Shown: positions 1-64,000 of the stretch, in pieces | Position numbering within the stretch: position 1 is the stretch's first letter | How the letters are laid out: every line of letters starts with the position of its first letter | Source: Haloarchaeobius salinus | Lineage (GTDB): Archaea > Halobacteriota > Halobacteria > Halobacteriales > Natrialbaceae | Length of the DNA: 64,000 nt | Assembly: GCF_024464185.1 (NCBI RefSeq) | Contig: NZ_JANHAU010000001.1 | Coordinates: 620,001-684,000 of the forward strand | Direction: 5' to 3' | Program-made: the position numbers and the translations under genes | Notes under the pieces: generated by a model | What the model saw: only the letters and a program-made list of their open reading frames with translations | Database searches by the model: none | What the model was told of the DNA's origin: nothing

Positions 1-1119
1 GTAGAGCTTCTCGAAGCGGTCGAACTCGTCGACGAGCTGATCGAGTCGCTCGATGGAGAAGTCCCGGGCCTTCTTCGGGTTCTTCGCGAAGAAGAACCGG
101 ACGACCTCGGGTTCGAGGAGTTCGAGCACGTCCTCGACGAGGACGACGTGGCCCTCGGAGGAGGAGAACGCCTTGCCGTCGAGCGTGAACCACTCGTACA
201 CCATCGGAACGGGCGGGGTGTTGCCGAGGACGTTCCGGGCGATGTCGTCGCCGGACGGCCAGGAGCCCTCGGCGTGGTCCTTGCCGAAGGGTTCGAAGTC
301 GACGCCGAGGACGCGCCACTGTGCGGGCCACTCGAAGCGCCAGGGGAGCTTGCCCTCGCGCAGGGTGGCGGTTCCCTCGTGGCCACAGCCCGAGATGACG
401 TTGTCGCCGGCCTCCATGTCGGTGCAGACGTAGTCGACCTCGCCCTCGTCGGGCCGGACCGCGGTGATGGTCTCGGTGACCTTGCCGCACTCGGCGCAGA
501 TGGGGTTGAACGGGACGTAGTCGGCGTCGACCTTGTCCTGGTACTTCGCGAGGACGGTCCGGGCGGTGTCCTGGTTCGCCAGCAGGAACCGGGTCACGTC
601 CTCGAACTCGCCGTCCTCGTACAGTGCGGTGTTCGAGACGAGTTCGATGGGCACGCCGAGGGCGTCGGCGCTGGACTGGATGAGCGCGGAGAAGTGCGCG
701 CCGTAGGAGTCACAGCAGCCGAAGGGGTCCGGGATGTCGGTGTAGGGCTTGCCCAGGTTCCGGCCGAGCGCGCCGGCGTTCACGTCGCCGAGGTCGACGA
801 GTTCGCCGTCCAGGTTGGCGAGCTTCCGGGGGAGCTTCCGGAGCGGGTCGCGGTCGTCGGCGGTGAACACCTGCCGGACCTCGTGGCTGCGCTCTCGCAG
901 GACCTCGGCGACGAAGTAGCCCCGCATCACCTCGTTCATGTTGCCGAAGTGCGGGACACCCGACGGGGAGATACCACCCTTGATGACGATGGGGTCGTCG
1001 GGCTCTCTGGCCTCGATGGCGTCGGCGATCTGGTCGGCCCAGAAGACGTGTCGGCGCTCGCCCCCGTCCTCTTCTTCGGCCTGGAGCGTGTACGGGCTGG
1101 TCGCCTCGTCGGCGCTCAC
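1..1119 (-). CDS. lysS: Lysine--tRNA ligase, class I (3' end beyond window)
   Basis: Charges tRNA-Lys with lysine in the cytoplasm. It is the class I (archaeal) type, shown by the HIGH-like motif PSGVPHFGN at residues 52-60 and the KMSKS-like KAFSSSEG near residue 310. A four-cysteine zinc-binding insert lies between them (CAEC near the middle, then two more Cys). The gene is read leftward and its C-terminal part lies outside the window. The start is a GTG at 1119. The ATG at 1166 is in a different frame and reaches TGA at 1116, and the lysS frame is closed by TGA just upstream, so no other usual start exists. A GGGGTGA Shine-Dalgarno-like stretch lies about 7 nt before the GTG. Confidence 0.93.
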   Translation of the reverse strand, partial: MSADEATSPYTLQAEEEDGGERRHVFWADQIADAIEAREPDDPIVIKGGISPSGVPHFGNMNEVMRGYFVAEVLRERSHEVRQVFTADDRDPLRKLPRKLANLDGELVDLGDVNAGALGRNLGKPYTDIPDPFGCCDSYGAHFSALIQSSADALGVPIELVSNTALYEDGEFEDVTRFLLANQDTARTVLAKYQDKVDADYVPFNPICAECGKVTETITAVRPDEGEVDYVCTDMEAGDNVISGCGHEGTATLREGKLPWRFEWPAQWRVLGVDFEPFGKDHAEGSWPSGDDIARNVLGNTPPVPMVYEWFTLDGKAFSSSEGHVVLVEDVLELLEPEVVRFFFAKNPKKARDFSIERLDQLVDEFDRFEKLY

Positions 1120-1166
1120 CGGTCGCTCACCCCGGATTCGGTCGCGTCAGCGCGTGTCGATTGCAT
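1116..1166 (-). CDS. Candidate leaderless upstream ORF of lysS, 16 codons
   Basis: ATG at 1166 opens a 16-codon frame (MQSTRADATESGVSDR) whose TGA overlaps the GTG start of lysS as GTGA. The TATA-like box centred at about 1194 places the transcript start at about 1167, so this ATG would be the first codon of a leaderless message. The lysS Shine-Dalgarno-like sequence lies inside the upstream ORF, which would allow coupled translation. That the peptide is translated is an inference. Confidence 0.4.
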   Translation of the reverse strand: MQSTRADATESGVSDR

Positions 1167-1189
1167 GGCTGTGCGTACCCGACTGGCGT

Positions 1190-1198
1190 GCTTAAGGG
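1190..1198 (-). promoter_or_regulatory. TATA-like box for lysS
   Basis: On the minus strand the sequence is CCCTTAAGC, centred 28 nt before the ATG at 1166 and 75 nt before the lysS GTG. The same CCTTAAG core sits 30 nt before pyrH. Confidence 0.5.
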
Positions 1199-1221
1199 TT
1201 GTCAAGCAGAAGCAGCAGCGC

Positions 1222-1938
1222 CTACTCGGCCCAGTAGGTCAGTTCGTCGCCGGTGCCCTCGGGGATGACGTCGGTGCCGTCGTGGTCGCCGTAGCGGACC
1301 GCGGTGAGCACGCGTTCGGGGTCGTTGCCGTCGAGGACGATGGTGCGCATGCCCGAGCGCTGGATGACCTTCGCGGCGAGGAGGTCGACGGGTGCGGACG
1401 CACCGGCGTTCATCTCCAGCCCGGCGATGACGTCGACGAGGTCGTTCGCGGTGAGCTCCTCGTAGCGTTCCGCGCTGTCGTCCTCCTCGGGGTCGGCGGA
1501 GAAGACGCCGGGGACCGAGGTCGCGTAGACGAGCAGGTCGGCACCGACGTACTCCGCGAGAGCGGCGCTGACGGCGTCGGTGGTCTGTGCCGGGGCGACA
1601 CCGCCCATGACGACCACGTCGCCGTTGCGCATCACTTCGCCGGCGGCCTCGTAGTCCTTCGCGGGCGCGGTCACCACGTTCTCGCCGAGTGCGGAGATGA
1701 GAAGCCGGGCGTTCAGCCGAGTGACGTCGATGCCGATCTGGTCGAGTTCGATCTCGTTGGCACCGAGGTCTCGCGCAGTGCCGATGTAGTCGCGGGCGAC
1801 ACCGCCGCCGCCGACGACGGCGGCGACCTGGCATCCGTCCGCGACGAGCTCGTTGACAACGTCCGCGTACGCGGCGACCCGGTCGGGGTCGAGTTCCGGC
1901 GCGAGGACGCTGCCGCCGACGGAGACGACTACCTTCAT
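1222..1938 (-). CDS. pyrH: UMP kinase
   Basis: Phosphorylates UMP to UDP in pyrimidine nucleotide synthesis. It is a 238-residue protein of the amino acid kinase fold, beginning MKVVVSVGGSVLAPELD with the glycine-rich nucleotide loop at residues 6-10. The conserved GGGGVARDYIG segment and the nucleotide-sensing core VMGGVAPAQTTDAVSA are present, and the length fits archaeal PyrH. A longer frame to 2034 exists, but the family N-terminus and the TATA-like box at 1964-1972 both support 1938. It lies just upstream of lysS on the same strand, with a separate promoter in between. Confidence 0.93.
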   Translation of the reverse strand: MKVVVSVGGSVLAPELDPDRVAAYADVVNELVADGCQVAAVVGGGGVARDYIGTARDLGANEIELDQIGIDVTRLNARLLISALGENVVTAPAKDYEAAGEVMRNGDVVVMGGVAPAQTTDAVSAALAEYVGADLLVYATSVPGVFSADPEEDDSAERYEELTANDLVDVIAGLEMNAGASAPVDLLAAKVIQRSGMRTIVLDGNDPERVLTAVRYGDHDGTDVIPEGTGDELTYWAE

Positions 1939-1963
1939 GCTACCGGCCAGTAGCCGATTGCGT

Positions 1964-1972
1964 CTCTTAAGG
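1964..1972 (-). promoter_or_regulatory. TATA-like box for pyrH
   Basis: CCTTAAGAG on the minus strand, centred 30 nt upstream of the pyrH ATG, as expected for a leaderless haloarchaeal message. It lies in the short divergent gap shared with the moaE fusion gene. Confidence 0.5.
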
Positions 1973-2028
1973 ATTGCCAAGTGCCCGTCGGCGACACCTA
2001 CAAGCGACTGCCGACTGACCACTCCGGT

Positions 2029-2850
2029 ATGCACGTACTCGCAGTCGTCGGGGACGACGACGCCGGACGACGGGCGCTCCGCGACCGGTTCGTCGCCGCG
2101 TTCCCGGACGAGGGAACGGTCGCGACCGTCGAACGGTCGACGGAGTCGTCACCAGTCCCCGCCGACCGTCGCACCGACGGCGTCGACACCGCCGTCGCGG
2201 TCGGCTCGGGGGGCTGGCTCGCGACAGGGGACGACCGGGAGGTTCCGGGCCTCGTCGACGACCTCGCGCCGGACCACGACTACTGTGTCCTCGACGACGT
2301 CCCCGACGCGAGCGTCCCGGGCGTCGTCCTCGGCGACGCCGACTACGCGGGCGAGGTGCTCGCGAGCGGTGAGTCCGCGGACGACGTCGATGTCGAGTCG
2401 GTCGTCGCCGCGCTCCACGACCGGACCCCCCACGAGACGCTCGAATCGCTGGTCGAACGAGCCAAAAGCGCCCCCGGTGCGGAGTTCTCCGGCGCAATCG
2501 CCACGTTCACGGGCCGGGTCCGGGCGCGGGACGCCCCCGACGACGAGCGCACGACTCACCTCGAGTTCGAGACGTACGAGGGCGTCGCCGAGGAGCGTAT
2601 GGCGGTCATCGAGACCGAACTCGAGGCGCGCGAGGGTGTCCACGAGGTCGTCATGCACCACCGAACGGGCGTCGTCGCCGCGGGGGAGGACATCGTGTTC
2701 GTCGTCGTCCTCGCCGGACACCGACCCGAGGCGTTCGCCACCGTCTCGGACGGAATCGACCGCCTCAAGGACGAGGTCCCTATCTTCAAGAAGGAGGCGA
2801 CGACCGACGGCGAGTTCTGGGTCCACGAGCGAGAGCCCGGTGCTGAGTAA
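2029..2850 (+). CDS. moaE: MobB-like/MoaE fusion (molybdopterin synthase large subunit)
   Basis: 273 residues. The C-terminal half (about 145-270) is MoaE, the catalytic large subunit of molybdopterin synthase, which converts precursor Z to molybdopterin with MoaD as sulfur donor. It carries FSGAIATFTGRVR, the GEDIVFVVVLAGHR block and the conserved lysines in PIFKKEA. The N-terminal half resembles MobB, a P-loop GTPase. Its P-loop GDDDAGRR keeps the spacing but has lost the Lys-Thr pair, so nucleotide binding is doubtful. I chose ATG 2029 because the upstream residues do not match the family. No other Mo-cofactor gene is nearby. Confidence 0.85.
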   Translation: MHVLAVVGDDDAGRRALRDRFVAAFPDEGTVATVERSTESSPVPADRRTDGVDTAVAVGSGGWLATGDDREVPGLVDDLAPDHDYCVLDDVPDASVPGVVLGDADYAGEVLASGESADDVDVESVVAALHDRTPHETLESLVERAKSAPGAEFSGAIATFTGRVRARDAPDDERTTHLEFETYEGVAEERMAVIETELEAREGVHEVVMHHRTGVVAAGEDIVFVVVLAGHRPEAFATVSDGIDRLKDEVPIFKKEATTDGEFWVHEREPGAE

Positions 2851-3066
2851 GCGCGCCTGACACGTTTCGGGTGTTGTTTTCGGGCGTCCTGGCGGGAAAA
2901 CTGTTTTCTGACGTGCGTCAGACGACAACCGGCTCGAAAGAGTTAGCTACGGCTTTAAAACTTCTAACGCTCTCTGAAATACTCGATTGGCCTCTCAGAA
3001 CTCGCATGAAATGTCTTCTTACCCCGATTTCACTCGAAATATATCAAAACAGCCCGAAGCAACTGC

Positions 3067-3077
3067 CCTTTATAACC
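3067..3077 (+). promoter_or_regulatory. TATA box for the gene at 3115
   Basis: CCTTTATAACC, centred at about 3072 inside an AT-rich stretch (2900-3080). It predicts a transcript start near 3099, which coincides with an out-of-frame ATG rather than with the gene's own start. Confidence 0.6.
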
Positions 3078-3098
3078 TCTCCCGGTGGCTTGGGACGG

Positions 3099-3143
3099 AT
3101 GAGGCGAACGCAACATGAGCGCTACACAGAACCCCTCCGCTGA
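3099..3143 (+). CDS. Candidate leaderless upstream ORF, 14 codons
   Basis: ATG at 3099 lies 27 nt from the centre of the TATA box and opens MRRTQHERYTEPLR. It ends at TGA 3141-3143, overlapping the first 29 nt of the gene at 3115 in another frame. The GAGG that could serve as Shine-Dalgarno for 3115 lies inside it. Translation is inferred from position only. Confidence 0.3.
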   Translation: MRRTQHERYTEPLR

Positions 3144-3366
3144 CAGCACGCCCGCCAACAAGGAGACGCGCCTGCAGGAGTACCTGCGGGAGAAGGCGAC
3201 CGACGGCGAGATGTACTTCAAGTCGAAGTTCATCGCGGACGACGTCGGCCTCTCCCCGAAGGAGATCGGCGCGCTCATGGTCAAGCTCAAGGACTCGGCC
3301 ACGGACCTCGAGATCGAGAAGTGGTCGTACACGAGCGCGACGACCTGGCGGGTCGAGCCCGTCTAG
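3115..3366 (+). CDS. Small conserved haloarchaeal winged-helix-like protein
   Basis: 83 residues. After a Ser/Thr/Asn-rich tail of about 20 residues comes ETRLQEYLREKA, then a helix-turn-helix-like segment (FIADDVGLSPKEIGALMVKL, residues 38-57) and a beta wing ending KWSYTSATTWRVEPV. This resembles a small family found throughout haloarchaea (DUF7123 from memory), with a fold suggesting nucleic acid binding. The partner and target are unknown. It is monocistronic with its own TATA box. The frame is closed by TGA at 3100-3102, so ATG 3115 is the only usual start. Confidence 0.75.
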   Translation: MSATQNPSADSTPANKETRLQEYLREKATDGEMYFKSKFIADDVGLSPKEIGALMVKLKDSATDLEIEKWSYTSATTWRVEPV

Positions 3367-3377
3367 GTCGCAACGGT

Positions 3378-3451
3378 CCCCACACCCCGGCATCCCACAC
3401 CACCACAACCAGACCGACCACACCACCCCGATCCCACCACCACCACCACTA
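3378..3451 (+). repeat. CCA/CAC-rich low-complexity tract
   Basis: About 74 nt after the stop of the preceding gene are almost free of G on this strand, with repeated CAC and CCA units. The rest of the 3367-3582 gap is C-rich too. No open frame or hairpin stands out. It may be a 3' untranslated region, with G-rich RNA only if the other strand is transcribed. Confidence 0.5.
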
Positions 3452-3548
3452 TCGCGGGCCGCACCGCGACCCTACACGGTTCCCCACAGCGTCGGCCCGT
3501 TGGTCCCCGACGCCTCACCCGCCACGCGCGACCCACCGTTCCGCCGTG

Positions 3549-3558
3549 GCTTTTTACG
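3549..3558 (+). promoter_or_regulatory. TATA-like box for the site-2 protease gene
   Basis: GCTTTTTACG centred 29 nt before ATG 3583, the spacing expected for leaderless transcription. Confidence 0.5.
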
Positions 3559-3582
3559 ACGTGACGACTAACGCACTCCTAC

Positions 3583-4725
3583 ATGGCCGCCGACGAGCCG
3601 CCGTCACAGTCCGTCCCGGAGGCCGGTCCATCGCTCTCCGCTCTCGCCGACGAGTTCTACGTCGAAGACGTGCGACGAGACGGTGAGACGATCTACTACT
3701 ACGGGACGCCGCTGCGAACCCCCGAGATGACGATGCGGAACGTCTGGGGTGCGTTCCACGAGGCCGGTTACGACGCCGAGCTGACGACCTCAGCCGGCCG
3801 ATACGTCATCGTCGCGGAACCGACTACCCGCGGTCCCGACGGGATTCCCTGGACGAACGTACTGCTCTTTGTCGCGACGGTCGTCTCGACGCTGTACGTG
3901 GGAGCCCAATGGTTCTACGTCGACCCCGTCGCACACCCCGTCGAGGCGGTGCTGACGGCGTGGCCCTTTTCCGCGGCCGTCCTGTTCGTCCTCGGCACGC
4001 ACGAGCTCGGTCACTACGTGATGAGCCGCTACCACGACGTCGACGCCTCCCTCCCGTACTTCCTGCCGTTCCCGACGCTCATCGGGACGATGGGTGCGGT
4101 CATCCGGATGCGCGGCCGGATGCCCGACCGGAAGGCGCTGTTCGACATCGGCGCGGCCGGCCCGCTGGCGGGACTGGTGGCGACTGTCCTCGTAACCGTC
4201 GTCGGGCTCTACCTCCCGCCGGTGGTCGCCCCGGAGAGCTTCGCTCCCGGTCCCGACGCGGTCACCATCCAGCTGCAGTTCCCGCCGCTCATCGAGGGTA
4301 TCGCCTACCTGACGGGCCAGCAGCTCTCCTACGCCGACCCGACGGTGAACGCGCACCCGGTCGTCATCGGCGCGTGGGCCGGCGCGTTCGTCACCCTGCT
4401 GAACCTCATCCCGGTGGGTCAGCTCGACGGTGGCCACATCATGCGGGCGATGTTCGGCGAGTCCCACGACACCGTGGCGACGCTCGTCCCGGTCGGGCTG
4501 TTCTCGCTCGCGGGCTACCTGCACTTCGTCGAGCAGATCGCCTGGGACTCGGTGTTCATCTGGATCTTCTGGGGTGGCTTCGCCGCGTTCATCGCCGCCG
4601 CCGGCTCCGCGACGCCGGTCAGCGACGCGGAGAAACTGGGCCGCGGTCGGATGGCTCTCGGCGTGCTCACGTTCGCACTCGGCCTGCTCTGTTTCATGCC
4701 GGTGCCGGTCGCCATCGTGAGCTGA
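3583..4725 (+). CDS. Site-2 protease family membrane metalloprotease (M50)
   Basis: 380 residues. It is an intramembrane zinc protease that cuts membrane-anchored substrates, typically in regulated release of factors. The zinc-binding HELGH is at residues 140-144 in a membrane helix, and the third ligand Asp is in LDGGH (281-285) after NLIPVGQ. A soluble N-terminal region of about 88 residues precedes the first helix. At least six hydrophobic segments follow, as in EGY/S2P-type proteins. There is no PDZ domain. The neighbours are functionally unrelated and do not reveal the substrate. Confidence 0.9.
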   Translation: MAADEPPSQSVPEAGPSLSALADEFYVEDVRRDGETIYYYGTPLRTPEMTMRNVWGAFHEAGYDAELTTSAGRYVIVAEPTTRGPDGIPWTNVLLFVATVVSTLYVGAQWFYVDPVAHPVEAVLTAWPFSAAVLFVLGTHELGHYVMSRYHDVDASLPYFLPFPTLIGTMGAVIRMRGRMPDRKALFDIGAAGPLAGLVATVLVTVVGLYLPPVVAPESFAPGPDAVTIQLQFPPLIEGIAYLTGQQLSYADPTVNAHPVVIGAWAGAFVTLLNLIPVGQLDGGHIMRAMFGESHDTVATLVPVGLFSLAGYLHFVEQIAWDSVFIWIFWGGFAAFIAAAGSATPVSDAEKLGRGRMALGVLTFALGLLCFMPVPVAIVS

Positions 4726-4845
4726 CCTCGGAAGTTCACGAGTAGTGTACCCGTCGCAGCAGCATCGACGAGCAACGCTCCCGTCACACTGCCGTCCCAG
4801 CCAAACTCCCTCACGTCTCGTTCTACCACGACCCATTGCACGGAT

Positions 4846-4861
4846 GCGAACGCTTTTGCAC
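4846..4861 (+). promoter_or_regulatory. BRE/TATA-like element upstream of purU
   Basis: GCGAA followed by CGCTTTTGCA, centred at about 4855. The expected transcript start (about 4882) falls next to the upstream ORF ATG at 4885 and not next to purU. Confidence 0.5.
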
Positions 4862-4884
4862 GCCCGCGGCCTGAGCGAGAAGTG

Positions 4885-4923
4885 ATGTCTCCGACGACCC
4901 ACGACCGGAGGTGGTACCGATGA
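4885..4923 (+). CDS. Candidate leaderless upstream ORF of purU, 12 codons
   Basis: ATG 4885 opens MSPTTHDRRWYR and stops at TGA 4921-4923, which overlaps the purU start as ATGA. The strong Shine-Dalgarno sequence GGAGGTGG (4907-4914) for purU lies inside the ORF. The arrangement mirrors that of lysS. Coupled translation or attenuation is an inference. Confidence 0.4.
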   Translation: MSPTTHDRRWYR

Positions 4924-5891
4924 CGACAGAGCTGACCGAGATTACGGTGGTCGGAGGAGACAAGACCGGACTCATCGCACGCGTCACCTCGTTGCTGTTC
5001 GAGCGCGGCATCAACGTCGAGGACTTGGACCAGGCCGTCCGAGACGACATCTTCCGGATGACACTGCATGCCGACACCGCGGAGATGGTCTGCAAGGAGG
5101 AGACGCTGCGCGACGACCTGCACGACCTCGGCGACGAGCTGGGCGTCGACGTGCAGGTGCGGTTCCCCGCGGACCGCGAGACCCAGCAGATCGCCGTCCT
5201 CGCCACGAAGGAGAGCCACTGCCTGGAGCGGCTGTTCCAGGCGTGGGCCAGCGGCGACCTCGGCGCGGACATCTCGGTGGTCATCGCGAACCACGACGAC
5301 CTCGAACCCCTCGCCGAGAAGTACGAGGTGCCGTTCCACGACGTGGGCGACGAGAAGGGGACGCCCGACGAGGGCGAGATCCTCGACCTCCTCGGGGAGT
5401 ACGACGCCGACCTCATCGTCCTCGCGCGGTACATGCGTATCCTCAGCCCGGACGTCGTCTTCCGGTTCGAGGACCGCATCATCAACATCCACCCGAGCCT
5501 GCTGCCCGCCTTCCCGGGCGCGAAGGCCTACCGGCAGGCGCTGGAGGAGGGCGTCCGCATCGCCGGCGTCACCGCCCACTACGTGACGACGGACCTCGAC
5601 CAGGGGCCAATCATCACCCAGCGGGCGTTCGACGTGCCCGACGACGCCGACATCGGGACGATGAAGGAGCGCGGTCAGCCCCTCGAAGCGGACGCGCTGC
5701 TCGAGGCGGTACGACTCCATCTCAACGGCGACGTGTCCGTCCACCGCGGCCGGACGAAGCTCCGGGAGCAGAGTGCGAGCTACCAGCTCGGGCTCTCCAG
5801 GGAGGCACGCGACGCGAACCCCGACCGGCCCGTGGACGGGCTCGGCGAGATCGTCGCCGGGTCGGCTGGTGAGGAGTCGGCCGACGACTGA
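4920..5891 (+). CDS. purU: Formyltetrahydrofolate deformylase
   Basis: Hydrolyses 10-formyl-tetrahydrofolate to formate and tetrahydrofolate, supplying formate for PurT-type purine synthesis. 323 residues: an N-terminal ACT domain (about 5-85) and a formyltransferase domain with catalytic Asn189 and His191 in NIHPSLLPAFPGA and Asp227 in TTDLDQGP. The GGAGGTGG ribosome site 6 nt before ATG 4920 fixes the start. A GTG at 4911 lies inside that site. This is one of the few genes here with a clear Shine-Dalgarno sequence, apparently because its message starts with a short upstream ORF. Confidence 0.92.
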   Translation: MTTELTEITVVGGDKTGLIARVTSLLFERGINVEDLDQAVRDDIFRMTLHADTAEMVCKEETLRDDLHDLGDELGVDVQVRFPADRETQQIAVLATKESHCLERLFQAWASGDLGADISVVIANHDDLEPLAEKYEVPFHDVGDEKGTPDEGEILDLLGEYDADLIVLARYMRILSPDVVFRFEDRIINIHPSLLPAFPGAKAYRQALEEGVRIAGVTAHYVTTDLDQGPIITQRAFDVPDDADIGTMKERGQPLEADALLEAVRLHLNGDVSVHRGRTKLREQSASYQLGLSREARDANPDRPVDGLGEIVAGSAGEESADD

Positions 5892-6068
5892 CTAGCCGTC
5901 CCAGTTCTCCAGACAGTCGTCGTCACAGAAGTGGCGATGCTCGACGTTGCCGTCCTCGACCCACGAGCGTACCCGGTGGTCGTCGCCGGTGACGGCCGCG
6001 CCGCAGACGGCACAGGCCGGGGCGTCCTCGGGGTCCACGTCGCCGATGTCGGATGTGGGGTCGACCAT
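5892..6068 (-). CDS. Small zinc-finger protein
   Basis: 58 residues starting MVDPTSDIGDVDPEDAP. CAVCGAAV and HFCDDDCLENW together give two CxxC-type pairs likely to bind one zinc ion, as in treble-clef or TRASH-like fingers. The function is unknown. Its stop abuts the purU stop on the opposite strand. It lies 74 nt downstream of the helicase gene and could be co-transcribed with it. A longer frame to 6146 would overlap the helicase gene and adds residues unlike the rest. Confidence 0.7.
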   Translation of the reverse strand: MVDPTSDIGDVDPEDAPACAVCGAAVTGDDHRVRSWVEDGNVEHRHFCDDDCLENWDG

Positions 6069-6142
6069 GGTCACCCCTCGCACGCCGAGGGGGTCAACAC
6101 TCCCGACGACGGCAATTCTTCGGTCGCTGCTGTCTCGCTCCG

Positions 6143-7981
6143 TCACTCCACTGCCTCCGCCGGCCCGTCGCGCACGCCGATGCCCTTCGAGGCGAGGTGG
6201 CGGACCTGTCGCTTGGCGAAGCCCTCCTCGCGGGTGCCTCTCGTGGCGAGCACGTAGACCAGCGCGGTGCCCTCGGGGCGCATCGTCCGACCGGCGCGCT
6301 GTGCGCCCTGCCGGCGGGAGCCGCCGAGCCCGGAGACGACGACGGCGAGCTCGGCGTCCGGCAGGTCGATGCCCTCGTCGCCGACGCGGGAGACGACGAG
6401 CGTACGCCGGTCACCGCGCCGGAACTCCGCGAACAGCTCCCGGCGGCGCGCGTGGGGCGTCTCGCCGGAGATAAAGGGCACGTCGAGCGCCTCGGCGAGC
6501 TGCTCGCCGTGGTCCAGGTACTCGACGAAGACGAGCGCCTTCTTCTCGGGGTGCTCGGCGAGCAGGTGCTGGGTCTCGGTGACCTTCGCGGGGTTCATCG
6601 CGGCGAGCTGCCGACGGTGGTGCCCGGGTTCGGCGCTGGCGTGCTCGCTCTGTTTCTCGTCGTCTGCCCACGGCACGTAGCGGATGTGGACCTCGGGCTC
6701 CTGCACGTAGCCCGCCTCGAACAGTGCGTCCCAGTCGGTGCCGATGGGTGGACCGACGAGCGTGAAGATGTCCTCCTCGCGGTCGTCCTCGCGCACCGGC
6801 GTCGCGGTGAGCCCGAGGCGGTGCTTTGACTGCAGGTCCGCGGTCCGTCGGCGCACGTCCGAGGGGATGTGCTGGACCTCGTCGTAGACGACGAGGCCCC
6901 ACTCGCGAGAGTCGAAGAGGCTCCGGTGGCGGTCCATCCCGGCGATCTGGTAGGTGGCGACCGTCACGGGGCGGATATCCTTCGTGCCGCCGTGGTACTC
7001 GCCGACCTGCTCGGGCGTGAGCGAGGTGTGGGTGAGAATCTCGTCGCGCCACTGTCCGGCGAGTTCGCGCGACGGGACGAGGATCAGCGTCTCGCCCTCG
7101 ATCTCGCTCATCACGCCCATCGCGGCGACGGTCTTCCCGCTGCCCGGCGGGCCGACCATCACCCCGGACTTCGCCTCGATGAACCGGTCGACCCACGACT
7201 GCTGGTAGTCACGCAGTACGAGCCCGAGCTCCATCGGCAGCTCGTCGCCGCCCTCGAGGTCGCGTTCGTCCTGCACCGGGTAGCCCGCCTCGTACAGGTG
7301 GCGTTTCACCGTGGCTATCTGCTCCGCGGCGACCCACGCGGTCACGTCGTCGATGGGGGCCCGGATGCACTCGGCGGGCAGCTTCTCCAGCGCGACGTTT
7401 CCCATGAGGCTCTCGTTCGCGGCCTCGAGCACGACGTAGCCGTCCTCGTGTGTCCGGAGGACGAACTGGTTCGCGCGCTTCCACTGGTCCTCGACCCACG
7501 CCTCGAACTCGGGTGCGCGCTCGGGGAGCACCTGCCGCATCGTCCGTTCGAGCTTCTCGAACGTCTCGTAGGGGGCCTGCCAGATGTCCGCCTGGCGCAC
7601 CTCGTAGAGGTAGCCGCCCGACCGCGTCGTGTCGATAAGGTGGGCGAACTGCGAGCACTGCGCCCGGGTGAACTGCTTCGGCTGGTCGACGACGAACTGC
7701 CGGCGCTCCGGGAAGAAGACGACCCGTTCGCGTTCGAGCATCGCGCCCCAGTCGCTCGGGTACCAGATGGTCGGCTCGATACCTGCGTCGGTGCGCTCGA
7801 CCGCGCCCTGGGCCTCGAGGGCTTCGAGCCCCTGTGTCGCCGCCTCCTGTGTGCTGTCGAGGTGGCGCGCGAGCTGGTCGGCCGTGATGACCGGCCGGCC
7901 CTGCGCGTCGAGCGCGTCGTAGAACTCGTCGACGTCGATGGTGTGGTCGGCGTTCCGGGCTTCGGCTTGCTCCTCTGTCAC
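6143..7981 (-). CDS. XPB/Rad25-type DNA helicase (SF2)
   Basis: 612 residues. It is an ATP-dependent DNA unwinding enzyme of the XPB family, linked to nucleotide excision repair or transcription. A winged-helix-like domain (about 15-70) comes first, followed by a damage-recognition-like region. Walker A is GPPGSGKT (277-284) and motif II is DEVQ (367-370) instead of the DEVH usual in XPB. The LGLTATPVREDD segment contains the XPB hallmark RED (397-399), and motif VI is QRAGRTMRPEG. The start is GTG. The nuclease partner Bax1, often encoded next to archaeal xpb, is not here. Confidence 0.9.
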   Translation of the reverse strand: MTEEQAEARNADHTIDVDEFYDALDAQGRPVITADQLARHLDSTQEAATQGLEALEAQGAVERTDAGIEPTIWYPSDWGAMLERERVVFFPERRQFVVDQPKQFTRAQCSQFAHLIDTTRSGGYLYEVRQADIWQAPYETFEKLERTMRQVLPERAPEFEAWVEDQWKRANQFVLRTHEDGYVVLEAANESLMGNVALEKLPAECIRAPIDDVTAWVAAEQIATVKRHLYEAGYPVQDERDLEGGDELPMELGLVLRDYQQSWVDRFIEAKSGVMVGPPGSGKTVAAMGVMSEIEGETLILVPSRELAGQWRDEILTHTSLTPEQVGEYHGGTKDIRPVTVATYQIAGMDRHRSLFDSREWGLVVYDEVQHIPSDVRRRTADLQSKHRLGLTATPVREDDREEDIFTLVGPPIGTDWDALFEAGYVQEPEVHIRYVPWADDEKQSEHASAEPGHHRRQLAAMNPAKVTETQHLLAEHPEKKALVFVEYLDHGEQLAEALDVPFISGETPHARRRELFAEFRRGDRRTLVVSRVGDEGIDLPDAELAVVVSGLGGSRRQGAQRAGRTMRPEGTALVYVLATRGTREEGFAKRQVRHLASKGIGVRDGPAEAVE

Positions 7982-8094
7982 TGTCGGTCACTAGGGTGGT
8001 CCGGGGGCAAGCGTGTTTCGAGTGCGGTCTCGGTTGGTGTGAGGAGCTGGCATACTGTCCGGACCTTTACGGGCGAGGGCCGGCGAGTCGTCGT

Positions 8095-8562
8095 ATGGAA
8101 CTCGTCGAAGCCACCGCCGCCGACCTCGATGCCCTCGTCGACCGCTGGTACGCCCTGGCGACGGCGATGGTGGGCCACGACGAACTGAACGAACTCGTCT
8201 ACGCGGACGTGGAGGAGGTACCGGACGACGGCTTCCGTGCACACCTCGACGACGAGGCGGTCACCGACTACCTCGTCGTTCACGGGGACGAGACCATCGG
8301 CTTCGTCACCCTGCGCGAGGGCACCCACTCGTCCCGGGAGTACTCGCGGTACCTCCGCATCGTGAACCTCGCCATCGACGAGGCGCACCGGAACCGTGGT
8401 CACGGCGCGGCCGTCGTCGAACGTGTGAAACGACTCGCCCGCGACCGTGGCTGTGACCACCTGAAGGTCTCCTGCGAGTGGGGGAACGAGGGCGCGCGAC
8501 GTTTCTACCGCGAGACGGGGTTCCGAGAGAAGCAGGTCGACTTCGCACAGCCACTGGAGTGA
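8095..8562 (+). CDS. GNAT family N-acetyltransferase
   Basis: 155 residues with the GNAT fold. The acetyl-CoA binding loop NRGHGAAVVERVKRLA (about 103-118) follows the beta strand LRIVNLAIDEAHR, and NEGARRFYRETGF is the typical C-terminal motif. The acceptor substrate cannot be read from sequence. ATG 8095 is 27 nt from a TATA-like CCTTTACGG (8064-8072), which favours it over the longer frame from 7996. Divergent from the helicase gene. Confidence 0.85.
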   Translation: MELVEATAADLDALVDRWYALATAMVGHDELNELVYADVEEVPDDGFRAHLDDEAVTDYLVVHGDETIGFVTLREGTHSSREYSRYLRIVNLAIDEAHRNRGHGAAVVERVKRLARDRGCDHLKVSCEWGNEGARRFYRETGFREKQVDFAQPLE

Positions 8563-8583
8563 GCTACAGGACAGCGACCCGAC

Positions 8584-9603
8584 TCAGAGCCGGCTGACGG
8601 CCCCGATGGCCGGGTCGAGGGGCGGCGCGTCGAACAGTTCGAGGTCGGTGTAGGCGTTCGCGCCGGCGGTGTAGAGGTCGCTGGCGACGGCGAGCACGTC
8701 GTCGTCGAGGGGTTCGGGCTGGACCTCACAGAGCGACTTCCAGTCGGCGACGTTCTCGGCCTTCGCGCGCTCCTTGGCCTCGGTGACCGACGCGACCCAG
8801 TCGGGCTGGGTGCGCTTGTGGTACTGCCGGATGACCTCCTTGGATATCTGGGTGCCCTCGTAGCTGAAGCGGTTCTCGTCGAACGTGCCGACCACGTCGG
8901 CGACGCGGATCTCGCCGTCGAAGTAGAGGCACTCGATCTTCCCGTCCTCGTGGGTCAACCCGCCGGACTCGGCCTGCTCGGTGACCACGCGGTTCACCTC
9001 GCGGGCGGTCCGTTCGAGTTCGTCGACGTCGGCGCGGCCGGCGATGTCGTCGGCCTCCGCGTGGGTGAGGTAGCGGTCGGACTCCTCGAACTTCGTGGAG
9101 AACTCGACGATTGGCTCCTCGAGGTCGACGACACCCTCGGGCCACTCGTCGCGGTCGAGGCCGTGGTCCGCGGGGTCGGTCCGGCTGCGGAGACTGGAGC
9201 CGACGGGGACGCGGTTCCGGAAGACGATCTCGAGGGGGACGAGGTAGTTCGAGCCCGCCTCGGCGTGGAAGCTCTCGTAGTCGTAGTCCCGGCCCTCGTG
9301 GGGGAGGTCGGGCACCTGCGTGAGGTCGATGGCCATCTCCCAGGGCGGCTGGTCGGCATCGCGCAGCCGCAGGGTGTCGCCGTTGCGGACGACGCCGCGG
9401 TAGTGCGTCGGGATGCCCTCGTCCTCCAGCAACTCGAAGTTGAACGCGCCCATCGAGCAGAGCGACGCGCCCTTGTTCGCGATGGTGTCGGGCATCTTCC
9501 CCCAGTCGAAGACGGAGTAGTCGTCGGTGAAGACGAACGCGCCACGGCCCAGCTCGTCGGCGGTCGCCGGCTCCTCGATGCGGAACTCCTTGACGCTCGT
9601 CAC
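8584..9603 (-). CDS. purC: Phosphoribosylaminoimidazole-succinocarboxamide synthase
   Basis: SAICAR synthase: joins CAIR and aspartate with ATP in purine synthesis. It is a 339-residue protein of the longer PurC form. It opens with GRGAFVFTDDYSVFDWGKMPD (the ATP-binding strand and substrate loop) and contains the RNRVPVGSSLRSR block and the DGKIECLYFDG region. It converges on the acetyltransferase gene. Purine genes are scattered here: purU is 3 kb away on the other strand. Confidence 0.93.
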   Translation of the reverse strand: MTSVKEFRIEEPATADELGRGAFVFTDDYSVFDWGKMPDTIANKGASLCSMGAFNFELLEDEGIPTHYRGVVRNGDTLRLRDADQPPWEMAIDLTQVPDLPHEGRDYDYESFHAEAGSNYLVPLEIVFRNRVPVGSSLRSRTDPADHGLDRDEWPEGVVDLEEPIVEFSTKFEESDRYLTHAEADDIAGRADVDELERTAREVNRVVTEQAESGGLTHEDGKIECLYFDGEIRVADVVGTFDENRFSYEGTQISKEVIRQYHKRTQPDWVASVTEAKERAKAENVADWKSLCEVQPEPLDDDVLAVASDLYTAGANAYTDLELFDAPPLDPAIGAVSRL

Positions 9604-9718
9604 TGACGCTCCCTCCGCAGGCGAGTGCTCATACTCGAACGGGCGAAGCCGTCACTAAAGAAGGTTTCACTACGCGGTCGAGGGAGCGGGAACCGGGTGG
9701 CGACGACAGCCAATCAGC

Positions 9719-9852
9719 CGGCTGGCGCGCGGCTGGCGAGACCGCGAGCGCAGCGAGCGTGTCGAGCCATCCGCGCGAGGGATGAGTGAGGGAGCCTGCG
9801 ACCGAGCGAATCGGTTGGGGAGGTTCGAGGTGCGGTGCTGTGCGGGGCGGGC
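9719..9852 (+). repeat. Dispersed GC-rich intergenic repeat, copy A
   Basis: The 357-nt gap between purC and cofH holds one copy of a repeat found four times in this window. Shared blocks are GGCGCGCGGCTGGCGAG, then GTCGAGCCATCCGCGCGAGG, then, after a variable spacer, GGTTGGGGAGG and GTGCGGTGCTG. The first and last blocks are well conserved and the middle varies between copies. It contains no credible open frame. Copies at 31241 (inverted), 45866 and 59101 are listed separately. Confidence 0.8.
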
Positions 9853-9929
9853 CTTTCGAGGTGTCTGTCGCTCTCGTGACGTACCCCGTTCCGCGAAAAT
9901 AGAACACGACGAACGGCCGGTTCCACTAC

Positions 9930-9939
9930 CCTTTTGGGA
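9930..9939 (+). promoter_or_regulatory. TATA-like box for cofH
   Basis: CCTTTTGGGA centred 27 nt before ATG 9961, so cofH is probably leaderless and transcribed independently of the repeat upstream. Confidence 0.45.
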
Positions 9940-9960
9940 GTCAAACGCGACTCCAACACA

Positions 9961-11367
9961 ATGGCCGACTCGTCCGAGCACGCCGCGGCGGACCTGCCCA
10001 CGGACGGCTTCGACTACGAGCACGTTCCCGAGACCGACCAGTCGTTCGAGAACGCACTCGCGAAGGCGCGGAACGGGGAGCGACTCACCGTCGCGGACGG
10101 CATCGAACTCATCACCACCGGCACCGACGTGGACGGCATCGACCAGTCCCGCAAGGAACTGGTACTGGAGGCTGCCGACCGTCGGCGCGCGGAGGTCGTC
10201 GGCGACGAGGTCACGTTCGTCGCCAACCTGAACAACAACGTCACGACGGCGTGCAACACCGGCTGTCTGTTCTGCAACTTCAAGGACACCGCCCACGCGT
10301 TCGAGGCGGACAGCGACGTCGAGCACGCCGGGTTCACGAAGACACCCGAGGAGTCCCGCGAGGTCGTCGAATCGATGCTCGACCGTGGCATCTACGAGGT
10401 CACCTCGGTCTCTGGCCTGCACCCGGCGTTCGCGCTGAACGAGGAGCACCACGAGGTCCTCCGGAACTCGGACTGGAAGGAGACGAACTACAAGCCGCCG
10501 GAGCAGTACAGCACGGACCCCGGCACCTACGTCGAGCAGATGGCGGCGATGTCGGTCGGCGACGTCCACCTGCACTCGATGACGCCGGAGGAGGCGTACC
10601 ACGCCCGCCGCGGCACCGACTGGAGCTACGAGGAGATCTACGGCGAGCTGAAGGCGGCCGGGCTGGACTCCGTTCCGGGGACCGCCGCCGAGATTCTCGT
10701 CGACGAGGTGCGGGACGTCATCTGCCCCGGGAAGATACGGACCGACGACTGGCTGACGGCGATGGAGGCCGCCGCGAACGTCGGGCTGGGCCTCACCGCG
10801 ACCATCATGTACGGCCACGTCGAGAACGAGGCCCACCGGGTGCTGCACCTCGACAGGGTCCGGGACCTGCAGGAGCGCGTCGACGGGGCCATCACGGAGT
10901 TCGTCCCGCTCTCCTTCATCCACCAGTCCACGCCGCTGTACGAGCACGGCGTCGTGGAGGGCGGTGCGAGCACCGACGAGGACGAGCTGATGATCGCCGT
11001 CTCCCGGCTCTACCTCGACAACGTCGACCACGTGCAGTCCTCGTGGGTGAAGTACGGCGACGAGCAGGGCCTGAAGATGCTCAACTGCGGCGCGGACGAC
11101 TTCATGGGGACCATCCTCTCCGAGGAGATAACGAAGCGCGCGGGCGGTGAGTACGGCGAGTTCCGCTCGTTCGACCAGTACGTCGAGATGATACGGGCCA
11201 TCGGCCGCACGCCGGTCGAGCGCTCGACGGACTACGAGCAGCGCCGTGTGGTCGACGGCGAGCCACCGTTCGGTCCTGAACTCGGCCCGCGTGCCGACGG
11301 GACCCCCCTGCTCCGCGAGGACGAGGGCACGCGGGCGTCGGGTGACGGACTGGCGGCCGACGACTGA
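9961..11367 (+). CDS. cofH: FO synthase subunit 2 (radical SAM)
   Basis: Joins tyrosine-derived 4-hydroxybenzyl to 5-amino-6-ribitylaminouracil, the first half of FO (deazaflavin) formation for coenzyme F420. 468 residues. The radical SAM cluster motif is CNTGCLFC (C-x3-C-x2-C) near residue 97, followed by a TIM-barrel core and the family segments VTSVSGLHP and CGADDFMGT. The C-terminal 60 residues are acidic and Arg-rich and probably disordered. The cofG and cofC genes follow within 3 kb on the other strand, separated by two small genes. Confidence 0.93.
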   Translation: MADSSEHAAADLPTDGFDYEHVPETDQSFENALAKARNGERLTVADGIELITTGTDVDGIDQSRKELVLEAADRRRAEVVGDEVTFVANLNNNVTTACNTGCLFCNFKDTAHAFEADSDVEHAGFTKTPEESREVVESMLDRGIYEVTSVSGLHPAFALNEEHHEVLRNSDWKETNYKPPEQYSTDPGTYVEQMAAMSVGDVHLHSMTPEEAYHARRGTDWSYEEIYGELKAAGLDSVPGTAAEILVDEVRDVICPGKIRTDDWLTAMEAAANVGLGLTATIMYGHVENEAHRVLHLDRVRDLQERVDGAITEFVPLSFIHQSTPLYEHGVVEGGASTDEDELMIAVSRLYLDNVDHVQSSWVKYGDEQGLKMLNCGADDFMGTILSEEITKRAGGEYGEFRSFDQYVEMIRAIGRTPVERSTDYEQRRVVDGEPPFGPELGPRADGTPLLREDEGTRASGDGLAADD

Positions 11368-11406
11368 ACCGGACCCTTTTCGACCGCACCCGTGCTACCG
11401 CCTCGT

Positions 11407-11688
11407 ATGAACACGCTCGCGCCGGCCGACGGCGAGGACCGCTACCGGCTGCCCCCGCATGCACACATCGTCGTCTACGAGCGCGAGGGCGGTCGCGGGC
11501 TCCTCACCGTCTACGACTGCGGCGCGGCACAGAAACCGCCCACGGCGCAGTTGCTCGGTGAACTCGGGAGCGTCCGCGCCGGTCACGAGGTGCAGTCGAA
11601 CCCGACGGGCTACGTCGTGCGGATGCGCGAGGCCTCGGTCATCGAGCGCCAGGGGGATGGCCTCTGGGTCGTCAGGCCGGCGGAGTGA
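11407..11688 (+). CDS. Small protein of unknown function between cofH and cofG
   Basis: 93 residues, not recognised. It has mixed alpha/beta character with one Cys (VYDCGAAQK) and a beta-rich start (HIVVYEREGGRGLLTVYDC). There is no signal peptide or membrane helix. It begins 39 nt after cofH but has its own TATA-like CCCTTTTCGAC (11376-11386) spaced for a leaderless start at ATG 11407. Its position between F420 biosynthesis genes suggests, but does not show, a role with them. Confidence 0.7.
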   Translation: MNTLAPADGEDRYRLPPHAHIVVYEREGGRGLLTVYDCGAAQKPPTAQLLGELGSVRAGHEVQSNPTGYVVRMREASVIERQGDGLWVVRPAE

Positions 11689-11704
11689 GTTCGCGGGCTG
11701 GTTC

Positions 11705-11995
11705 TCAGGGCCGGATGCGCCGCTGTCTGAGCAGCGTCCGGAGGTACCGCTCGCCGTGGGCCGTGATGCTGTACGAGCCGTCGGTCCGGGCGCGGACGTA
11801 GCCCGCGCTCTGGAGGCGATGGCAGAGGTGGTCGACGGTCGCCGGGTCGGCGTCGACCGCGCCCGTGAGCTCCGCGATGGGCATGGCGGACACGCCGTCG
11901 AGCGCGTGGAGGATAGCCAGGTCGGGCGGCTGGTTCGGCGTCGTGTCGCCGTCGGCCGTCGGCTGCTCGGTGTCGGTTGCGTGGGTCTCGTCCAT
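11705..11995 (-). CDS. Winged-helix DNA-binding protein
   Basis: 96 residues. After an acidic Thr-rich tail comes a winged helix: LAILHALDG, then the turn PIAELTGAVDADPATVDHLCHRLQSAGYV (recognition helix) and the wing ARTDGSYSITAHGERYL. This is a MarR/PadR-like small regulator. A TATA-like GCTTCTTGCC 31 nt upstream supports ATG 11995 over the in-frame ATG at 12034. It is convergent with the 93-residue gene and immediately downstream of cofG. It may regulate the cof cluster, which is an inference from position. Confidence 0.7.
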   Translation of the reverse strand: MDETHATDTEQPTADGDTTPNQPPDLAILHALDGVSAMPIAELTGAVDADPATVDHLCHRLQSAGYVRARTDGSYSITAHGERYLRTLLRQRRIRP

Positions 11996-12064
11996 CCCAC
12001 CCGGTACCACGAACGGATTCGGCAAGAAGCTCACTAGGAGCCGTATCGAGCGCTCACGAGCGGT

Positions 12065-13210
12065 CTATAGCTCGACCGCCGCACCGTCGAGGACGCGCCG
12101 GTAGCGCCGACCAGCCGGGGTGTCACCGGCGAGTGCGTCGCGAACGGGGTCGTCGAGCCAGCCGTCGCCCGGCGCGGGCTCGCCGTCGAAGTCGTCGGAG
12201 CGGAGGTCCTCCGGGAGGTAGCGCTCGTAGACGGGGAGGCGCTCCCGGAGGGGGACGCCCGCCTCGTGGGCGATGTCCCGGAGCTCCCGCAGCGCGGGCC
12301 ACTCGTAGTCGGGGTTGATGTAGTCGTCCGTCACCGGGGAGACGCCGCCGAGGTCGTCGACGCCGCAGTCCAGCAGCTCGCGGGTCGGTGAGAGGTTCGG
12401 CGGCACCTGCACCGACACCGTCTGGGGGAGCACCCAGCGCGCCATGGCGACGACCCGGCGCATCGTCTCCACGTCGGGTCGCTCGAAGCGCGAGCGCTCG
12501 TTCGGGACGACGTTCTGGACGATGACCTCCTGGACGTGACCGTATCGCTCGTGCAGGTCGCGGATGGCGAGCAGGCTCTCCGCACGGTTGCGCCAGTCCT
12601 CGCCGATGCCGACGAGGATGCCCGTCGTGAACGGCACCTGCAGCTCGCCGGCGTTCCGGATGGTGTTGAGCCGCTGGCCGGGCGACTTGACCCGGCGACC
12701 GGCGTGGGCGTCCACGTCGGCGGTCGTCTCCAGCATCACGCCCATGCTGGCGTTGTACGGTGCGACCATCGCCATCTGCTCGCGTGTCTGGTCGCCGGGG
12801 TTCGAGTGCGGGAGGATGCCCCGGTCGAGGGTGTGCCGGCAGACTGCCCGAAGGTAGTCGTGGACGTCGTCGTACCCCCAGCGGTCGAGCTGGGCGTGGA
12901 CCCCCTCGTAGCGGTCGTCGGGGTCGTCGCCGAAGGTGAACAGGGCCTCCGTGCAGCCCGCGTCGATGCCCATGTCGAGCGTCTCGTTCACGTCCGCGTC
13001 GTCCATCAGCGTCGCCTCACCCGGCGGGTCGAAGAACGTGCAGTACGTGCAGGTGTACCGGCAGGCCGTCGTCAGCGGCAGGAACACGTTCCGGGCGAAG
13101 GTGAGCTCCTCGGCCGGCCCCACGTCGTCGGGGGTGACCGAGAGTGCGCGCTCGACCTCGCGCTCGTCGAACGACAGCGAGATGTCGTACTTCTCGGCCC
13201 CCGGAATCAT
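12065..13210 (-). CDS. cofG: FO synthase subunit 1 (radical SAM)
   Basis: Closes the ring of the CofH product to give FO (7,8-didemethyl-8-hydroxy-5-deazariboflavin). 381 residues. The cluster motif is CRYTCTYC near residue 50, followed by LFTFGDDPDDRYEG and the C-terminal barrel segment LSPTRELLDCGVDDLGGVSPVTDDYINP, typical of CofG. ATG 13210 is preferred over 13237 because a TATA-like box (minus-strand CACCCTTTTG, 13234-13243) lies 29 nt upstream. Confidence 0.93.
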   Translation of the reverse strand: MIPGAEKYDISLSFDEREVERALSVTPDDVGPAEELTFARNVFLPLTTACRYTCTYCTFFDPPGEATLMDDADVNETLDMGIDAGCTEALFTFGDDPDDRYEGVHAQLDRWGYDDVHDYLRAVCRHTLDRGILPHSNPGDQTREQMAMVAPYNASMGVMLETTADVDAHAGRRVKSPGQRLNTIRNAGELQVPFTTGILVGIGEDWRNRAESLLAIRDLHERYGHVQEVIVQNVVPNERSRFERPDVETMRRVVAMARWVLPQTVSVQVPPNLSPTRELLDCGVDDLGGVSPVTDDYINPDYEWPALRELRDIAHEAGVPLRERLPVYERYLPEDLRSDDFDGEPAPGDGWLDDPVRDALAGDTPAGRRYRRVLDGAAVEL

Positions 13211-13393
13211 GCTCGGGGATGCGTGGTCGACGGGCAAAAGGGTGTCCTCATGGGGCAGTACTGTCCGGAGGCACGACTCCGGGAACGTCTCCCCCCGCGG
13301 GACGGCGAGCGACGGCTCTGCCGGTGTTCCGAGAAAGCCAGAAGGGTGGTGGATTCGCGCGCAGAGGCCTCGCGCATTCTCACAGTCGAGGCG

Positions 13394-13403
13394 TCCCCAT
13401 ATA
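13394..13403 (-). promoter_or_regulatory. Second TATA-like box far upstream of cofG
   Basis: Minus-strand CACTATATGG in the 208-nt gap between cofC and cofG. It would start a transcript near 13370, about 160 nt before the cofG ATG. Either cofG has a long-leader message as well as a leaderless one, or there is a short non-coding transcript. No convincing reading frame follows it. Confidence 0.35.
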
Positions 13404-13418
13404 GTGCCACGTACCGCC

Positions 13419-14036
13419 TCAGTCGTCGACTCGTGCCGCGTTCACCCGGCCGTTTCCACGCTCGATTCGAACCCCGTGGTTCGCGAGCCAGGTCGCGGCC
13501 CGGCCGTCGCCGTGGACGAGCACCTCGACGAGGTCGGCGCGCTCGTCGACGTCTGTCGCCAGCCGGTGGGAGTCCACGACGGTCGTCTCCACCCCGGCCG
13601 CGCTCGCGGCCTCGCGATGGTCGAGATAGGATGCGCCGTGGAAGTCCGTCCGGAACCCGTCGTGACGCACGACGAGGGCGTTGGTCCCGGCACCGCGTCC
13701 GGGGGCGATGACGACGCCGCCGTCGGCGTCGAACAGCCGCTCCAGCACGGCGGGCGTGGCGAGGGGCAGGTCCGCCATCACGATGGCGACGGTCTCGTCG
13801 GTCTCCTCGAGCACTGCGTTCACGGCGGTCGTCAGCGACCGGTCGTCGACGCGGACGCCGGCGTCGAGGTCGACCGGCGCGGTCGCGAGCACCGTCGGTG
13901 TCCCGCCCGCGCCGCGGACCGCGTCGAGCACGTCCGCGAGCATCGACCGCGCGAAGGCGGCGCGCTCGTCGGCGTCGAGGACGCCGGCAAGGCGGGTCTT
14001 CGGGTTCTCTGCCGCGAACGGGACGACGACACGCAT
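13419..14036 (-). CDS. cofC: 2-phospho-L-lactate guanylyltransferase
   Basis: Activates 2-phospho-L-lactate with GTP, supplying the side chain for coenzyme F420. 205 residues. It starts MRVVVPFAAENPKTRLAGVL, the MobA-like nucleotidyltransferase loop. The VMADLPLATPAVLERLF block supplies the metal-binding Asp. APGRGAGTNALVVR and FHGASYLDHREAA are CofC signatures. ATG 14036 was chosen over 14165 because the extension is Ser/Thr/Ala filler unlike the family. It is the third F420 gene in this cluster. CofD and CofE are not in the window. Confidence 0.9.
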   Translation of the reverse strand: MRVVVPFAAENPKTRLAGVLDADERAAFARSMLADVLDAVRGAGGTPTVLATAPVDLDAGVRVDDRSLTTAVNAVLEETDETVAIVMADLPLATPAVLERLFDADGGVVIAPGRGAGTNALVVRHDGFRTDFHGASYLDHREAASAAGVETTVVDSHRLATDVDERADLVEVLVHGDGRAATWLANHGVRIERGNGRVNAARVDD

Positions 14037-14079
14037 GGCTGGGCGTCGCCGGTGAACCGCAAAGAACGTTCCGAACCGC

Positions 14080-14895
14080 TCAGCCGAGGCGGCTGTAGTC
14101 GTCCTGCTGCTGGCGGTACCAGTAGACGCCGCCGCCGATGAGGGCGATGACGACGATACCGACACCGGCGTAGAGGAGCAGCTGGTTGCGCTGCTCGGTC
14201 GACTCGGCGTTGCTCTGGGCGGTGTTGGCCTCCTCCTGTGCGCGCTCGGCGAGGTTCTGTGCGTTGCCGAAGTTCTCGCCCTCGTAGGCGGAGATGGCCG
14301 ACTCGACGGAGTCCTCTGCGGTCGAGGTGTCGCCGCCGGCGGCGTCAGCCTCGTCGATGGCCTCCTCCGCCTCGCCGATGGCCTGGCGTGCGGCCTGGCT
14401 CTCCTCGGTGAAGTGGTGTGCCTCGCTGGTGGCGATCCCGTTCGAGGTGCCGCCCTCGCGGACCTGCGTCAGGTCGGCGACGACGAACGTCTCCTCGTCG
14501 GCGTAGGTGAAGTTCCCGACGCTCGGCACCGTCCCGGTCACCTCGACGGTCACCTGGTTGGCGTCGTTCGCCTCGGCGTCGATGTTCGAGTAGTTGAACG
14601 ACTGCCCGTCGAACGACTGGCTGTCGACCTGGTTCCCGGTGTCCGTGTCGGTGGTCGTCACCGTCCACGTCACGTCCTCCAGTTCCGTCTCACCGCGCAG
14701 CGTCCACGACGTGTAGTCGGGGTTCTGGTACAGTTCCCCGAGCGTCATCGTCGCGCTGTAGTCCTCGCCGACCTGTCCTTCGTCCGGGACGTCCTCCTCG
14801 GTGACCTGCACGGCCACGGCTGTGCCGACCGCGGCGAACGCCAGCATGGCCACCGCAGCGAGGATCGCCCACCTAGAATAGCGGCTCGAGTTCAT
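14080..14895 (-). CDS. Surface-anchored coiled-coil protein overlapping cetZ1
   Basis: About 271 residues, not recognised by name. An N-terminal hydrophobic segment (about 10-30) looks like a Sec signal. It is followed by an acidic beta-rich extracellular region with Thr/Asn/Asp stretches, then a helical Ala/Glu-rich coiled coil (about 165-230). One transmembrane helix (LLLYAGVGIVVIALIGGGVY, about 238-258) and a short charged cytoplasmic tail QQQDDYSRLG complete it. The topology is outside-facing with a C-terminal anchor. Its start lies within the last 23 nt of cetZ1 (32 nt if ATG 14904 is used), so translation is probably coupled to cetZ1. Confidence 0.75.
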   Translation of the reverse strand: MNSSRYSRWAILAAVAMLAFAAVGTAVAVQVTEEDVPDEGQVGEDYSATMTLGELYQNPDYTSWTLRGETELEDVTWTVTTTDTDTGNQVDSQSFDGQSFNYSNIDAEANDANQVTVEVTGTVPSVGNFTYADEETFVVADLTQVREGGTSNGIATSEAHHFTEESQAARQAIGEAEEAIDEADAAGGDTSTAEDSVESAISAYEGENFGNAQNLAERAQEEANTAQSNAESTEQRNQLLLYAGVGIVVIALIGGGVYWYRQQQDDYSRLG

Positions 14896-16045
14896 CCTCG
14901 TCATCTTCGACTAAGCTCTGTAAGTTATCTTCGCTTTCCTCGCGGATGGCCTCGATGTTGTCCTGTGCCTCGATGGCGACCTGCTGCAGCTCCTTGATGC
15001 GCGGGACGTTGTTCACGCCCGAGAGCAGGATACAGGACGCGACCTGGGGCTCGCGGAGCGGGTAGTCGCCACCGCGGACCTCCATGGAGCCGGTCTGCTC
15101 CTCCAGCCACTTCCGCCCGCGCTCTATTCCCTTCCGGTTCAGGTGCTCCGTGGGGCCGGCCATGACGAGCAGGGCACGCTCCGCGCCCTCGATCTCGCAG
15201 GGGAGCGTGAGCCGCCCGAGCGCGGCCTTGCGGACGAGCGAGGTGATGCGGTTGGTCGTGTGTGCGGTGTCGACCTGTTCGTCGTCGCCGCCGGTGAACC
15301 GCGAGAGGAGGCCGCCGTCGTCGGACAGCTCGACGTCCTCGGTCGCGTAGCCCACCGTCGAGATGCCGCCACCGGCGAGCGTGTTGATGATCTCCGAGGA
15401 GTCGACGACCGACTCACCGACCTCGTCGCCCTGGCCGACCTCGCCGGCCCCGAACAGGACGCCGAAGCGGCGGACGATCTCCTCGTTTATCTCCTCGTAG
15501 CCGCCCTCGACGGACTCGCCGGCCTGTCGCCAGGAGTCGTTGTCGAAGACGAGCAGGTTGTCGACCTCGCGGACGAACGTCTGGAACGACCGCGCGGCGT
15601 TCAGCGTGTAGATGCCACCCTCGTCGGACCCCGGCAGGACGCCCAGCCCGTACACCGGGATCGTGTAGATCCGCTTGAGGTGCTTGGCGAGGACGGGTGC
15701 GCCACCGCTCCCCGTGCCGCCGCCCATCCCGGCGACGACGAGGAACGCGTCGATCTCGTGTGTCGGGATCGAGTCGATGGCACCCTGTACCTCGTCGATG
15801 TCCTCCTCGGCGATCTCCGCGCCGAGCTCGTTGTCAGCGCCGACACCGTGTCCCTTGACCCGGGACTGTCCGATGAGGACGCGGTTCTCGTTCGGAATGT
15901 TCTCCAGACCCATCAGGTCGGCCTTGGCCGTGTTCACAGCGATCGCGGCACGGACGATGCCGCTCCCTGTCCGTTCGTCGTAGTCGACGAATCGGTCGAC
16001 GATCTTCCCGCCGGCCTGACCGAATCCAATCATCGCCAGTTTCAT
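14873..16045 (-). CDS. cetZ1: Tubulin-like protein CetZ1
   Basis: Archaeal cytoskeletal GTPase of the tubulin/FtsZ superfamily. In haloarchaea CetZ1 controls rod shape and motility and is not needed for division. 390 residues starting MKLAMIGFGQAGGK, with the GTP-binding signature GGGTGSG at 108-114. The near-diagnostic segment GVGADNELGAEIAEEDIDEV sits at about 67-86 and the C-terminal tail is acidic (EDDEDELEPLF). It has its own promoter and overlaps the anchored protein gene downstream. Confidence 0.95.
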   Translation of the reverse strand: MKLAMIGFGQAGGKIVDRFVDYDERTGSGIVRAAIAVNTAKADLMGLENIPNENRVLIGQSRVKGHGVGADNELGAEIAEEDIDEVQGAIDSIPTHEIDAFLVVAGMGGGTGSGGAPVLAKHLKRIYTIPVYGLGVLPGSDEGGIYTLNAARSFQTFVREVDNLLVFDNDSWRQAGESVEGGYEEINEEIVRRFGVLFGAGEVGQGDEVGESVVDSSEIINTLAGGGISTVGYATEDVELSDDGGLLSRFTGGDDEQVDTAHTTNRITSLVRKAALGRLTLPCEIEGAERALLVMAGPTEHLNRKGIERGRKWLEEQTGSMEVRGGDYPLREPQVASCILLSGVNNVPRIKELQQVAIEAQDNIEAIREESEDNLQSLVEDDEDELEPLF

Positions 16046-16085
16046 TTGAAAGGGGGCTCCGTTGGTTTGTCAAGAGAGGGATGAA

Positions 16086-16095
16086 GGATATAAGC
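16086..16095 (-). promoter_or_regulatory. TATA box for cetZ1
   Basis: Minus-strand GCTTATATCC, about 45 nt before the cetZ1 ATG, which gives a leader of roughly 20 nt. The rest of the 206-nt gap to 16251 is AT-rich and has a second minus-strand TATA-like GTTTAAATAG at about 16216-16225. That suggests a second, more distal start. Confidence 0.55.
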
Positions 16096-16251
16096 CTTTG
16101 GATGGCCCCACTCTCTAGCGCGTGTCATGTTCGCGAAAATAACCGTCCGATGGGCCTGCTATCGTCCGAATTGGCCGCTCGGTAATTCTCAATTATTCCG
16201 TGACATTACCCCCGTCTATTTAAACGCCGCCTACGGCGTCGGTTCCCCCGG

Positions 16252-17157
16252 TCACCCGGTGACCTTTGCCGGGTTCTCGACGCCGAGATACGACGCGAGC
16301 GTCGTCAGTTCATCGGGTTCGACGCCGAAGGCCGCGACGTCGTTGTCGGCGACCCGGTTGTCCTCCTTGAGCGAGCGGATCTGGTCGGGGCCGAACGGGA
16401 AGAAGGGGAGCGCACCGGCGACCGTCGCACCGACCTTCGCCAGCGACAGCGGGATGGGGACGATGGTGAGGGACTTGCCCTCGGCGGCGTAGGCCAGCCT
16501 CGCCACGTCCGCGAGGGTGAGCACCTCCGGACCGCCGATCTCGTAGGCGTGGCCGTCGTGGTCGTCGTCCTCCACGGCGTCGGCCATCATCGGGACGAAC
16601 TCCTCGATCCAGATGGGCTGGAACGGCGTCTTCCCGCCCCCGGGGAAGCCGGTGACGTACGGGGTCGTCAGCTTCTTCGTGAAGGCGACGAACTCGCCGC
16701 CGTCGCCGAAGACGACCGAGGGACGGAAGATGACCGAGTCGAGCGCGGAGGACCTGACGACATCCTCGGCCTGCCCCTTCGTCCGGAGGTACGCCGTGGC
16801 GGCGTTCGGGTCCGCGCCCAGCGCCGACATCTGGACGAGCCTGTCGACGCCGTGTTCCTCGCATGCGCGGACGACGTTCTTCGTCCCCTGCAGGTGGACC
16901 GCCTCGTGACTGAGGTTCCCCTTGGGCTTGAACAGCGGCGAGAGCGCGACGAGATTGACCGCCACGTCCTGCCCCTCGAAGTGGGACTCGATGGACTCGT
17001 AGGCGCTCACGTCGCCCATCGCCGTCTCGACGGTGTTCGGGAGGGCGGCGTCGTCGGGACTCCGCGCGAGGGCGGTCACGTCGTGCCCCCGGTCGGCCAG
17101 CTCTGTGCACAGTCGGCGTCCGATGAAGCCGGTTCCGCCGGCGACGAGTACCTTCAT
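16252..17157 (-). CDS. NDUFA9-like NAD(P)-binding protein (atypical SDR)
   Basis: 301 residues. The Rossmann dinucleotide loop GGTGFIGRRL is at 7-16, an Asp/Ser region (ARSPDDA) follows the second strand, and YLRTKGQAE carries the SDR Tyr-x3-Lys-like pattern. It matches the family of complex I NDUFA9-like proteins and NmrA-type epimerase homologues. The substrate is unknown; quinone or redox-related roles are typical. The TATA-like CCTTTATCC (minus strand, about 17183-17191) fits a leaderless start. Divergent from a lipoprotein gene. Confidence 0.85.
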   Translation of the reverse strand: MKVLVAGGTGFIGRRLCTELADRGHDVTALARSPDDAALPNTVETAMGDVSAYESIESHFEGQDVAVNLVALSPLFKPKGNLSHEAVHLQGTKNVVRACEEHGVDRLVQMSALGADPNAATAYLRTKGQAEDVVRSSALDSVIFRPSVVFGDGGEFVAFTKKLTTPYVTGFPGGGKTPFQPIWIEEFVPMMADAVEDDDHDGHAYEIGGPEVLTLADVARLAYAAEGKSLTIVPIPLSLAKVGATVAGALPFFPFGPDQIRSLKEDNRVADNDVAAFGVEPDELTTLASYLGVENPAKVTG

Positions 17158-17250
17158 ACGTCGGATATTGGTCAGGAATCAGGATAAAGGCTCGCTTCGG
17201 AGTCACGATAACCGTCTATCCCGCGAGCGGAATATCCCCCATACGACCGG

Positions 17251-17262
17251 TATTATTAAATT
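17251..17262 (+). promoter_or_regulatory. AT-rich promoter for the lipoprotein gene
   Basis: TATTATTAAATT, centred about 31 nt before ATG 17289, followed by a second AT run (17270-17277). This is the most AT-rich promoter in the window. Confidence 0.5.
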
Positions 17263-17288
17263 AACTGGTATTATAACGGGTTGGATAG

Positions 17289-17654
17289 ATGGACCGAAGA
17301 CGGACGGTCGCCGCGACACTGTTTGGGTCTCTCGCGCTCCTCCCTGGCTGTCTCGATTTTGGCAGCTCCGGCGACGGGAAACACGCGATAGTCGTCGTAA
17401 ACGAGTGTGACTGCCAGCGAACGGTGAGCATCGATATCGACCGGGTCGAGGGCGAAGAATCGGTCGTCGACGAGCGCGTCACGCTCGGTCCAGGAGAGCA
17501 ACAGCGGTACGACCTCGACCTGTCGGGCGACTACACGGTCCGGCTCGCTACGGGAGATCTCGAACGGGAGACCGAGATTGCCCCCGTGGACGACGCGACC
17601 ATCGAGTTCACCGTCGAGGAAGACGAGATAACGGTCTCGACCAGTATGCCGTAA
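17289..17654 (+). CDS. Predicted Tat-exported lipoprotein
   Basis: 121 residues. It starts [21 protein letters not shown]: an Arg-Arg Tat signal followed by a lipobox with lipidated Cys21. The mature part is acidic and predicted all-beta. The opening [19 protein letters not shown] has a C-x-C pair. The function is unknown. A second protein of this general type is encoded at 62012. Confidence 0.8.
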
Positions 17655-17715
17655 GAGGCGTCCTTCGACGACGCACTCCGACAGACAGATACGGCACCCC
17701 GGAGAACCACCGGCC

Positions 17716-18303
17716 ATGCTCGTCACGCTGGAGGGACTCGACGGCAGCGGCAAGACGACGGTCTGGGAGGCGCTGCACGACACCTACCCCGACGCGACGT
17801 TCACCCGCGAGCCGACCGAGTCCTGGTACGGCGAGGCCGTCGACCGGGCCATCGCCGACGACGACGCCGACCCGCTGGCCGAACTGTTCCTCTTCGTCGC
17901 CGACCACGCCGACCACCTCTCGCGGGTCGTCCGCCCCGCACTGGCCGACGGCGACCTCGTCATCTCCGACCGGTACTCCGACTCGCGCTACGCCTACCAG
18001 GGTGCGACGCTGGAGGGCGAGATCAAGCGCCCGATGGAGTACATCCGCGGCGTCCACCAGCCGTTCACACGGCCGCCGGACGTGACCCTCTTCCTCGACG
18101 TGGACCCCCGGACCGCCATGCAGCGCTCGGGCGCGACGAACAAGTTCGAGCAGTCGAAGTACCTCACGCAGGTCCGCCAGAACTACGAACAGCTGATGGA
18201 GTGGGAGCCCGAGCGGTTCGTCCGCGTCGACGCCACCCAGTCGCCGGAGGGCGTGCTCGACGACGTGGAGGACGTCTTCGAGCGGATTCTCGACGAGAAC
18301 TGA
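17716..18303 (+). CDS. tmk: Thymidylate kinase
   Basis: Phosphorylates dTMP to dTDP. 195 residues, with P-loop [11 protein letters not shown] (5-15), [12 protein letters not shown] (the DRY/H motif binding dTMP) and [13 protein letters not shown] followed by a short lid. The length and order fit archaeal Tmk. The spacing after the lipoprotein gene is 61 nt, and no strong separate promoter was found. Confidence 0.93.
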
Positions 18304-18627
18304 CTACTCCCGCATCGTGTCCGGCAGCTCGATCTCGTCCGGGGAGGGCATCCAGAAGAAGTCCACGCTCACGCCGAGCACCAGCGGCAGGGCGATGGCG
18401 ACCAGCAGCGCGAGGCTCTGGGAGCCGAGATCGGAGCCGAGGCCGAGCACGCCGGAGATGACGAGCGTCGCCGCCAGCAGCGCGACGGGCGTGACCAACA
18501 CCACGTAGACGACCGACCCCCAGTCGGTGTCCAGCCGTTGGCGGAAGAACCGGGTGGAGACGGCCGCGATAGCGGTGTTGACCGTGACGAGGACCAGCAG
18601 GCCGATAGCGCCGACCAGTGAGACCAT
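18304..18627 (-). CDS. Small membrane protein, three to four helices
   Basis: 107 residues with hydrophobic segments at about 3-22, 38-60 and 68-90, ending in the acidic tail MPSPDEIELPDTMRE. Not recognised. It converges directly on tmk with no gap. The TATA-like sequence about 28 nt upstream supports ATG 18627 rather than 18642. Confidence 0.7.
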   Translation of the reverse strand: MVSLVGAIGLLVLVTVNTAIAAVSTRFFRQRLDTDWGSVVYVVLVTPVALLAATLVISGVLGLGSDLGSQSLALLVAIALPLVLGVSVDFFWMPSPDEIELPDTMRE

Positions 18628-18698
18628 ATCCACCCTAGGCACGGCAGGACCTTTGACGTATCGGAACGGCTTTGACCCGGGCAGAGTTTGAACCCACC

Positions 18699-19745
18699 AT
18701 GCATCGAGTCATCGGAGAACGGGACGTCGAGGAGACCCCGTTCTCGCCCGAACAGGCCCGGACGCTCTACCGAGACATGGTCCGGGCGCGCCGGTTCGAC
18801 GAGCGCGCGCTGGCGCTCCAGCGACGTGGCTGGATGAGCGGCTACCCGCCGTTCAAGGGTCAGGAGGCGTCGCAGGTCGGTGCGGCACACGCCATGGCGG
18901 AGTCGGACTGGCTGTTCCCGACGTATCGCTCGAACGCGATGCAGATCGCCCGGGGAGTCCCGATGAGCGACCTGTTGCTGTTCCGCCGCGGTCGGGCCGA
19001 GTTCGACTCCGGCCACACGCTCCCGGTGTTCCCGCAGGCGGTGCCCATCGCGACGCAGATCCCCCACGCGACCGGCGCGGGGATGGCGATGAACTACCGC
19101 GACGACGACGGCGCGGTCGTCTGCTACTTCGGCGACGGCGCGACGAGCGAGGGCGACTTCCACGAGGGGCTGAACTTCGCCGGCGTCTTCGAGACCCCGA
19201 CGGTGTTCTTCTGCGAGAACAACAACTGGGCGATCTCGCTCCCGCGTGACCGACAGACCGCCGCAGCCTCCATCGCCGACCGGGCCGAGGCGTACGGCTT
19301 CTCCGGCGGGCAGGTCGACGGGAACGACCCGCTCGCAGTGCTGGAGTTCGTCGGCAGCGCGCTGGAGAGCGCCCGCGACGGCGAGCCCGTACTCGTCGAG
19401 AGCATGACCTACCGGCAGGGCGCACACACCACCAGCGACGACCCCTCGCGCTACCGCGAGGAGGAGTCGGACCTGCCCGAGTGGCGGACCCGCGACCCCC
19501 TCGACCGGTACGAGGAGTACCTCCGCGAACAGGGACTCGTCAACGACGAGTACGTCGAGACCATCCGCGAGGAGGCCGACGAGGAACTGGCCGACGCCGT
19601 CGACCGCGCCGAGGCGAAGGAGCCCGCCGAGCCCGGCGAGGTGTTCGACTCGGTCTACGCCGAGCTGCCGCCGCGGCTCCGCAAACAGCGCGCGGAGGCG
19701 CTCTCGTTCGCCGAGGAGCACGACGTACAGGAACTGGAGCACTAG
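18699..19745 (+). CDS. Thiamine-dependent 2-oxoacid dehydrogenase E1, alpha subunit
   Basis: 348 residues. It is the alpha subunit of a pyruvate or branched-chain 2-oxoacid dehydrogenase E1. The thiamine diphosphate motif GDGATSEGDFHEGLNFAGVF ends near the NN of ENNNWAISLP, the phosphorylation-loop-like segment is YRQGAHTTSDDPSRYR, and YPPFKGQEA begins the substrate channel. The E1-beta, E2 (lipoyl) and E3 genes that normally follow are absent. The next gene is a convergent RAM protein. The substrate cannot be decided. ATG 18699 is 28 nt from a TATA-like GGCTTTGACC. Confidence 0.88.
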   Translation: MHRVIGERDVEETPFSPEQARTLYRDMVRARRFDERALALQRRGWMSGYPPFKGQEASQVGAAHAMAESDWLFPTYRSNAMQIARGVPMSDLLLFRRGRAEFDSGHTLPVFPQAVPIATQIPHATGAGMAMNYRDDDGAVVCYFGDGATSEGDFHEGLNFAGVFETPTVFFCENNNWAISLPRDRQTAAASIADRAEAYGFSGGQVDGNDPLAVLEFVGSALESARDGEPVLVESMTYRQGAHTTSDDPSRYREEESDLPEWRTRDPLDRYEEYLREQGLVNDEYVETIREEADEELADAVDRAEAKEPAEPGEVFDSVYAELPPRLRKQRAEALSFAEEHDVQELEH

Positions 19746-19765
19746 CGCCAGGGCGGCGCAGTCCG

Positions 19766-19996
19766 TTACTGCAGCGAGATGTAGGTCTTCGTGTCGGCGA
19801 CGCCGCCGAGCTTCTGCATCTCTCCGGTCACCGTGTGCAGCACGTCGTACACCTCGTCGGCGTCGACCTCGGTGATGATGTCGTAGTTGCCGGCGACGAT
19901 GTGCGCCTCACTCACCGCGTCGAGCGCGCGGATCGAATCGAGGAGTTCCTCGGACTTTCCGGCTGCGGTCTTCACCATGATGAACGCGTGAACCAT
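19766..19996 (-). CDS. Single-domain Lrp/AsnC ligand-binding (RAM) protein
   Basis: 76 residues making up only the RAM (ACT-like) domain of Lrp/AsnC regulators, without the DNA-binding part. The effector-site segment is AHIVAGNYDIITEV and the end is VADTKTYISLQ. Such proteins form ring oligomers that bind amino acids. It is divergent from trkA (98-nt gap) and paralogous to the RAM gene just after trkA, with about a third of residues identical by eye. Confidence 0.85.
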   Translation of the reverse strand: MVHAFIMVKTAAGKSEELLDSIRALDAVSEAHIVAGNYDIITEVDADEVYDVLHTVTGEMQKLGGVADTKTYISLQ

Positions 19997-20094
19997 TCGT
20001 GCTGTGGTACTATGTCACATGGCAAAAACCTTCCCCCGGCACGGGGACCGCTGTCGGGGTAAGTTATTCAAGGTGGGTGAGCGTATGCTGTGAT

Positions 20095-20781
20095 ATGCGG
20101 TTCGTTATCATTGGCGCTGGTCGAGTTGGACTGCGCACGGCACGCGTGCTCAGAGACGAGGGACACGACGTCACGCTCGTCGAGCGCGACGACCGGAAGA
20201 TCAAGCGCGCACGCGAACAGGGGTTCACAGTCGTCGAGGGCGACGGCTCCCGGGAGGACAAACTGGAGGAGGCTGGCATCGCCGAGGCCGACGCCGTCGG
20301 TGCGCTGACGGGGGACCTGAACACGAACTTCGCGGCCTGCATGATCGCCGACCACAACGGTGCCCGCACCGTCATGCGCATCGACGAGGACTACCGCGAG
20401 GACATCTACCGGAAGTACGCCGACGCCGTCGACGAGATCGTCTACCCCGAGCGGCTCGGTGCCATCGGTGCGAAGAACGCACTGCTCGGCGGCGACATCC
20501 ACGCCATCGCCGACATCGCACAGAACCTCCAGATCGTCGAGCTCACCGCGACCGAGGAGTCCCCGATGCGGGGCTACTCGCTCTCGGAGGTCGAACTTCC
20601 GGCGAGTGCGACGATGGTCGCCTTCGGGAAGGCCGACGGCCCGCTCATGATTCCGGACCCCGACGAGTCGCTCGAACTGGGTGACCGCGTGGTCGTCCTC
20701 GCGGACTTCGACGTCCTCGCCGACGTGCGCCAGCTCGTCGTCGGTGACGCCAGCCGGGCCGCAGCCGCAGGAGGTGTCTGA
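20095..20781 (+). CDS. trkA: TrkA-type potassium channel regulator (KTN/RCK)
   Basis: 228 residues. An N-terminal RCK/KTN Rossmann domain (GAGRVGLRTARVL, acidic residue E29 after the second strand) binds NAD(H) or nucleotides. A C-terminal TrkA-C domain (about 140-220) contains the MRGYSLSEVELP and ELGDRVVVLAD blocks. It gates Trk/Ktr potassium uptake, essential in high salt. No channel subunit gene is adjacent. ATG 20095 is 29 nt after a TATA-like AAGTTATTCA. The second RAM gene follows with a 2-nt gap. Confidence 0.9.
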   Translation: MRFVIIGAGRVGLRTARVLRDEGHDVTLVERDDRKIKRAREQGFTVVEGDGSREDKLEEAGIAEADAVGALTGDLNTNFAACMIADHNGARTVMRIDEDYREDIYRKYADAVDEIVYPERLGAIGAKNALLGGDIHAIADIAQNLQIVELTATEESPMRGYSLSEVELPASATMVAFGKADGPLMIPDPDESLELGDRVVVLADFDVLADVRQLVVGDASRAAAAGGV

Positions 20782-20783
20782 CC

Positions 20784-21014
20784 GTGGTCACAGCGTACAT
20801 CATGATCAAGGCGAACACGGGCGAGGCGGACAGACTGAAGGAGAGCATCGAGGCCAGCGAGGGCGTCGATCACGCCTACATCGTCGCCGGTGACGTCGAC
20901 GTCATCGCGAAGGTGACCGTCGACTCCCCGGGTGCGGTCAAGGACATCGCGGCGTCGAAGATACAGGGGATCCGCGGCGTCGAGGACACACAGACCTACA
21001 TCGCGATGGACTAG
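20784..21014 (+). CDS. Single-domain Lrp/AsnC ligand-binding (RAM) protein
   Basis: 76 residues with a GTG start. A RAM domain alone, with AYIVAGDVDVIAKV and the end VEDTQTYIAMD. It is in an operon with trkA (2-nt spacing) and so very probably co-translated. With its divergent paralogue it frames trkA. A role as small-molecule sensor acting with the potassium regulator is an inference from this arrangement. Confidence 0.85.
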   Translation: MVTAYIMIKANTGEADRLKESIEASEGVDHAYIVAGDVDVIAKVTVDSPGAVKDIAASKIQGIRGVEDTQTYIAMD

Positions 21015-21015
21015 C

Positions 21016-21504
21016 TCAGCGGCCAGCGCCGTTCGTCGCGGTCGCGAGCAGGTCGCCGGCCGGTTCTTCGTAGTCGTAGCCCGGAATCAGTCCCTGCACG
21101 TACGTCCCTTCCACGAACTCCGCGAGTACCTTCGCGTCCTCGACGCCGGTCTTCGCCCGCCCGGAGCGGTAGCCGAACGTCACGACGACCGTCCCCACGC
21201 GACGCTCCACCGTCGGTTCGTCGGCGTCGACGGTCTTCGTCGGGTCGAACGAGTCCTCCAGCCGGAGCGCCAGCGTGTCGAACCAGCCGTCCTCGACGAC
21301 CGGCGGGACCGTCTCGTCGGCGACGACGGCGTCGAGCGTCGGCAGCCGCACGGTCACCTCGAAGGCGGTCCGGTCGTCCTCGGTGTCCGTCGCGGTCGCC
21401 CGCACGTCGAACGGGGTTGTCGTCAGGTCGTAGCCGTCGTCCGCGGGCGTGAACGCGTCGTGGCGCTCGAACGCACGCTCGGCCGACTCGGGCAGCTGTG
21501 TCAT
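21016..21504 (-). CDS. Conserved haloarchaeal protein (DUF5813-like)
   Basis: 162 residues beginning MTQLPESAERAFERHDAF. It is acidic and mixed alpha/beta, with no signal or membrane helix. It resembles a haloarchaea-wide family (DUF5813 from memory) of unknown function. It converges on the RAM gene with one base between stops. The TATA-like CCTTTTCGAC about 29 nt upstream supports this start over the long upstream frame. Confidence 0.7.
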   Translation of the reverse strand: MTQLPESAERAFERHDAFTPADDGYDLTTTPFDVRATATDTEDDRTAFEVTVRLPTLDAVVADETVPPVVEDGWFDTLALRLEDSFDPTKTVDADEPTVERRVGTVVVTFGYRSGRAKTGVEDAKVLAEFVEGTYVQGLIPGYDYEEPAGDLLATATNGAGR

Positions 21505-21560
21505 GTCCCCCGGTAGGCCGTCGAAAAGGATGGAAGTTGCGTTCCAGGTGCTCCGCCGAC

Positions 21561-22115
21561 TCAGCCGAGCAGGTAGCGCATCCACGGGTAGCGCTCGACC
21601 AGTGGCTGACCGCCGACCTCGTACTGTTCGACCCGGGCGTCGAGGCCGAGGATGCGTCCCGCCCCGAAGGCCGCGACGGAGAGGAACACGAGCATGTACG
21701 CGAAGTCGCCGTTGATGTAGCCGTGCGTGACGTCCCAGTTGCCGAGGTAGAACATGAGCATCATGAACGCCCCCCAGAACGCGGCCAGTCGTGTGAGAAA
21801 GCCCACGATGAGTCCGAGCCCGATGAGGATCTCGCCCCACGGGACCGCGACGTCCACGAAGCTCACGAACCAGGCCGTCTCGCCCATCGTCACGAACAGG
21901 TCCGCGACCGGACTCCCGTTCGCGGGTGGCGAGTTCTGCAGGTAGCCGGCCGCGCCGAAGCTCCCAGAGAGCACCTTGTCGACGCCGCTCTGGAAGAACG
22001 CGATGCCCATCATCAGTCTGAGTGCCAGGATGAACCAGACACTCAACGAGTGCAGTTTGCCGGTCGCGGTGTATCCGCCGATCGTGCTCCGAAGTCTGAC
22101 TTCTTGTGCTGTCAT
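21561..22115 (-). CDS. DoxX-family membrane protein
   Basis: 184 residues with four main transmembrane helices. The first contains LALRLMMGIAFFQSGVDKVL and the last ends AFGAGRILGLDARVEQY. These are typical of DoxX/DoxD, the small subunit type of thiosulfate:quinone oxidoreductase, also seen as stand-alone proteins of unclear function. A paralogue with the same AFGAGRILG and C-terminal YLLG is encoded at 62718. The promoter is CCTTTTATTGG (minus strand, about 22146-22156). Confidence 0.85.
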   Translation of the reverse strand: MTAQEVRLRSTIGGYTATGKLHSLSVWFILALRLMMGIAFFQSGVDKVLSGSFGAAGYLQNSPPANGSPVADLFVTMGETAWFVSFVDVAVPWGEILIGLGLIVGFLTRLAAFWGAFMMLMFYLGNWDVTHGYINGDFAYMLVFLSVAAFGAGRILGLDARVEQYEVGGQPLVERYPWMRYLLG

Positions 22116-22171
22116 GTTACGATGGGACTTACCACCGGGTTACCAATAAAAGGCAACCGTGATTTGACCGG

Positions 22172-22573
22172 CTACTCCTGGGCCGGGGCCTCGTCCTCCC
22201 CCGCGTTCAGTACGCCCCGGACCGCCATCTCGACCTCGTCGAAGTTCGACAGCGTCAGCCCGTCGGTCGTGACGAACACCCCCTCCGTCTCCGTCGTCAC
22301 CCGCACCAGGAAGCCGTTCTCGAACACCCGGATGGTGTACTCGTACTCCCCCAGTTCGGACTGCTGGTACGCCGCCTGCGTCGTCTTGAACCCGCGCCAC
22401 TCGTGGCCCACGAACGTCGTCAGGTCCGCGTCACGCTCCAGGTCGCTCCGGAGGTACAGCTGCTCGAAGTCGTCGCGGGTGAAGTACGTCACCGACCGCA
22501 GACTGTCGCCGATCGTCGTCCTGCACGCCGACACGATGCGGTCCGCCTGCCGCTCGGTCACCAGGCTTGTCAT
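22172..22573 (-). CDS. Conserved haloarchaeal protein (DUF7522-like)
   Basis: 133 residues starting MTSLVTERQADRIVSACR. Predicted alpha/beta with the features RSVTYFTRDDFEQLYLRSDL and VRVTTETEGVFVTTDGL. No membrane segment. It resembles a haloarchaeal family (DUF7522 from memory) of unknown role. The start at 22573 is supported by a TATA-like TCTTATGTC 26 nt upstream; longer in-frame starts reach 22663. Confidence 0.65.
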   Translation of the reverse strand: MTSLVTERQADRIVSACRTTIGDSLRSVTYFTRDDFEQLYLRSDLERDADLTTFVGHEWRGFKTTQAAYQQSELGEYEYTIRVFENGFLVRVTTETEGVFVTTDGLTLSNFDEVEMAVRGVLNAGEDEAPAQE

Positions 22574-22858
22574 GGTCGTTGTCGTCCATCCACGGACATA
22601 AGACCGCCGTTGTGCACAGGTCGCCGTGCGCAGCACCGATATCACTGCCCGATGATGTGTCATCCACCGACATGTTTACGGGTGCCAGTGCTGTAGTTCG
22701 GACTGGTTCCCGAGCGTTCGGGGCCCGGCCGGCGAGACATCTGTCATGACCACAGGTCGCGTTGGTCGCGGCGGCTACCACTGCCATGCCCGGTAGCCGC
22801 TTTCTGCGAGCCGATGCCGCCACCGGCGACTGGCGTGACTCCTCGCTTCGCGTTCGCG
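22574..22858. other. Intergenic stretch, no gene seen
   Basis: The first 285 nt of a roughly 500-nt gap before tRNA-Leu. It includes the leaderless promoter of the minus-strand gene and a + strand TATA-like TGTTTACGG (about 22671-22679) that leads into no open frame. Otherwise it is featureless. Confidence 0.4.
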
Positions 22859-22973
22859 GACACGTCTCTCACTGGCGTTCTGTCGTTTGCGACAGCATTG
22901 TCCGGGGCAGGATTCGAACTTCACTCGCTCCGCTTCGGCTAGCGCCTCGCGTCGCTCGTGCGTTCGAATCCTC
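22859..22973 (-). repeat. Partial duplication of the tRNA-Leu 3' end and its flank
   Basis: GGGGCAGGATTCGAAC, the complement of the T-arm and acceptor 3' side of tRNA-Leu, occurs at 22904-22919 and again inside the real tRNA at 23080-23095. A 22-nt flank (22859-22880) is repeated exactly at 23044-23065, with a looser third version near 22977. The remnant also forms an 11-bp inverted repeat, AGGATTCGAAC at 22909-22919 against 22962-22972. It looks like the remains of a tandem tRNA or of tRNA-targeted integration. Confidence 0.7.
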
Positions 22974-23074
22974 GCTCACGTCTCGCTGGCGCTCGCCGTT
23001 CGTTTTCCGAGGCGGCAAGCCGCGCCGCCTCGCGTTTCTCGCAGACACGTCTCTCACTGGCGTTCGAGACGGTA

Positions 23075-23159
23075 TGCGAGGGGCAGGATTCGAACCCGCG
23101 AACTCCTACGAGAGCGGATCTTAAGTCCGCCGCCTTTGGCCTGGCTCAGCCACCCTCGC
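23075..23159 (-). tRNA. tRNA-Leu (anticodon UAA)
   Basis: 85 nt, class II with a long variable arm. Acceptor GCGAGGG pairs with CCCTCGC, with discriminator A at 23075. The D-arm is GGCTGAGCC. The anticodon stem is GCGGA/TCCGC with loop CTTAAGA, giving anticodon TAA. The T-arm is CGGGTTCGAATCCTG. CCA is not encoded. It reads leftward, so its 3' end faces the duplicated fragment at 22904. Confidence 0.95.
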
Positions 23160-23199
23160 GCGGTCGGGGGTTCACCCGGCGGCTTCAATACGGTTTCGC

Positions 23200-23541
23200 T
23201 TACCAGTCCACGCTGAGTGTCCCGTCGCCGTGCGGGTCCGGGGCGATCTCCTCGTCGGTGCGGCGGTCGACGACGTGGATGATGCCCCGGTCCTTCTTCG
23301 CGGGGCAGACCTCGGCGGCGCGGACGTTGTGCTCGAGCTCGTCCTCGCCGAAGAAGTAGGTCTTCGGGCGGGCGAGCCCGGTGTCGATGTCGAGGTCCCA
23401 GTTCGCGGACACCTCGGCGCACTTGCCCGCGCCGAAGCACTTGTTGGCCTCGAAGATGATCTTGAAGGGCTTCTCGTCGACCGGTGGGGCGTCGGACTCG
23501 CCGATCTCGCTTGGCGTGTGTGCGTCCTCGGCGTCGCTCAT
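23200..23541 (-). CDS. Single-cluster ferredoxin, probably [3Fe-4S] type
   Basis: 113 residues. The cluster motif is C35-x2-A38-x2-C41 with C79-Pro80. The second Cys of the usual CxxCxxC is Ala, which predicts a 3Fe-4S cluster. An acidic 25-residue N-terminal tail is typical of halophiles. It is a small electron carrier with unknown partners. The TATA-like box about 28 nt upstream fits a leaderless message. Immediately upstream of tRNA-Leu. Confidence 0.85.
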   Translation of the reverse strand: MSDAEDAHTPSEIGESDAPPVDEKPFKIIFEANKCFGAGKCAEVSANWDLDIDTGLARPKTYFFGEDELEHNVRAAEVCPAKKDRGIIHVVDRRTDEEIAPDPHGDGTLSVDW

Positions 23542-23598
23542 GTCGCGTTCTCGGGGGCGGGCGAACTTTCGTGTGTCGGTTCGGGTGACGGGTCGAGG

Positions 23599-24111
23599 TC
23601 AGTACGACCACACGGCCGCGAGGATGCCCGCCGTCTGACCGACGCCGACGAGCGCGAAGCCGAGCAGCGCCACGGGTTCCGCCCCCGAGAGCTCGGGCGA
23701 GAGCAGGTACGCGCCGGCCCCGATGGCGCTCAGGGCGGCCCCGATCTGGTAGACGCGGGGCGCGCGGTCGATGTTCTCGCCGGTGTAGACGTACGCGGCC
23801 GCGGGAACGAGCATCCAGCCGGCGACGGTCACCCTCGCGAGCATCGTGTTCACGGGGTCGGCGAAGACCGCAACGGTGCCGACGGCGTTCAGCACGATGC
23901 CGACGAGGAGGACGACCTTCCAGGCGAGCAGCACGCCCTCCCGCATGTCTCGCCACGAGAGGACGGTGAACGCGACGAGCAGCACGTCCATCACGACCAT
24001 GCCGATCCTGACGGCCTCGACCCCCGCGAGTTCGACGTGGGCGGCGGCGGCGAACGTCCACGCGAGCGGGACCAGCAGTCCGGGGCCTGTCTCCCGGAGT
24101 CGTCGGAGCAT
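23599..24111 (-). CDS. Membrane protein of unknown function, about six helices
   Basis: 170 residues, very hydrophobic. Helices are at about 10-28, 36-53, 62-82, 90-108, 122-142 and 150-168. A short charged loop VYTGENIDRAP lies between the fourth and fifth. Not recognised. ATG 24111 is preferred over 24153 because a TATA-like GCTCTTTTCGC lies about 30 nt upstream. Confidence 0.7.
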   Translation of the reverse strand: MLRRLRETGPGLLVPLAWTFAAAAHVELAGVEAVRIGMVVMDVLLVAFTVLSWRDMREGVLLAWKVVLLVGIVLNAVGTVAVFADPVNTMLARVTVAGWMLVPAAAYVYTGENIDRAPRVYQIGAALSAIGAGAYLLSPELSGAEPVALLGFALVGVGQTAGILAAVWSY

Positions 24112-24192
24112 GGTGGCACATCGAGGGGGAGCGAAAAGAGCGTACCCCCTCACTGAGGGGATCGACGGAAGAATCGTGGCCGGCGTGGCGGG

Positions 24193-24735
24193 CTACTCGT
24201 GGACGTCGACGCCCTCGATGACGGCCTCTTCCTGGGGCTGGTCGCGGGGGCCGGTCGGGAGCGAGCCGATGGTCTCGACGACGTCCATGCCGTCGGTCAC
24301 CTTGCCGAAGACGGCGTGCTTGCCGTCGAGGTGGGGCTGGGCGTCGAGCGTGATGAAGAACTGGCTGCCGTTCGTGTTCGGGCCGGAGTTCGCCATCGAG
24401 AGCACGCCGGGGCCGTCGTGGCCGAGTTCGTCGTCGAACTCGTCTTCGAACTGGTAGCCGGGGCCGCCGCGGCCGGTGCCGGTCGGGTCGCCGCCCTGGA
24501 TCATGAAGTCGGCGATGACGCGGTGGAACGGCACGCCGGCGTACAGCGAGTCGCCGCGTGTCTCGCCGGATTCGGGGTCCTCCCACGTCGTCGTGCTCGG
24601 GGACGGGTCGTCGTTCGCCGCGGGGTCGTGCTCGGCGAGGTTGACGAAGTTCTCGACGGTCGTCGGGACGCGGTCGTCGTACAGCTCGACTTCGATGTCA
24701 CCGTGGTTCGTGCGGATGGTCGCGGTCTTGCTCAT
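24193..24735 (-). CDS. Peptidyl-prolyl cis-trans isomerase, cyclophilin type
   Basis: 180 residues. It catalyses proline isomerisation in protein folding. Catalytic Arg is in [15 protein letters not shown] and the hydrophobic pocket is GSQFFITL and [15 protein letters not shown] short haloarchaeal acidic insert ([20 protein letters not shown]) sits in the first loop. There is no signal peptide, so it is cytoplasmic. The long frame extending to 25722 crosses the neighbouring gene and is not real. Confidence 0.92.
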
Positions 24736-24873
24736 ACTCCCACCCAGGAGCGCGCTCGGGAAAACGTTGTGGATACGCCGACGGCGGGTTGCTGTGGCGT
24801 CGTCGTCGCGGTCCTGTCGGCGACTCGTCACCCCAATGGATTCAATAGCGAGGGCGTCGAAATCTTCGAACGA

Positions 24874-25851
24874 ATGACCCGCTCGGCGCGTCACCGACGC
24901 GAGCGCGTGACACTCGCCAGACTCCCGTCCGGCGTCGAGGTCACGACCACGGTTCACAGCTACGAGGGACCGGAGGACGGACCGACAGTGTACGTGCAGG
25001 CGGCCCAGCACGGCCGCGAGATAAACGGCACCGAGGTCCTCCGCCGGCTGCACGACGAGCTCCCGACGACGGACCTCGCCGGGAAACTGGTCGCGGTGCC
25101 GGTCGCGAACCCGCTCACGTTCGACCGCGTCTCCTACACCACGCCGGAGGTGCTCGACTCGGTCAACCCGAACATGAACCGCGTCTGGCCCGGCGACGCC
25201 GAGGGGAGCCTCCACCAGCGCATGGCGGCGACGCTCTGGGAGTACGCCGGCGACGCCGACGTCATCGTCGACCTCCATACGGGCAGTCCGTCGATGCTCA
25301 CCCACACCGTGTTCACGCAGGGCGACGACCGTTCGCGGGAGCTCGCCGAGGCGTTCGGGACGGGCCTGCTGCTCGCCGAACCGTCGGGCGAGGATGCCCC
25401 GGAGGCCTGGCATCGCCGCGGGTTCGACGGCAAGCTCCGCGTCGCCGCCAGCGCCGCGGGTATCCCGGCCATCACACCCGAGCTCGCCCACAACAAGCAG
25501 ATCGTCGAGGACGCGGTCGCGACCGGCGTCCGGGGCGTGCTGAACGTCCTCCGCCGCCTCGGCGTGCTCGACGGACAGGTCATCGCCGGCGACGCGCCCC
25601 GGGTCGCCCGGAACCACCTCGGGCGCGTCGACGCCGAGGAGTCGGGGCTGTTCCGGCCGACCCCGTCGCTCGAACTCGGGCAGCTCGTCGAGTCGGGCGA
25701 CCACCTGGGGCAGGTGTACCATCCGTCGACGTACGAGGTGCTCCAGCGGGTCGAGAGCACGCGCGACGGCATCTGCTACGCCATCACCCGCGAGGCGACG
25801 GTGAAGGGCGGTGACCGGCTCGCGAGCGTCGCGATCCCGGTCGAGGAGTGA
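24874..25851 (+). CDS. Succinylglutamate desuccinylase/aspartoacylase family hydrolase
   Basis: 325 residues. It is a zinc carboxypeptidase-like (M14) amidohydrolase removing acyl groups from amino acids or related compounds. Zinc ligands are in [13 protein letters not shown] (His and Glu) and in VDLHTG (His). The C-terminal beta domain includes [24 protein letters not shown]. The natural substrate is unknown; no arginine-succinylation genes are near. The start is uncertain by a few codons. Confidence 0.85.
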
Positions 25852-26262
25852 CTACGTCCGCGCCGGCAGCAGCTCCGAGAGTGCGGCCTTCCGCAGCTCG
25901 CCCTCGATCCTGACGAGCACGTCGAGCGACGGGTCGTAGTCGTACAGCAGCTCCCGGCAGACGCCGCATGCCGAGATGACGACGGGCTCGTTCGCGGGGT
26001 CGTCGTCGCGGAAGCGCACCGCGACCGAGCAGTCGAACGAGTCGTGGCCGTCGGCGAGCGCGTTCTCCAGGGTGACGGGCTCGCAGTGCACCGTCGCCTG
26101 GTCGACGCTGGACTGCAGGTTCACGGCGGTGTAGACGGTGCCGTCCTCGGTCCGGAGCGCGGAGGCGACGCGGTGGCGGTCCGGGTCGAACCTCGATTCC
26201 AGCGTCTCGACTGCGGCGTCGACGAGCTCGTGGTCGGCGGCGTACGGTGGTCGTGAGTCCAT
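25852..26262 (-). CDS. Cytidine deaminase-like protein
   Basis: 136 residues. Zinc site H59-C-E61 with C99-x2-C102 (ACGVCRE), the pattern of CDA/blasticidin-S deaminases with His as first ligand. Glu61 is the proton shuttle. YTAVNLQSS is the substrate-binding strand. It probably salvages cytidine or deoxycytidine, but related deaminases act on other bases. Its stop meets the stop of the preceding gene. The TATA-like GCTTTTCTCC lies 26 nt upstream. Confidence 0.8.
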   Translation of the reverse strand: MDSRPPYAADHELVDAAVETLESRFDPDRHRVASALRTEDGTVYTAVNLQSSVDQATVHCEPVTLENALADGHDSFDCSVAVRFRDDDPANEPVVISACGVCRELLYDYDPSLDVLVRIEGELRKAALSELLPART

Positions 26263-26352
26263 ACCGGCGCTTCGACCGCCGGGGAGAAAAGCTCCCGTCA
26301 GACGGCGAGGAACCGCAACGCTGAATCCATCCCGGCGGTACGGTCCGAGTCC

Positions 26353-26949
26353 ATGTCTGACGACGATCCCGCGAGCTGGTGGGACGAGGCGTACGAGCGC
26401 GACGCGGCCCCGTGGGACACCGGCGAGCCGCAGCCGGCACTCGCGAGCGTCGCCGACCGCACGGAGCACTGGCGCGTCCTCGACCCCGGCTGCGGCACCG
26501 GCACGCACACCGTCCACTTCGCGAGCCACGGCCACGACGTGGTCGGCGTCGACGTCTCCGAGAACGCCGTCGAGCGAGCCCGGGCGAAGGCCGACGAGCA
26601 CGGCGTCGAGGCGACGTTCCACGTCGACGACGTGCGCGAGCTCGACGCCGTCGACGGGCCGTTCGACGCGGTCGTCGACAGCGGGATGTTCCACGTGTAC
26701 GCCGGTGAGGACCGCGAGCGGTACGTCGACGCGCTGGGCGACGTGGTCGCCGACGGTGGCCGGGTCTTCCTCGTCGCGTTCGGGGCCGATGCGCCGGCCG
26801 ACGACGGGCCGACGCCGGTCTCCCACGACGATGTCCGGGCGGCCTTCGCCGCCGGCTGGACGGTCAGGGAAGTGTGCGATGCCGGGTTCGAGACGCGACA
26901 CGGCACCGTCCCCGGGACCTACGCGGTCGTCGAACGGACGGAGAGATAA
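26353..26949 (+). CDS. SAM-dependent methyltransferase, class I
   Basis: 198 residues. SAM-binding motif I is VLDPGCGTGTHTVHFA, the acidic residue after strand 2 is in VVGVDVSENAVERA, and motif II is HVDDVREL. The opening WWDEAYERDAAPWDTGEPQP is common to TehB/thiopurine-methyltransferase-like enzymes. The acceptor is unknown. Confidence 0.85.
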   Translation: MSDDDPASWWDEAYERDAAPWDTGEPQPALASVADRTEHWRVLDPGCGTGTHTVHFASHGHDVVGVDVSENAVERARAKADEHGVEATFHVDDVRELDAVDGPFDAVVDSGMFHVYAGEDRERYVDALGDVVADGGRVFLVAFGADAPADDGPTPVSHDDVRAAFAAGWTVREVCDAGFETRHGTVPGTYAVVERTER

Positions 26950-26966
26950 GGGACGAGAAACCGCGG

Positions 26967-28040
26967 TCAGAACTCCCGCAGGTCCTCGAGCACCGCGGCG
27001 GCGTCGCCGGATCCGATGGTCTCCCGGGCGAGTTCGAGCCCGTCGTCCAGCGAATCCACGTCGTCGCGAGCGTACATGCGGAACGCGGCGTTGAGCGCGA
27101 TGGCGTCGGCGAACTGGTCGTCGCGCTCGCCGGCGAGGACGGCCTCGGTGATGGTCGCGGAGTCCGCGGCCACGTCGTCGACGGCGAGGTCCTCGCTCTC
27201 GAAGTCCATGCCGAACTCGGCGGTCTCGATCTCGTAGTCGTCGACCCCGCCGTCCTCGTCGGCTCTCCACTCGGCGACCTTCGTGTAGCCGGGGCGGATG
27301 TCGTCGTAGCCCTCCATCCCCTGGAACATGACGACCTTGCCGACGTCGAGTTCCTCGCTCGCGGCGAACGTGTTGCAGGTCTTCTTCGCGAACGCGAGGT
27401 GGTAGAACGAGCCGAGGTGGACGTCCGCGTTGGCGGGGTTCGCGAACGTCTCGATGGTGTTGACGAACGTCCGGACGCCCATCTGGTCGCGGCGGTCGAA
27501 CAGCTCGTCGATGCCGGGGTTGAACGCGGGCTGGTAGTAGAAGCCGAAGCCGACCTCGTCGACCATGTCCGCGCTCTCCTCGGGCGACAGTTCGGTCCGG
27601 ACGCCGAGCTCGTCGAGCACGTGCTTGTAGGCGTCCTGCTTCTGCGTGGGGACGCGGTCGCCGCTGTGGGCCACGACCGGCGTACCCGCGGCGGCGGCGA
27701 CGATGCCCGCCCCGACGCCCAGGATGGCCGACCGACCCTTGCCGTCGTAGTTCGCGCCGCAGTCGACGGGGTCGCAGTCCGGCTCGGCGGTGACGACGCT
27801 CTCCTCGCGCATCACGTCGGTGTACGCCGCCAGCTCCTCGGGGTTGTTGCGCTTCCAGCGGTTCGCCAGCCAGAACGCCCCCAGTGTGGTGGGGTCGGGC
27901 TCGCCGCCGAGGATGCGCTGGAACGCCTCGCGGGCCTGCGTGCGGTCCATGTCCTCTGCGGACTTGTGGCCGGAGCCGACGACCGCCGTCATCAGCCGCT
28001 TCAGGGGCCACTCGCCGTACTCGCGGGTCGCTTGTGCCAT
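26967..28040 (-). CDS. TrpD2-like phosphoribosyltransferase
   Basis: 357 residues of the anthranilate phosphoribosyltransferase (TrpD) fold. The N-terminal helical domain is MTAVVGSGHKSAEDMDRTQAREAFQRIL and the PRPP region is NYDGKGRSAILGVGAGIVAAAAG. The glycine-rich GTGGD of true TrpD is replaced by YDGKGRS, which points to the TrpD2/YbiB side family. No trp genes are nearby, so tryptophan synthesis is unlikely. The actual substrate is unknown. ATG 28040 is 28 nt from a TATA-like GACTTTTCC. Confidence 0.8.
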   Translation of the reverse strand: MAQATREYGEWPLKRLMTAVVGSGHKSAEDMDRTQAREAFQRILGGEPDPTTLGAFWLANRWKRNNPEELAAYTDVMREESVVTAEPDCDPVDCGANYDGKGRSAILGVGAGIVAAAAGTPVVAHSGDRVPTQKQDAYKHVLDELGVRTELSPEESADMVDEVGFGFYYQPAFNPGIDELFDRRDQMGVRTFVNTIETFANPANADVHLGSFYHLAFAKKTCNTFAASEELDVGKVVMFQGMEGYDDIRPGYTKVAEWRADEDGGVDDYEIETAEFGMDFESEDLAVDDVAADSATITEAVLAGERDDQFADAIALNAAFRMYARDDVDSLDDGLELARETIGSGDAAAVLEDLREF

Positions 28041-28157
28041 ATCGCCCCGTTGGGACGGTCCGAGGAAAAGTCGCCCGGTCCGTTCCCAGCGGGTGGGAGT
28101 CGCCCCGGACCATCGTCCTTCGAAACACGTACCTTGCACAGGTCCCTAGCGCCGACG

Positions 28158-29213
28158 ATGAACACGCAGTCGGGCGACTGGCGCGAGGAGATCGACGAGG
28201 TCGACGCCCGCCTCATCGACGGCTACCAGTCGGGCTTCCCGGTGGTGGAGCGCCCGTTCCGCGTCGTCGGGGAGGCACTCGGCGTCTCGGAGTCGGAGGC
28301 GTTCGAGCGCGTCCAGCGACTCCGCGACGAGGGGGTGTTCCGGCGGTTCGGTGCCGTCCTCAACCCGCCGGTCATCGGCTCCTCGACGCTCGCGGCGGTG
28401 CAGGCCCCCGCGGACCGCTTCGACGAGGTCGCCGAGGTCGTCAACGGCTACCGGCAGGTGAACCACAACTACCGGCGCGAGCACGACTGGAACATGTGGT
28501 TCGTCGTCACCGCCGGGTCCAGAGAGACACGGGACCGCATCCTCGACGAGATCGAGGAGCGGACCGGCTGCGAGGTGCTGAACCTCCCGATGCTCACCGA
28601 CTACTACATCGACCTGGAGTTCCCGGTCGTCAACGCCGACCGGTTCGCCCGGGAGTCGGTCGAGTCCACCGAGGTCTCCGCGACGCGCATCTCGGAGGAC
28701 GCGACGGGCGACCTCTCGCGGTTCGACGCCGAGCTCCTGCTCGCCATCCAGTCGGGCTTCCCGCTCTCCGTGACGCCGTACCGCGACATCGCGGCCGGGA
28801 TCGACCCGAAACTCGACGCGGCTGTCACCGTCGAGATGGTGCTCGACGGCGTCGAGCGCCTCCGCGAAGACGGCTGCATCAAGCGCGTCGGCTGCATCGT
28901 CAACCACGTCGTCACCGGCTTCTCGAACAACTGCATGGTCGTCTGGGACGTGCCCGACGACGAGCTCGACGAGCGGGGGCTTGCGGTGGGCGAACTCCCG
29001 TACGTCACCCTCTGCTACCATCGGCCCCGTCGCCCCGGGCAGGACTGGCCGTACAACCTGTTCACGATGATCCACGGCCGCGACGCCGACGCCGTCGACG
29101 AGAAGGTCGACGAACTCGCCACGGAGTACCTCCCGGTCGACCACGAGTGCCTCTACTCCACCGAGACGCTCAAACAGACCGGTGCGCAGTACGAGGAGCT
29201 GGTCGGGGAGTAG
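28158..29213 (+). CDS. Siroheme decarboxylase, AhbA-AhbB fusion
   Basis: 351 residues built from two Lrp/AsnC-like halves. Each has a winged helix and a RAM-like domain. The first contains LIDGYQSGFPVVERPFRVVGEALG (about 18-41) and the second LLLAIQSGFPLSVTPYRDIAAGI (about 195-217). This is the alternative heme pathway enzyme that decarboxylates siroheme to 12,18-didecarboxysiroheme. Most organisms encode the subunits separately. The His/Tyr-rich loop VNHNYRREHDWNMWFV matches the catalytic area. Other heme genes are not adjacent. Divergent from the TrpD2-like gene. Confidence 0.88.
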   Translation: MNTQSGDWREEIDEVDARLIDGYQSGFPVVERPFRVVGEALGVSESEAFERVQRLRDEGVFRRFGAVLNPPVIGSSTLAAVQAPADRFDEVAEVVNGYRQVNHNYRREHDWNMWFVVTAGSRETRDRILDEIEERTGCEVLNLPMLTDYYIDLEFPVVNADRFARESVESTEVSATRISEDATGDLSRFDAELLLAIQSGFPLSVTPYRDIAAGIDPKLDAAVTVEMVLDGVERLREDGCIKRVGCIVNHVVTGFSNNCMVVWDVPDDELDERGLAVGELPYVTLCYHRPRRPGQDWPYNLFTMIHGRDADAVDEKVDELATEYLPVDHECLYSTETLKQTGAQYEELVGE

Positions 29214-29328
29214 TGCGCTGGCGGCGGCTGTCGACGTCCGGCCGCGGGCGGCCCGACGACGGAGACGGCGACCTGAGGGCCGACGATTATGAACCTTCCG
29301 CACTCGGGCGCTCTCCCCAACCCAAAGG

Positions 29329-29338
29329 CTATTTTACG
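29329..29338 (+). promoter_or_regulatory. TATA box for the PAN gene
   Basis: CTATTTTACG centred about 29 nt before ATG 29363, fitting a leaderless strong promoter. Confidence 0.55.
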
Positions 29339-29362
29339 CCCATCGCATACGACCGATAACTC

Positions 29363-30604
29363 ATGTCCCGGAGTCCTTCGCTGCCCGACCGTCCGCGGTT
29401 AGACCTCGACCCGGACATGTCGGAGGAAGAGCGGCTCTCGGCGCTCCGTGAGCACTTCGAAGACGTGTCCGAAGTACACGGCAAGCTCTCCAGCCAGCTG
29501 GAGGCCGCCCACGAGCGCCGCGACGAGCTGAAAGAGGAGGTCGACCAGACGGAGCGCGAGAACGAGGCGCTGAAGACGTCCTCGCTCTACATCGCGACCG
29601 TCGAGGAGATCGCCGAGGAGAAACAGGAGGCCGTCGTCAAACAGCACGGTAACAACCAGGAGGTGCTCACCGACGTCTCCCGTCGGATGAGCGAGGAGCT
29701 GCAGGCGGGCGACCGCGTCGCCGTCAACGACTCGTTCTCGGTCCAGACCGTCCTCGCGAACGAGACCGACGCCCGCGCACAGGCGATGGAGGTCGACGCG
29801 AGCCCCGAGGTCGAGTACCAGGATATCGGTGGCATCGACGAGCAGGTCCGCGAGGTCCGCGAGGCCGTCGAGGAGCCGCTGATCAACCCCGAGAAGTTCG
29901 ACACGGTCGGCATCGACCCGCCGTCCGGCGTGCTGCTGTACGGCCCGCCGGGCACCGGGAAGACGATGCTGGCGAAGGCCGTCGCGAACGAGACCGACGC
30001 GACGTTCATCAAGATGGCCGGCTCCGAGCTGGTCCGCAAGTTCATCGGCGAGGGCTCCCGGCTGGTGCGTGACCTGTTCGAGCTCGCCTCCGAGCGCGAA
30101 CCCGCCATCATCTTCATCGACGAGATCGACGCCATCGCGGCCAAGCGCACCGAGTCCAAGACCTCCGGCGACGCCGAGGTCCAGCGGACGATGATGCAGC
30201 TGCTCTCCGAGATGGACGGCTTCGAGGCCCGCGGCAACATCCGCATCATCGCCGCCACGAACCGCTTCGACATGCTCGACCGCGCCATCCTCCGCCCCGG
30301 CCGGTTCGACCGCCTCATCGAGGTGCCCGAACCCGACTCGGAGGGCCGCGAGCGCATCTTCGAGATCCACACCGAGCAGATGAACATCGCCGACGACGTG
30401 ACCTTCGCCGACCTCGCCGCGGAGACGGCGGGCTACTCCGGCGCGGAGATCGCCAGCGTCGCCACCGAGGCCGGCATGTTCGCAATCCGCGACGGCCGCA
30501 CCGAGGTCCGCAAGACCGACTTCGTCGAGGCCCTGGAGAAGATCGAGGCCGACGACGGCGGCGAGTTCGTCCCCTCCGCCGGCCACGCGACGTACCACTA
30601 CTGA
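29363..30604 (+). CDS. pan: Proteasome-activating nucleotidase (PAN)
   Basis: 413 residues. Hexameric AAA ATPase that unfolds proteins and feeds them to the 20S proteasome. An N-terminal coiled coil (about 20-75) is followed by an OB-like domain (about 80-150) and an AAA module with Walker A GPPGTGKT (194-201) and Walker B IIFIDE (249-254). The arginine-finger region is RPGRFDR. The last residues are Thr-Tyr-His-Tyr, so the penultimate residue is His rather than the Tyr of the usual HbYX docking motif. No proteasome subunit genes are adjacent. Confidence 0.94.
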   Translation: MSRSPSLPDRPRLDLDPDMSEEERLSALREHFEDVSEVHGKLSSQLEAAHERRDELKEEVDQTERENEALKTSSLYIATVEEIAEEKQEAVVKQHGNNQEVLTDVSRRMSEELQAGDRVAVNDSFSVQTVLANETDARAQAMEVDASPEVEYQDIGGIDEQVREVREAVEEPLINPEKFDTVGIDPPSGVLLYGPPGTGKTMLAKAVANETDATFIKMAGSELVRKFIGEGSRLVRDLFELASEREPAIIFIDEIDAIAAKRTESKTSGDAEVQRTMMQLLSEMDGFEARGNIRIIAATNRFDMLDRAILRPGRFDRLIEVPEPDSEGRERIFEIHTEQMNIADDVTFADLAAETAGYSGAEIASVATEAGMFAIRDGRTEVRKTDFVEALEKIEADDGGEFVPSAGHATYHY

Positions 30605-30682
30605 ACACTGGGTCGACGCCGACCCACGGACTCCGGGACCGCGAACCGCAACTTCCTTTCTCCCGCACCGACTCGCTCGACC

Positions 30683-31156
30683 ATGGAGCCCATCCGAATC
30701 GTCTGGGGCCACGCCACCGGCCCGACCGAGATGGCCGCCTACGACGCGGCCCTCGCCGACGCCGGCGTCGAGAACTACAACCTCGTCGGCGTCTCCTCCG
30801 TCATCCCGGCCGACGCCACCGTCGAACTCGCCGGCACCGCACCCGACCTCGGCCCCGTCGGGAACCGCCTCACGGTGGTCCAGGCGTGTGCGACTGCGAC
30901 CGACCCCGGCCACGTCTCCGCCGGCCTGGCGTGGGCGACGTCGCCCGCCGGCGGGCTGTTCTACGAGGCCGCCGGGCCGACCGACGAGGCGGACATCTCA
31001 GAGCGAGTGCGGACCGGGCTGTCGGCCGGTCAGTCGCTCCGGGACTGGGAGTTCGGCGACCCCCACGTTCGGGTCGAGAGCGCGTCGGTGGAGCCCGGGA
31101 CGTACACGACCGCCGTGGTACTGGCGGTGTACGGCCAGTCCGAGCCGATTCTGTGA
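30683..31156 (+). CDS. pdaD: Pyruvoyl-dependent arginine decarboxylase
   Basis: Decarboxylates arginine to agmatine, used for polyamines and for agmatidine in archaeal tRNA-Ile. 157 residues made as a proenzyme. Self-cleavage at the serine pair 38-39 in NLVGVSSVIPAD generates the pyruvoyl group on the new alpha chain. The C-terminal YTTAVVLAVYG is conserved. A leaderless start fits the TATA-like CTTCCTTTCTCC upstream. Confidence 0.92.
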   Translation: MEPIRIVWGHATGPTEMAAYDAALADAGVENYNLVGVSSVIPADATVELAGTAPDLGPVGNRLTVVQACATATDPGHVSAGLAWATSPAGGLFYEAAGPTDEADISERVRTGLSAGQSLRDWEFGDPHVRVESASVEPGTYTTAVVLAVYGQSEPIL

Positions 31157-31240
31157 CTGAACTGGGTGTCTATGGCTCTCGTTTCGAGTTCCAGTATCAC
31201 GTGAGCCGGTTCCGACAGTAGCCGAAAAGTCCCACCCTGC

Positions 31241-31474
31241 GACCGCACCGCACCTCACGCCTCCCCAGCCGATTCGCTCACCGCCGCAGTGCTCCGGTTC
31301 GCTCATCCACTGCGAGAGCACGCTCTCGCAAGCCTTCGGTCGCTTCGTCTCCGGCGCTCCGCGCCGGCTTCCAGCGGGACCTCCGGTCCCGCCCGGCTCC
31401 CGAAGACCTCGCGCGGATGGCTCGACACCCTCGCTTCGCTCGGCGTCTCGCCAGCCGCACGCCGTGCCGGCTGG
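31241..31474 (-). repeat. Dispersed GC-rich intergenic repeat, copy C (long form, inverted)
   Basis: It fills most of the 393-nt gap between pdaD and pgi. On the minus strand it reads GGCTGGCGAGACG, then GTGTCGAGCCATCCGCGCGAGG, then a long variable middle, then GAGCGAATCGGCTGGGGAGG and GTGAGGTGCGGTGCGG. The middle (about 31290-31400) is about 100 nt longer than in copy A and consists of nested inverted repeats (GGGACCTCCGGTCCC at 31376-31390, GAGAGCACGCTCTC at 31314-31327). Strong RNA or cruciform folding is expected. Confidence 0.8.
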
Positions 31475-31549
31475 TCGTTGTATCGTTGCAGTCAGCCGAG
31501 CACGACAGCGATGAGAACGCCTTTCACCCGAACCGTCGACGCCACAGGT

Positions 31550-32842
31550 ATGAACGTGGACATCGGCAACGCGCTGACGGTGGAGGCGTCGCCGGGCATC
31601 TCCCGTGAGAACCTGGAACGCCTCGACGAGAAGGTCGCGGCGGCACACGAGCGCATCGAGCGGGGCATCGCGGACCGCGAACACGGCTACGCGGCGCTCG
31701 CGCTCCCCGAGACGGTCGACACCGACGCCATCGAGGCTGCGGTCGAACCGTTTTCCGACAGCGAGGCGGTCCTGACGGTCGGTATCGGCGGGAGTGCGCT
31801 CGGAGCGGCGACCATCGCGGACGCGCTGGAGTCCGACGTGGAGGCGCACTTCCTCGACAACGTCGACCCGGAGCACGTCGCGGGACTGCTCGCCGACCTC
31901 CCGCTCGAGTCGACGACGGTGAACGTGGTCTCGCGCTCGGGGACGACGGCGGAGACGCTGGCGAACTTCCTCGTCGTGCGCGATGCGATGGAGTCGGCGG
32001 ACGTCGACTGGACCGAGCGGACGTTCGTCACGACCGGCGAGTCCGGGCCGCTGCGGGAGCTCGCGAACCGCCACGACCTGCCGTCGCTCCCCGTTCCGGA
32101 CGGTGTCCCTGGCCGGTTCTCGGCGCTCTCGACTGTCGGGCTGGCGTGTGCGGCCATCCGGGGGCACGATCTCGACGCGCTCGTGGCGGGGGCGGCCGCA
32201 CAGCGGGAGCAGCTCTCGGACTCGCTGTTCGACTCGCCGGCCTACGCCTACGGTGCCATCTGCTACGCGCTGGATATCCGGGGGGCATCGGTGAACGCGA
32301 TGCTGCCGTACGCGGAGTCGCTGGAGACGTTCGCGGAGTGGTTCGCCCAGCTCTGGGCCGAGAGTCTGGGCAAGGACGGGCTCGGGCAGACGCCGGCGCG
32401 GGCGCTCGGTGCGACCGACCAGCACTCACAGCTCCAGCTCTACCGGGCCGGGCCGCGGGACAAGATGGTGACGTTCGTGCGGCCGCGCGAGCGCGAGGAC
32501 CGCGCCATCCCGGAGACGGAGTTCGAGGCGCTGTCGTACCTCGGCGGGACGGGGCTGGGCGACCTGCTCGACGCGGAGTTCGAGGCGACGGAGGCGAGCC
32601 TCGCGGCGGCGGGCCGGCCGAACGTCCGGGTCGAGATCGACCGCGTGGACGAGTACGGGCTCGGCGAGTTGCTGTACGCGATGGAGGCGGCCTGCGTGCT
32701 CGCGGGCGAGCTCTACGGCGTCGACACGTTCGTCCAGCCCGCCGTGGAATGGGGGAAGAACGCGGCCCGTGGCCTGCTCGGCGGCGGCGAGTTCCCCGAG
32801 GCCGACGCGGTCGAGGCGAAGCGCACCCTCCGGGTGGAGTAG
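31550..32842 (+). CDS. pgi: Glucose-6-phosphate isomerase
   Basis: Interconverts glucose 6-phosphate and fructose 6-phosphate. 430 residues with the sugar isomerase fold: LTVGIGGSALGAATI and the phosphate-binding VVSRSGTTAETLANFLVVRDA. DQHSQLQLYRAG holds the catalytic region and the C-terminal VEWGKNAARGL holds the conserved Lys. ATG 31550 is 27 nt from a TATA-like GCCTTTCACC; the frame upstream runs into the repeat and is not coding. Confidence 0.92.
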   Translation: MNVDIGNALTVEASPGISRENLERLDEKVAAAHERIERGIADREHGYAALALPETVDTDAIEAAVEPFSDSEAVLTVGIGGSALGAATIADALESDVEAHFLDNVDPEHVAGLLADLPLESTTVNVVSRSGTTAETLANFLVVRDAMESADVDWTERTFVTTGESGPLRELANRHDLPSLPVPDGVPGRFSALSTVGLACAAIRGHDLDALVAGAAAQREQLSDSLFDSPAYAYGAICYALDIRGASVNAMLPYAESLETFAEWFAQLWAESLGKDGLGQTPARALGATDQHSQLQLYRAGPRDKMVTFVRPREREDRAIPETEFEALSYLGGTGLGDLLDAEFEATEASLAAAGRPNVRVEIDRVDEYGLGELLYAMEAACVLAGELYGVDTFVQPAVEWGKNAARGLLGGGEFPEADAVEAKRTLRVE

Positions 32843-32847
32843 CAGAG

Positions 32848-32859
32848 GGCCTATATCGC
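32848..32859 (+). promoter_or_regulatory. TATA box for the CPBP protease gene
   Basis: GGCCTATATCGC centred 27 nt before ATG 32880, only a few bases after the pgi stop. Confidence 0.5.
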
Positions 32860-32879
32860 TCGCGCCGATATCGGTGGAT

Positions 32880-33704
32880 ATGGACGAGAGCTACGTCGAC
32901 AGCCACGGGGGCTCGCCACCGCGGGACGGAGCCTCGCCGGTCGATCTGTTCAAGACGTTCGTCCGGTTCCTCCTGCTCGGGTTCGGGAGCCTCGCCCTGT
33001 TGTTCGTCATCCAGCTCGTGCTGGTCAGCGTCTCCGGCATCCCCGTTCCGGTCCCCGAGAACAACGCCCGGGCGCAGTTCATCGCGCAGCTCATCTCCTT
33101 CCTGAGCCTCGGCCTCGGGACGCTCGTCGTCGCTGCGGCGTACCTGCAGAACTCCGGCCGCGACTGGTCGTTCATCGACGTCGAGCTCCCGTCGCTGCGT
33201 GACGTCGCCTGGACGCTCGGTGGGTTCGTCATCCTCATCCTGGGCTTCCTCGCGGTCGTCTCGCTGTTCGACCTGCTCGGGCTCTCGCCCGCCGAACACA
33301 GCAGCACGGACTCCATCATCAACGCCACGCCGCAGGTGATACTGCTGGTGCTCGTCGCCCAGCTGCTCGTCGTCGGCCCCGGTGAGGAGCTGCTCTACCG
33401 CAACGTCATCCAGAAGTCGCTGTACGACTCCGTCGGGAAGCCGGCGGCGGTGGTGCTCGCCAGCGTCATCTTCTCGCTGGTGCACATCCCGGCGTACTCC
33501 GCCGGTGGGGCGAGCCTCGGTGGCGTCGCGACCACGCTCGCGGCCATCTTCGTGCTCTCGCTCGTCCTCGGCGGGGTGTACGCCCGGACCGAGAACGTCG
33601 TCGTCCCCGCGGTCATCCACGGCAGCTACAACGTGCTCTCGTTCTACTCGACGTACGCGACCGGGGGCGGTGGCGGCACCGAGGCGCTCGTCTGGCTGTT
33701 CTGA
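32880..33704 (+). CDS. CPBP family intramembrane glutamic endopeptidase
   Basis: 274 residues with about seven transmembrane helices. Motif 1 is GPGEELLYRN with Glu169-Glu170 and Arg174, motif 2 is FSLVHIP with His202, and motif 3 is HGSYN (His247, Asn251). The family includes CAAX prenyl proteases and bacteriocin-immunity proteins. The role in haloarchaea is unknown, though surface-protein processing is possible. A soluble 20-residue N-terminus precedes the first helix. Confidence 0.88.
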   Translation: MDESYVDSHGGSPPRDGASPVDLFKTFVRFLLLGFGSLALLFVIQLVLVSVSGIPVPVPENNARAQFIAQLISFLSLGLGTLVVAAAYLQNSGRDWSFIDVELPSLRDVAWTLGGFVILILGFLAVVSLFDLLGLSPAEHSSTDSIINATPQVILLVLVAQLLVVGPGEELLYRNVIQKSLYDSVGKPAAVVLASVIFSLVHIPAYSAGGASLGGVATTLAAIFVLSLVLGGVYARTENVVVPAVIHGSYNVLSFYSTYATGGGGGTEALVWLF

Positions 33705-33761
33705 CGTGTCGTACAGCCGTCTGACGAAGGTTTTTCGAGTTACAGAACGTAGCAGTGGGGG

Positions 33762-33899
33762 ATGGCAAAGCGCTACGCGGTCGTCTGCGGTGACGACGTG
33801 AGCGAGCGCATCGAGCGACTCGCCCGCGAGTACGACCTCACCGAGCAGGCCGTCCTCAGGCAGCTGATCGAGCGGGGCCTCGAACAGACCGAAGACTAG
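33762..33899 (+). CDS. 45-residue ribbon-helix-helix-like protein
   Basis: A short gene starting MAKRYAVVCGDDVSERIERL. A beta strand (KRYAVVC) followed by two helices (DVSERIERLAREY, EQAVLRQLIERGLEQ) is the CopG/MetJ-type ribbon-helix-helix arrangement, so DNA binding as a dimer is likely. A TATA-like GGTTTTTCGAG (about 33729-33739) sits 28 nt upstream, fitting leaderless expression. Its TAG stop overlaps the stop of nob1 on the other strand by two bases. Confidence 0.7.
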   Translation: MAKRYAVVCGDDVSERIERLAREYDLTEQAVLRQLIERGLEQTED

Positions 33900-34360
33900 G
33901 AGTTCGAGGGGTTCTTGCGGGAGAGCGGGCTCCCGCAGATGGGGCATCGGTCCTTCTGTTCGTCGAACTCGCGACCACAGCCCTGGCACTGGAACAGCCA
34001 GTCACGGCGCTCGTCGATGCCCTCGCGGGCGATGACCTCGACGGCGACGTTGAGCTTCTCGGCGACGTTCTGCATCGCGTAGTCGTCGGTGACGAGCGTG
34101 CCGTCGAGCTCGAACGTGGCGGCGACGAGGCGCACGTCGGTGTCCGAGAGGACGGAGAGGTCGCCCGTCTCGCGGGCGGCGCGGCGGATGCGCTCGGTCG
34201 TCTCGGAGTCGGGGATGTGGATGTGCATCCCCGCGCCCTCCATGGCGTCGTAGCGGTAGACGCTCTCGCCCTCCAACTCGTCCCGGACCATCGGGATGGT
34301 GGCGATGTCGTTGGACGTGTGGTACTCGTTGATGAATGCGGAGGAATCGAGAACGTACAT
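33896..34360 (-). CDS. nob1: rRNA maturation endonuclease Nob1
   Basis: 154 residues. A PIN nuclease domain (about 1-115) has acidic metal ligands Asp5 in VLDSSAF and the Asp pairs in SDTDVRLVA and VTDDYAMQN. A C-terminal zinc ribbon, CQGCGREF...CPICGSPL, follows. It cleaves the 3' end of pre-16S rRNA. It directly follows the PRC-barrel gene with no spacer. Confidence 0.92.
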   Translation of the reverse strand: MYVLDSSAFINEYHTSNDIATIPMVRDELEGESVYRYDAMEGAGMHIHIPDSETTERIRRAARETGDLSVLSDTDVRLVAATFELDGTLVTDDYAMQNVAEKLNVAVEVIAREGIDERRDWLFQCQGCGREFDEQKDRCPICGSPLSRKNPSNS

Positions 34361-34606
34361 CTAGCGTTCGACGACGATGTAATCCTTCACCGCCTGGACG
34401 TGTCCGACGGGGATTCGGAAGCGACCGCCCTCGTCTCGGTCGTAGGAGACGCTGCGCGTCGGCGTGTCCTCGTGCGGGTCGACGAGGAGGTCGTGGAGTT
34501 CGCCGCTCTTCAGGTCCATCGTGATGTTGTACACGATGCCGAGTTCGGTGCCGTCGGAACCCATCACGTTCTTGTCCGACAGGTTCTCCGCGAGTACGTC
34601 TGGCAT
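34361..34606 (-). CDS. PRC-barrel domain protein
   Basis: 81 residues making a single PRC-barrel: DKNVMGSDGTELGIVYNITMDLKSG, then RIPVGHVQAVKDYIVVER. Archaeal PRC-barrel proteins occur with RNA-processing and ribosome genes and with division proteins (CdpB). Lying immediately upstream of nob1 as a two-gene operon, it may act in 16S rRNA maturation, which is an inference. A TATA-like GCGTTTATTACC 29 nt upstream confirms this start over the in-frame ATG at 34624. Confidence 0.85.
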   Translation of the reverse strand: MPDVLAENLSDKNVMGSDGTELGIVYNITMDLKSGELHDLLVDPHEDTPTRSVSYDRDEGGRFRIPVGHVQAVKDYIVVER

Positions 34607-34628
34607 ACTATGGCCTTTCCCCATGACA

Positions 34629-34640
34629 GGTAATAAACGC
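34629..34640 (-). promoter_or_regulatory. TATA box for the PRC-barrel/nob1 operon
   Basis: Minus-strand GCGTTTATTACC, centred 29 nt before ATG 34606. Confidence 0.55.
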
Positions 34641-34691
34641 CACGGGGACGGTCCGACGGGCGGCTGACGCTCCGGAATCACGGGCCGGCTG

Positions 34692-34958
34692 TCACAGGAA
34701 GCGACGGAACTGCCAGTACAGACCGGAGAGGGCGTTGCGGACGCCAGCGAGGGGCTTGAAGCCGGCATCCGGGTCCGTCGCGGCCTCGAACTCGGCGTCG
34801 AGGCGGTCGGCGGCGACGTGGCGTAGCTCCCCGGTGCTCCTGCGCCGGCCGGCGTCGTCGGTGACCCGGAGCAGGGCCACCTCGTCGACGGTGCCGACGA
34901 CGCGGTAGACGGGGGCGTCCTCGCCGGCCGGTCGGTAGTGGTCGCCGAGACTGGGCAT
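34692..34958 (-). CDS. Small conserved protein of unknown function
   Basis: 88 residues starting [21 protein letters not shown] beta-rich core ([19 protein letters not shown]) suggests a small barrel, and the C-terminal helix [17 protein letters not shown] is amphipathic. Not recognised. It is divergent from infB and upstream of the PRC-barrel gene on the same strand, separated by 85 nt and a promoter. Confidence 0.65.
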
Positions 34959-35030
34959 ACCCGACGCTGGTCGCCCGGGGCAATGAAACATCCGTGTGAA
35001 CCGTTCCTCCGGTCGCGGCGTAACGGTGGA

Positions 35031-35040
35031 GTTATACGCC
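35031..35040 (+). promoter_or_regulatory. TATA-like box for infB
   Basis: GTTATACGCC about 48 nt before ATG 35083, giving a leader of some 20 nt that contains a GGGTGG ribosome site (35072-35077). Confidence 0.5.
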
Positions 35041-35082
35041 GTCCTGCGAAGGTTTAGACGACACTTCTTCAGGGTGGCACTC

Positions 35083-36894
35083 ATGTCGGACTCGGATACA
35101 ACCCCCACGGACACATCGGCGGACGCACTTCGAACCCCCATCGTCGCGGTCCTCGGCCACGTCGACCACGGCAAGACGAGCCTGCTCGACAAGATCCGCG
35201 GCTCGGCGGTCATCGAGGGCGAGGCGGGGGCCATCACCCAGCACATCGGCGCGACCGCGGTCCCGCTCGACGTCGTCTCCGACATGGCGGGCGAACTGGT
35301 CGACCCCGACGACTTCGACCTGCCCGGCCTGCTGTTCATCGACACCCCCGGCCACCACTCCTTCACCACCCTGCGCTCCCGCGGCGGTGCCCTCGCCGAC
35401 ATCGCCGTCCTCGTCGTCGACGTCAACGACGGCTTCCAGCCACAGACGCTGGAGGCCATCAACATCCTGCAGAACACCCAGACGCCCTTTATCGTCGCCG
35501 CCAACAAGGTCGACACGGTGCCGGGCTGGAACCCCAACGAGGACAGCCCCATCAAGCCGTCCTACGACGCGCAGTCCGACCGCGTCCGCGGCGACCTCGA
35601 CGAGCGCCTCTACTCCATCATCGGCGAGCTCTCCGACCACGGCTTCTCCGCCGACATGTACTGGCGGGTGCAGGACTTCCAGAACAACATCGGCGTCGTC
35701 CCCGTCTCCGCGATGACCGGCGAGGGCGTCCCGGACCTGCTCGCGGTCATGATGGGGCTCTCCCAGCGGTACATGAAGGAGGAGATGGAGATCGACGTGG
35801 AGGGCCCCGGCGTCGGCACCGTCCTCGAGGTCAAGGAGGAGCGCGGCTTCGGCACCACCGTCGACATCGTGCTCTACGACGGCACCATCCGCGAGGACGA
35901 CACCATCGTCGTCGGGGGCGAGAACCAGCCGATCGTCACCGACGTGCGGGCACTCCTCCAGCCACGCCCGCTCGCCGAGATCCGCACCGAGAGCCGGTTC
36001 GAACAGGTCGACAGCGTCGGTGCCGCGGCCGGTATCAAGGTCGCCGCACCCGACCTCGACGAGGCGATGGCCGGCGCACCCATCCGCGTCGTCGGCGACC
36101 GCGACCTCGACGAGGTCATCGCGGAGGTCCGCGCCGAGCTCGCCGAGGTCGCCGTCGACACCGAGGAGGAGGGCGTCGTCGTCAAGGCCGACACGCTCGG
36201 CTCGCTCGAGGCGATGGCCGACGCGCTCTCGGAGGCCGAGATCCCCATCGTCCGCGCCGAGGTCGGCGACATCGCCCCGCGCGACGTGGCCGTCGCCTCC
36301 ACCGCGGACGACGACCTCCACCGCGCCATCCTCGGCTTCAACGTCGACGTGCTCGGCGACGCCGAAGACCGCGCCGACGTCGAGGGCGTGAAGATCTACA
36401 CCGACGACGTCATCTACCAGCTCGTCGAGGAGTACGACACGTTCGTCGAGGACCAGCGCCAGTCCCAGCAGGACACCGTGCTGGAGAACATCGCCCGCCC
36501 CGCCCGCTTCCAGATCCTCGACGACCACACGTTCCGACAGAACGACCCCGCCGTCGTCGGCGTCGAGATCCTCTCGGGCACCATCAAGAAGAACCAGCAC
36601 GTCGTGAAGTTCGACGGCAACGACCCCGTCCGCGTCGGCGAGCTCAAGGGCATCCAGGAGCAGGGCGAGGACGTCGACGAGGCCCGCGCCGGCAACCGCG
36701 TCTCGGTCGCCATCGACGGCCCGACCGTCGGCCGGCAGATCGAGGAGGGCGACGAGCTCTGGATCGAGCTCCCCGAGAAGCACGCGAAGATACTGGAGCA
36801 GGAGCTCAAGGAGGAGATTCCGATGGACGAGCGCGAGGCGCTGTCGATGTACCTGGAGAAGCAGCGTAAGCGGGACCCGTTCTGGGGCAAGTAA
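35083..36894 (+). CDS. infB: Translation initiation factor aIF5B
   Basis: GTPase that joins ribosomal subunits and positions initiator tRNA. 603 residues. The G domain has GHVDHGKT (25-32), IDTPGHHSF, and NKVD. It is followed by beta-barrel domain II, the IF-2 domain III and a C-terminal barrel with [28 protein letters not shown], the archaeal/eukaryal eIF5B type. The tail ends [11 protein letters not shown]. The start follows the ribosome site and family alignment; the longer frame from 34996 is not supported. Confidence 0.94.
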
Positions 36895-37168
36895 GCGCTT
36901 TGTGTAGTCGAATGTTTACACACAACTGAGGGCCGCCTGACCCCCCCTGCAGTCTATCGATTTTTCTCCTCCTATGAGGGCTGGGAGGGCATACACACAT
37001 CTATCAGAATTCGTTTGCCAGAGAAGTCACTATGCCACTGTCTTGCGATTCGCCCCTCAGCGGTATCAGACCCCACCCTGACAAAATTAGGTCTTGTCGG
37101 AGGCGATGTGCGTGGGGATATGGTCATCAGACTGTGCCAGGTATCCAGCGGTGTTTGCACAGTCAGTC
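36895..37168. other. AT-richer intergenic stretch after infB
   Basis: Composition changes abruptly from strongly GC-rich to roughly even. A T-run (ATTTTTCTCC, about 36960-36969) may end infB transcription. Short open frames on both strands show no haloarchaeal codon bias and were not accepted. This stretch forms the left edge of the AT-richer island. Confidence 0.45.
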
Positions 37169-37636
37169 TCACCACCTTTCAGCGGGTGAGGCTTCCATCA
37201 GCAGCCATGCAAGAAAAAAGAGAGACACACCGAAAAGTGGAGCAGGCACAAGCAGTATTCCCCCGAAGAAAGCAACTACAAAGGAAGCGATAGCGAGTCG
37301 CCCGCCGCTGTCCCACATCAAAAAGAATCCATACACCAATCCCAGGGCCGTTTCGACAGCGACAAGCACCTCAATCCAGGCAGGGAATTCCGTTGGAACA
37401 ACCACAAAGAGTTGCGACAGATCCAACGCCAGCGACTTGAACGGAGAAATTCCGAGTGCAAGAAGAAGACCGCTGGTACCAGCGATACCCGTCACTGAAC
37501 GCTGCTGGTTCCGCTTCTCAAATGTCTCAATGATGTTCGATATGACGAAGAATAGGAGGGCTGCTGCCACGCCTCCGCCTATCCAGTTGGCTGCAATTTG
37601 GGGGTCAACCAGTGGCTCGGTGAGAGTACCGTTCAT
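37169..37636 (-). CDS. Unknown membrane protein in AT-richer island, five helices
   Basis: 155 residues with hydrophobic segments at about 16-36, 47-65, 86-106, 113-131 and 133-148. Charged loops are short (FEKRNQQRS, the end EASPAERW). Not recognised. Base composition and codon use are AT-richer than all neighbouring genes, which suggests horizontal acquisition. It follows the 34-residue membrane peptide gene with only 4 nt between stop and start, so the two form an operon. Confidence 0.7.
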   Translation of the reverse strand: MNGTLTEPLVDPQIAANWIGGGVAAALLFFVISNIIETFEKRNQQRSVTGIAGTSGLLLALGISPFKSLALDLSQLFVVVPTEFPAWIEVLVAVETALGLVYGFFLMWDSGGRLAIASFVVAFFGGILLVPAPLFGVSLFFLAWLLMEASPAERW

Positions 37637-37640
37637 GGGC

Positions 37641-37745
37641 TCACCGTGGGTCGTTGCCGAGTATCACGTAGTAGACGAACGCAACAATTAGCGTGAGAAC
37701 TACAGCAGCGACGAAGACCGAGATGAATGTGTCAGTTGATACCAT
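37641..37745 (-). CDS. 34-residue single-helix membrane peptide
   Basis: MVSTDTFISVFVAAVVLTLI is followed by VAFVYYVILGNDPR: one transmembrane helix (about 8-28) and a short polar tail. It is supported by a TATA-like GCATTTAGAATT (minus strand, about 37765-37776) 26 nt upstream, a stop 4 nt before the next start, and an otherwise clean frame. Its function is unknown. It may be a partner or regulator of the five-helix protein. Confidence 0.6.
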   Translation of the reverse strand: MVSTDTFISVFVAAVVLTLIVAFVYYVILGNDPR

Positions 37746-37764
37746 TCTGTAGCTCTTATTATGT

Positions 37765-37776
37765 TTCCAATTCTAA
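37765..37776 (-). promoter_or_regulatory. TATA-like box for the membrane-peptide operon
   Basis: GCATTTAGAATT on the minus strand, centred 26 nt before the 34-residue ORF. Confidence 0.4.
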
Positions 37777-37857
37777 ATGCTTTTCTCGACTCTACCCTCT
37801 GCTTAGTCGACTGCACGCACCTGCTTGAAGACCGCTCCACTCACCCACTCCTTTGAT

Positions 37858-38478
37858 ATGGATGCACAGGTACCGCGTGGTATGGTCTGGGAGGTACTTG
37901 CCGCTGCTGCACTCGGTGGACTGGTTGGTTCGTCCGTTCAGGCAGTAGTGAACCGACGAAACGTACGGGACCAGATCGAGGCACAGACCACTCACGTACA
38001 GAAACAAATCGAGGCACAGGATAACCGCCAAAGTGCCGAGACTGCCACGGAGAAGAAAGTAGATGAATTGATGGAAATGTCCATGGCGATGAGTCAGGCT
38101 CGTAGCGTATTGCTGGGTGCTATATCAAAAGTACAGGATGGCGGGGAGGTAGATGTTGACAGAGTGGCGGAGGCAACTATCCAGTACGGCAACCAATTGT
38201 ATATCGTCCAAATGTTTCTCAAAGACAATATGATGGCCGATATAAACGACTTCTATACAGAGTTGATAAATGCGGAGGCGTATTTGATGATGGAGCTTGG
38301 TCAAGAGTTACACCGTTTCAACGAACGGATGGCCACTATCGAGGATGATGCAAAATTCGATATGGAAGAACACGCTTCCGACTTTGACGTTGAGGAATTT
38401 GAAGAAGCTCACCGCCGGGCACTCCAGAGTCTTCGGATGGAAGTGGCGGGACCGATTGAAAGCCTCAAATCCCAGTGA
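37858..38478 (+). CDS. Unknown membrane-anchored coiled-coil protein in AT-richer island
   Basis: 206 residues. One hydrophobic N-terminal segment (about 9-31, WEVLAAAALGGLVGSSVQAVV) is followed by NRR, so the bulk is probably cytoplasmic. A coiled coil at about 35-80 has a repeated QIEAQ. Helical regions to the end include LYIVQMFLKDNMMADINDFY. There are no catalytic motifs. Codon use is AT-richer than the genome average. ATG 37858 was chosen over the upstream TTG at 37825. It is divergent from the membrane-peptide operon. Confidence 0.7.
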   Translation: MDAQVPRGMVWEVLAAAALGGLVGSSVQAVVNRRNVRDQIEAQTTHVQKQIEAQDNRQSAETATEKKVDELMEMSMAMSQARSVLLGAISKVQDGGEVDVDRVAEATIQYGNQLYIVQMFLKDNMMADINDFYTELINAEAYLMMELGQELHRFNERMATIEDDAKFDMEEHASDFDVEEFEEAHRRALQSLRMEVAGPIESLKSQ

Positions 38479-38848
38479 GACGACCGTAGACCCCGCCGTT
38501 GCAACTCTGCTATTCTTCAGAAAGAGCCTCAACCGTCGGATTGAGCCTGATAATTGGCAATCTCGTTTTCGAATCTGCGGGACGTGTGTCTTAGTTCGAC
38601 GAGATCGTGATAATCTATGGCAGTGTCTTTCTCGTACTCGTAGACGGGACTGTGGTCGAACGACCGATAAACCACTGCGCACTCGTGGGCTGACGCGGAG
38701 GTTTCCCGCTACACCACCTTCCAGAGAGCTTCCACCATGTCCACCCGATAGAGCGATTCACAGGATAGAGGTGCAGGCCGTTCAAGCACCTCCACAGACT
38801 CACTGTTCTCTGCGGAAGTAGGGCGGCCCGCAGACTGCTTCTGCCGGC
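38479..38848. other. Right part of the AT-richer island, mostly non-coding
   Basis: 370 nt of intermediate GC between the coiled-coil gene and the Nudix gene. Frames on both strands are short and broken. Only one (38529-38675, minus) looks protein-like, and it is listed separately. No terminal inverted repeats, transposase or integrase remains could be recognised. Confidence 0.4.
38529..38675 (-). CDS. Candidate small ORF or gene remnant, 48 codons
   Basis: From a GTG at 38675 the frame gives an acidic, plausible halophilic peptide (core SFDHSPVYEYEKDTAIDYHD, then LVELRHTSRRFENEIANYQA) ending at TGA 38529. The frame is open a further 10 codons upstream. It has no recognised family and no clear promoter, so it may be the tail of a decayed gene. 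Confidence 0.25.
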   Translation of the reverse strand: MVYRSFDHSPVYEYEKDTAIDYHDLVELRHTSRRFENEIANYQAQSDG

Positions 38849-39310
38849 TCAGGGCTCGGCGACGTGTCCCGCCCCGACCCCGTCGCCGTCGAGCAGGGTG
38901 ACCAGCCCCTCCGGATACAGCGGTTCCGAACGCTCCTCGACGGCGTCGAGGTCGAACCAGCCCGCATCGTACTCGACGGTCCCGCCGCCGTCGATTCCCG
39001 AGAACGCCTCGCGCTCGTACAGCGACTCGTCCGCGAACTCGGCGGCGCGGAGCACGACGAGCTCGTGGTCGGGCTCGCCGTCCCACGTGAACCGGTTCTC
39101 GATGGTGCCGAGCGTCGGCCCTGCCGTGATTTCGACGTCCAACTCCTCGCGGAACTCGCGCTCCAGCGCGTCGCCGCTCTCCTCGCCGAACTCGATGCCA
39201 CCGCCGATGGGTCGGAGGAACGAGCCGTCGCCGGGGTCCGTGAGACGCTGGAGCAGGTACTCGCCGTCGCGTTCGAGGATGCCGAGGACCGTCGTCTGGA
39301 TGCGAGGCAT
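38849..39310 (-). CDS. Nudix hydrolase
   Basis: 153 residues. The Nudix box is GIEFGEESGDALEREFREEL (about 38-57), matching GX5EX7REUXEEXGU with U hydrophobic. It hydrolyses nucleoside diphosphates linked to another group; specificity is unknown. A leaderless start fits the TATA-like GTCTTACTCC about 31 nt upstream. First gene of normal composition to the right of the island. Confidence 0.88.
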   Translation of the reverse strand: MPRIQTTVLGILERDGEYLLQRLTDPGDGSFLRPIGGGIEFGEESGDALEREFREELDVEITAGPTLGTIENRFTWDGEPDHELVVLRAAEFADESLYEREAFSGIDGGGTVEYDAGWFDLDAVEERSEPLYPEGLVTLLDGDGVGAGHVAEP

Positions 39311-39360
39311 GGACCGCCGAGGAGGTAGCCGCCCGGAGTAAGACTGCTGGTTCTCCGTCG

Positions 39361-39756
39361 CTATCGCGCCGTCGGCGTCACCGACTCGGAGATGGCGTTC
39401 TTCACCTGGAGCGCGGCCGAGGCCGCCAGCCCGCGGGCGACCTCCGCCTGGTCCTCGGGGTCGATGAGGTCGTCGTCGTCGAACTCGTCGACGTCCGGCG
39501 AAAAGCCCGCGCTGATGGGGTTGCCGACGGGCGGCTGGACGGCGACCCTCGCCTGCGGGCCGCCGACGCCGTTGGAGATGTCGCCGTCGACGACGTACTC
39601 GTCGGGGAGGAACTCCCGGGTCAGGGCGGCGATGCGGGAGACGTCCGCGCGGAGCCGACGCTTCTGTTCCGCCGTGAGCTCGGGCACGTCGGCGGACGCA
39701 CGCTTGCCCGCCTGCGTGCTGCCCGGAAGACCAGCGTACGGAGTGTTTCCATTCAT
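39361..39756 (-). CDS. Conserved haloarchaeal protein (DUF5811-like)
   Basis: 131 residues starting MNGNTPYAGLPGSTQAGKRA. Central RRLRADVSRIAALTREFLPDEYVVDGDI is followed by PVGNPISAGFSPD and a very acidic stretch. It resembles a haloarchaeal family of unknown function (DUF5811 from memory). No signal or membrane segment. The TATA-like GACTTTTAGCCC about 42 nt upstream leaves a leader of about 15 nt. Confidence 0.7.
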   Translation of the reverse strand: MNGNTPYAGLPGSTQAGKRASADVPELTAEQKRRLRADVSRIAALTREFLPDEYVVDGDISNGVGGPQARVAVQPPVGNPISAGFSPDVDEFDDDDLIDPEDQAEVARGLAASAALQVKNAISESVTPTAR

Positions 39757-39915
39757 AAAACTCGCTACTCCGGCTATGGCCGGCCGGGCTAAAAGTCGTT
39801 CGGCTACGGAACTCGGGCCGCGGGTGGACTCTGGGGGTTTCGGACCCACGCAGCCCATCGCCCCAACTACAGACCGACGAAAAGGCTCTTGTCCGAACAC
39901 CCGATACATCCACCC

Positions 39916-40539
39916 ATGGCAGACGGCTCGGAGGAGAAGACCGTCGACAAGTCGACGGACGAGATCCTCGCAGAGACGGACGACCTCCTCTCGGACCTCG
40001 ACGGCGGCGGTGGCGACACCGCGGACCCTCGCCGGTCCGAGCAGTCCACCCGGAGCGAGCCCACGACCGACGACGACGGCGGCGGATTCGACCTCGGCTT
40101 CGGCTCGGACTCGTCGACTCAGGCCGGGGAGGTTCAGGGGTCGGAGACGGAGGGTGAGGGCTGGCGGGGCTACTTCAACCCGAAGTCGTTCCTGCTGGCG
40201 ACGCTGCTGCTGACCGGCGGCTACGTTGCGGGTGGGTTCGTCCCCGTCCTCGGCGGGCTGGCGAGCTGGGCGGGCCTGGTCGGCGCGGCGTTCGTCTACG
40301 GGCTGGGAACGTCGAAGGGTCGGTACCCGGAGACCGTGCTGGCGGGGGCGGGCGTCGGGCTGGTGACGACGGTGCTTTCGAGCCTGCGGTTCATCGCGTT
40401 CGCCAACGGCCAGTTGCTGCTCGCTTTCGGAGCGGGCCTCGGGCTGGTCGGCGCGCTCGTCGGCTACTACTTCGGCTCCGACCTGCGGAAGGGGCTCACG
40501 AGCGACCCCGACGAGTTCGAGGACGACCTGAGCTGGTAG
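39916..40539 (+). CDS. Membrane protein with long acidic N-terminus
   Basis: 207 residues. The first 85 are acidic, Ser/Gly/Asp-rich and probably disordered. Then come about four membrane helices (SFLLATLLLTGGYVAGGFVP; LASWAGLVGAAFVYGLG; TVLAGAGVGLVTTVLSSL; LLAFGAGLGLVGALVGYYFG) and an acidic tail. Not recognised; a DUF456-like arrangement is possible. The start was taken at ATG 39916, about 32 nt after a TATA-like GAAAAGGC. Confidence 0.7.
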   Translation: MADGSEEKTVDKSTDEILAETDDLLSDLDGGGGDTADPRRSEQSTRSEPTTDDDGGGFDLGFGSDSSTQAGEVQGSETEGEGWRGYFNPKSFLLATLLLTGGYVAGGFVPVLGGLASWAGLVGAAFVYGLGTSKGRYPETVLAGAGVGLVTTVLSSLRFIAFANGQLLLAFGAGLGLVGALVGYYFGSDLRKGLTSDPDEFEDDLSW

Positions 40540-40575
40540 TCTGTCGGTGAGCCGGCGGCGGCGGTGTGCCGGCGG

Positions 40576-41232
40576 TCAGTCGGCGAGCTGCCAGCCGTCG
40601 GAGCCGTACCGCACGAGCCCGTTGTCCTGGAGGTCCGCGAGCACGTCCTCGACCATCCCCGGCGGTGCGTCGACGCTGTTCCCGATTTCGACGGCGGACT
40701 TCGGTTCCGAGCGCACCGCGAGCAGCACGTCCGCGTAGAGCCGGCTGTCGCTGCCCGCGCCGACGGACTCGGTGATGCGGTCGAGCACGTCGGTCATGCG
40801 GCCCTGCACCCAGCGCTGGGCCATCGAGAGCTCGTTCTCCAGTTCCTCCAGCCGGGAGAGGTCGGCGACGAGGTCGTTCGTGTCCTCGCCGTCCTCGGAG
40901 TACTGCACGTCGAGCTTGAGGTGGCGACACGTCGTCATGTCGAGGCTCTTCGAGGCGGGGTAGGCGCTCTTGGTCGCGAAGGCGTAGGGCGAGACGTTGA
41001 CCTCGAGCCGGAGGTTGCGCGCGATGTGGAAGTACTTGCGGCGCTGGTCGTCGGTGTGGCTCTCGATGAGCCCGGCGTCCTCGAGCTTCCGGAGGTGTTC
41101 GATGACGGCCTTGGGGCTGACGCCCAGGTACTCGCTGATTTCGGTCACGTAGCACGGTTTCCGAGCGAGCAGGCGCAGGATGCGCCGTCTGTTCTCGTTC
41201 CCGAGCAGGTCGAGCAACGCCGCTGAGTCCAT
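40576..41232 (-). CDS. ArsR-type transcriptional regulator with two winged helices
   Basis: 218 residues. The N-terminal winged helix (about 1-70: LLGNENRRRILRLLARKPCYVTEISEYLGVSPKAVIEHLRKL) is ArsR-like. A middle region (CRHLKLDVQYSEDGED) may bind a ligand. A helical section is followed by a second winged helix (about 155-215: DVLLAVRSEPKSAVEIGNSV). The archaeal Phr/HTH-domain group has a similar layout. The target is unknown. The secreted protein gene at 41288 lies just upstream on the same strand. Confidence 0.8.
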   Translation of the reverse strand: MDSAALLDLLGNENRRRILRLLARKPCYVTEISEYLGVSPKAVIEHLRKLEDAGLIESHTDDQRRKYFHIARNLRLEVNVSPYAFATKSAYPASKSLDMTTCRHLKLDVQYSEDGEDTNDLVADLSRLEELENELSMAQRWVQGRMTDVLDRITESVGAGSDSRLYADVLLAVRSEPKSAVEIGNSVDAPPGMVEDVLADLQDNGLVRYGSDGWQLAD

Positions 41233-41287
41233 CTAGCTGTGCCTTGGCGATTAGCGCGTAAAAGCGTCACCCCTCCGGCCAGCCGTC

Positions 41288-42196
41288 TCAGACCGCGAGC
41301 TGTCGAACCGGCTCGAGGAGGACGGTGTCGGCCGAGGAGATGGTGGCGTCGCCGCCAGTGCCGTCGTCAGGGCCGCCGTTGCCGCCGTTGCCACCGGTTC
41401 CTGCACCGGGGCCGCCGCCGTCGGAGCCGTTGTCGCCGCCGGCGCCGTCGTCAGGACCGCCAGGCCCGTTTCCCGGGCCGTCGGAGACGTTCCCGCGGTT
41501 CTCCGCGTCCTGACCGGGGTTGTCATCGGGGGCACCCTCGCCGTTGCCGCCGGTCTCGTTCCCGCAGTTCGGCCGGTTCTCCGGGCAGTCGTCCCGGTCG
41601 AGACCGGGGACGTCCTCGGGCGGGCCACCCGAACCGAGTTCGCGGGCCATCTCGGCGACCTCGGGGCCGGTGAGCTCGCTCGCGTTCTGCCGGATGCGGT
41701 CGAGCTGGGTCGTGTTCACGCCGGCCTCGCGGGCGGCGTCCTCGGTCTGGTTCAGCGCGGAGCCGAGGGCGGCGAGCCGGCTCGTCAGCGTCGCGAGCTG
41801 TGCGCGGTAGGCCACGCTGTTCATCTGGTCACGGCGTTCCTGCAGCCGCTGTCGCTGCTCCGTGAGGGCGTCGAGTCGCGCTTCGAGGGCGTTCGTCCGA
41901 CCCTCGACGAGCTGTGCTCGCGTCGCGTTGTCCCCGGACCCGTTGAACGCGGCGGCCCACATGCCGCTGTCGACCTCGCCGTCGGCGTCGGCGGCGGCCG
42001 ACTGGGTGAACGTGGAGAAGGCACCGCCCATCGACCGGTTCGAGGAGTTGTTGTCGACGGATGGCGTCCGGACCGGGTCGTCCCCGGCGGATGCGTCGCC
42101 CGCCGTCGGGGGGACGGGACGGTCGGCGACCGCCACGGGGAGGGCTGCGACGGTGAGCACGACGCAGGCAAGTACGGCGAGTGTGCTCTTCATCAT
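41288..42196 (-). CDS. Secreted coiled-coil protein with Gly/Asp/Asn-rich tail
   Basis: 302 residues. It has a Sec signal peptide (MMKSTLAVLACVVLTVAALP, cleavage near 23-26) and an Asn/Ser-rich linker with N-glycosylation sequons. A helical coiled coil follows (about 95-185, NALEARLDALTEQRQRLQER). A long low-complexity tail rich in Gly, Asp, Asn and Pro completes it, with two Cys in DDCPENRPNCGNE. No C-terminal membrane anchor. Not recognised; probably a cell-surface or matrix protein. Confidence 0.7.
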   Translation of the reverse strand: MMKSTLAVLACVVLTVAALPVAVADRPVPPTAGDASAGDDPVRTPSVDNNSSNRSMGGAFSTFTQSAAADADGEVDSGMWAAAFNGSGDNATRAQLVEGRTNALEARLDALTEQRQRLQERRDQMNSVAYRAQLATLTSRLAALGSALNQTEDAAREAGVNTTQLDRIRQNASELTGPEVAEMARELGSGGPPEDVPGLDRDDCPENRPNCGNETGGNGEGAPDDNPGQDAENRGNVSDGPGNGPGGPDDGAGGDNGSDGGGPGAGTGGNGGNGGPDDGTGGDATISSADTVLLEPVRQLAV

Positions 42197-42369
42197 CGGG
42201 TCCTAACACTGTCTACCCTAAAAACCTCCACCACCGTTCGGACGGTTCACCCGTGCGTGCCGGACCGTTCAGAACCGTTTTCACGATTGCAGTCGGTCGA
42301 TTTGCGGTCCGATATAAACACTGCCCGGTAGCCTTTTGCGTGTCAATGTCTTCCATACTGATGCACAGT

Positions 42370-42768
42370 ATGTTCGAAGCGTTCTCGAGTAGCTACTACT
42401 TCGGGCGGTTGTACGTCACGCCGTCCGAGGGCGAAGAGCCCGTGATGCAGCGCGAGCAGCACGAACGCGTCGCCGAACAACTCTACCACGACGGGACCGG
42501 CATCACCCGGGTCGACAGCCCGCTGGTGATGAAACTGGATACGGCCCATCTGGCCGTGCGCGGCGAGGACGGGGTCCCCGCGGACACACTCGCCGTCCCG
42601 GAGTCGCTCCTCGAGCGGACCGGGATCAGCAACCCACCTGAGCTCACCGAGGTGTTCCTCGCGAAAGCGGACCGCGCCTCGCAGCTGCTCCAGTTCACGG
42701 GCTACGGCGATGCCGACTCGGCGGACCCCTCGCCCCGGTTCGACGGTGGCCCGAACGCCGGCACCTGA
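42370..42768 (+). CDS. Conserved haloarchaeal protein (DUF5802-like)
   Basis: 132 residues starting MFEAFSSSYYFGRLYVTPSE. Conserved-looking blocks are QREQHERVAEQLYHDGTGI, DSPLVMKLDTAHLAVRGEDG and AKADRASQLLQFTGYG. It resembles a haloarchaeal family (DUF5802 from memory) of unknown function. The promoter GATATAAACA (42311-42320) would fit a leaderless start at the in-frame ATG 42346, so the protein could be eight residues longer. Confidence 0.7.
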   Translation: MFEAFSSSYYFGRLYVTPSEGEEPVMQREQHERVAEQLYHDGTGITRVDSPLVMKLDTAHLAVRGEDGVPADTLAVPESLLERTGISNPPELTEVFLAKADRASQLLQFTGYGDADSADPSPRFDGGPNAGT

Positions 42769-42843
42769 ACCGCTCCGGCTGTTCCTCCGGACGGGGCGTC
42801 GACTGCGCAACCTAGAAGTGCGCGGCTCTCCCCGCTTGGAACG

Positions 42844-43749
42844 ATGCTCGACGAGTTGCTCGGCCGCGCGGAGCTGAAGGACCGCATCGGGGAGCTGGAG
42901 GAGGAGACCGAGCACCTGGAGGCGCAACTCGAGGCCGAATCGGAGCGCCGGGCCGACGCCGTCAGCGCCAGACAGGACGCCGAGGAGCGCGTCAACCGGC
43001 TGGAGGACCGCATCGCCCAGCTGGAGGGCGAACTGGAGCGTCGCCGCGACGACGGTGAGGGCGACGGCGACAACCTCGCGTTCCGGAGCCGGACCGATAT
43101 CCGGGGCGAACGACTCGACGAGGTTCTCGCCCGGCTGGAGTCCGTCGAAACCGGGCCCGAGAGCGTCCTCTCGGCCGCGGTCGCGGACGGTGCCGCCGCG
43201 CCCGACGCCGTCGACGACCTGCTCGGGGACCGCGCCCGACTGGTCGAACGGGCCGCGCCCTGTCTCGTCTACGCCGACGACGCGGGCCTCGTCTCCGCCG
43301 TCCTCGAACCACCCGTCCAGCCCGACCCGTTCTGCGAGTGGGACGACGCCACCCGGATCGACCGCGCATGGTGCCAGCCGACCGGCCGGTTCGCCCTCGC
43401 GCTCGTCCGCGCCGACGTGTTCGCCATCGGCGAGTACGACGGCCGCGAACGGCGGTCGATGCGCTCGTTCGAGAGCGACGTGAAGGGCGACCACTCCAAG
43501 GGCGGCTTCTCGCAGGGTCGGTTCGAGCGCATCCGCGACGAGCAGATCGAGGCGCATCTGGGCGACTGTCGCGAAGCGATCTCGGACCGGGACGCGGAGC
43601 GGCTGTTCGTCGTCGGTGACCAGCGGCTGGTCGGGGAGTTCGACGAGGAGGCTGTGGCGACGGCTGCCGTCGACGCGACTGGAAACGGCGAGGCTGTGCT
43701 GGACGATGCACTGCGCGAGTTCTTCACGACTCGACTGTCGACGTTCTAG
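42844..43749 (+). CDS. Vms1/ANKZF1-type peptidyl-tRNA hydrolase
   Basis: 301 residues. An N-terminal coiled coil (about 10-75) is followed by an eRF1-like (VLRF1) domain. The catalytic loop is KGGFSQGRFERIR (219-231), the archaeal counterpart of the GGQ/GSQ loops that release or cleave the peptidyl-tRNA in stalled large ribosomal subunits. Ribosome rescue is the known role of the family. The coiled coil may help bind the ribosome. It is monocistronic and followed by dgcN with a separate promoter. Confidence 0.85.
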   Translation: MLDELLGRAELKDRIGELEEETEHLEAQLEAESERRADAVSARQDAEERVNRLEDRIAQLEGELERRRDDGEGDGDNLAFRSRTDIRGERLDEVLARLESVETGPESVLSAAVADGAAAPDAVDDLLGDRARLVERAAPCLVYADDAGLVSAVLEPPVQPDPFCEWDDATRIDRAWCQPTGRFALALVRADVFAIGEYDGRERRSMRSFESDVKGDHSKGGFSQGRFERIRDEQIEAHLGDCREAISDRDAERLFVVGDQRLVGEFDEEAVATAAVDATGNGEAVLDDALREFFTTRLSTF

Positions 43750-43805
43750 GGGACCGCCTTGCCGTCCCGAGAACGTTTTTCCCGCCGCCGGGCGAACCTG
43801 GAGTC

Positions 43806-44819
43806 ATGCGAATCGCCATCCTCGCCCACGAGAAGTTCCCCGACCGCGCGAAGACAGCGCTCGGGCTGTTGCGGTACAGCGACGACGAGGTGGTCGCGGT
43901 GCTCGACCGTGACAACGCCGGCAGCCGTGTCAGCGACTTCGTCGGCGACGTGCAGGACGCGCCGGTCGTCGCCTCGATGGCCGACGCACCCGACTGTGAC
44001 GCGCTGGTCGTCGGCATCGCCCCCATCGGCGGCGGCTTCGAGGACTCCTGGCGCGACGACGTGCGGACGGCACTGCGGGACGGCTGCGACATCGTCTCCG
44101 GGCTGCACTACTTCCTCGCGGACGACGACGAGTTCAGCGACCTCGCCGCCGAGTACGGCTGCGACATCTGGGACGTTCGCAAGCCCCCCGAGGACCTGAC
44201 CGTCGCCGATGGTGTCGCGGGCGAGGTCGACGCCGAGATCGTGCTCACCGTCGGGACGGACTGCTCGGTCGGGAAGATGACGGCGACGATGGAGCTATGC
44301 GAGGCCGCCCGCGAGGCGGGGCACGACGCCGCCGTCGTCCCGACGGGGCAGACCGGCATCATGATCGAGAACTGGGGCGTGCCCGTCGACCGGGTGGTCA
44401 GCGATTTCACCGCGGGCGCGGTCGAGTCGATGATACTGGAGAAGGGTGACGAGCACGACTACCTGTTCGTCGAGGGGCAGGGCTCCATCGTCCACCCGGC
44501 GTACTCCGCCGTCACCTGCGGCATCCTCCACGGCGCACAGCCGGACTCGCTGGTGCTCTGCCACGAGGCCGGGCGCGAGGCGGTCCACGGCTACGAGTCG
44601 TTCCCGCTCCAGCCGGTCGAGACGTACGTCGACCTCTACGAGGAGCTGGCCGCCCCGGTCCGCGAGACGAGCGTCGTCGCCGGCGCGCTGAACACCGTCG
44701 GCGTGGAGGACGATGCGGCCGCCCGCGACGCAGTCGACGAGTTCGCGGGGGCGCTGGGCACGCCCGCGACCGACCTCGTGCGCTTCGGGGCCGACGACGT
44801 CCTGGAGGCGATACTGTGA
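43806..44819 (+). CDS. dgcN: DUF1611 family protein, DgcN-like N-acetyltransferase
   Basis: 337 residues. It has an N-terminal Rossmann-like domain (MRIAILAHEKFPDRAKTALG) and a P-loop-like motif GTDCSVGKMT (about 154-163) followed by VVPTGQTGIMIENWG and FVEGQGSIVHPAYS. This is the DUF1611 family, described in bacteria as the D-glutamate N-acetyltransferase DgcN. A TATA-like AACGTTTTTCCC lies 29 nt upstream. Its TGA overlaps the GTG of the epimerase gene, so the two are translated together. Confidence 0.82.
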   Translation: MRIAILAHEKFPDRAKTALGLLRYSDDEVVAVLDRDNAGSRVSDFVGDVQDAPVVASMADAPDCDALVVGIAPIGGGFEDSWRDDVRTALRDGCDIVSGLHYFLADDDEFSDLAAEYGCDIWDVRKPPEDLTVADGVAGEVDAEIVLTVGTDCSVGKMTATMELCEAAREAGHDAAVVPTGQTGIMIENWGVPVDRVVSDFTAGAVESMILEKGDEHDYLFVEGQGSIVHPAYSAVTCGILHGAQPDSLVLCHEAGREAVHGYESFPLQPVETYVDLYEELAAPVRETSVVAGALNTVGVEDDAAARDAVDEFAGALGTPATDLVRFGADDVLEAIL

Positions 44820-45841
44820 AGCTCTCCGTCGAGCGCGTCTCCCTCGAACTTGCGGAGACGTTCACCATCTCGCGGGGCTCCACCGACAAGACGGACAACG
44901 TCGTCGTCAGACTCGCAGACGGCGAGCACGCGGGCGTCGGCGCGGCGGCTCCCTCGACCCACTACGGCGAGACCGCCGGCACCGTCGAGGCCGCCATCGA
45001 GCGCCTCCGGCCCACCATCGAGGCCATCGACGACCTGTTTCAGGTGGAGCGCATCGAACGCGAACTCGGCCACGAACTCGGCCGCAACCCGGCCGCGCGC
45101 TGTGCCGTCTCCATCGCGCTGCACGACCTCGTCGGCAAGCGCGTCGACCTCCCGCTGTGGCGCTACTGGGGGCTCGACCCCGACGCCGCACCCGACACGT
45201 CCTACACCGTCGGCATCGGCGACCCGGAGACGATGGCCGACGGTGCCCGCCGCGCCGCCGACGCCGGCTACACCACGCTGAAGGTGAAGGTCGGCACCGA
45301 CGACGACCGCGCCAGGGTCGACGCCGTCGCCGAGGCCGCGCCCGACGTGACCCTGCGGCTCGACGCCAACGAGGCCTGGACGCCGAAGGAGGCCGTCGCC
45401 AACGCGGAGTGGCTCTCCGACTACGACGTCGAGTTCCTCGAACAGCCCGTGCCCGCCGCCGACCCCGAGGGCCTGCGCTACGTCTACGAGCACTCCCCGC
45501 TCCCCGTCGCCGTCGACGAGTCCTGCGTCACCCTGCCGGACGTGCCGGCCGTCGCCGACCGCGCCGACGTGGCCGTCCTGAAGCTGATGAAGTGCGGGGG
45601 GCTCGTCGAGGCCCGCCGGATGGTCCACGCCGCCCGCGCCCACGGGCTGGAGGTCATGCTCGGCTGCATGATCGAGACGGACGCCGCCATCTCCGCCGGC
45701 GCACAGCTCGCGCCGCTCTGTGACTACGTCGACCTCGACGGCTCGCTCCTGCTCGCCGACGACTCGGACCCGTACGACGGGCCAGTGCGGGCTGGCGGCT
45801 CCATCGACCTCGACGACACGCCCGGAATCGGACTGCGGTAG
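44816..45841 (+). CDS. dgcA: Dipeptide epimerase-like enolase superfamily enzyme, DgcA-like
   Basis: 341 residues of the muconate-lactonizing/dipeptide epimerase group. Catalytic Lys pair in LKVKVGT, metal ligands Asp in RLDANEAW, Glu in EFLEQPV and Asp in VDESC, second Lys in AVLKLMKCGG. With the DUF1611 partner it matches the bacterial DgcN-DgcA pair, in which DgcA racemises N-acetyl-D-glutamate. L-Ala-D/L-Glu epimerase activity is the alternative. GTG start overlapping the dgcN stop (GTGA). Confidence 0.82.
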   Translation: MKLSVERVSLELAETFTISRGSTDKTDNVVVRLADGEHAGVGAAAPSTHYGETAGTVEAAIERLRPTIEAIDDLFQVERIERELGHELGRNPAARCAVSIALHDLVGKRVDLPLWRYWGLDPDAAPDTSYTVGIGDPETMADGARRAADAGYTTLKVKVGTDDDRARVDAVAEAAPDVTLRLDANEAWTPKEAVANAEWLSDYDVEFLEQPVPAADPEGLRYVYEHSPLPVAVDESCVTLPDVPAVADRADVAVLKLMKCGGLVEARRMVHAARAHGLEVMLGCMIETDAAISAGAQLAPLCDYVDLDGSLLLADDSDPYDGPVRAGGSIDLDDTPGIGLR

Positions 45842-45865
45842 CGACGATTCCCCGATTTTCCACGT

Positions 45866-45988
45866 GGCGCGCGGCTGGCGAGCGTGCCGAACGAAGTGAG
45901 GCCGCGAGCCATCCGCGCGAGGGACGAGAAGCGCAGCGAAGCGAGCATCGCAGTCGGCTGGGGAGGCGTGAGGTGCGGTGCTGTTCGG
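45866..45988 (+). repeat. Dispersed GC-rich intergenic repeat, copy D
   Basis: In the 410-nt gap between dgcA and hisS. It shares GGCGCGCGGCTGGCGAG, GAGCCATCCGCGCGAGGGA and GTCGGCTGGGGAGG with copy A, plus GTGAGGTGCGGTGCTGT. The middle is short. Immediately downstream lies a second structured element (46009-46153). Confidence 0.8.
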
Positions 45989-46008
45989 TTGGGTGGGGAT
46001 GAAAGGGG

Positions 46009-46153
46009 CTGCCTGCTCGGCGAACCCGGACCCGACAAGCACCGCAGGCACGAGGAGCACAGCGCGGCTCCCGGGAGCCGAGCAGGCAGGGGCTTTCTGG
46101 TTGTTCTCGATGCAAGCGTGTCCCACGACCGCCGAGCGTTTCTGGCTGTTCGC
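46009..46153 (+). repeat. Inverted-repeat element with TTTCTGG motif pair
   Basis: CTGCCTGCTCGGC (46009-46021) is repeated inverted at 46077-46089, enclosing a 55-nt loop that itself holds CGGCTCCCGGGAGCCG. Downstream, TTTCTGGTTGTTCTC (46094-46108) recurs as TTTCTGGCTGTTCGC (46139-46153). The same TTTCTGGCTGT ends the repeat at 59239. It may be a second dispersed-repeat type or a structured RNA. Confidence 0.5.
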
Positions 46154-46251
46154 GGAGCAGTCTGTTCCCACGGCTAACTTCAGGAACACGAATCCACCCA
46201 CGACAAGCGATGATGGAAGCTTTCAAGCGCGCGCTGGCCGAATCCCGCTCC

Positions 46252-47565
46252 ATGTACGAGGGACTCAAAGGGTTCCGTGACGTCTACCCCGCGGAGATGG
46301 CGGCCTACCGGGCCGTCATCGACACGGTCGAGGACACGGCACGGAGCTACGGCTTCCGCGAGATTTCGACACCGGCGCTCGAACGAACGGAGATGTACGT
46401 CGACAAGTCGGGCGAGGAGATCGTCGAGGAGCTGTACGCGTTCGAGGACAAGGGCGGCAGGGACGTCTCGCTCACGCCGGAGCTGACGCCGACGGTCGCG
46501 CGGATGGTCGTCGCGAAACAGCAGGAGCTCTCCAAACCGATCAAGTGGTTCTCGACGCGGCCGTTCTGGCGCTACGAGCAGGTCCAGCAGGGGCGGTTCC
46601 GCGAGTTCTACCAGACGAACGTCGACATCTTCGGGTCGGCGGCACCGGAGGCGGACGCCGAGGTGCTCTCGTTCGCGGCGGACATGCTGACGAACTTCGG
46701 GCTCACGGCGGACGAGTTCGAGTTCCGCGTCTCGCACCGGGACATCCTCGGGGGGCTGCTCCGGGAGTTCGACGCGGACGTGGACACGACGAACGCCATC
46801 CGCGCGGTGGACAAGCGCGCGAAGGTGCAGGAGAACGAGTACCTCGACCTGCTGTACGATGCGGGGCTCACGTACGACCAGGCCCGCGAGTTCGACGACC
46901 TACTGCTCGCCGGCGACGACGACCTCGACGCGCTCACGGAGTGGTCCGAGAGCGATCCGGTCCACGACGCCGTCAGCAACCTGCAGGACGTGCTCGCCGC
47001 CGCCGAGGACTTCGGCGTGCGCGAGTTCTGCGACGTGTCGCTGACGACGGCGCGCGGGCTGGACTACTACACGGGCGTCGTCTTCGAGTGCTTCGACTCG
47101 ACGGGCGAGGTCTCCCGCGCGGTGTTCGGCGGCGGGCGCTACGACGACCTCATCGAGTCCTTCGGCGGCCAGCCGACGCCCGCGGTCGGCGTCGCCCCGG
47201 GCGTGATGAACTCCACGCTGCCCCTGCTGCTCCAGCGCGCCGGCGTCTGGCCGGAGGAGGCCGTCTCGACGGACTACTACGTGCTCTCCGTCGGTGACAC
47301 GCGCCCCGTGGCGGCCCGGGTCGCACGCGACCTGCGCGAGCGCGGCCACGTCGTCGAGACGGACGTCTCGTCCCGGAGCTTCGGCGCGCAGCTCGGCTAC
47401 GCCGACTCCATCAACGCCGAGACGGTCGTCGTCGTCGGCGAGCACGACCTGGAGAACGACGAGGTGACGGTGAAGGACATGGAATCCGGCGACGAGACCA
47501 CCGCGCCGGTCGAGGCGTTCCCGGGCGAGCACGACCGCCCGACGTACGACACGTTCGCGGAGTAA
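46252..47565 (+). CDS. hisS: Histidine--tRNA ligase
   Basis: Class II aminoacyl-tRNA synthetase. About 437 residues. Motif 1 region LKGFRDVYP at the N-terminus, motif 2 FRYEQ-like FWRYEQVQQGRFREF, histidine-binding LDYYTG in TARGLDYYTGVVFE, GGGRYDDLI, then a C-terminal anticodon-binding domain. The start is uncertain. ATG 46252 matches the family N-terminus, while in-frame ATGs at 46210 and 46213 add 13-14 residues and have a comparably placed weak TATA-like sequence. Confidence 0.92.
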   Translation: MYEGLKGFRDVYPAEMAAYRAVIDTVEDTARSYGFREISTPALERTEMYVDKSGEEIVEELYAFEDKGGRDVSLTPELTPTVARMVVAKQQELSKPIKWFSTRPFWRYEQVQQGRFREFYQTNVDIFGSAAPEADAEVLSFAADMLTNFGLTADEFEFRVSHRDILGGLLREFDADVDTTNAIRAVDKRAKVQENEYLDLLYDAGLTYDQAREFDDLLLAGDDDLDALTEWSESDPVHDAVSNLQDVLAAAEDFGVREFCDVSLTTARGLDYYTGVVFECFDSTGEVSRAVFGGGRYDDLIESFGGQPTPAVGVAPGVMNSTLPLLLQRAGVWPEEAVSTDYYVLSVGDTRPVAARVARDLRERGHVVETDVSSRSFGAQLGYADSINAETVVVVGEHDLENDEVTVKDMESGDETTAPVEAFPGEHDRPTYDTFAE

Positions 47566-47569
47566 CGGT

Positions 47570-47989
47570 TCAGGTCGACTCTATCTCCCGTCGCGTCCGG
47601 TCGATGATGGCCGTCTGGACCATCGCGCCCGGCGTCTCGAAGTCCGTCGACCGGTCGAGGAACGTGCTGTTCGCCGCCGCCGGGTTCTCGCCCTCGGGCG
47701 TCTCCCCGGCGAACGCGGCCGCGATCTCGCTCTCGGTCCACGGACTCGACTCGAGGAACGCCTCGAAGTCGTCGAACTCCGTGTGCGCGGCCATGAAGCC
47801 GGGCGTAAAGAGCGTCGCGAGGTCCGCCTCGCCGTCGGCCACGGACTCCGCGAGTCGGGCGCTCTCACCCAGCACGTCCGTGATTCGCGCCACCTCGTCG
47901 GCCGTGTACTCGCCCTCGTCGACGCCGAGCTGTGCCGCCAGGTCCGCGCCGACGACCTCGGCGACCTCCTCGCCGGTGAACGTCTCCAT
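47570..47989 (-). CDS. Acidic protein of unknown function
   Basis: 139 residues, almost entirely helical and acidic, starting METFTGEEVAEVVGADLAAQ. No membrane segment or known motif. It converges on hisS (4 nt between stops) and is divergent from truA. The TATA-like GCGTTAGGAC about 27 nt upstream fits a leaderless gene. Confidence 0.65.
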   Translation of the reverse strand: METFTGEEVAEVVGADLAAQLGVDEGEYTADEVARITDVLGESARLAESVADGEADLATLFTPGFMAAHTEFDDFEAFLESSPWTESEIAAAFAGETPEGENPAAANSTFLDRSTDFETPGAMVQTAIIDRTRREIEST

Positions 47990-48054
47990 GGTCGTAGGTG
48001 CGTGCGGGGGGTCCTAACGCTGTTGGCGGCGGTCCGCGCCGCGGTGACGAGGGG

Positions 48055-48062
48055 ATTATACT
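48055..48062 (+). promoter_or_regulatory. TATA box for truA
   Basis: ATTATACT, centred 27 nt before GTG 48085. It decides the truA start in favour of that GTG over the longer frame from 47998. Confidence 0.55.
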
Positions 48063-48084
48063 CGACCGCCACGAACCGCCGGGC

Positions 48085-48921
48085 GTGCCACGGCGCGCCT
48101 TCCGAGTCGCGTACGACGGCCGGCCGTTCCACGGCTTCCAGCGCCAGCCGTCGCTCCCCACCGTCGAGGACGCGCTGTTCGACGCGCTCCGTGACCTCGG
48201 TGTGCTCGCCGACGACGCGGACAAGCCACCGGGCTACGCGGCGGCGGGCCGCACCGACGCGGGCGTGTTCGGGCTCGGCCAGACCGTCGCGTTCGACGCG
48301 CCCGACTGGCTCACCCCGCGGGCGTTCGACGGCGAGCTGCCAGCGGCGGTGCGGGCGTGGGCCCACGCCGACGCCCCGACCGACTTCCACGCGACCCACG
48401 ACGCGGCGAGCCGGGCGTACGAGTACCACCTGTTCGCGCCCGACGCCGACCTCGAACTGGCCCGGAAGGCGGCCGAACGCCTCGTCGGTACCCACGACTT
48501 CCGGGACCTCTCGGCGGTGTCGTCGGGGAACACGACCCGGACCCTGACGACGGCGACGGTCTTGCGCGACGGCGAGTTCCTGGTCCTCCGGGTCCGCGGC
48601 GACGGCTTCCTCCACGAGCTCGTCCGCCGGCTCGTCTCGCTGGTGCGGGCGGTGGCGACGGGCGAGGTCCAACCAGCGCGCGTCGACAGCGCGCTCACGC
48701 CGGGGACGCTCCCCGACCACGAGATCCCGCCACCGGCACCGCCCGGCGGGCTGGTGTTCGTCGAGGCCGCCTATCCGGAGCTCTCCTTCGAGCCCGACGG
48801 CCGCGGCGTCGAGAGCGTCCGCGAGGTGTTCGACGACCGGGCGGCACGGGCGACGACCCGGGGGCGGCTCTGTCGGCGGGTCGCCGGGGGGGTCGCCGTC
48901 GACGAGGACGACTCGGGCTGA
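48085..48921 (+). CDS. truA: tRNA pseudouridine synthase TruA
   Basis: Makes pseudouridine at positions 38-40 of tRNA. 278 residues, GTG start: FRVAYDGRPFHGFQRQP is the N-terminal strand, the catalytic Asp is in AGRTDAGVFGLGQ, and GDGFLHELVRRLV is the C-terminal signature. The RTDAG catalytic loop and length fit archaeal TruA. Confidence 0.92.
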   Translation: MPRRAFRVAYDGRPFHGFQRQPSLPTVEDALFDALRDLGVLADDADKPPGYAAAGRTDAGVFGLGQTVAFDAPDWLTPRAFDGELPAAVRAWAHADAPTDFHATHDAASRAYEYHLFAPDADLELARKAAERLVGTHDFRDLSAVSSGNTTRTLTTATVLRDGEFLVLRVRGDGFLHELVRRLVSLVRAVATGEVQPARVDSALTPGTLPDHEIPPPAPPGGLVFVEAAYPELSFEPDGRGVESVREVFDDRAARATTRGRLCRRVAGGVAVDEDDSG

Positions 48922-48922
48922 C

Positions 48923-50230
48923 TCAGGACTCCGGCCAGACCCCGGCGGCGCGCATCCCGGGCTCGTACTCCTGCTCGCGGAGCGCGACGAGCAGGTCCGC
49001 TCGCGACACCCGGTCGGGCTCCGTCTCGGTCAGCCGCTGGACCAGCAGACCCGCGAGCATCGCGTGACTCCGGAGGTTCCGCGGGTCGGCCTTGTCGAGC
49101 GTGTCGGCCCGTGTGTGGGTGACGCCGCGGCCGCGCTCGCCGCTGTCGGAGTGGAGCTGGAGGGCGGGGACGCCGACGGTGAGGAACGGCCAGTGGTCGC
49201 TCCAGGGATGCGGGTCGGGGCGGACCTGCACCGGGTGGTCGGTGTCCGCGGCGAGCCCCTCGGCGACCCCGGCGAGGTCGTCGCTGCCGTGGGTGAACGC
49301 GACGAGGTCGCGGTGGCGGCCCGCGCCGTCGACGTTCACGACCGCCCGGACGGAGTCGGTGTCCAGTTCGTCCGCGAGTCCGTGGCTCCCGACGAGGCCG
49401 ACCTCCTCGCCGCCGACGGCGGCGACCCGGACCCGGCAGCCGAGGTCGAGGTCGGCGAGCGCGCGGGCGACGCCGACGACCACGGCGACGCCACAGCCGT
49501 TGTCGAGCGCACCCTCGCCGACGTCGTGCGCGTCGAGGTGTGCGAGCACGAGGACCTCCTCGTCGGTGTCCGGGCCCAGAACGCCGTGGACGACGGGCGT
49601 CTCGGCATCGTCGGTGGTCGCGTCGACCGACACCCGGACCACGCCGTCGCGCTCGGCGTACCGGCGGAGCCACTCGCCCGTCTCGTGGGAGACGCCGATA
49701 CCGGGAACCGCGCCGCCCTCGTCGAACCGGAGCGAGCCCGTCGGCGGGAGCTGGCCGGGGACGTGGTTCGCGAAGACGAACGCCTCCGCGCCGGCGTCGA
49801 CCGCGTGGCCGTACTTCTCCATGCGGTGGACGATGCGGCGGTCCGGCGGGGTGTCCGTGCTGGCGACGACGACCGCGCCGTCGACGTCGGCCTCGTCGAT
49901 CTCCTCTGGCGTGCCGTAGCCCACGTCGACGATGGGTGCGCGCACCTCGCCCGCTGGAGAGTACGGCAGCGCGATGGCCTCGAAGCTCCGGGGGGTCGGC
50001 TCGACGACGCCGAACTCGGTCCGGCCGCGGGTCCAGCGCGTCAGCGGCACGGCGAACTCCGTGACGTTCCGCACGCCGGCGGTCTCGAACGCGCCCGCGA
50101 CGAGGTCGGCCGCGCGTGCCTCACCGTGGTGACCCGCGAGCCTGTCGTCGAGCTCGCAGAGCGAGCTGAGCACGTCCCACGGTTCGTCGTCGCGCCAGAG
50201 CCGCCCGAGGACCGCGTCTGCGTCGGTCAT
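48923..50230 (-). CDS. M28 family zinc aminopeptidase
   Basis: 435 residues. Zinc ligands: His and Asp in LAHLDAHDVGEGALDNGCG, the Glu pair in VGGEEVGLVGSHG, Asp in VVNVDGAG, and a His near TVGVPALQLHSD. A protease-associated-like insert (about 100-200) precedes the catalytic core. No signal peptide, so it is an intracellular peptidase. Its stop nearly abuts the truA stop. The longer frame to 50323 is not supported; a TATA-like ACGTTTCCCG lies 26 nt before 50230. Confidence 0.88.
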   Translation of the reverse strand: MTDADAVLGRLWRDDEPWDVLSSLCELDDRLAGHHGEARAADLVAGAFETAGVRNVTEFAVPLTRWTRGRTEFGVVEPTPRSFEAIALPYSPAGEVRAPIVDVGYGTPEEIDEADVDGAVVVASTDTPPDRRIVHRMEKYGHAVDAGAEAFVFANHVPGQLPPTGSLRFDEGGAVPGIGVSHETGEWLRRYAERDGVVRVSVDATTDDAETPVVHGVLGPDTDEEVLVLAHLDAHDVGEGALDNGCGVAVVVGVARALADLDLGCRVRVAAVGGEEVGLVGSHGLADELDTDSVRAVVNVDGAGRHRDLVAFTHGSDDLAGVAEGLAADTDHPVQVRPDPHPWSDHWPFLTVGVPALQLHSDSGERGRGVTHTRADTLDKADPRNLRSHAMLAGLLVQRLTETEPDRVSRADLLVALREQEYEPGMRAAGVWPES

Positions 50231-50356
50231 GGTCGGTGGTGCGGGCGGAGACGGGAAACGTGTTGTGTCGGTGGTCGGGTCGACGAGCGTGGTCGCGACA
50301 TGACGCCGACCCGGATGTGACAAGGCTTACGAACACCTGGTTCCGAATCGAAACAC

Positions 50357-52150
50357 ATGAGTTCGGTTCCCGAACGGAGCGAGGTCGACACCGAGTACAA
50401 GTGGGACCTCGAATCCATCTACGCGACGGACGAGGAGTGGGAGGAGGCGTTCGAGGACGTGGAGGCACGCCTCGAGGACCTCGAACACTACGAGGGCGAG
50501 GTCACCGATGACGGCGAGACGCTGCTCGCCGCCCTCGAGCTCCGCGACGAGGTGATGCGCGAGGTGTCGATGGTCGCCGCGTACGCCCGGATGCGGAAGG
50601 ACGAGGACACCACGAACCAGACGTACCAGGGCTACAGCACGCGGGCGCAGTCGCTCTCCGCGGACGCCTCCAGCGCCGCGTCGTTCATCGAGCCGGAGAT
50701 CCAGTCCGCGACGCGCGAGGAGATCGAGGCGATGGTCGCGTCGACGGACGGGCTCGCCGAGTACGAGCACTACCTCGACGACGTGCTGCGGATGAAACCG
50801 CACACCCGCTCGGCGGAGGTCGAGGAGCTGCTCGCCGACCTCTCGGAGGTCACCGGCGGCACCGGCGAGGTGTACACGATGCTCTCGAACGCGGACATGG
50901 AGTTCCCGACCGTCGAGAAGCCGGACGGCGACGCGGTCGAGATCACCCAGAGCAACCTCACGACCCTGCTGAAGGAACCGGACCGCGAGTTCCGCCAGGA
51001 GGTGTACGAGGGCTACTTCGAGGAGTGGGGCGAGGTGCGGAACACGGTCGCGACGGCGTACGAGAGCTCCGTGAAGGCCGACGTGAAGCTGGCGCGGGCG
51101 CGGAACTACGACACCGCCCGCGAGGCGTCGCTCGACGGTCCGAACGTCCCGGTCGAGGTCTACGACAACCTGCTCGAGACGGTCCACGACAACCTCGACA
51201 CGCTCCACCGCCACGCGGAGCTGAAGGCCGAGGCGCTCGGCGTCGACGAGCTGGCGATGTGGGACGTCTACATGCCGATGACCGAGACGGAGAGCCCGGA
51301 CGTCGAGTACGAGCAGGCCACGGAGTACATCGTCGAGGCGCTCGGCGCGCTCGGCGAGGAGTACCAGCAGCGGGTCGCGGACGGGCTGGAGTCGCGCTGG
51401 GTCGACGTCTACGAGAACCAGGGCAAGCGCTCGGGGGCGTACTCCGGCGGCACGTACGACACGCAGCCGTTCATCCTGATGAACTACCAGGACGACATCA
51501 CCTCGATGTTCACGCTGGCGCACGAGCTGGGCCACTCGATGCACAGCCAGTACACGAAGCAGGAACAGCCCTACATCTACTCCAACTACGAGATCTTCGT
51601 GGCGGAGGTCGCCTCGACGGTCAACGAGACGCTGCTCACCCAGCACCTGCTCGACACCGTCGACGACGAGGAGTTCCGCCGGCACGTGCTCAACGAGTAC
51701 CTCGAACGGGTGCGCTCGACGCTGTACCGCCAGACGATGTTCGCAGCCTTCGAGCACCGTACCCACCGGATGGTCGAGGAGGGCCAGCCGCTCACGCCCG
51801 ACGCGCTCGACGAGACCTACGGCGACCTCAAGCGGGAGTTCTACGAGCCCGCCGACGTGGACGAGCACATCACCCGCGAGTGGATGCGCATCCCGCACTT
51901 CTACTACTCGTTCTACGTCTACCAGTACGCGACGGGCATCTCGGCCGCGGTCGCACTCGCCGGGAAGATCCTCGACGACGACCAGCCCGACGCGGCGGCG
52001 GACTACCGCGAGTTCCTCGCGAAGGGCTCGCGCGAGTACCCGCTCGAACTGCTGCAGGGTGCCGGCGTCGACATGAGCTCGCCCGAACCCATCCAGGCGG
52101 CGCTCGACACGTACGGGGCGTACCTCGACGAGATGGAGGCGCTGCTGTAG
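50357..52150 (+). CDS. pepF: Oligoendopeptidase F (M3 family)
   Basis: 597 residues. Cytoplasmic zinc peptidase cutting short peptides. Zinc motif HELGHSMHSQY near residue 392, with the third ligand Glu in the following helix (EIFVAEVAS). Substrate loop RIPHFYYSFYVYQYATG near the C-terminus. The N-terminal half is the helical PepF domain. The divergent M28 peptidase gene suggests shared peptide-turnover function. A TATA-like GCTTACGA lies 29 nt upstream. Confidence 0.93.
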   Translation: MSSVPERSEVDTEYKWDLESIYATDEEWEEAFEDVEARLEDLEHYEGEVTDDGETLLAALELRDEVMREVSMVAAYARMRKDEDTTNQTYQGYSTRAQSLSADASSAASFIEPEIQSATREEIEAMVASTDGLAEYEHYLDDVLRMKPHTRSAEVEELLADLSEVTGGTGEVYTMLSNADMEFPTVEKPDGDAVEITQSNLTTLLKEPDREFRQEVYEGYFEEWGEVRNTVATAYESSVKADVKLARARNYDTAREASLDGPNVPVEVYDNLLETVHDNLDTLHRHAELKAEALGVDELAMWDVYMPMTETESPDVEYEQATEYIVEALGALGEEYQQRVADGLESRWVDVYENQGKRSGAYSGGTYDTQPFILMNYQDDITSMFTLAHELGHSMHSQYTKQEQPYIYSNYEIFVAEVASTVNETLLTQHLLDTVDDEEFRRHVLNEYLERVRSTLYRQTMFAAFEHRTHRMVEEGQPLTPDALDETYGDLKREFYEPADVDEHITREWMRIPHFYYSFYVYQYATGISAAVALAGKILDDDQPDAAADYREFLAKGSREYPLELLQGAGVDMSSPEPIQAALDTYGAYLDEMEALL

Positions 52151-52198
52151 GGGACACGGGTTTCGGCGGCGGAGAACGGGACGGAGACCGGCGCGTCG

Positions 52199-52456
52199 TT
52201 ACTGTTTCGCCATGATGACGAGCATCGGGCCCACGATGAGCAGGCCGAGCCCGAGGAAGCGGTACTGGACCGGGGCGAGGCTCGACGGCGTCACCACGAA
52301 GATGGCACCGAAGGTGACGATGACGAGTCCGACCGTCTTCAGGGACTTGAGCGGCAGCGTCCCGAGGACGGACAGCACGAACACGAGGAGGAGCGCTTGC
52401 CCGACGTTGTAGTTGAGCAGGAAGTTGTCGACGACCTGCAGTGCGAGCCCGTTCAT
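52199..52456 (-). CDS. Small membrane protein, three helices
   Basis: 85 residues: helices at about 18-36, 41-58 and 66-83, starting MNGLALQVVDNFLLNYNVG. Not recognised. A leaderless start is plausible (TATA-like GCGTTAAGAC about 33 nt upstream). Confidence 0.7.
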   Translation of the reverse strand: MNGLALQVVDNFLLNYNVGQALLLVFVLSVLGTLPLKSLKTVGLVIVTFGAIFVVTPSSLAPVQYRFLGLGLLIVGPMLVIMAKQ

Positions 52457-52505
52457 TTCTAGTATCGTCTCCCGGCGGTGCAGTCTTAACGCTAACGAAA
52501 GGACG

Positions 52506-52721
52506 CTATTCCGGGCCGGTCAGGTCGATGGGGCGGATGAAGGCGTACCAGAACGCGAGCGCGAAGCCGCCGTACCCGAGCGCCCAGGCCATCGTCCCGA
52601 GGAACGAAAAGCCCGCGCTCGTCAGCAGGTACTTGAGCACCCCGGGGATGATGACGGCGAAGGCGACGGTCAACCCGGCGAGCACCGTCCGGCTCCGGTC
52701 GAGGTTTCTCGTCTCTGCCAT
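52506..52721 (-). CDS. Small membrane protein, two helices
   Basis: 71 residues starting MAETRNLDRSRTVLAGLTVA. Helices are at about 12-32 and 40-60, ending IRPIDLTGPE. Not recognised. Same strand as the preceding small membrane protein (49 nt apart), so they may be co-transcribed. The ATG at 52721 is preferred over 52766. Confidence 0.65.
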   Translation of the reverse strand: MAETRNLDRSRTVLAGLTVAFAVIIPGVLKYLLTSAGFSFLGTMAWALGYGGFALAFWYAFIRPIDLTGPE

Positions 52722-52923
52722 GGCCGCGGCTTCGGACTGCAGAAGCGTCAATGCCCCGGTTCGCACCGACGGGAACGGTGCGGGGTCCGGGGCGTACGGG
52801 GTGGACGCACGCGAACGGGTGAACCATGGAGCGTGCGAGTGCGTCCACGATGGACTACGGATTCGAGCGCCAAAAAGCTCTCTCCGCCCGCAAGACGTGC
52901 TATATCTGTAGTGTAACCAACCG

Positions 52924-55900
52924 CTATCGCTGTTCGAGTGCTCGGGCCAGGAGCTCGACCGGCGTCGGAGGCTCGGTCGCGTCCGCCCCTCCGTCGAGCA
53001 CGTCGCGGTCGGCGAGCTGGGTGCGACAGGACGCGCCGGGCGCGACGACGCGGTCGCCGGCGCTCTCGTCGACCTGGTCGTAGAGGATGCGCGCGATGGC
53101 GGCGCTCATGCCACGGTGTTCGGCCTCGTAGCCGAAGCTCCCGGCCATCCCACAGCAGGTGGAGTCGAGCGGGTCCACGTCGTAGCCCGCGCGCCGGAGC
53201 ACGCCGACCGCGTGGTGGTCCTTCGCGGTCGCCTTCTGGTGGCAGTGGCCGTGGTAGGTGAGCGACTCGTCGGGCGCGGCGAAGTCGATGGCGTCGTCCA
53301 GCCGGAACGTGTCGAGGTACTCGCAGACCCCGTAGGTGGCGTCGGCGAGCTCGTGGACTGAGTCGCCGCCGAGCAGGTCCGGGTAGTCGGACTGGAGCAT
53401 CACCGCGTTCGATGGCTCGACCAGCACCACGTCCCAGCCCTCGCGCACGCGGGGTGCGAGCCGGGCGACGTTCTCGCGGGCCGTCTCCCGTGCCGCGTCG
53501 AGCAGCCCCTTCGAGTACGCCGGCCGGCCGGTGTCGCCGACGCCGTCGGGGAGCTGCACGTGGACACCAGCGGCTTCGAGCACCGCGACGGCGGCCATCC
53601 CCGAATCGGGATCGGTGTAGTTCGTGTGCGTGTCCGGATAGAGCAGCGCCTTCCGGTCGGCGTCGTGCTCCGGCACCGCCGGCCCGCCGCGGGCCACGAA
53701 CCGCTTCCGGAACGTCTCGCGGTGGAACGTCGGCAGGGAGCGGTCGGCGTCGATGCCGATCAGCCGTTCGCCGACGGCTCGCGCCGGGCCGAGGTCGGCC
53801 AGCCAGTTCGAGACGGGCGCGAGCGCGCTGCCGACCCGCGAGAGGTCGTGGACGCGGCCGAACAGCCGGTCGCGGAGGGGAACGCCCTCGCGCTCGTGGT
53901 GCTCGTGGACGACCTCCGCCTTGAGCTTCGCCATGTCGACCTCGCTCGGGCAGTCGTGGGCACAGCCCTTGCAGCCGATGCAGAGGTCCATGACCTCGTC
54001 GACGAACTCGTCGTCGGTCGCGTCGCCCGGTAGATCGCCGGCCATCGCCGACCGGAGCATGTTCGCCCGCCCCCGGGTCGAGGTGATCTCCTCGCGGCTC
54101 GCCCGGTAGGTCGGACACATCACGCCGCCGGTGGTGTGCTGGTCGCCGCGACAGCCGCCACAGCCGTGACAGAGCTCGACCATCCCCTGGAAGCCGTTCT
54201 CGTTGTTCCACTCCAGTTCGGGCTCGAAGCCCGCGTCGAACGCGTAGTCGGAGCCGTGGCGCAGGTTCTCGGTCATCCGGACGTCGCCGCAGACCTGCCC
54301 CGGGTTCAGGAGCCAGTCCGGGTCGAAGGCGCTCTTGAGCTGGCGGAACGTCTCCCAGAGCCCGTCGCCGTACAGCTTCCGGTTCCACTGGGTGCGTGCG
54401 CGGCCGTCGCCGTGCTCGCCCGACACGGAGCCGCCCAGCTCCACCACGAGGTCGGTGACGGCGTCGGCGATGGACTCCATCGACTCGACGCCTGCCGTCG
54501 TCTTCGCGTCCACCAGCGGGCGGACGTGGAGCACGCCCGGCCCGGCGTGGGCGTAGAAGCTCGCGAACGTGTCGTGGTCGTCGAGGATCTCGCGGAAGCC
54601 CTCGACGAACTCGGGCAGCGACTCGGGCGGGACGGCGGTGTCCTCGATGAACGAGACGTGCTTCGCGTCGCTGGTGCGCGAGAGCAGGATGGGGAGCCCG
54701 GACTTGCGGAGCTTCCAGATCTTCGCCCGCTCGGCGTCGTCGTGGGCTTCGAGCGCGTCGAAGGCGCGGGCCGGGTCGTTGCTTCTCCCGGACCCGTGGA
54801 CACCCTCGACCGCCGCGGGCACACGGTCAGCGAGCAGGTCCGCGACCGCGCGCTCGCCCGCGGCGTCGTCCTCGGCGTAGAACTCGACGAGCAGGGTCGC
54901 CCGCGTGCCTGCCGGCAGACTGCCGGCCACGTCGGCGAACTCGGCGGTGTCCCGGGCGAGGTCGAGCAGCACCTCGTCGACGAGCTCGACGGCGGCGGGC
55001 TCGTGGTCGAGGATGGCCGGCACGTCCGCCATCGCGGTCACGAGGTCGTCGTAGCAGAGCAGCGCGAGCGACTTCGTCTCGGGGACGGGTTCCAGCGAGA
55101 CGGTGGCCTCGGTGACGACGGCGAGGGTGCCCTCGCTCCCGCAGAGCAGCTTCGCGAGGTTGACCGTCCCGCCGTCGGTGTCGGGCTCGCCGACACCGCG
55201 GCTCGCGCCCTCGGCGTCCTCGACGAGCCAGTCGAGGTTGTAGCCCGAGACGTTCCGCTTCAGGTCGGGGTAGCGCTCGCGTATCTCGTCGGCCTCCTCG
55301 TCGAGGATACGGGCGACCTCGGCGTGGATTCGGGCTTCGAGGTCGCCGTCGGGGTCGGCACGCTCCCGGAGTTCGTCCACGGATATCTCGCCGAACTCGG
55401 TGACGGTGCCGTCGGCGAGGACGACCTCGCAGGATTCGACGTAGGCGTCGGTCTTGCCGTAGCGCAGCGAGTGCGCGCCCGTCGAGTTGTTGCCGATGGC
55501 TCCGCCGAGGGCGCTCTTGTCGCCCCACGCCGGGTCGGGCGCGAACTTCAGGCCGTGGTCGGCGAGCCGGTCGTTCAGGTCGCCGAGGCGGACGCCGGGC
55601 TGGGCGCGGACCCGGCGCTCGTCGGGTCCGACCGACTCGACGGCGTCCATGTAGCGCGTGAAATCGAGCACGACGGCCTCGTTGACGGTCTGCCCGGCCA
55701 GCGAGGTGCCGCCGCCGCGCGGGAGGACGGGGATGCCCTCGTCCGCGCAGTAGGCCACGACGGCGGCCACGTCGTCGGTCGACCGGGGGAAGACGACGCC
55801 GACGGGTAACTGCTCGTAGATGCTCGCGTCCGTCGCGTAGAGCTGACGGGAGTAGGAGTCGAAGCGCACGTCGCCGTCGACCCGAGCGGCGAGCGCGTCG

Positions 55901-56010
55901 AGGAGGTCGGGCCGGGCCACGTCGTCGCTCCGGTAGTCGTAGGTCGCCGCCGCGTCGCGAGCGTCGACGGTGACGTCGGGGTCGGCGGCGGCGTCGGGGT
56001 CGCTGGCCAT
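52924..56010 (-). CDS. FAD-linked oxidase fused to Fe-S/CCG oxidoreductase (D-lactate/2-hydroxyacid dehydrogenase type)
   Basis: 1028 residues, the largest gene here. An FAD-binding PCMH domain (about 70-310; PRGGGTSLAGQ, NNSTGAHSLRYGKTD) is followed by the FAD oxidase C-terminal domain (to about 590; GSVSGEHGDGRARTQW). Two cluster-binding motifs come next: CHGCGGC with C632, and CIGCKGCAHDCP at 677-688. The last part is a GlpC/CCG cysteine domain with STCCGMAG. It oxidises a 2-hydroxyacid such as D-lactate or glycolate and passes electrons to quinone. The TATA-like CGTTTTACACC lies 28 nt upstream. Confidence 0.9.
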   Translation of the reverse strand: MASDPDAAADPDVTVDARDAAATYDYRSDDVARPDLLDALAARVDGDVRFDSYSRQLYATDASIYEQLPVGVVFPRSTDDVAAVVAYCADEGIPVLPRGGGTSLAGQTVNEAVVLDFTRYMDAVESVGPDERRVRAQPGVRLGDLNDRLADHGLKFAPDPAWGDKSALGGAIGNNSTGAHSLRYGKTDAYVESCEVVLADGTVTEFGEISVDELRERADPDGDLEARIHAEVARILDEEADEIRERYPDLKRNVSGYNLDWLVEDAEGASRGVGEPDTDGGTVNLAKLLCGSEGTLAVVTEATVSLEPVPETKSLALLCYDDLVTAMADVPAILDHEPAAVELVDEVLLDLARDTAEFADVAGSLPAGTRATLLVEFYAEDDAAGERAVADLLADRVPAAVEGVHGSGRSNDPARAFDALEAHDDAERAKIWKLRKSGLPILLSRTSDAKHVSFIEDTAVPPESLPEFVEGFREILDDHDTFASFYAHAGPGVLHVRPLVDAKTTAGVESMESIADAVTDLVVELGGSVSGEHGDGRARTQWNRKLYGDGLWETFRQLKSAFDPDWLLNPGQVCGDVRMTENLRHGSDYAFDAGFEPELEWNNENGFQGMVELCHGCGGCRGDQHTTGGVMCPTYRASREEITSTRGRANMLRSAMAGDLPGDATDDEFVDEVMDLCIGCKGCAHDCPSEVDMAKLKAEVVHEHHEREGVPLRDRLFGRVHDLSRVGSALAPVSNWLADLGPARAVGERLIGIDADRSLPTFHRETFRKRFVARGGPAVPEHDADRKALLYPDTHTNYTDPDSGMAAVAVLEAAGVHVQLPDGVGDTGRPAYSKGLLDAARETARENVARLAPRVREGWDVVLVEPSNAVMLQSDYPDLLGGDSVHELADATYGVCEYLDTFRLDDAIDFAAPDESLTYHGHCHQKATAKDHHAVGVLRRAGYDVDPLDSTCCGMAGSFGYEAEHRGMSAAIARILYDQVDESAGDRVVAPGASCRTQLADRDVLDGGADATEPPTPVELLARALEQR

Positions 56011-56103
56011 GGCGGAGACTGTGGCGGCCAGCGGTGTAAAACGTGGCGAGTGCGGCAGGTCGTGACGGGTGGACGCGCCGGTGTCGGCGTGCCGTCCGCC
56101 GGC

Positions 56104-56253
56104 TCAGTCGGCGTCGGCGCGGCGTGCCTCCTGGCGGTGGCGGCGGGCGAGCGCGACCAGCCGGAGCCCGGCGGACTCCAGCGCGTCGTAGTCGTCGCTG
56201 GCGGCCGCGAGCCGGGCGGCGTCGAGCGCCTCGCCGATGTCCTGGGTGGCCAT
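56104..56253 (-). CDS. 49-residue helical protein
   Basis: MATQDIGEALDAARLAAASD opens a mostly helical acidic peptide ending RRHRQEARRADAD, a basic-acidic tail. Not recognised. A TATA-like GGTTATGTG (minus strand, about 56276-56284) sits 27 nt before ATG 56253, which is the main reason to accept it. The frame also extends upstream to 56334. Confidence 0.5.
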   Translation of the reverse strand: MATQDIGEALDAARLAAASDDYDALESAGLRLVALARRHRQEARRADAD

Positions 56254-56387
56254 GGACGGCTGTAGGACGACGGGACACATAACCGCCAGCCAAGCGTGGT
56301 GAAAGTGAAAGTGGACGGCCGCACCGGTCCGCACACCGGTGTCGAGTTGGCCGTACGTGGACCGTATCTGGGGTGGTTAGGCCGAAC

Positions 56388-56397
56388 GATTAAAATG
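56388..56397 (+). promoter_or_regulatory. BRE/TATA box for the zinc-ribbon gene
   Basis: CGAAC followed by GATTAAAATG, centred 29 nt before ATG 56422. Confidence 0.55.
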
Positions 56398-56421
56398 CTC
56401 TTGCCCCAGTCTGGGAGTAGG

Positions 56422-56583
56422 ATGGGACCGCTGACAGCAGTCAAGCGTCGCCTGCAGGGCGTCGTTTCGACCCGGGAGACGAGGGAGGAGTACGGCTGCC
56501 AGTCCTGCGAAGCTCGCTTCGACGTCCAGTACCACACGTGTCCGGACTGTGGGAGCTACAGCGTCGAACGGTTCGACTGGTAG
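56422..56583 (+). CDS. 53-residue zinc-ribbon protein
   Basis: MGPLTAVKRRLQGVVSTRET is followed by two CxxC knuckles, CQSC and CPDC, 15 residues apart, a rubredoxin-like zinc ribbon. The basic N-terminal helix may bind nucleic acid or protein. A common haloarchaeal small-protein type of unknown function. Leaderless with a clear TATA box. Confidence 0.75.
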   Translation: MGPLTAVKRRLQGVVSTRETREEYGCQSCEARFDVQYHTCPDCGSYSVERFDW

Positions 56584-56678
56584 CCCCTCGACGGGGTCGG
56601 TCCGCTACCCGGCCGACTACCGGGTCGGTCGCGCCTCCCGGTCACGTCTCCCGCGCCCGGAGCCGTCACGTCCCACAC

Positions 56679-57266
56679 TCAGACCGCGACCCAGTCCCTG
56701 CCCTCGAGCGCGCTCGGCGGTGTCAGCGTCACCGTCGTACGCATGTCGTTCTCCGTGACGATGGTGAGGCCGGCGTTCGTCCGCCAGGTGATACCCGCGG
56801 GGCCGTCCTCGACGCCCGCGCGGATGGCCTCGACGGCGACGAAGACGTGGAACGTGTCCGTCTCGTCGTCGAGCACCGGGGCGGAGTCGTCGGCGTCGAC
56901 GGGCGCGGCGACGGTGAAGTTCGTCGCGTTCGCGGTCCGGTTGGTGAAGTTGAGTCTCGTTGTCACGTCGTCGTCGGTGTAGTGGATGGTCGCGTTCCGG
57001 AGGTCGCTCTCGTTCGTCCCCGGGCCGAGCTTCACGCTGAGGCGGACGTAGCGGACGCTCTCACCGTCGTCGTCTACGCGACCGACCTCGTTGACGACCG
57101 TCACGCCGGTCCCGATGTCGGCGATGGTCGACTCGGTCTCGTCCTGGGCCTGCAGCCGGATCGCGTTCGCCCCGCCGAGCAGTGCGCCACCCGCCATGGC
57201 GGCGACGACGACCAGCGCGACGAACATGACGAGCGTCCCGATGCCGGCCTGCCCCCGACGCTTCAT
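56679..57266 (-). CDS. Archaellin-like (class III signal peptide) protein
   Basis: 195 residues. The N-terminus MKRRGQAGIGTLVMFVALVV is the signature of archaellins (ArlA/FlaB): basic leader, Gly before the cleavage site of prepilin peptidase PibD/ArlK, then a hydrophobic polymerisation helix. The rest is an all-beta Thr/Asp-rich domain with sequons NFT and NRT for N-glycosylation, as in haloarchaeal archaellins. No other arl/fla gene is in the window. The TATA-like AACTATGTGG lies 26 nt upstream. Confidence 0.85.
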   Translation of the reverse strand: MKRRGQAGIGTLVMFVALVVVAAMAGGALLGGANAIRLQAQDETESTIADIGTGVTVVNEVGRVDDDGESVRYVRLSVKLGPGTNESDLRNATIHYTDDDVTTRLNFTNRTANATNFTVAAPVDADDSAPVLDDETDTFHVFVAVEAIRAGVEDGPAGITWRTNAGLTIVTENDMRTTVTLTPPSALEGRDWVAV

Positions 57267-57317
57267 ACCCCCACACGTGTCGGCGACCACATAGTTCTGT
57301 CCGCCGGGGTGGCCGGG

Positions 57318-58205
57318 CTACGTCCGGTCGACGAACCCGACGACGTGGTCGGCGACCGCCTCGCCGGCGTCCTCCTGCAGGAAGTGGCCCGCCCCCTCGA
57401 CCCACACGTCGGGCTGGTCGGCCGCGGTCGGGAGGAAGTCGCGAAGCGGGTCCCGGGTCGGCCCGGTGATGGGGTCGGAATCGGAGAACAGCACGAACGC
57501 GGGCTTCTCCCAGTCCGAGAGCCGTTCGCGCGTCGCCCGCATCACGTCTGCACCCTCGTCGTCGGGCGACAGTGGCACCATCCCCGGCCAGGTCCGCATG
57601 CTCGCCTTCACCGCCTCGGTGTGGAACGGCGCGCGGTAGGCGTCGAGCACGTCAGCCGAGAGCTCGCTCGTACAGCCCGACTCGACGAGCCGGGCGACGT
57701 CCAGCGTCTCGGCCGTCTCGACGGCCCGCCGGAACTCGTGCCACACGTCTGGCATCTCCTGTGTCCCGTCGGGAACGCCCGTGTTCATCGCGACGATGCG
57801 GTCGAACCGCTCGGGGTGGTGGGCCGCCGCTGCCAGCCCGAGGATACCGCCCCAGTCCTGACAGACGAGCGTGAGGCCGGAGAGGTCGAGTTCCTCGAGG
57901 AACGCCACGAGCCAGTCGTAGTGCGCGCCGAAGGAGTAGGCGTCCTCGTCGGTGTACTTCTCCGAGCGACCGAAGCCGACGAAGTCCGGGGCGACCACCC
58001 GGCCGCGCTCGGCGAGCGTCGGTACCATCTTCCGGTAGAGGTACGACCACGACGGCTCGCCGTGCAGACAGAGGAACGTCTCCTCGCCGTCGCCCTCGTC
58101 CACGTACGCCATCTCCGGCCCGCCGACATCGACGTACTCGGCCTCGTAGTCGTAGCCCGGCAGTCCCTCGAAGCGCGCTTCGGGTGTGCGAACGAGTTCG
58201 GCCAT
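57318..58205 (-). CDS. Haloalkane dehalogenase-like alpha/beta hydrolase
   Basis: 295 residues. Catalytic nucleophile Asp117 in CQDWGG, followed by the halide-binding Trp118, acid Asp244 in SDSDPI and base His274 in GAGHFLQED. HGEPSWSYLYRKM is the oxyanion-loop signature shared with haloalkane dehalogenases of subfamily I. It is predicted to release halide from haloalkanes, but other hydrolase activity is possible. ATG 58205 is 28 nt from a TATA-like GGTTTTGCC. tRNA-Ile lies 77 nt upstream. Confidence 0.85.
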   Translation of the reverse strand: MAELVRTPEARFEGLPGYDYEAEYVDVGGPEMAYVDEGDGEETFLCLHGEPSWSYLYRKMVPTLAERGRVVAPDFVGFGRSEKYTDEDAYSFGAHYDWLVAFLEELDLSGLTLVCQDWGGILGLAAAAHHPERFDRIVAMNTGVPDGTQEMPDVWHEFRRAVETAETLDVARLVESGCTSELSADVLDAYRAPFHTEAVKASMRTWPGMVPLSPDDEGADVMRATRERLSDWEKPAFVLFSDSDPITGPTRDPLRDFLPTAADQPDVWVEGAGHFLQEDAGEAVADHVVGFVDRT

Positions 58206-58281
58206 GGTGCACGCGACTCTCCCCGGAGGCAAAACCGTTCGGCCGCCACGCGCTGCTGGTCGGTCGTGGGTCCGCGAAAAG

Positions 58282-58355
58282 TGGGCCGACTCGGATTTGA
58301 ACCGAGAGCCTCCACCTTATCAGAGTGGCGCTCAACCTGATTGAGCTATCGGCCC
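58282..58355 (-). tRNA. tRNA-Ile (anticodon GAU)
   Basis: 74 nt. Acceptor GGGCCGA pairs with TCGGCCC, with discriminator A at 58282. Anticodon stem CCACT/GGTGG with loop CTGATAA gives anticodon GAT. T-arm CTCGGTTCAAATCCGAG. No encoded CCA and no intron. Confidence 0.95.
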
Positions 58356-58433
58356 GTTGCCTGCGATTTCGAGTTGATTGGTGGGACGTTTAAACGTTTC
58401 TTTCTCGCAGTCCATCGCTACCCCGTCGCACGC

Positions 58434-59021
58434 TCACTCGTCGTCGTCGAACTCGATGTCGTAGGCGTCGTCGCCGAGGTCGTACACGTCGTCGCCGGTG
58501 CTGCTGCCCACGTCGCCAGAGCCAGCGTCGGGGCCGCCGAAGCCGCCGCCACCGCCACTCGCGCCGCCGACGTTCTCGAACGGGTCCTCGTCCTCGGGGA
58601 AGCCGTAGGTCCAGACGTTGCCCGAGGCCATCCCGTCGACCCGTGTGTCGATGTACGGCGTGACGACGTACTTCTTCAGGACGACGCGGATGGGAACCCG
58701 CGTGACGGGGATGGTGAGCAGGACGCCCAGCGCGTCGGTGACGAACCCGGGCGTGAGGAGGAACGCCCCGGCCGCGATGAGCAGGCCGCCGTCCATCAGC
58801 TCGTCCGTCGGGGGCTTGCCCTCGGCGAGCTTGCGCTGTATCTTCCGGATGGTCCTGCGGCCTTCGGCGCGGACGAGGAACATCCCGATGAGCCCGGTCA
58901 GGACGACCAGCGCGACCGTCTCGATTGGGCCGAGGAAGCCCCAGGCCGCGATGGCAACGAGCAGGATCGCATCGAGGAGGGGGATGAGCAGCAACAGCCC
59001 GATGTACCGGAGCGTTCGCAT
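58434..59021 (-). CDS. FxsA family membrane protein
   Basis: 195 residues. FxsA fold with helices at about 5-25, 30-52, 78-100 and a conserved RAEGRRTIRKIQRKLAEGKPP loop and LLIAAGAFLLTPGFVTDALG. In E. coli FxsA reduces phage T7 exclusion; the role in archaea is unknown. The C-terminal 55 residues are Gly/Asp-rich and acidic. A TATA-like GGCTTTGAG lies 28 nt upstream. It lies next to tRNA-Ile. Confidence 0.85.
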   Translation of the reverse strand: MRTLRYIGLLLLIPLLDAILLVAIAAWGFLGPIETVALVVLTGLIGMFLVRAEGRRTIRKIQRKLAEGKPPTDELMDGGLLIAAGAFLLTPGFVTDALGVLLTIPVTRVPIRVVLKKYVVTPYIDTRVDGMASGNVWTYGFPEDEDPFENVGGASGGGGGFGGPDAGSGDVGSSTGDDVYDLGDDAYDIEFDDDE

Positions 59022-59100
59022 GGACGGGTGTTGCGGGCCACCCCTCAAAGCCCTTTTTCTATCTCCGTGGGGTGTGGCGATGCTGGATTCGGGTTCCACC

Positions 59101-59250
59101 CTGGCGCGCGGCTGGCGAGACTGCGCGAGCGGTGCGCGGTTCGGAGCGAGCGCTCGCGAGCGAGAACCGCGACTGCGAACGGGGAGCGTGCGACCCGTGA
59201 GCGCAGCGAACGCGTCGAGCCAGTCCGCGCGAGGGGGCTTTCTGGCTGTC
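59101..59250 (+). repeat. Dispersed GC-rich intergenic repeat, copy E (variant)
   Basis: In the 324-nt gap between fxsA and the DUF255 gene. It begins CTGGCGCGCGGCTGGCGAGAC and has GTGAGCGCAGCGAACGCGTC followed by AGTCCGCGCGAGG. The block GGCTGGGGAGGCGTGAGG seen in the other copies is replaced by GGGGCTTTCTGGCTGTC. The middle carries a palindromic insert around GCGAGCGCTCGCGAGCGAG. This is the most divergent of the four copies. Confidence 0.7.
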
Positions 59251-59345
59251 ACCGACAGTACCCCTGTCCGAACTGCCAACCTCCCCGCCTCCAACGAACA
59301 CCGACAACACGCAACCCTTAGGCACGCACACCCGAAGCCCAAACC

Positions 59346-61028
59346 ATGGACGACTCCGCAGTCGAGACGCGCGTCGAGTGGCGTGAGTGGGGGCAGGACG
59401 CCTTCGACGCAGCAGACGCTCTGAACAAGCCAGTCTTGCTCTCGCTCTCCGCGACGTGGTGCTCGCACTGTCACGAGATGGACCGGGAGACGTACGACGA
59501 GCCGAGGATCGCGGCGAACGTGAACGACGGGTTCGTGCCGGTCAGGGTCGACGTCGACCGCCATCCCAGGGTCCGGGACCGCTACAACATGGGTGGGTTC
59601 CCGTCGACGGTGTTCCTCACGCCCGAGGGCGAGGTCCTGACGGGCGCGGGCTACCTCGGCGTCGACGGGATGCGGCAGGTGCTCGACTCGGTGCGGGAGA
59701 TGTGGGACGGGAAGCGGGCGTCCGCCGGGAGAGTCCCGCGGGCGCTCCAGGGGAACGACACGCCCGCCGGGGAGCTCACCGCCGACATCGAGTCGAACCT
59801 CGTCGGCCAGCTCATGGCTGCGTACGACGAGCAGGCGGGCGGCTGGGGCGAGGCGGAGAAGTTCCCGCTACCGCGGACGGTCGAGTTCGCGCTGAAGCGC
59901 GAGCGGGAGCAGGCGCTGCGGAGCCTGAACGCGGTGAGCGCGAACCTGCTGGACGACTACGAGGGCGGGTTCTTCCGCTTCGCGGGGAACCCGGACTGGA
60001 CCGACGTCCACTACGAGAAGGTACTGGACACGAACGCGGCGCTGGTGCGGGCGTTCGCCAACGCCTACCTGCTGACGGGGAAGGAGGAGCTGCGCCAGCC
60101 GGCGGCGTCGACGGTGGACTACCTGACGACGACGCTCTGGACGGGCGAGGCGTTCGCGGGGAGCCAGGCCGCCGGCGAGGGGCGTGACTACTACGCGGCG
60201 GAGGCGAGCGACCGCGAGTCGATGCCGGCACCGCCGGTCGACGAGACGGTGTTCGCGGACTGGAACGCGCTCGCGGTCGACGCGCTGCTCACCTACCACG
60301 GCTACACCGACGACGAGGGGGCGCGCCGGTACGCCGGGCGGGCGCTCTCGCACCTCGTCGACGACCTCGTGGACGACGGCGTCGTCACGCACTACCGGAC
60401 CACCGGTGCAGACGACGAGGTCGGTGCGTCGGGCCTGCTCGTCGACCACGCCCGGGTCGTCGGCGCGCTGACGCGGGCGCGACAGGTGCTCGGGCCGGAC
60501 GCGCTCGACGATACGGCGGCCGACGCGGACGTTCTCGCGACGGCACGGGCGGTCGCGGATCACGCCATCGAGACGCTGCGCTCCGGCCAGTCGTTCGTCG
60601 ACGGTCCCCGGGAGGGTGCGGGCCTGCTCGACCGGCCGCTCCGCCCGCTCGACGGGAACGTGGAGTTCGCGGACGCGCTGTGCGACCTCGCCGTGCTGAC
60701 GGGCGAGGACCGCTACCGCGAGGTGGCCCGCGAGACGCTCGCGGCGTTCGCCGGGGCGGCCGACCGCTTCGGCGTCCGCATCGCGGCGTACGGGAGTGCG
60801 GTGTCGCGGCTGCTGAACGAGCCGCTGGTCATCGCCGTGACGGCCGAGGCGGGCAGCGACCTCCACCGCGCCGCGCTCCGGATGGCCGACCACGAGAAGG
60901 TCGTGGTGCCGGCCGCCGAGGGCTACGACGCGACCGACGCGGCGTACGTCGTCCGCGGCGACGAGACGAGCGAGCCAGCCACGACCCCGGAGGAACTCGG
61001 CCGGCGCGTCTCCGAGCTGGTGCGCTGA
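59346..61028 (+). CDS. DUF255 thioredoxin-domain protein (SPATA20/YyaL-like)
   Basis: 560 residues. An N-terminal thioredoxin-like domain has WCSHC (38-42, C-x2-C) and cis-Pro region GGFPSTVFLTPEG. It is followed by an (alpha/alpha)6-barrel-like region typical of N-acylglucosamine epimerase-type folds. Homologues in bacteria and animals are of unsettled function, with redox or sugar roles proposed. The length is shorter than the usual 650-700 residues, apparently from trimming in the barrel. Family membership is firm, the activity unknown. Confidence 0.85.
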   Translation: MDDSAVETRVEWREWGQDAFDAADALNKPVLLSLSATWCSHCHEMDRETYDEPRIAANVNDGFVPVRVDVDRHPRVRDRYNMGGFPSTVFLTPEGEVLTGAGYLGVDGMRQVLDSVREMWDGKRASAGRVPRALQGNDTPAGELTADIESNLVGQLMAAYDEQAGGWGEAEKFPLPRTVEFALKREREQALRSLNAVSANLLDDYEGGFFRFAGNPDWTDVHYEKVLDTNAALVRAFANAYLLTGKEELRQPAASTVDYLTTTLWTGEAFAGSQAAGEGRDYYAAEASDRESMPAPPVDETVFADWNALAVDALLTYHGYTDDEGARRYAGRALSHLVDDLVDDGVVTHYRTTGADDEVGASGLLVDHARVVGALTRARQVLGPDALDDTAADADVLATARAVADHAIETLRSGQSFVDGPREGAGLLDRPLRPLDGNVEFADALCDLAVLTGEDRYREVARETLAAFAGAADRFGVRIAAYGSAVSRLLNEPLVIAVTAEAGSDLHRAALRMADHEKVVVPAAEGYDATDAAYVVRGDETSEPATTPEELGRRVSELVR

Positions 61029-61110
61029 GTCGTCGGGAACCCGTCCGCTCTGCCGTCGATCCGCCGCAGTCGTGCGATTCCGGACGACGCCGGTCGAAAC
61101 AACTACCGTT

Positions 61111-61120
61111 GTGTTTATGG
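61111..61120 (+). promoter_or_regulatory. TATA-like box for trmB
   Basis: GTGTTTATGG centred about 29 nt before ATG 61145, with a second AT run (GGTTTATT) just before the start. Confidence 0.5.
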
Positions 61121-61144
61121 TTCTCCACTGAGACAGGGTTTATT

Positions 61145-61948
61145 ATGGCGAGTTTGAGGGACCTGGGTCTGTCGGAGTACGAGGCGAGAGCCTACCGAGC
61201 GCTGTTGAACACCGGTCCGACAACGGCCAAGGAGTTGTCCCGGGCGAGCGACGTGCCGATGGGCCGCATCTACGACGTGCTGAACAGCATCGAGCAGTAC
61301 AACCTCGTGCGTTCCCAGACCGCGAGCCGGCCGAAGAAGTACGTCGCGGTGGAACCCTCGACCGCACTCGACCGTCTGCTGGACGACAAGAAACGCGAGC
61401 TGGAGGAGAAGGCGGAGCAGTACGAGAACATCGTCGACGAGCTGTCCGAGGAGCTCGACGCCGCCGAGCCCGTCGAGGAGCAGTTCTGGACCGCCTCCGT
61501 CGGCGAGGCGGAGACGACCGACCTGCTGCTCGAGCGGCTCACCGCCGCCGACGAGCGCATCATCATGGTCGCCTCCACGGCGTCGCCGCAGTTCGACGTG
61601 AGCGAGGTCGGCGACAAGATCGTCGAGGAACTGGAGGAGGCCATCGAGCGCGGCGTCGACGTCGACGTGCTGCTCACCCGCGAGATGGTCGCTTCGCTCT
61701 CGGAGGAGGTCGGCCGCCGCTACCGCGACCGCCTCTCCGGCGAGGAGTCGTTCCAGGTACGCACCAGCGAGGACGTGACTGGCACGTTCAACCTCATCGA
61801 CGACATGGAGGTCGTCATCCAGGTGCCGAACCCGCTGGGCTCCCGGGAGACGTTCGCGATGATCGACCTCAAGGACCCCGAGTTCGCGGGCGAGGTGTAC
61901 GCCGAGTTCGAGCCGACGTGGCGGGATGCGGAGCCGCTGAGTTTCTGA
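61145..61948 (+). CDS. TrmB family transcriptional regulator
   Basis: 267 residues. An N-terminal winged helix (about 1-70: LGLSEYEARAYRALLNTGPTTAKELSRASDVPMGRIYDVLNSI) is followed by a coiled coil (about 78-108) and a PLD-like/effector domain. TrmB proteins repress or activate sugar and metabolic genes in response to ligands. The sugar-binding tail of TrmB/GlpR-type regulators is short here. Its target is unknown. It has its own leaderless promoter after the DUF255 gene. Confidence 0.87.
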   Translation: MASLRDLGLSEYEARAYRALLNTGPTTAKELSRASDVPMGRIYDVLNSIEQYNLVRSQTASRPKKYVAVEPSTALDRLLDDKKRELEEKAEQYENIVDELSEELDAAEPVEEQFWTASVGEAETTDLLLERLTAADERIIMVASTASPQFDVSEVGDKIVEELEEAIERGVDVDVLLTREMVASLSEEVGRRYRDRLSGEESFQVRTSEDVTGTFNLIDDMEVVIQVPNPLGSRETFAMIDLKDPEFAGEVYAEFEPTWRDAEPLSF

Positions 61949-62011
61949 ACCGGCGACGGCGTCTGCTGTCCGGAAAAGGTACTTACCAGTAGGGATAGAT
62001 GCTCTACGGGC

Positions 62012-62401
62012 ATGAGACGCCGTGCCCTCCTCGCGACGACCGGCGCGCTGGCCTCGTTAGCCGGGTGTTCAGTACTGTCCTCCGGGTCCGCGACTCTCGA
62101 TTTGTCCGTATTCAATCACGATGACAGTCCGTACACGGTCCTCATCGAACTGGTACGTCCAGGCGAGAACCGGTCGCGAAGTGAGGCACTCGTTTACGAC
62201 GCTCGCTTCGATGTCCCTGCTGACGGCGGTGAGACCCGTGAGGCGGTCGTCGAGAAGCGACCCTACATCGCACGCTACGACGCCTACGAGGACGACAACT
62301 TCCTGACCGACCAGGACCACTTCCACTACTACCCTCACGACGACGGCGACGACTTCATCGCCTTCGATATCGACGACCAGGGAACGCTGACGCACCGCTG
62401 A
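62012..62401 (+). CDS. Predicted Tat-exported lipoprotein
   Basis: 129 residues. MRRRALLATTGALASLAGCS has an Arg-rich Tat motif and lipobox with Cys19. The mature domain is a predicted beta sandwich ending in a very acidic His/Asp-rich stretch (DQDHFHYYPHDDGDD) that could bind metal. Unknown function; it resembles the lipoprotein at 17289 in design but not in sequence. Confidence 0.8.
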   Translation: MRRRALLATTGALASLAGCSVLSSGSATLDLSVFNHDDSPYTVLIELVRPGENRSRSEALVYDARFDVPADGGETREAVVEKRPYIARYDAYEDDNFLTDQDHFHYYPHDDGDDFIAFDIDDQGTLTHR

Positions 62402-62414
62402 GCCGCCAGGCGGG

Positions 62415-62693
62415 TCACTCAACCTGCTGGTAGAGAGCTACCGTCACGAGCGCGAAGCCGGCCGCCAGCGCGACGGCCTGTCCCAGTCGCCGCACCGCGG
62501 GATCGAGCCCCACCAGCCCGTCCGCGACCCCGAGCGCGCCAGCGGCCGTCAGCGTGGCCAGCCCGACCGCCAGCCAGAGCAGCGGCCGCGAGGCGGTCCG
62601 CCGGTGTGCCCGGTAGGCGACGTGCGTGACGACGCCGCCGAGCGCGACCGAGACCGCGTTCGCGAGGACGGCGAACGCTGTCGTGGAGACCAT
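62415..62693 (-). CDS. Small membrane protein (DUF7521-like)
   Basis: 92 residues with three helices (about 5-25, 36-58, 68-90): MVSTTAFAVLANAVSVALGG, ending VTVALYQQVE. It resembles short haloarchaeal membrane proteins (DUF7521 from memory) that often accompany HTH regulators. Converges on the lipoprotein gene. Confidence 0.7.
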   Translation of the reverse strand: MVSTTAFAVLANAVSVALGGVVTHVAYRAHRRTASRPLLWLAVGLATLTAAGALGVADGLVGLDPAVRRLGQAVALAAGFALVTVALYQQVE

Positions 62694-62717
62694 CGTGGGA
62701 CGGGGACCCCGGTCGGG

Positions 62718-63248
62718 TCACCCGAGGAGGTACTGGACCGGGCGGTTCTCCCGGACGAAGTCGCGCTCCTCGAGGTAGGCGTCCACGCCGAGGATGCGGC
62801 CGGCCCCGAACGCCCCGAGGCCGAACAGCAGCAGCGCGTAGACGATGTGGGAGTCGATGACGATGCCGTTCGCGAGCGGCAGGCTGGCCGCCCAGTAGAA
62901 CACCATCATGATCGCGCCCCAGAACGCGCTGAACCGGACGAACGCCCCGAGCAGGAGCGCGAGCCCGACGAGCGTGAGCCCCCAGGCGTTCAGCGGGTCG
63001 ATGAGCCAGAGGTACTCGTTGGCCATGGTCGCCCACATCCCGCCGAAGGGGTTGCCCTCCGGGATGGCGTTCGTGAGGAAGCCACCGGCCGACCAGCTCG
63101 GGTCGAGGACCTTCGTGATGCCCGCGTAGAAGAAGGTCCAGCCCATGATGAGCCGGAGCGCCAGCAGCGAGTAGCCGACCCACGTCTCCGAGTAGTTGAA
63201 CCGGGCGCTACGTCCGAACAGCTCGGTCTCGAGTTCGTTGGTTGCCAT
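62718..63248 (-). CDS. DoxX-family membrane protein
   Basis: 176 residues with four helices. LALRLIMGWTFFYAGITKVL and the closing AFGAGRILGVDAYLEE correspond block by block to the paralogue at 21561. A family of stand-alone or thiosulfate:quinone oxidoreductase-associated proteins. ATG 63248 was chosen by comparison with that paralogue; the longer frame to 63407 adds a basic tail unlike it. Confidence 0.83.
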   Translation of the reverse strand: MATNELETELFGRSARFNYSETWVGYSLLALRLIMGWTFFYAGITKVLDPSWSAGGFLTNAIPEGNPFGGMWATMANEYLWLIDPLNAWGLTLVGLALLLGAFVRFSAFWGAIMMVFYWAASLPLANGIVIDSHIVYALLLFGLGAFGAGRILGVDAYLEERDFVRENRPVQYLLG

Positions 63249-63400
63249 GGGCCTGTCACCTCTACACGTGAACATGGTCGGGGAAACCCCTTCAACCGGG
63301 GCTCCGGTTCCCAGACGCTGAAAAGCGGGCGCGTAGCAGCGACGAGCAGGAGACCGCCGCATCCGGAACGGTTTTGCCCACGGCAGGCGGGGCAGGGAAC

Positions 63401-64000
63401 ATGACAACAGCGGCTGACCGCGTCCTCACGAACGCGGAGGTACACACGCTCGCGGACCCCGACGAGACGTACGAGGCCGTCGCCATCCGCGACGGTGAAA
63501 TCGTCCGACTCGACAGCGCGTACGAGATCGACTTCCTCGTCGGCGTCGACACCGACGTCGTCGACTGCGGCGGCCGGACCGTGGTTCCGGGCTTCGTCGA
63601 CGCGCACACGCACATGCAGCAGCTCGGGCAGTACCAGGTCCACGCCGACCTCTCCGACGCGGGCTCCGCCGACGAGGCCGTGGAGACGCTCGCCAGCGAC
63701 GCGGCCGACGACGGCGACTGGCTGCTCGGGTTCGGCTGGGACGAGTCCGGGTGGGGCGAGCCGCGCTACCTCACGCGCGAGGATCTCGACCGCGTCAGCG
63801 ACGAGCGTCCGGTCGCCGCGGTCAGAGTGGACATGCACACCGCCGCGCTGAACTCGGTCGCGCTGGAGCGGCTCCGGGACGAGATGCCGGCCGACGACGT
63901 CCGCACCGACGACGGCGAGCCGACCGGTGTCGTCGTCGAGGACGCCGTCGAGCCGGTGTGGGACGCCATCGACCCCGACCCCGCGGAGACGCACGAACTC
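63401..64000 (+). CDS. Amidohydrolase family protein (YtcJ-like), 5' part only
   Basis: The first 200 codons; the rest lies beyond the window. MTTAADRVLTNAEVHTLADP opens the composite beta domain, and metal ligands are in VVPGFVDAHTHMQQLGQY (H-x-H) . The DWLLGFGWDESGWGEPRYLT region is typical of YtcJ-type imidazolone/exoenzyme-regulatory amidohydrolases. The substrate is unknown. Start codon ATG 63401 follows a TATA-like GGTTTTGCCC by about 27 nt. Confidence 0.85.
   Translation, partial: MTTAADRVLTNAEVHTLADPDETYEAVAIRDGEIVRLDSAYEIDFLVGVDTDVVDCGGRTVVPGFVDAHTHMQQLGQYQVHADLSDAGSADEAVETLASDAADDGDWLLGFGWDESGWGEPRYLTREDLDRVSDERPVAAVRVDMHTAALNSVALERLRDEMPADDVRTDDGEPTGVVVEDAVEPVWDAIDPDPAETHEL

Follow-up and report, generated by a model that had tools for sequence, protein, structure and literature searches.

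Of 68 thaumarchaeal iMGEs, 14 were found inserted in the 3'-distal regions of protein genes (PMC6563490), ef-2 is a recorded casposon target (PMC6563490; PMC8371274), and a review places protein genes among the minor integration targets in archaea (PMC8371274). That elements insert into the 3' ends of protein genes in archaea is already known, and the new detail at the locus described here, in Haloarchaeobius salinus, is infB as the site; no paper naming infB as an archaeal insertion site was found in the limited literature collection searched. The island shares with the archaeal integrative elements (PMC6563490, PMC8371274) a location at the 3' terminus of a conserved gene, varied cargo and, possibly, short repeats, and differs from them in its target, infB in haloarchaea, in having no integrase and in measuring only 2 kb. 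The same insertion point is used by VapBC cassettes in two other genomes (G107 and G109), which have a 67-bp copy of the infB tail at their far end and, unlike the island, carry a toxin-antitoxin pair as cargo rather than membrane proteins. The dark matter islands of archaea (PMC4158269) also resemble it, being described in the part of that source consulted as small and strain specific, with fast-evolving, membrane-rich orphan genes; that part treats the class, and neither the infB site nor the present unit was seen there.

Within the 64,000-nt stretch of DNA analyzed (the window), the island comprises positions 36895 to 38848 (1,954 nt), its first base directly following the stop codon of infB (35083 to 36894, plus strand), the host gene whose 3' end is the probable insertion site. 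GC content falls from approximately 0.65 to 0.70 to values of 0.46 to 0.55 right behind infB and rises again at the Nudix gene. The island as a whole has a GC content of 0.522 versus a mean of 0.683 (standard deviation, 0.031) for 2-kb tiles of the window, and 500-nt tiles below 0.56 are confined to it across the whole window scanned. GC3 is 0.55 in the 155-aa and 206-aa genes, compared to 0.92 to 0.96 in five neighbor genes. The drop in composition after infB and the recovery at the Nudix gene, both described in a first-pass annotation of this DNA, are thus confirmed by GC tiles and GC3 alike. Elsewhere in the window, a short dip to 0.57 at 42200 to 42500, near the start of the gene at 41288 to 42196, is probably intergenic.

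Comparison of the interval between infB and the Nudix gene in related genomes yields a pattern of presence and absence; most haloarchaea do not share these genes in synteny through vertical descent. In G003, the nearest species, the two stop codons lie approximately 20 nt apart, representing an empty site; homology of the window with this site returns at 38835, where host DNA resumes (38835 to 38848) and continues into the Nudix gene. Between infB and Nudix, two other genomes (G002 and G004) contain a high-GC alpha/beta hydrolase gene. Neither the 155-aa nor the 198-aa protein is present in the other five species of the genus. With the empty site, the absence of both main proteins from these species and the aberrant GC3, the proposal of horizontal acquisition stands, and the island is recently acquired. 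The DNA behind infB was compared with the window in 120 further genomes of the family, part of which were read gene by gene, with the orientation of the flanks for GC statistics set by tblastn. A GC drop of at least 0.12 just behind infB was observed in 7 of these 120 flanks, relatives of the 198-aa gene occur behind infB only in G119 among all flanks, and none of the family flanks read showed an integrase-bearing element at infB itself. After infB, two flanks (L201 of G061 and L179 of G063) stay AT-rich for more than 1 kb; neither an evident gene nor an infB-tail copy lies there.

All three open reading frames listed by the first-pass annotation, of 155, 34, and 206 aa, were found in the island, and hydrophobicity supports its view that all three products are membrane associated. 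The 155-aa gene (37169 to 37636, minus strand) encodes a polytopic membrane protein of an orphan family, with about four hydrophobic helices and not clearly the five originally assigned, judged from hydrophobicity and a structure model that is too poor for a fold search. Scattered haloarchaeal relatives were recovered from G140, G386, G279, and G402 at 27 to 54% identity, with a weak relative in G133 and none in the other genomes of its own family searched. Over 85 aligned codons, the gene and its Halobacterium-type copy in G140 show 31 differences at position 1, 14 at position 2, and 58 at position 3, which indicates selection as a protein. In addition, Halobacterium plasmids carry copies of the gene broken by a change of frame. 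One such relative, on a Halobacterium salinarum plasmid (L022, 3819 to 5464), lies 4 nt behind a 392-aa gene showing a weak match to the CoiA N-terminal domain, below the Pfam cutoff. The 34-aa ORF (37641 to 37745, minus strand) is located 4 nt before the 155-aa gene. Its single hydrophobic helix was correctly described; its status as a gene is unproven, since no comparable hydrophobic small ORF occurs upstream of any of five relatives of the 155-aa gene.

The third gene, 206 aa long if started at 37858, probably begins at 37882 and encodes a 198-aa single-pass membrane protein (MVWEV...; 37882 to 38478, plus strand), as its relatives begin with MVSE or MVSS there and the alignment of upstream DNA surrounds this ATG. 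It too belongs to an orphan family, which a single-sequence search detected in 2 of 125 genomes of the family, the window's own counted and the other being G119, and a profile search in 11 of 272 genomes of the class, again including its own; relatives are also carried by Halorussus plasmids. Members share a hydrophobic helix at the N terminus, after which comes a charged helical region. The structure model (mean pLDDT, 68.6) consists of one long helix and a helical bundle, for which a fold search returned nothing at an E value of 0.001 or better; weaker matches were generic helical bundles, some of these being receptor sensor domains. Between this gene and Nudix, approximately 370 bp are without a supported gene. 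A 48-aa ORF at 38529 to 38675 was rejected as a gene, as nothing matched it in the 124 further genomes of the family that were searched.

An AT-rich island (GC content, 0.512) is also found directly behind infB in G119, a member of another genus of the same family, and encodes two genes of the 198-aa family in tandem. Upstream of the first of these lies a stretch matching window positions 37001 to 37095 (73% over 96 bp; E value, 3e-10), and a second conserved piece of 16 bp belongs to the same non-coding block (37001 to 37137, plus strand). Conservation is higher in the block than in the gene, given 45% DNA identity between the first G119 gene and the 198-aa gene of the window. Block and gene have equal order and mutual orientation in both islands, the whole G119 unit being inverted relative to infB. 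In G119 the block is directly upstream of the 198-aa-family gene, whereas in the window the two are separated by the 155-aa and 34-aa ORFs; this placement suggests, from gene order, that these two ORFs may have arrived later than the block and the 198-aa gene. No Rfam match to the block was obtained and its folding is not unusual (z scores of 0.77 and 1.72), and an RNA function was therefore rejected. Matches to the block in G297, G260, and G250 were short, one lying inside a transporter-like ORF, and were taken as chance. Just behind infB, both islands share the 12-mer TACACACAACTG (36917 to 36928, plus strand), with 12 of 12 positions matching at the G119 island edge behind the infB stop, possibly a recombinase or arm site. 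At its far end, the G119 island has CTTCTGGGGGAAGT, identical over 14 bp to the infB 3' end (score, 14; shuffled sequences reached at most 13); some loci in that comparison may have been read in the wrong orientation.

Similar copies accompany other insertions. The last bases of infB in the window, TTCTGGGGCAAGTAA (36880 to 36894, plus strand), form an att-like core ending in FWGK-stop that resembles the 3'-end sequence of which other genomes have copies next to insertions, and infB itself is intact through FWGK-stop. In G107 (L177) and G109 (L180), a VapBC pair with PIN and VAPB_antitox domains directly follows infB and is followed in turn by the 67-bp copies, which are nearly identical to the gene's own tail. 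A decayed copy of approximately 36 bp was detected in G083 (score, 19; control maximum, 14). In G107, G109, and G119, the copies all stop at an identical base (AAGT). For the island itself, TTCTCTGCGGAAGTAG (38806 to 38821, plus strand), placed by colinearity with the empty site, may be what is left of a copy of the infB 3' end and would represent the right attachment site; its alignment to the infB tail is weak and not significant alone (P of about 0.05 to 0.14).

Searching 136 genomes for the 15-mer core yielded about one site per genome, the reversed control occurring in only a handful. Several scanned genomes, mostly of one genus, have two sites with the second copy distant; in genus g33, many genomes have two distant infB-end 15-mers, perhaps due to a second infB or a same-tailed gene such as TRAM. 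An infB-end pattern in viral contig L129 was set aside as an unrelated phage gene matching by chance. In G182 (L130, 3359 to 12955), one strand bears two identical copies of TTCTGGGGCAAGTAA at a distance of 9.6 kb; the left copy forms the 3' end of a TRAM gene, which also ends in FWGK. The DNA between them is AT-rich and contains a Phage_integrase gene (tyrosine integrase) just inside. As read from its sequence, this element supports a recombinase that would use TTCTGGGGCAAGTAA, at the TRAM gene and not yet at infB.

We regard the island, with a probability of roughly two in three, as a decayed, integrase-less remnant of a small mobile element at an insertion hotspot at the infB 3' end, carrying orphan membrane protein genes as cargo. 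A small element would have inserted at the 3' end of infB, presumably through a tyrosine recombinase, carrying the final infB codons in a copy of its own and so leaving infB intact, with 38806 to 38821 as the putative worn right end. The cargo may consist of two independent modules, the 198-aa protein with its upstream block and the 155-aa gene with a possible 34-aa leader peptide, the latter module sitting between the conserved block and the 198-aa gene. Since no integrase ORF was found inside the island, in the ORF list or by protein-family search, we call it a remnant or non-autonomous rather than a full tyrosine-recombinase element. This missing integrase counts against a mobile remnant, as do the weak copy at the right end, the absence of integrase-bearing elements at infB in the family flanks read, and the origin of the integrase evidence, which comes from the TRAM gene rather than infB. 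The differing copy lengths, 67 and 14 bp, could also mean that more than one mechanism is at work.

A broader proposal, which we think unlikely, is that a haloarchaeal recombinase lineage recognizes the FWGK-stop 3' end common to infB and TRAM genes, and that integrase-less cassettes, whether VapBC or the 198-aa family with its block, have been moved in trans across genera. We find it rather improbable that no recombinase was involved, with incoming DNA bearing an infB tail recombining within infB by homology or microhomology, joining illegitimately downstream and leaving the old tail as the repeat. Repeats that vary between 14 and 67 bp and the lack of an integrase in the islands read at infB are consistent with such uptake; however, the repeats in three genomes stop at one shared base, and the integrase element at the TRAM gene uses the same core, both of which argue for a specific crossover site.

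The first-pass annotation had grouped the three ORFs into a single membrane system, possibly serving defense, toxicity or sensing. Formulated as a co-adapted unit, the peptide and the polytopic protein would act as a pore or toxin, and the anchored coiled-coil protein would sense or restrain it. The divergent layout and the 4-nt gap between the two minus-strand ORFs fit this arrangement, and relatives of each protein are sometimes located near restriction or methylase genes (L023, L121, L124, and L126). However, the two main families lie at different places in relatives and were never found together outside the source genome among the class genomes and plasmid records searched, the 198-aa relatives compared being those of G119, the Halorussus plasmids and eight further genomes with fetched loci; on this lack of co-occurrence a single functional cassette was rejected. 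The peptide is likewise missing beside relatives of the 155-aa gene. Neither main protein belongs to a Pfam, NCBIfam, or PHROGs family, solved structures searched by sequence gave only weak coiled-coil matches, and PADLOC provided no convincing match, its hits being weak and inconsistent between relatives. A PDC-S34 identity (18 bits) was discarded, as the match spans a helical stretch and relatives match other models. With no defense model matching consistently, the suggested role is without direct support, and a co-adapted three-gene unit is very improbable. The least probable origin is a provirus or plasmid remnant that happened to integrate near infB, in which case the membrane proteins would be viral or plasmid components. 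Although relatives occur on Halobacterium and Halorussus plasmids, the phage records and viral contigs searched gave no match, and another genus uses the same site with an infB-tail repeat.

For the mobile remnant that we favor, the function of both membrane proteins is speculative. Relatives of the 198-aa gene are scattered in small islands, lie close to Pfam-supported integrases in G135 and G157, and have restriction or methylase genes nearby in G321 and on a Halorussus plasmid, these neighbors having been listed by inspection and serving as a lead only. On these grounds, the single-pass helical protein might, tentatively, work at the membrane, either on behalf of the element or in opposition to competing elements or viruses. 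Similarly, we suggest with some reservation that the two membrane proteins could function in the cell envelope to the benefit of the element or its host, with exclusion of rival elements or viruses as the foremost candidate activity.

Here, a vague composition island becomes a mapped insertion hotspot. Its 155-aa and 198-aa proteins represent two uncharacterized haloarchaeal families, and the non-coding block, with its stronger conservation compared to its gene, offers a concrete handle on the spread of small cassettes. The core common to infB and the TRAM gene provides a testable recombinase specificity. As a core gene whose last codons are strongly conserved, infB lends itself to use as a docking site in different genera.
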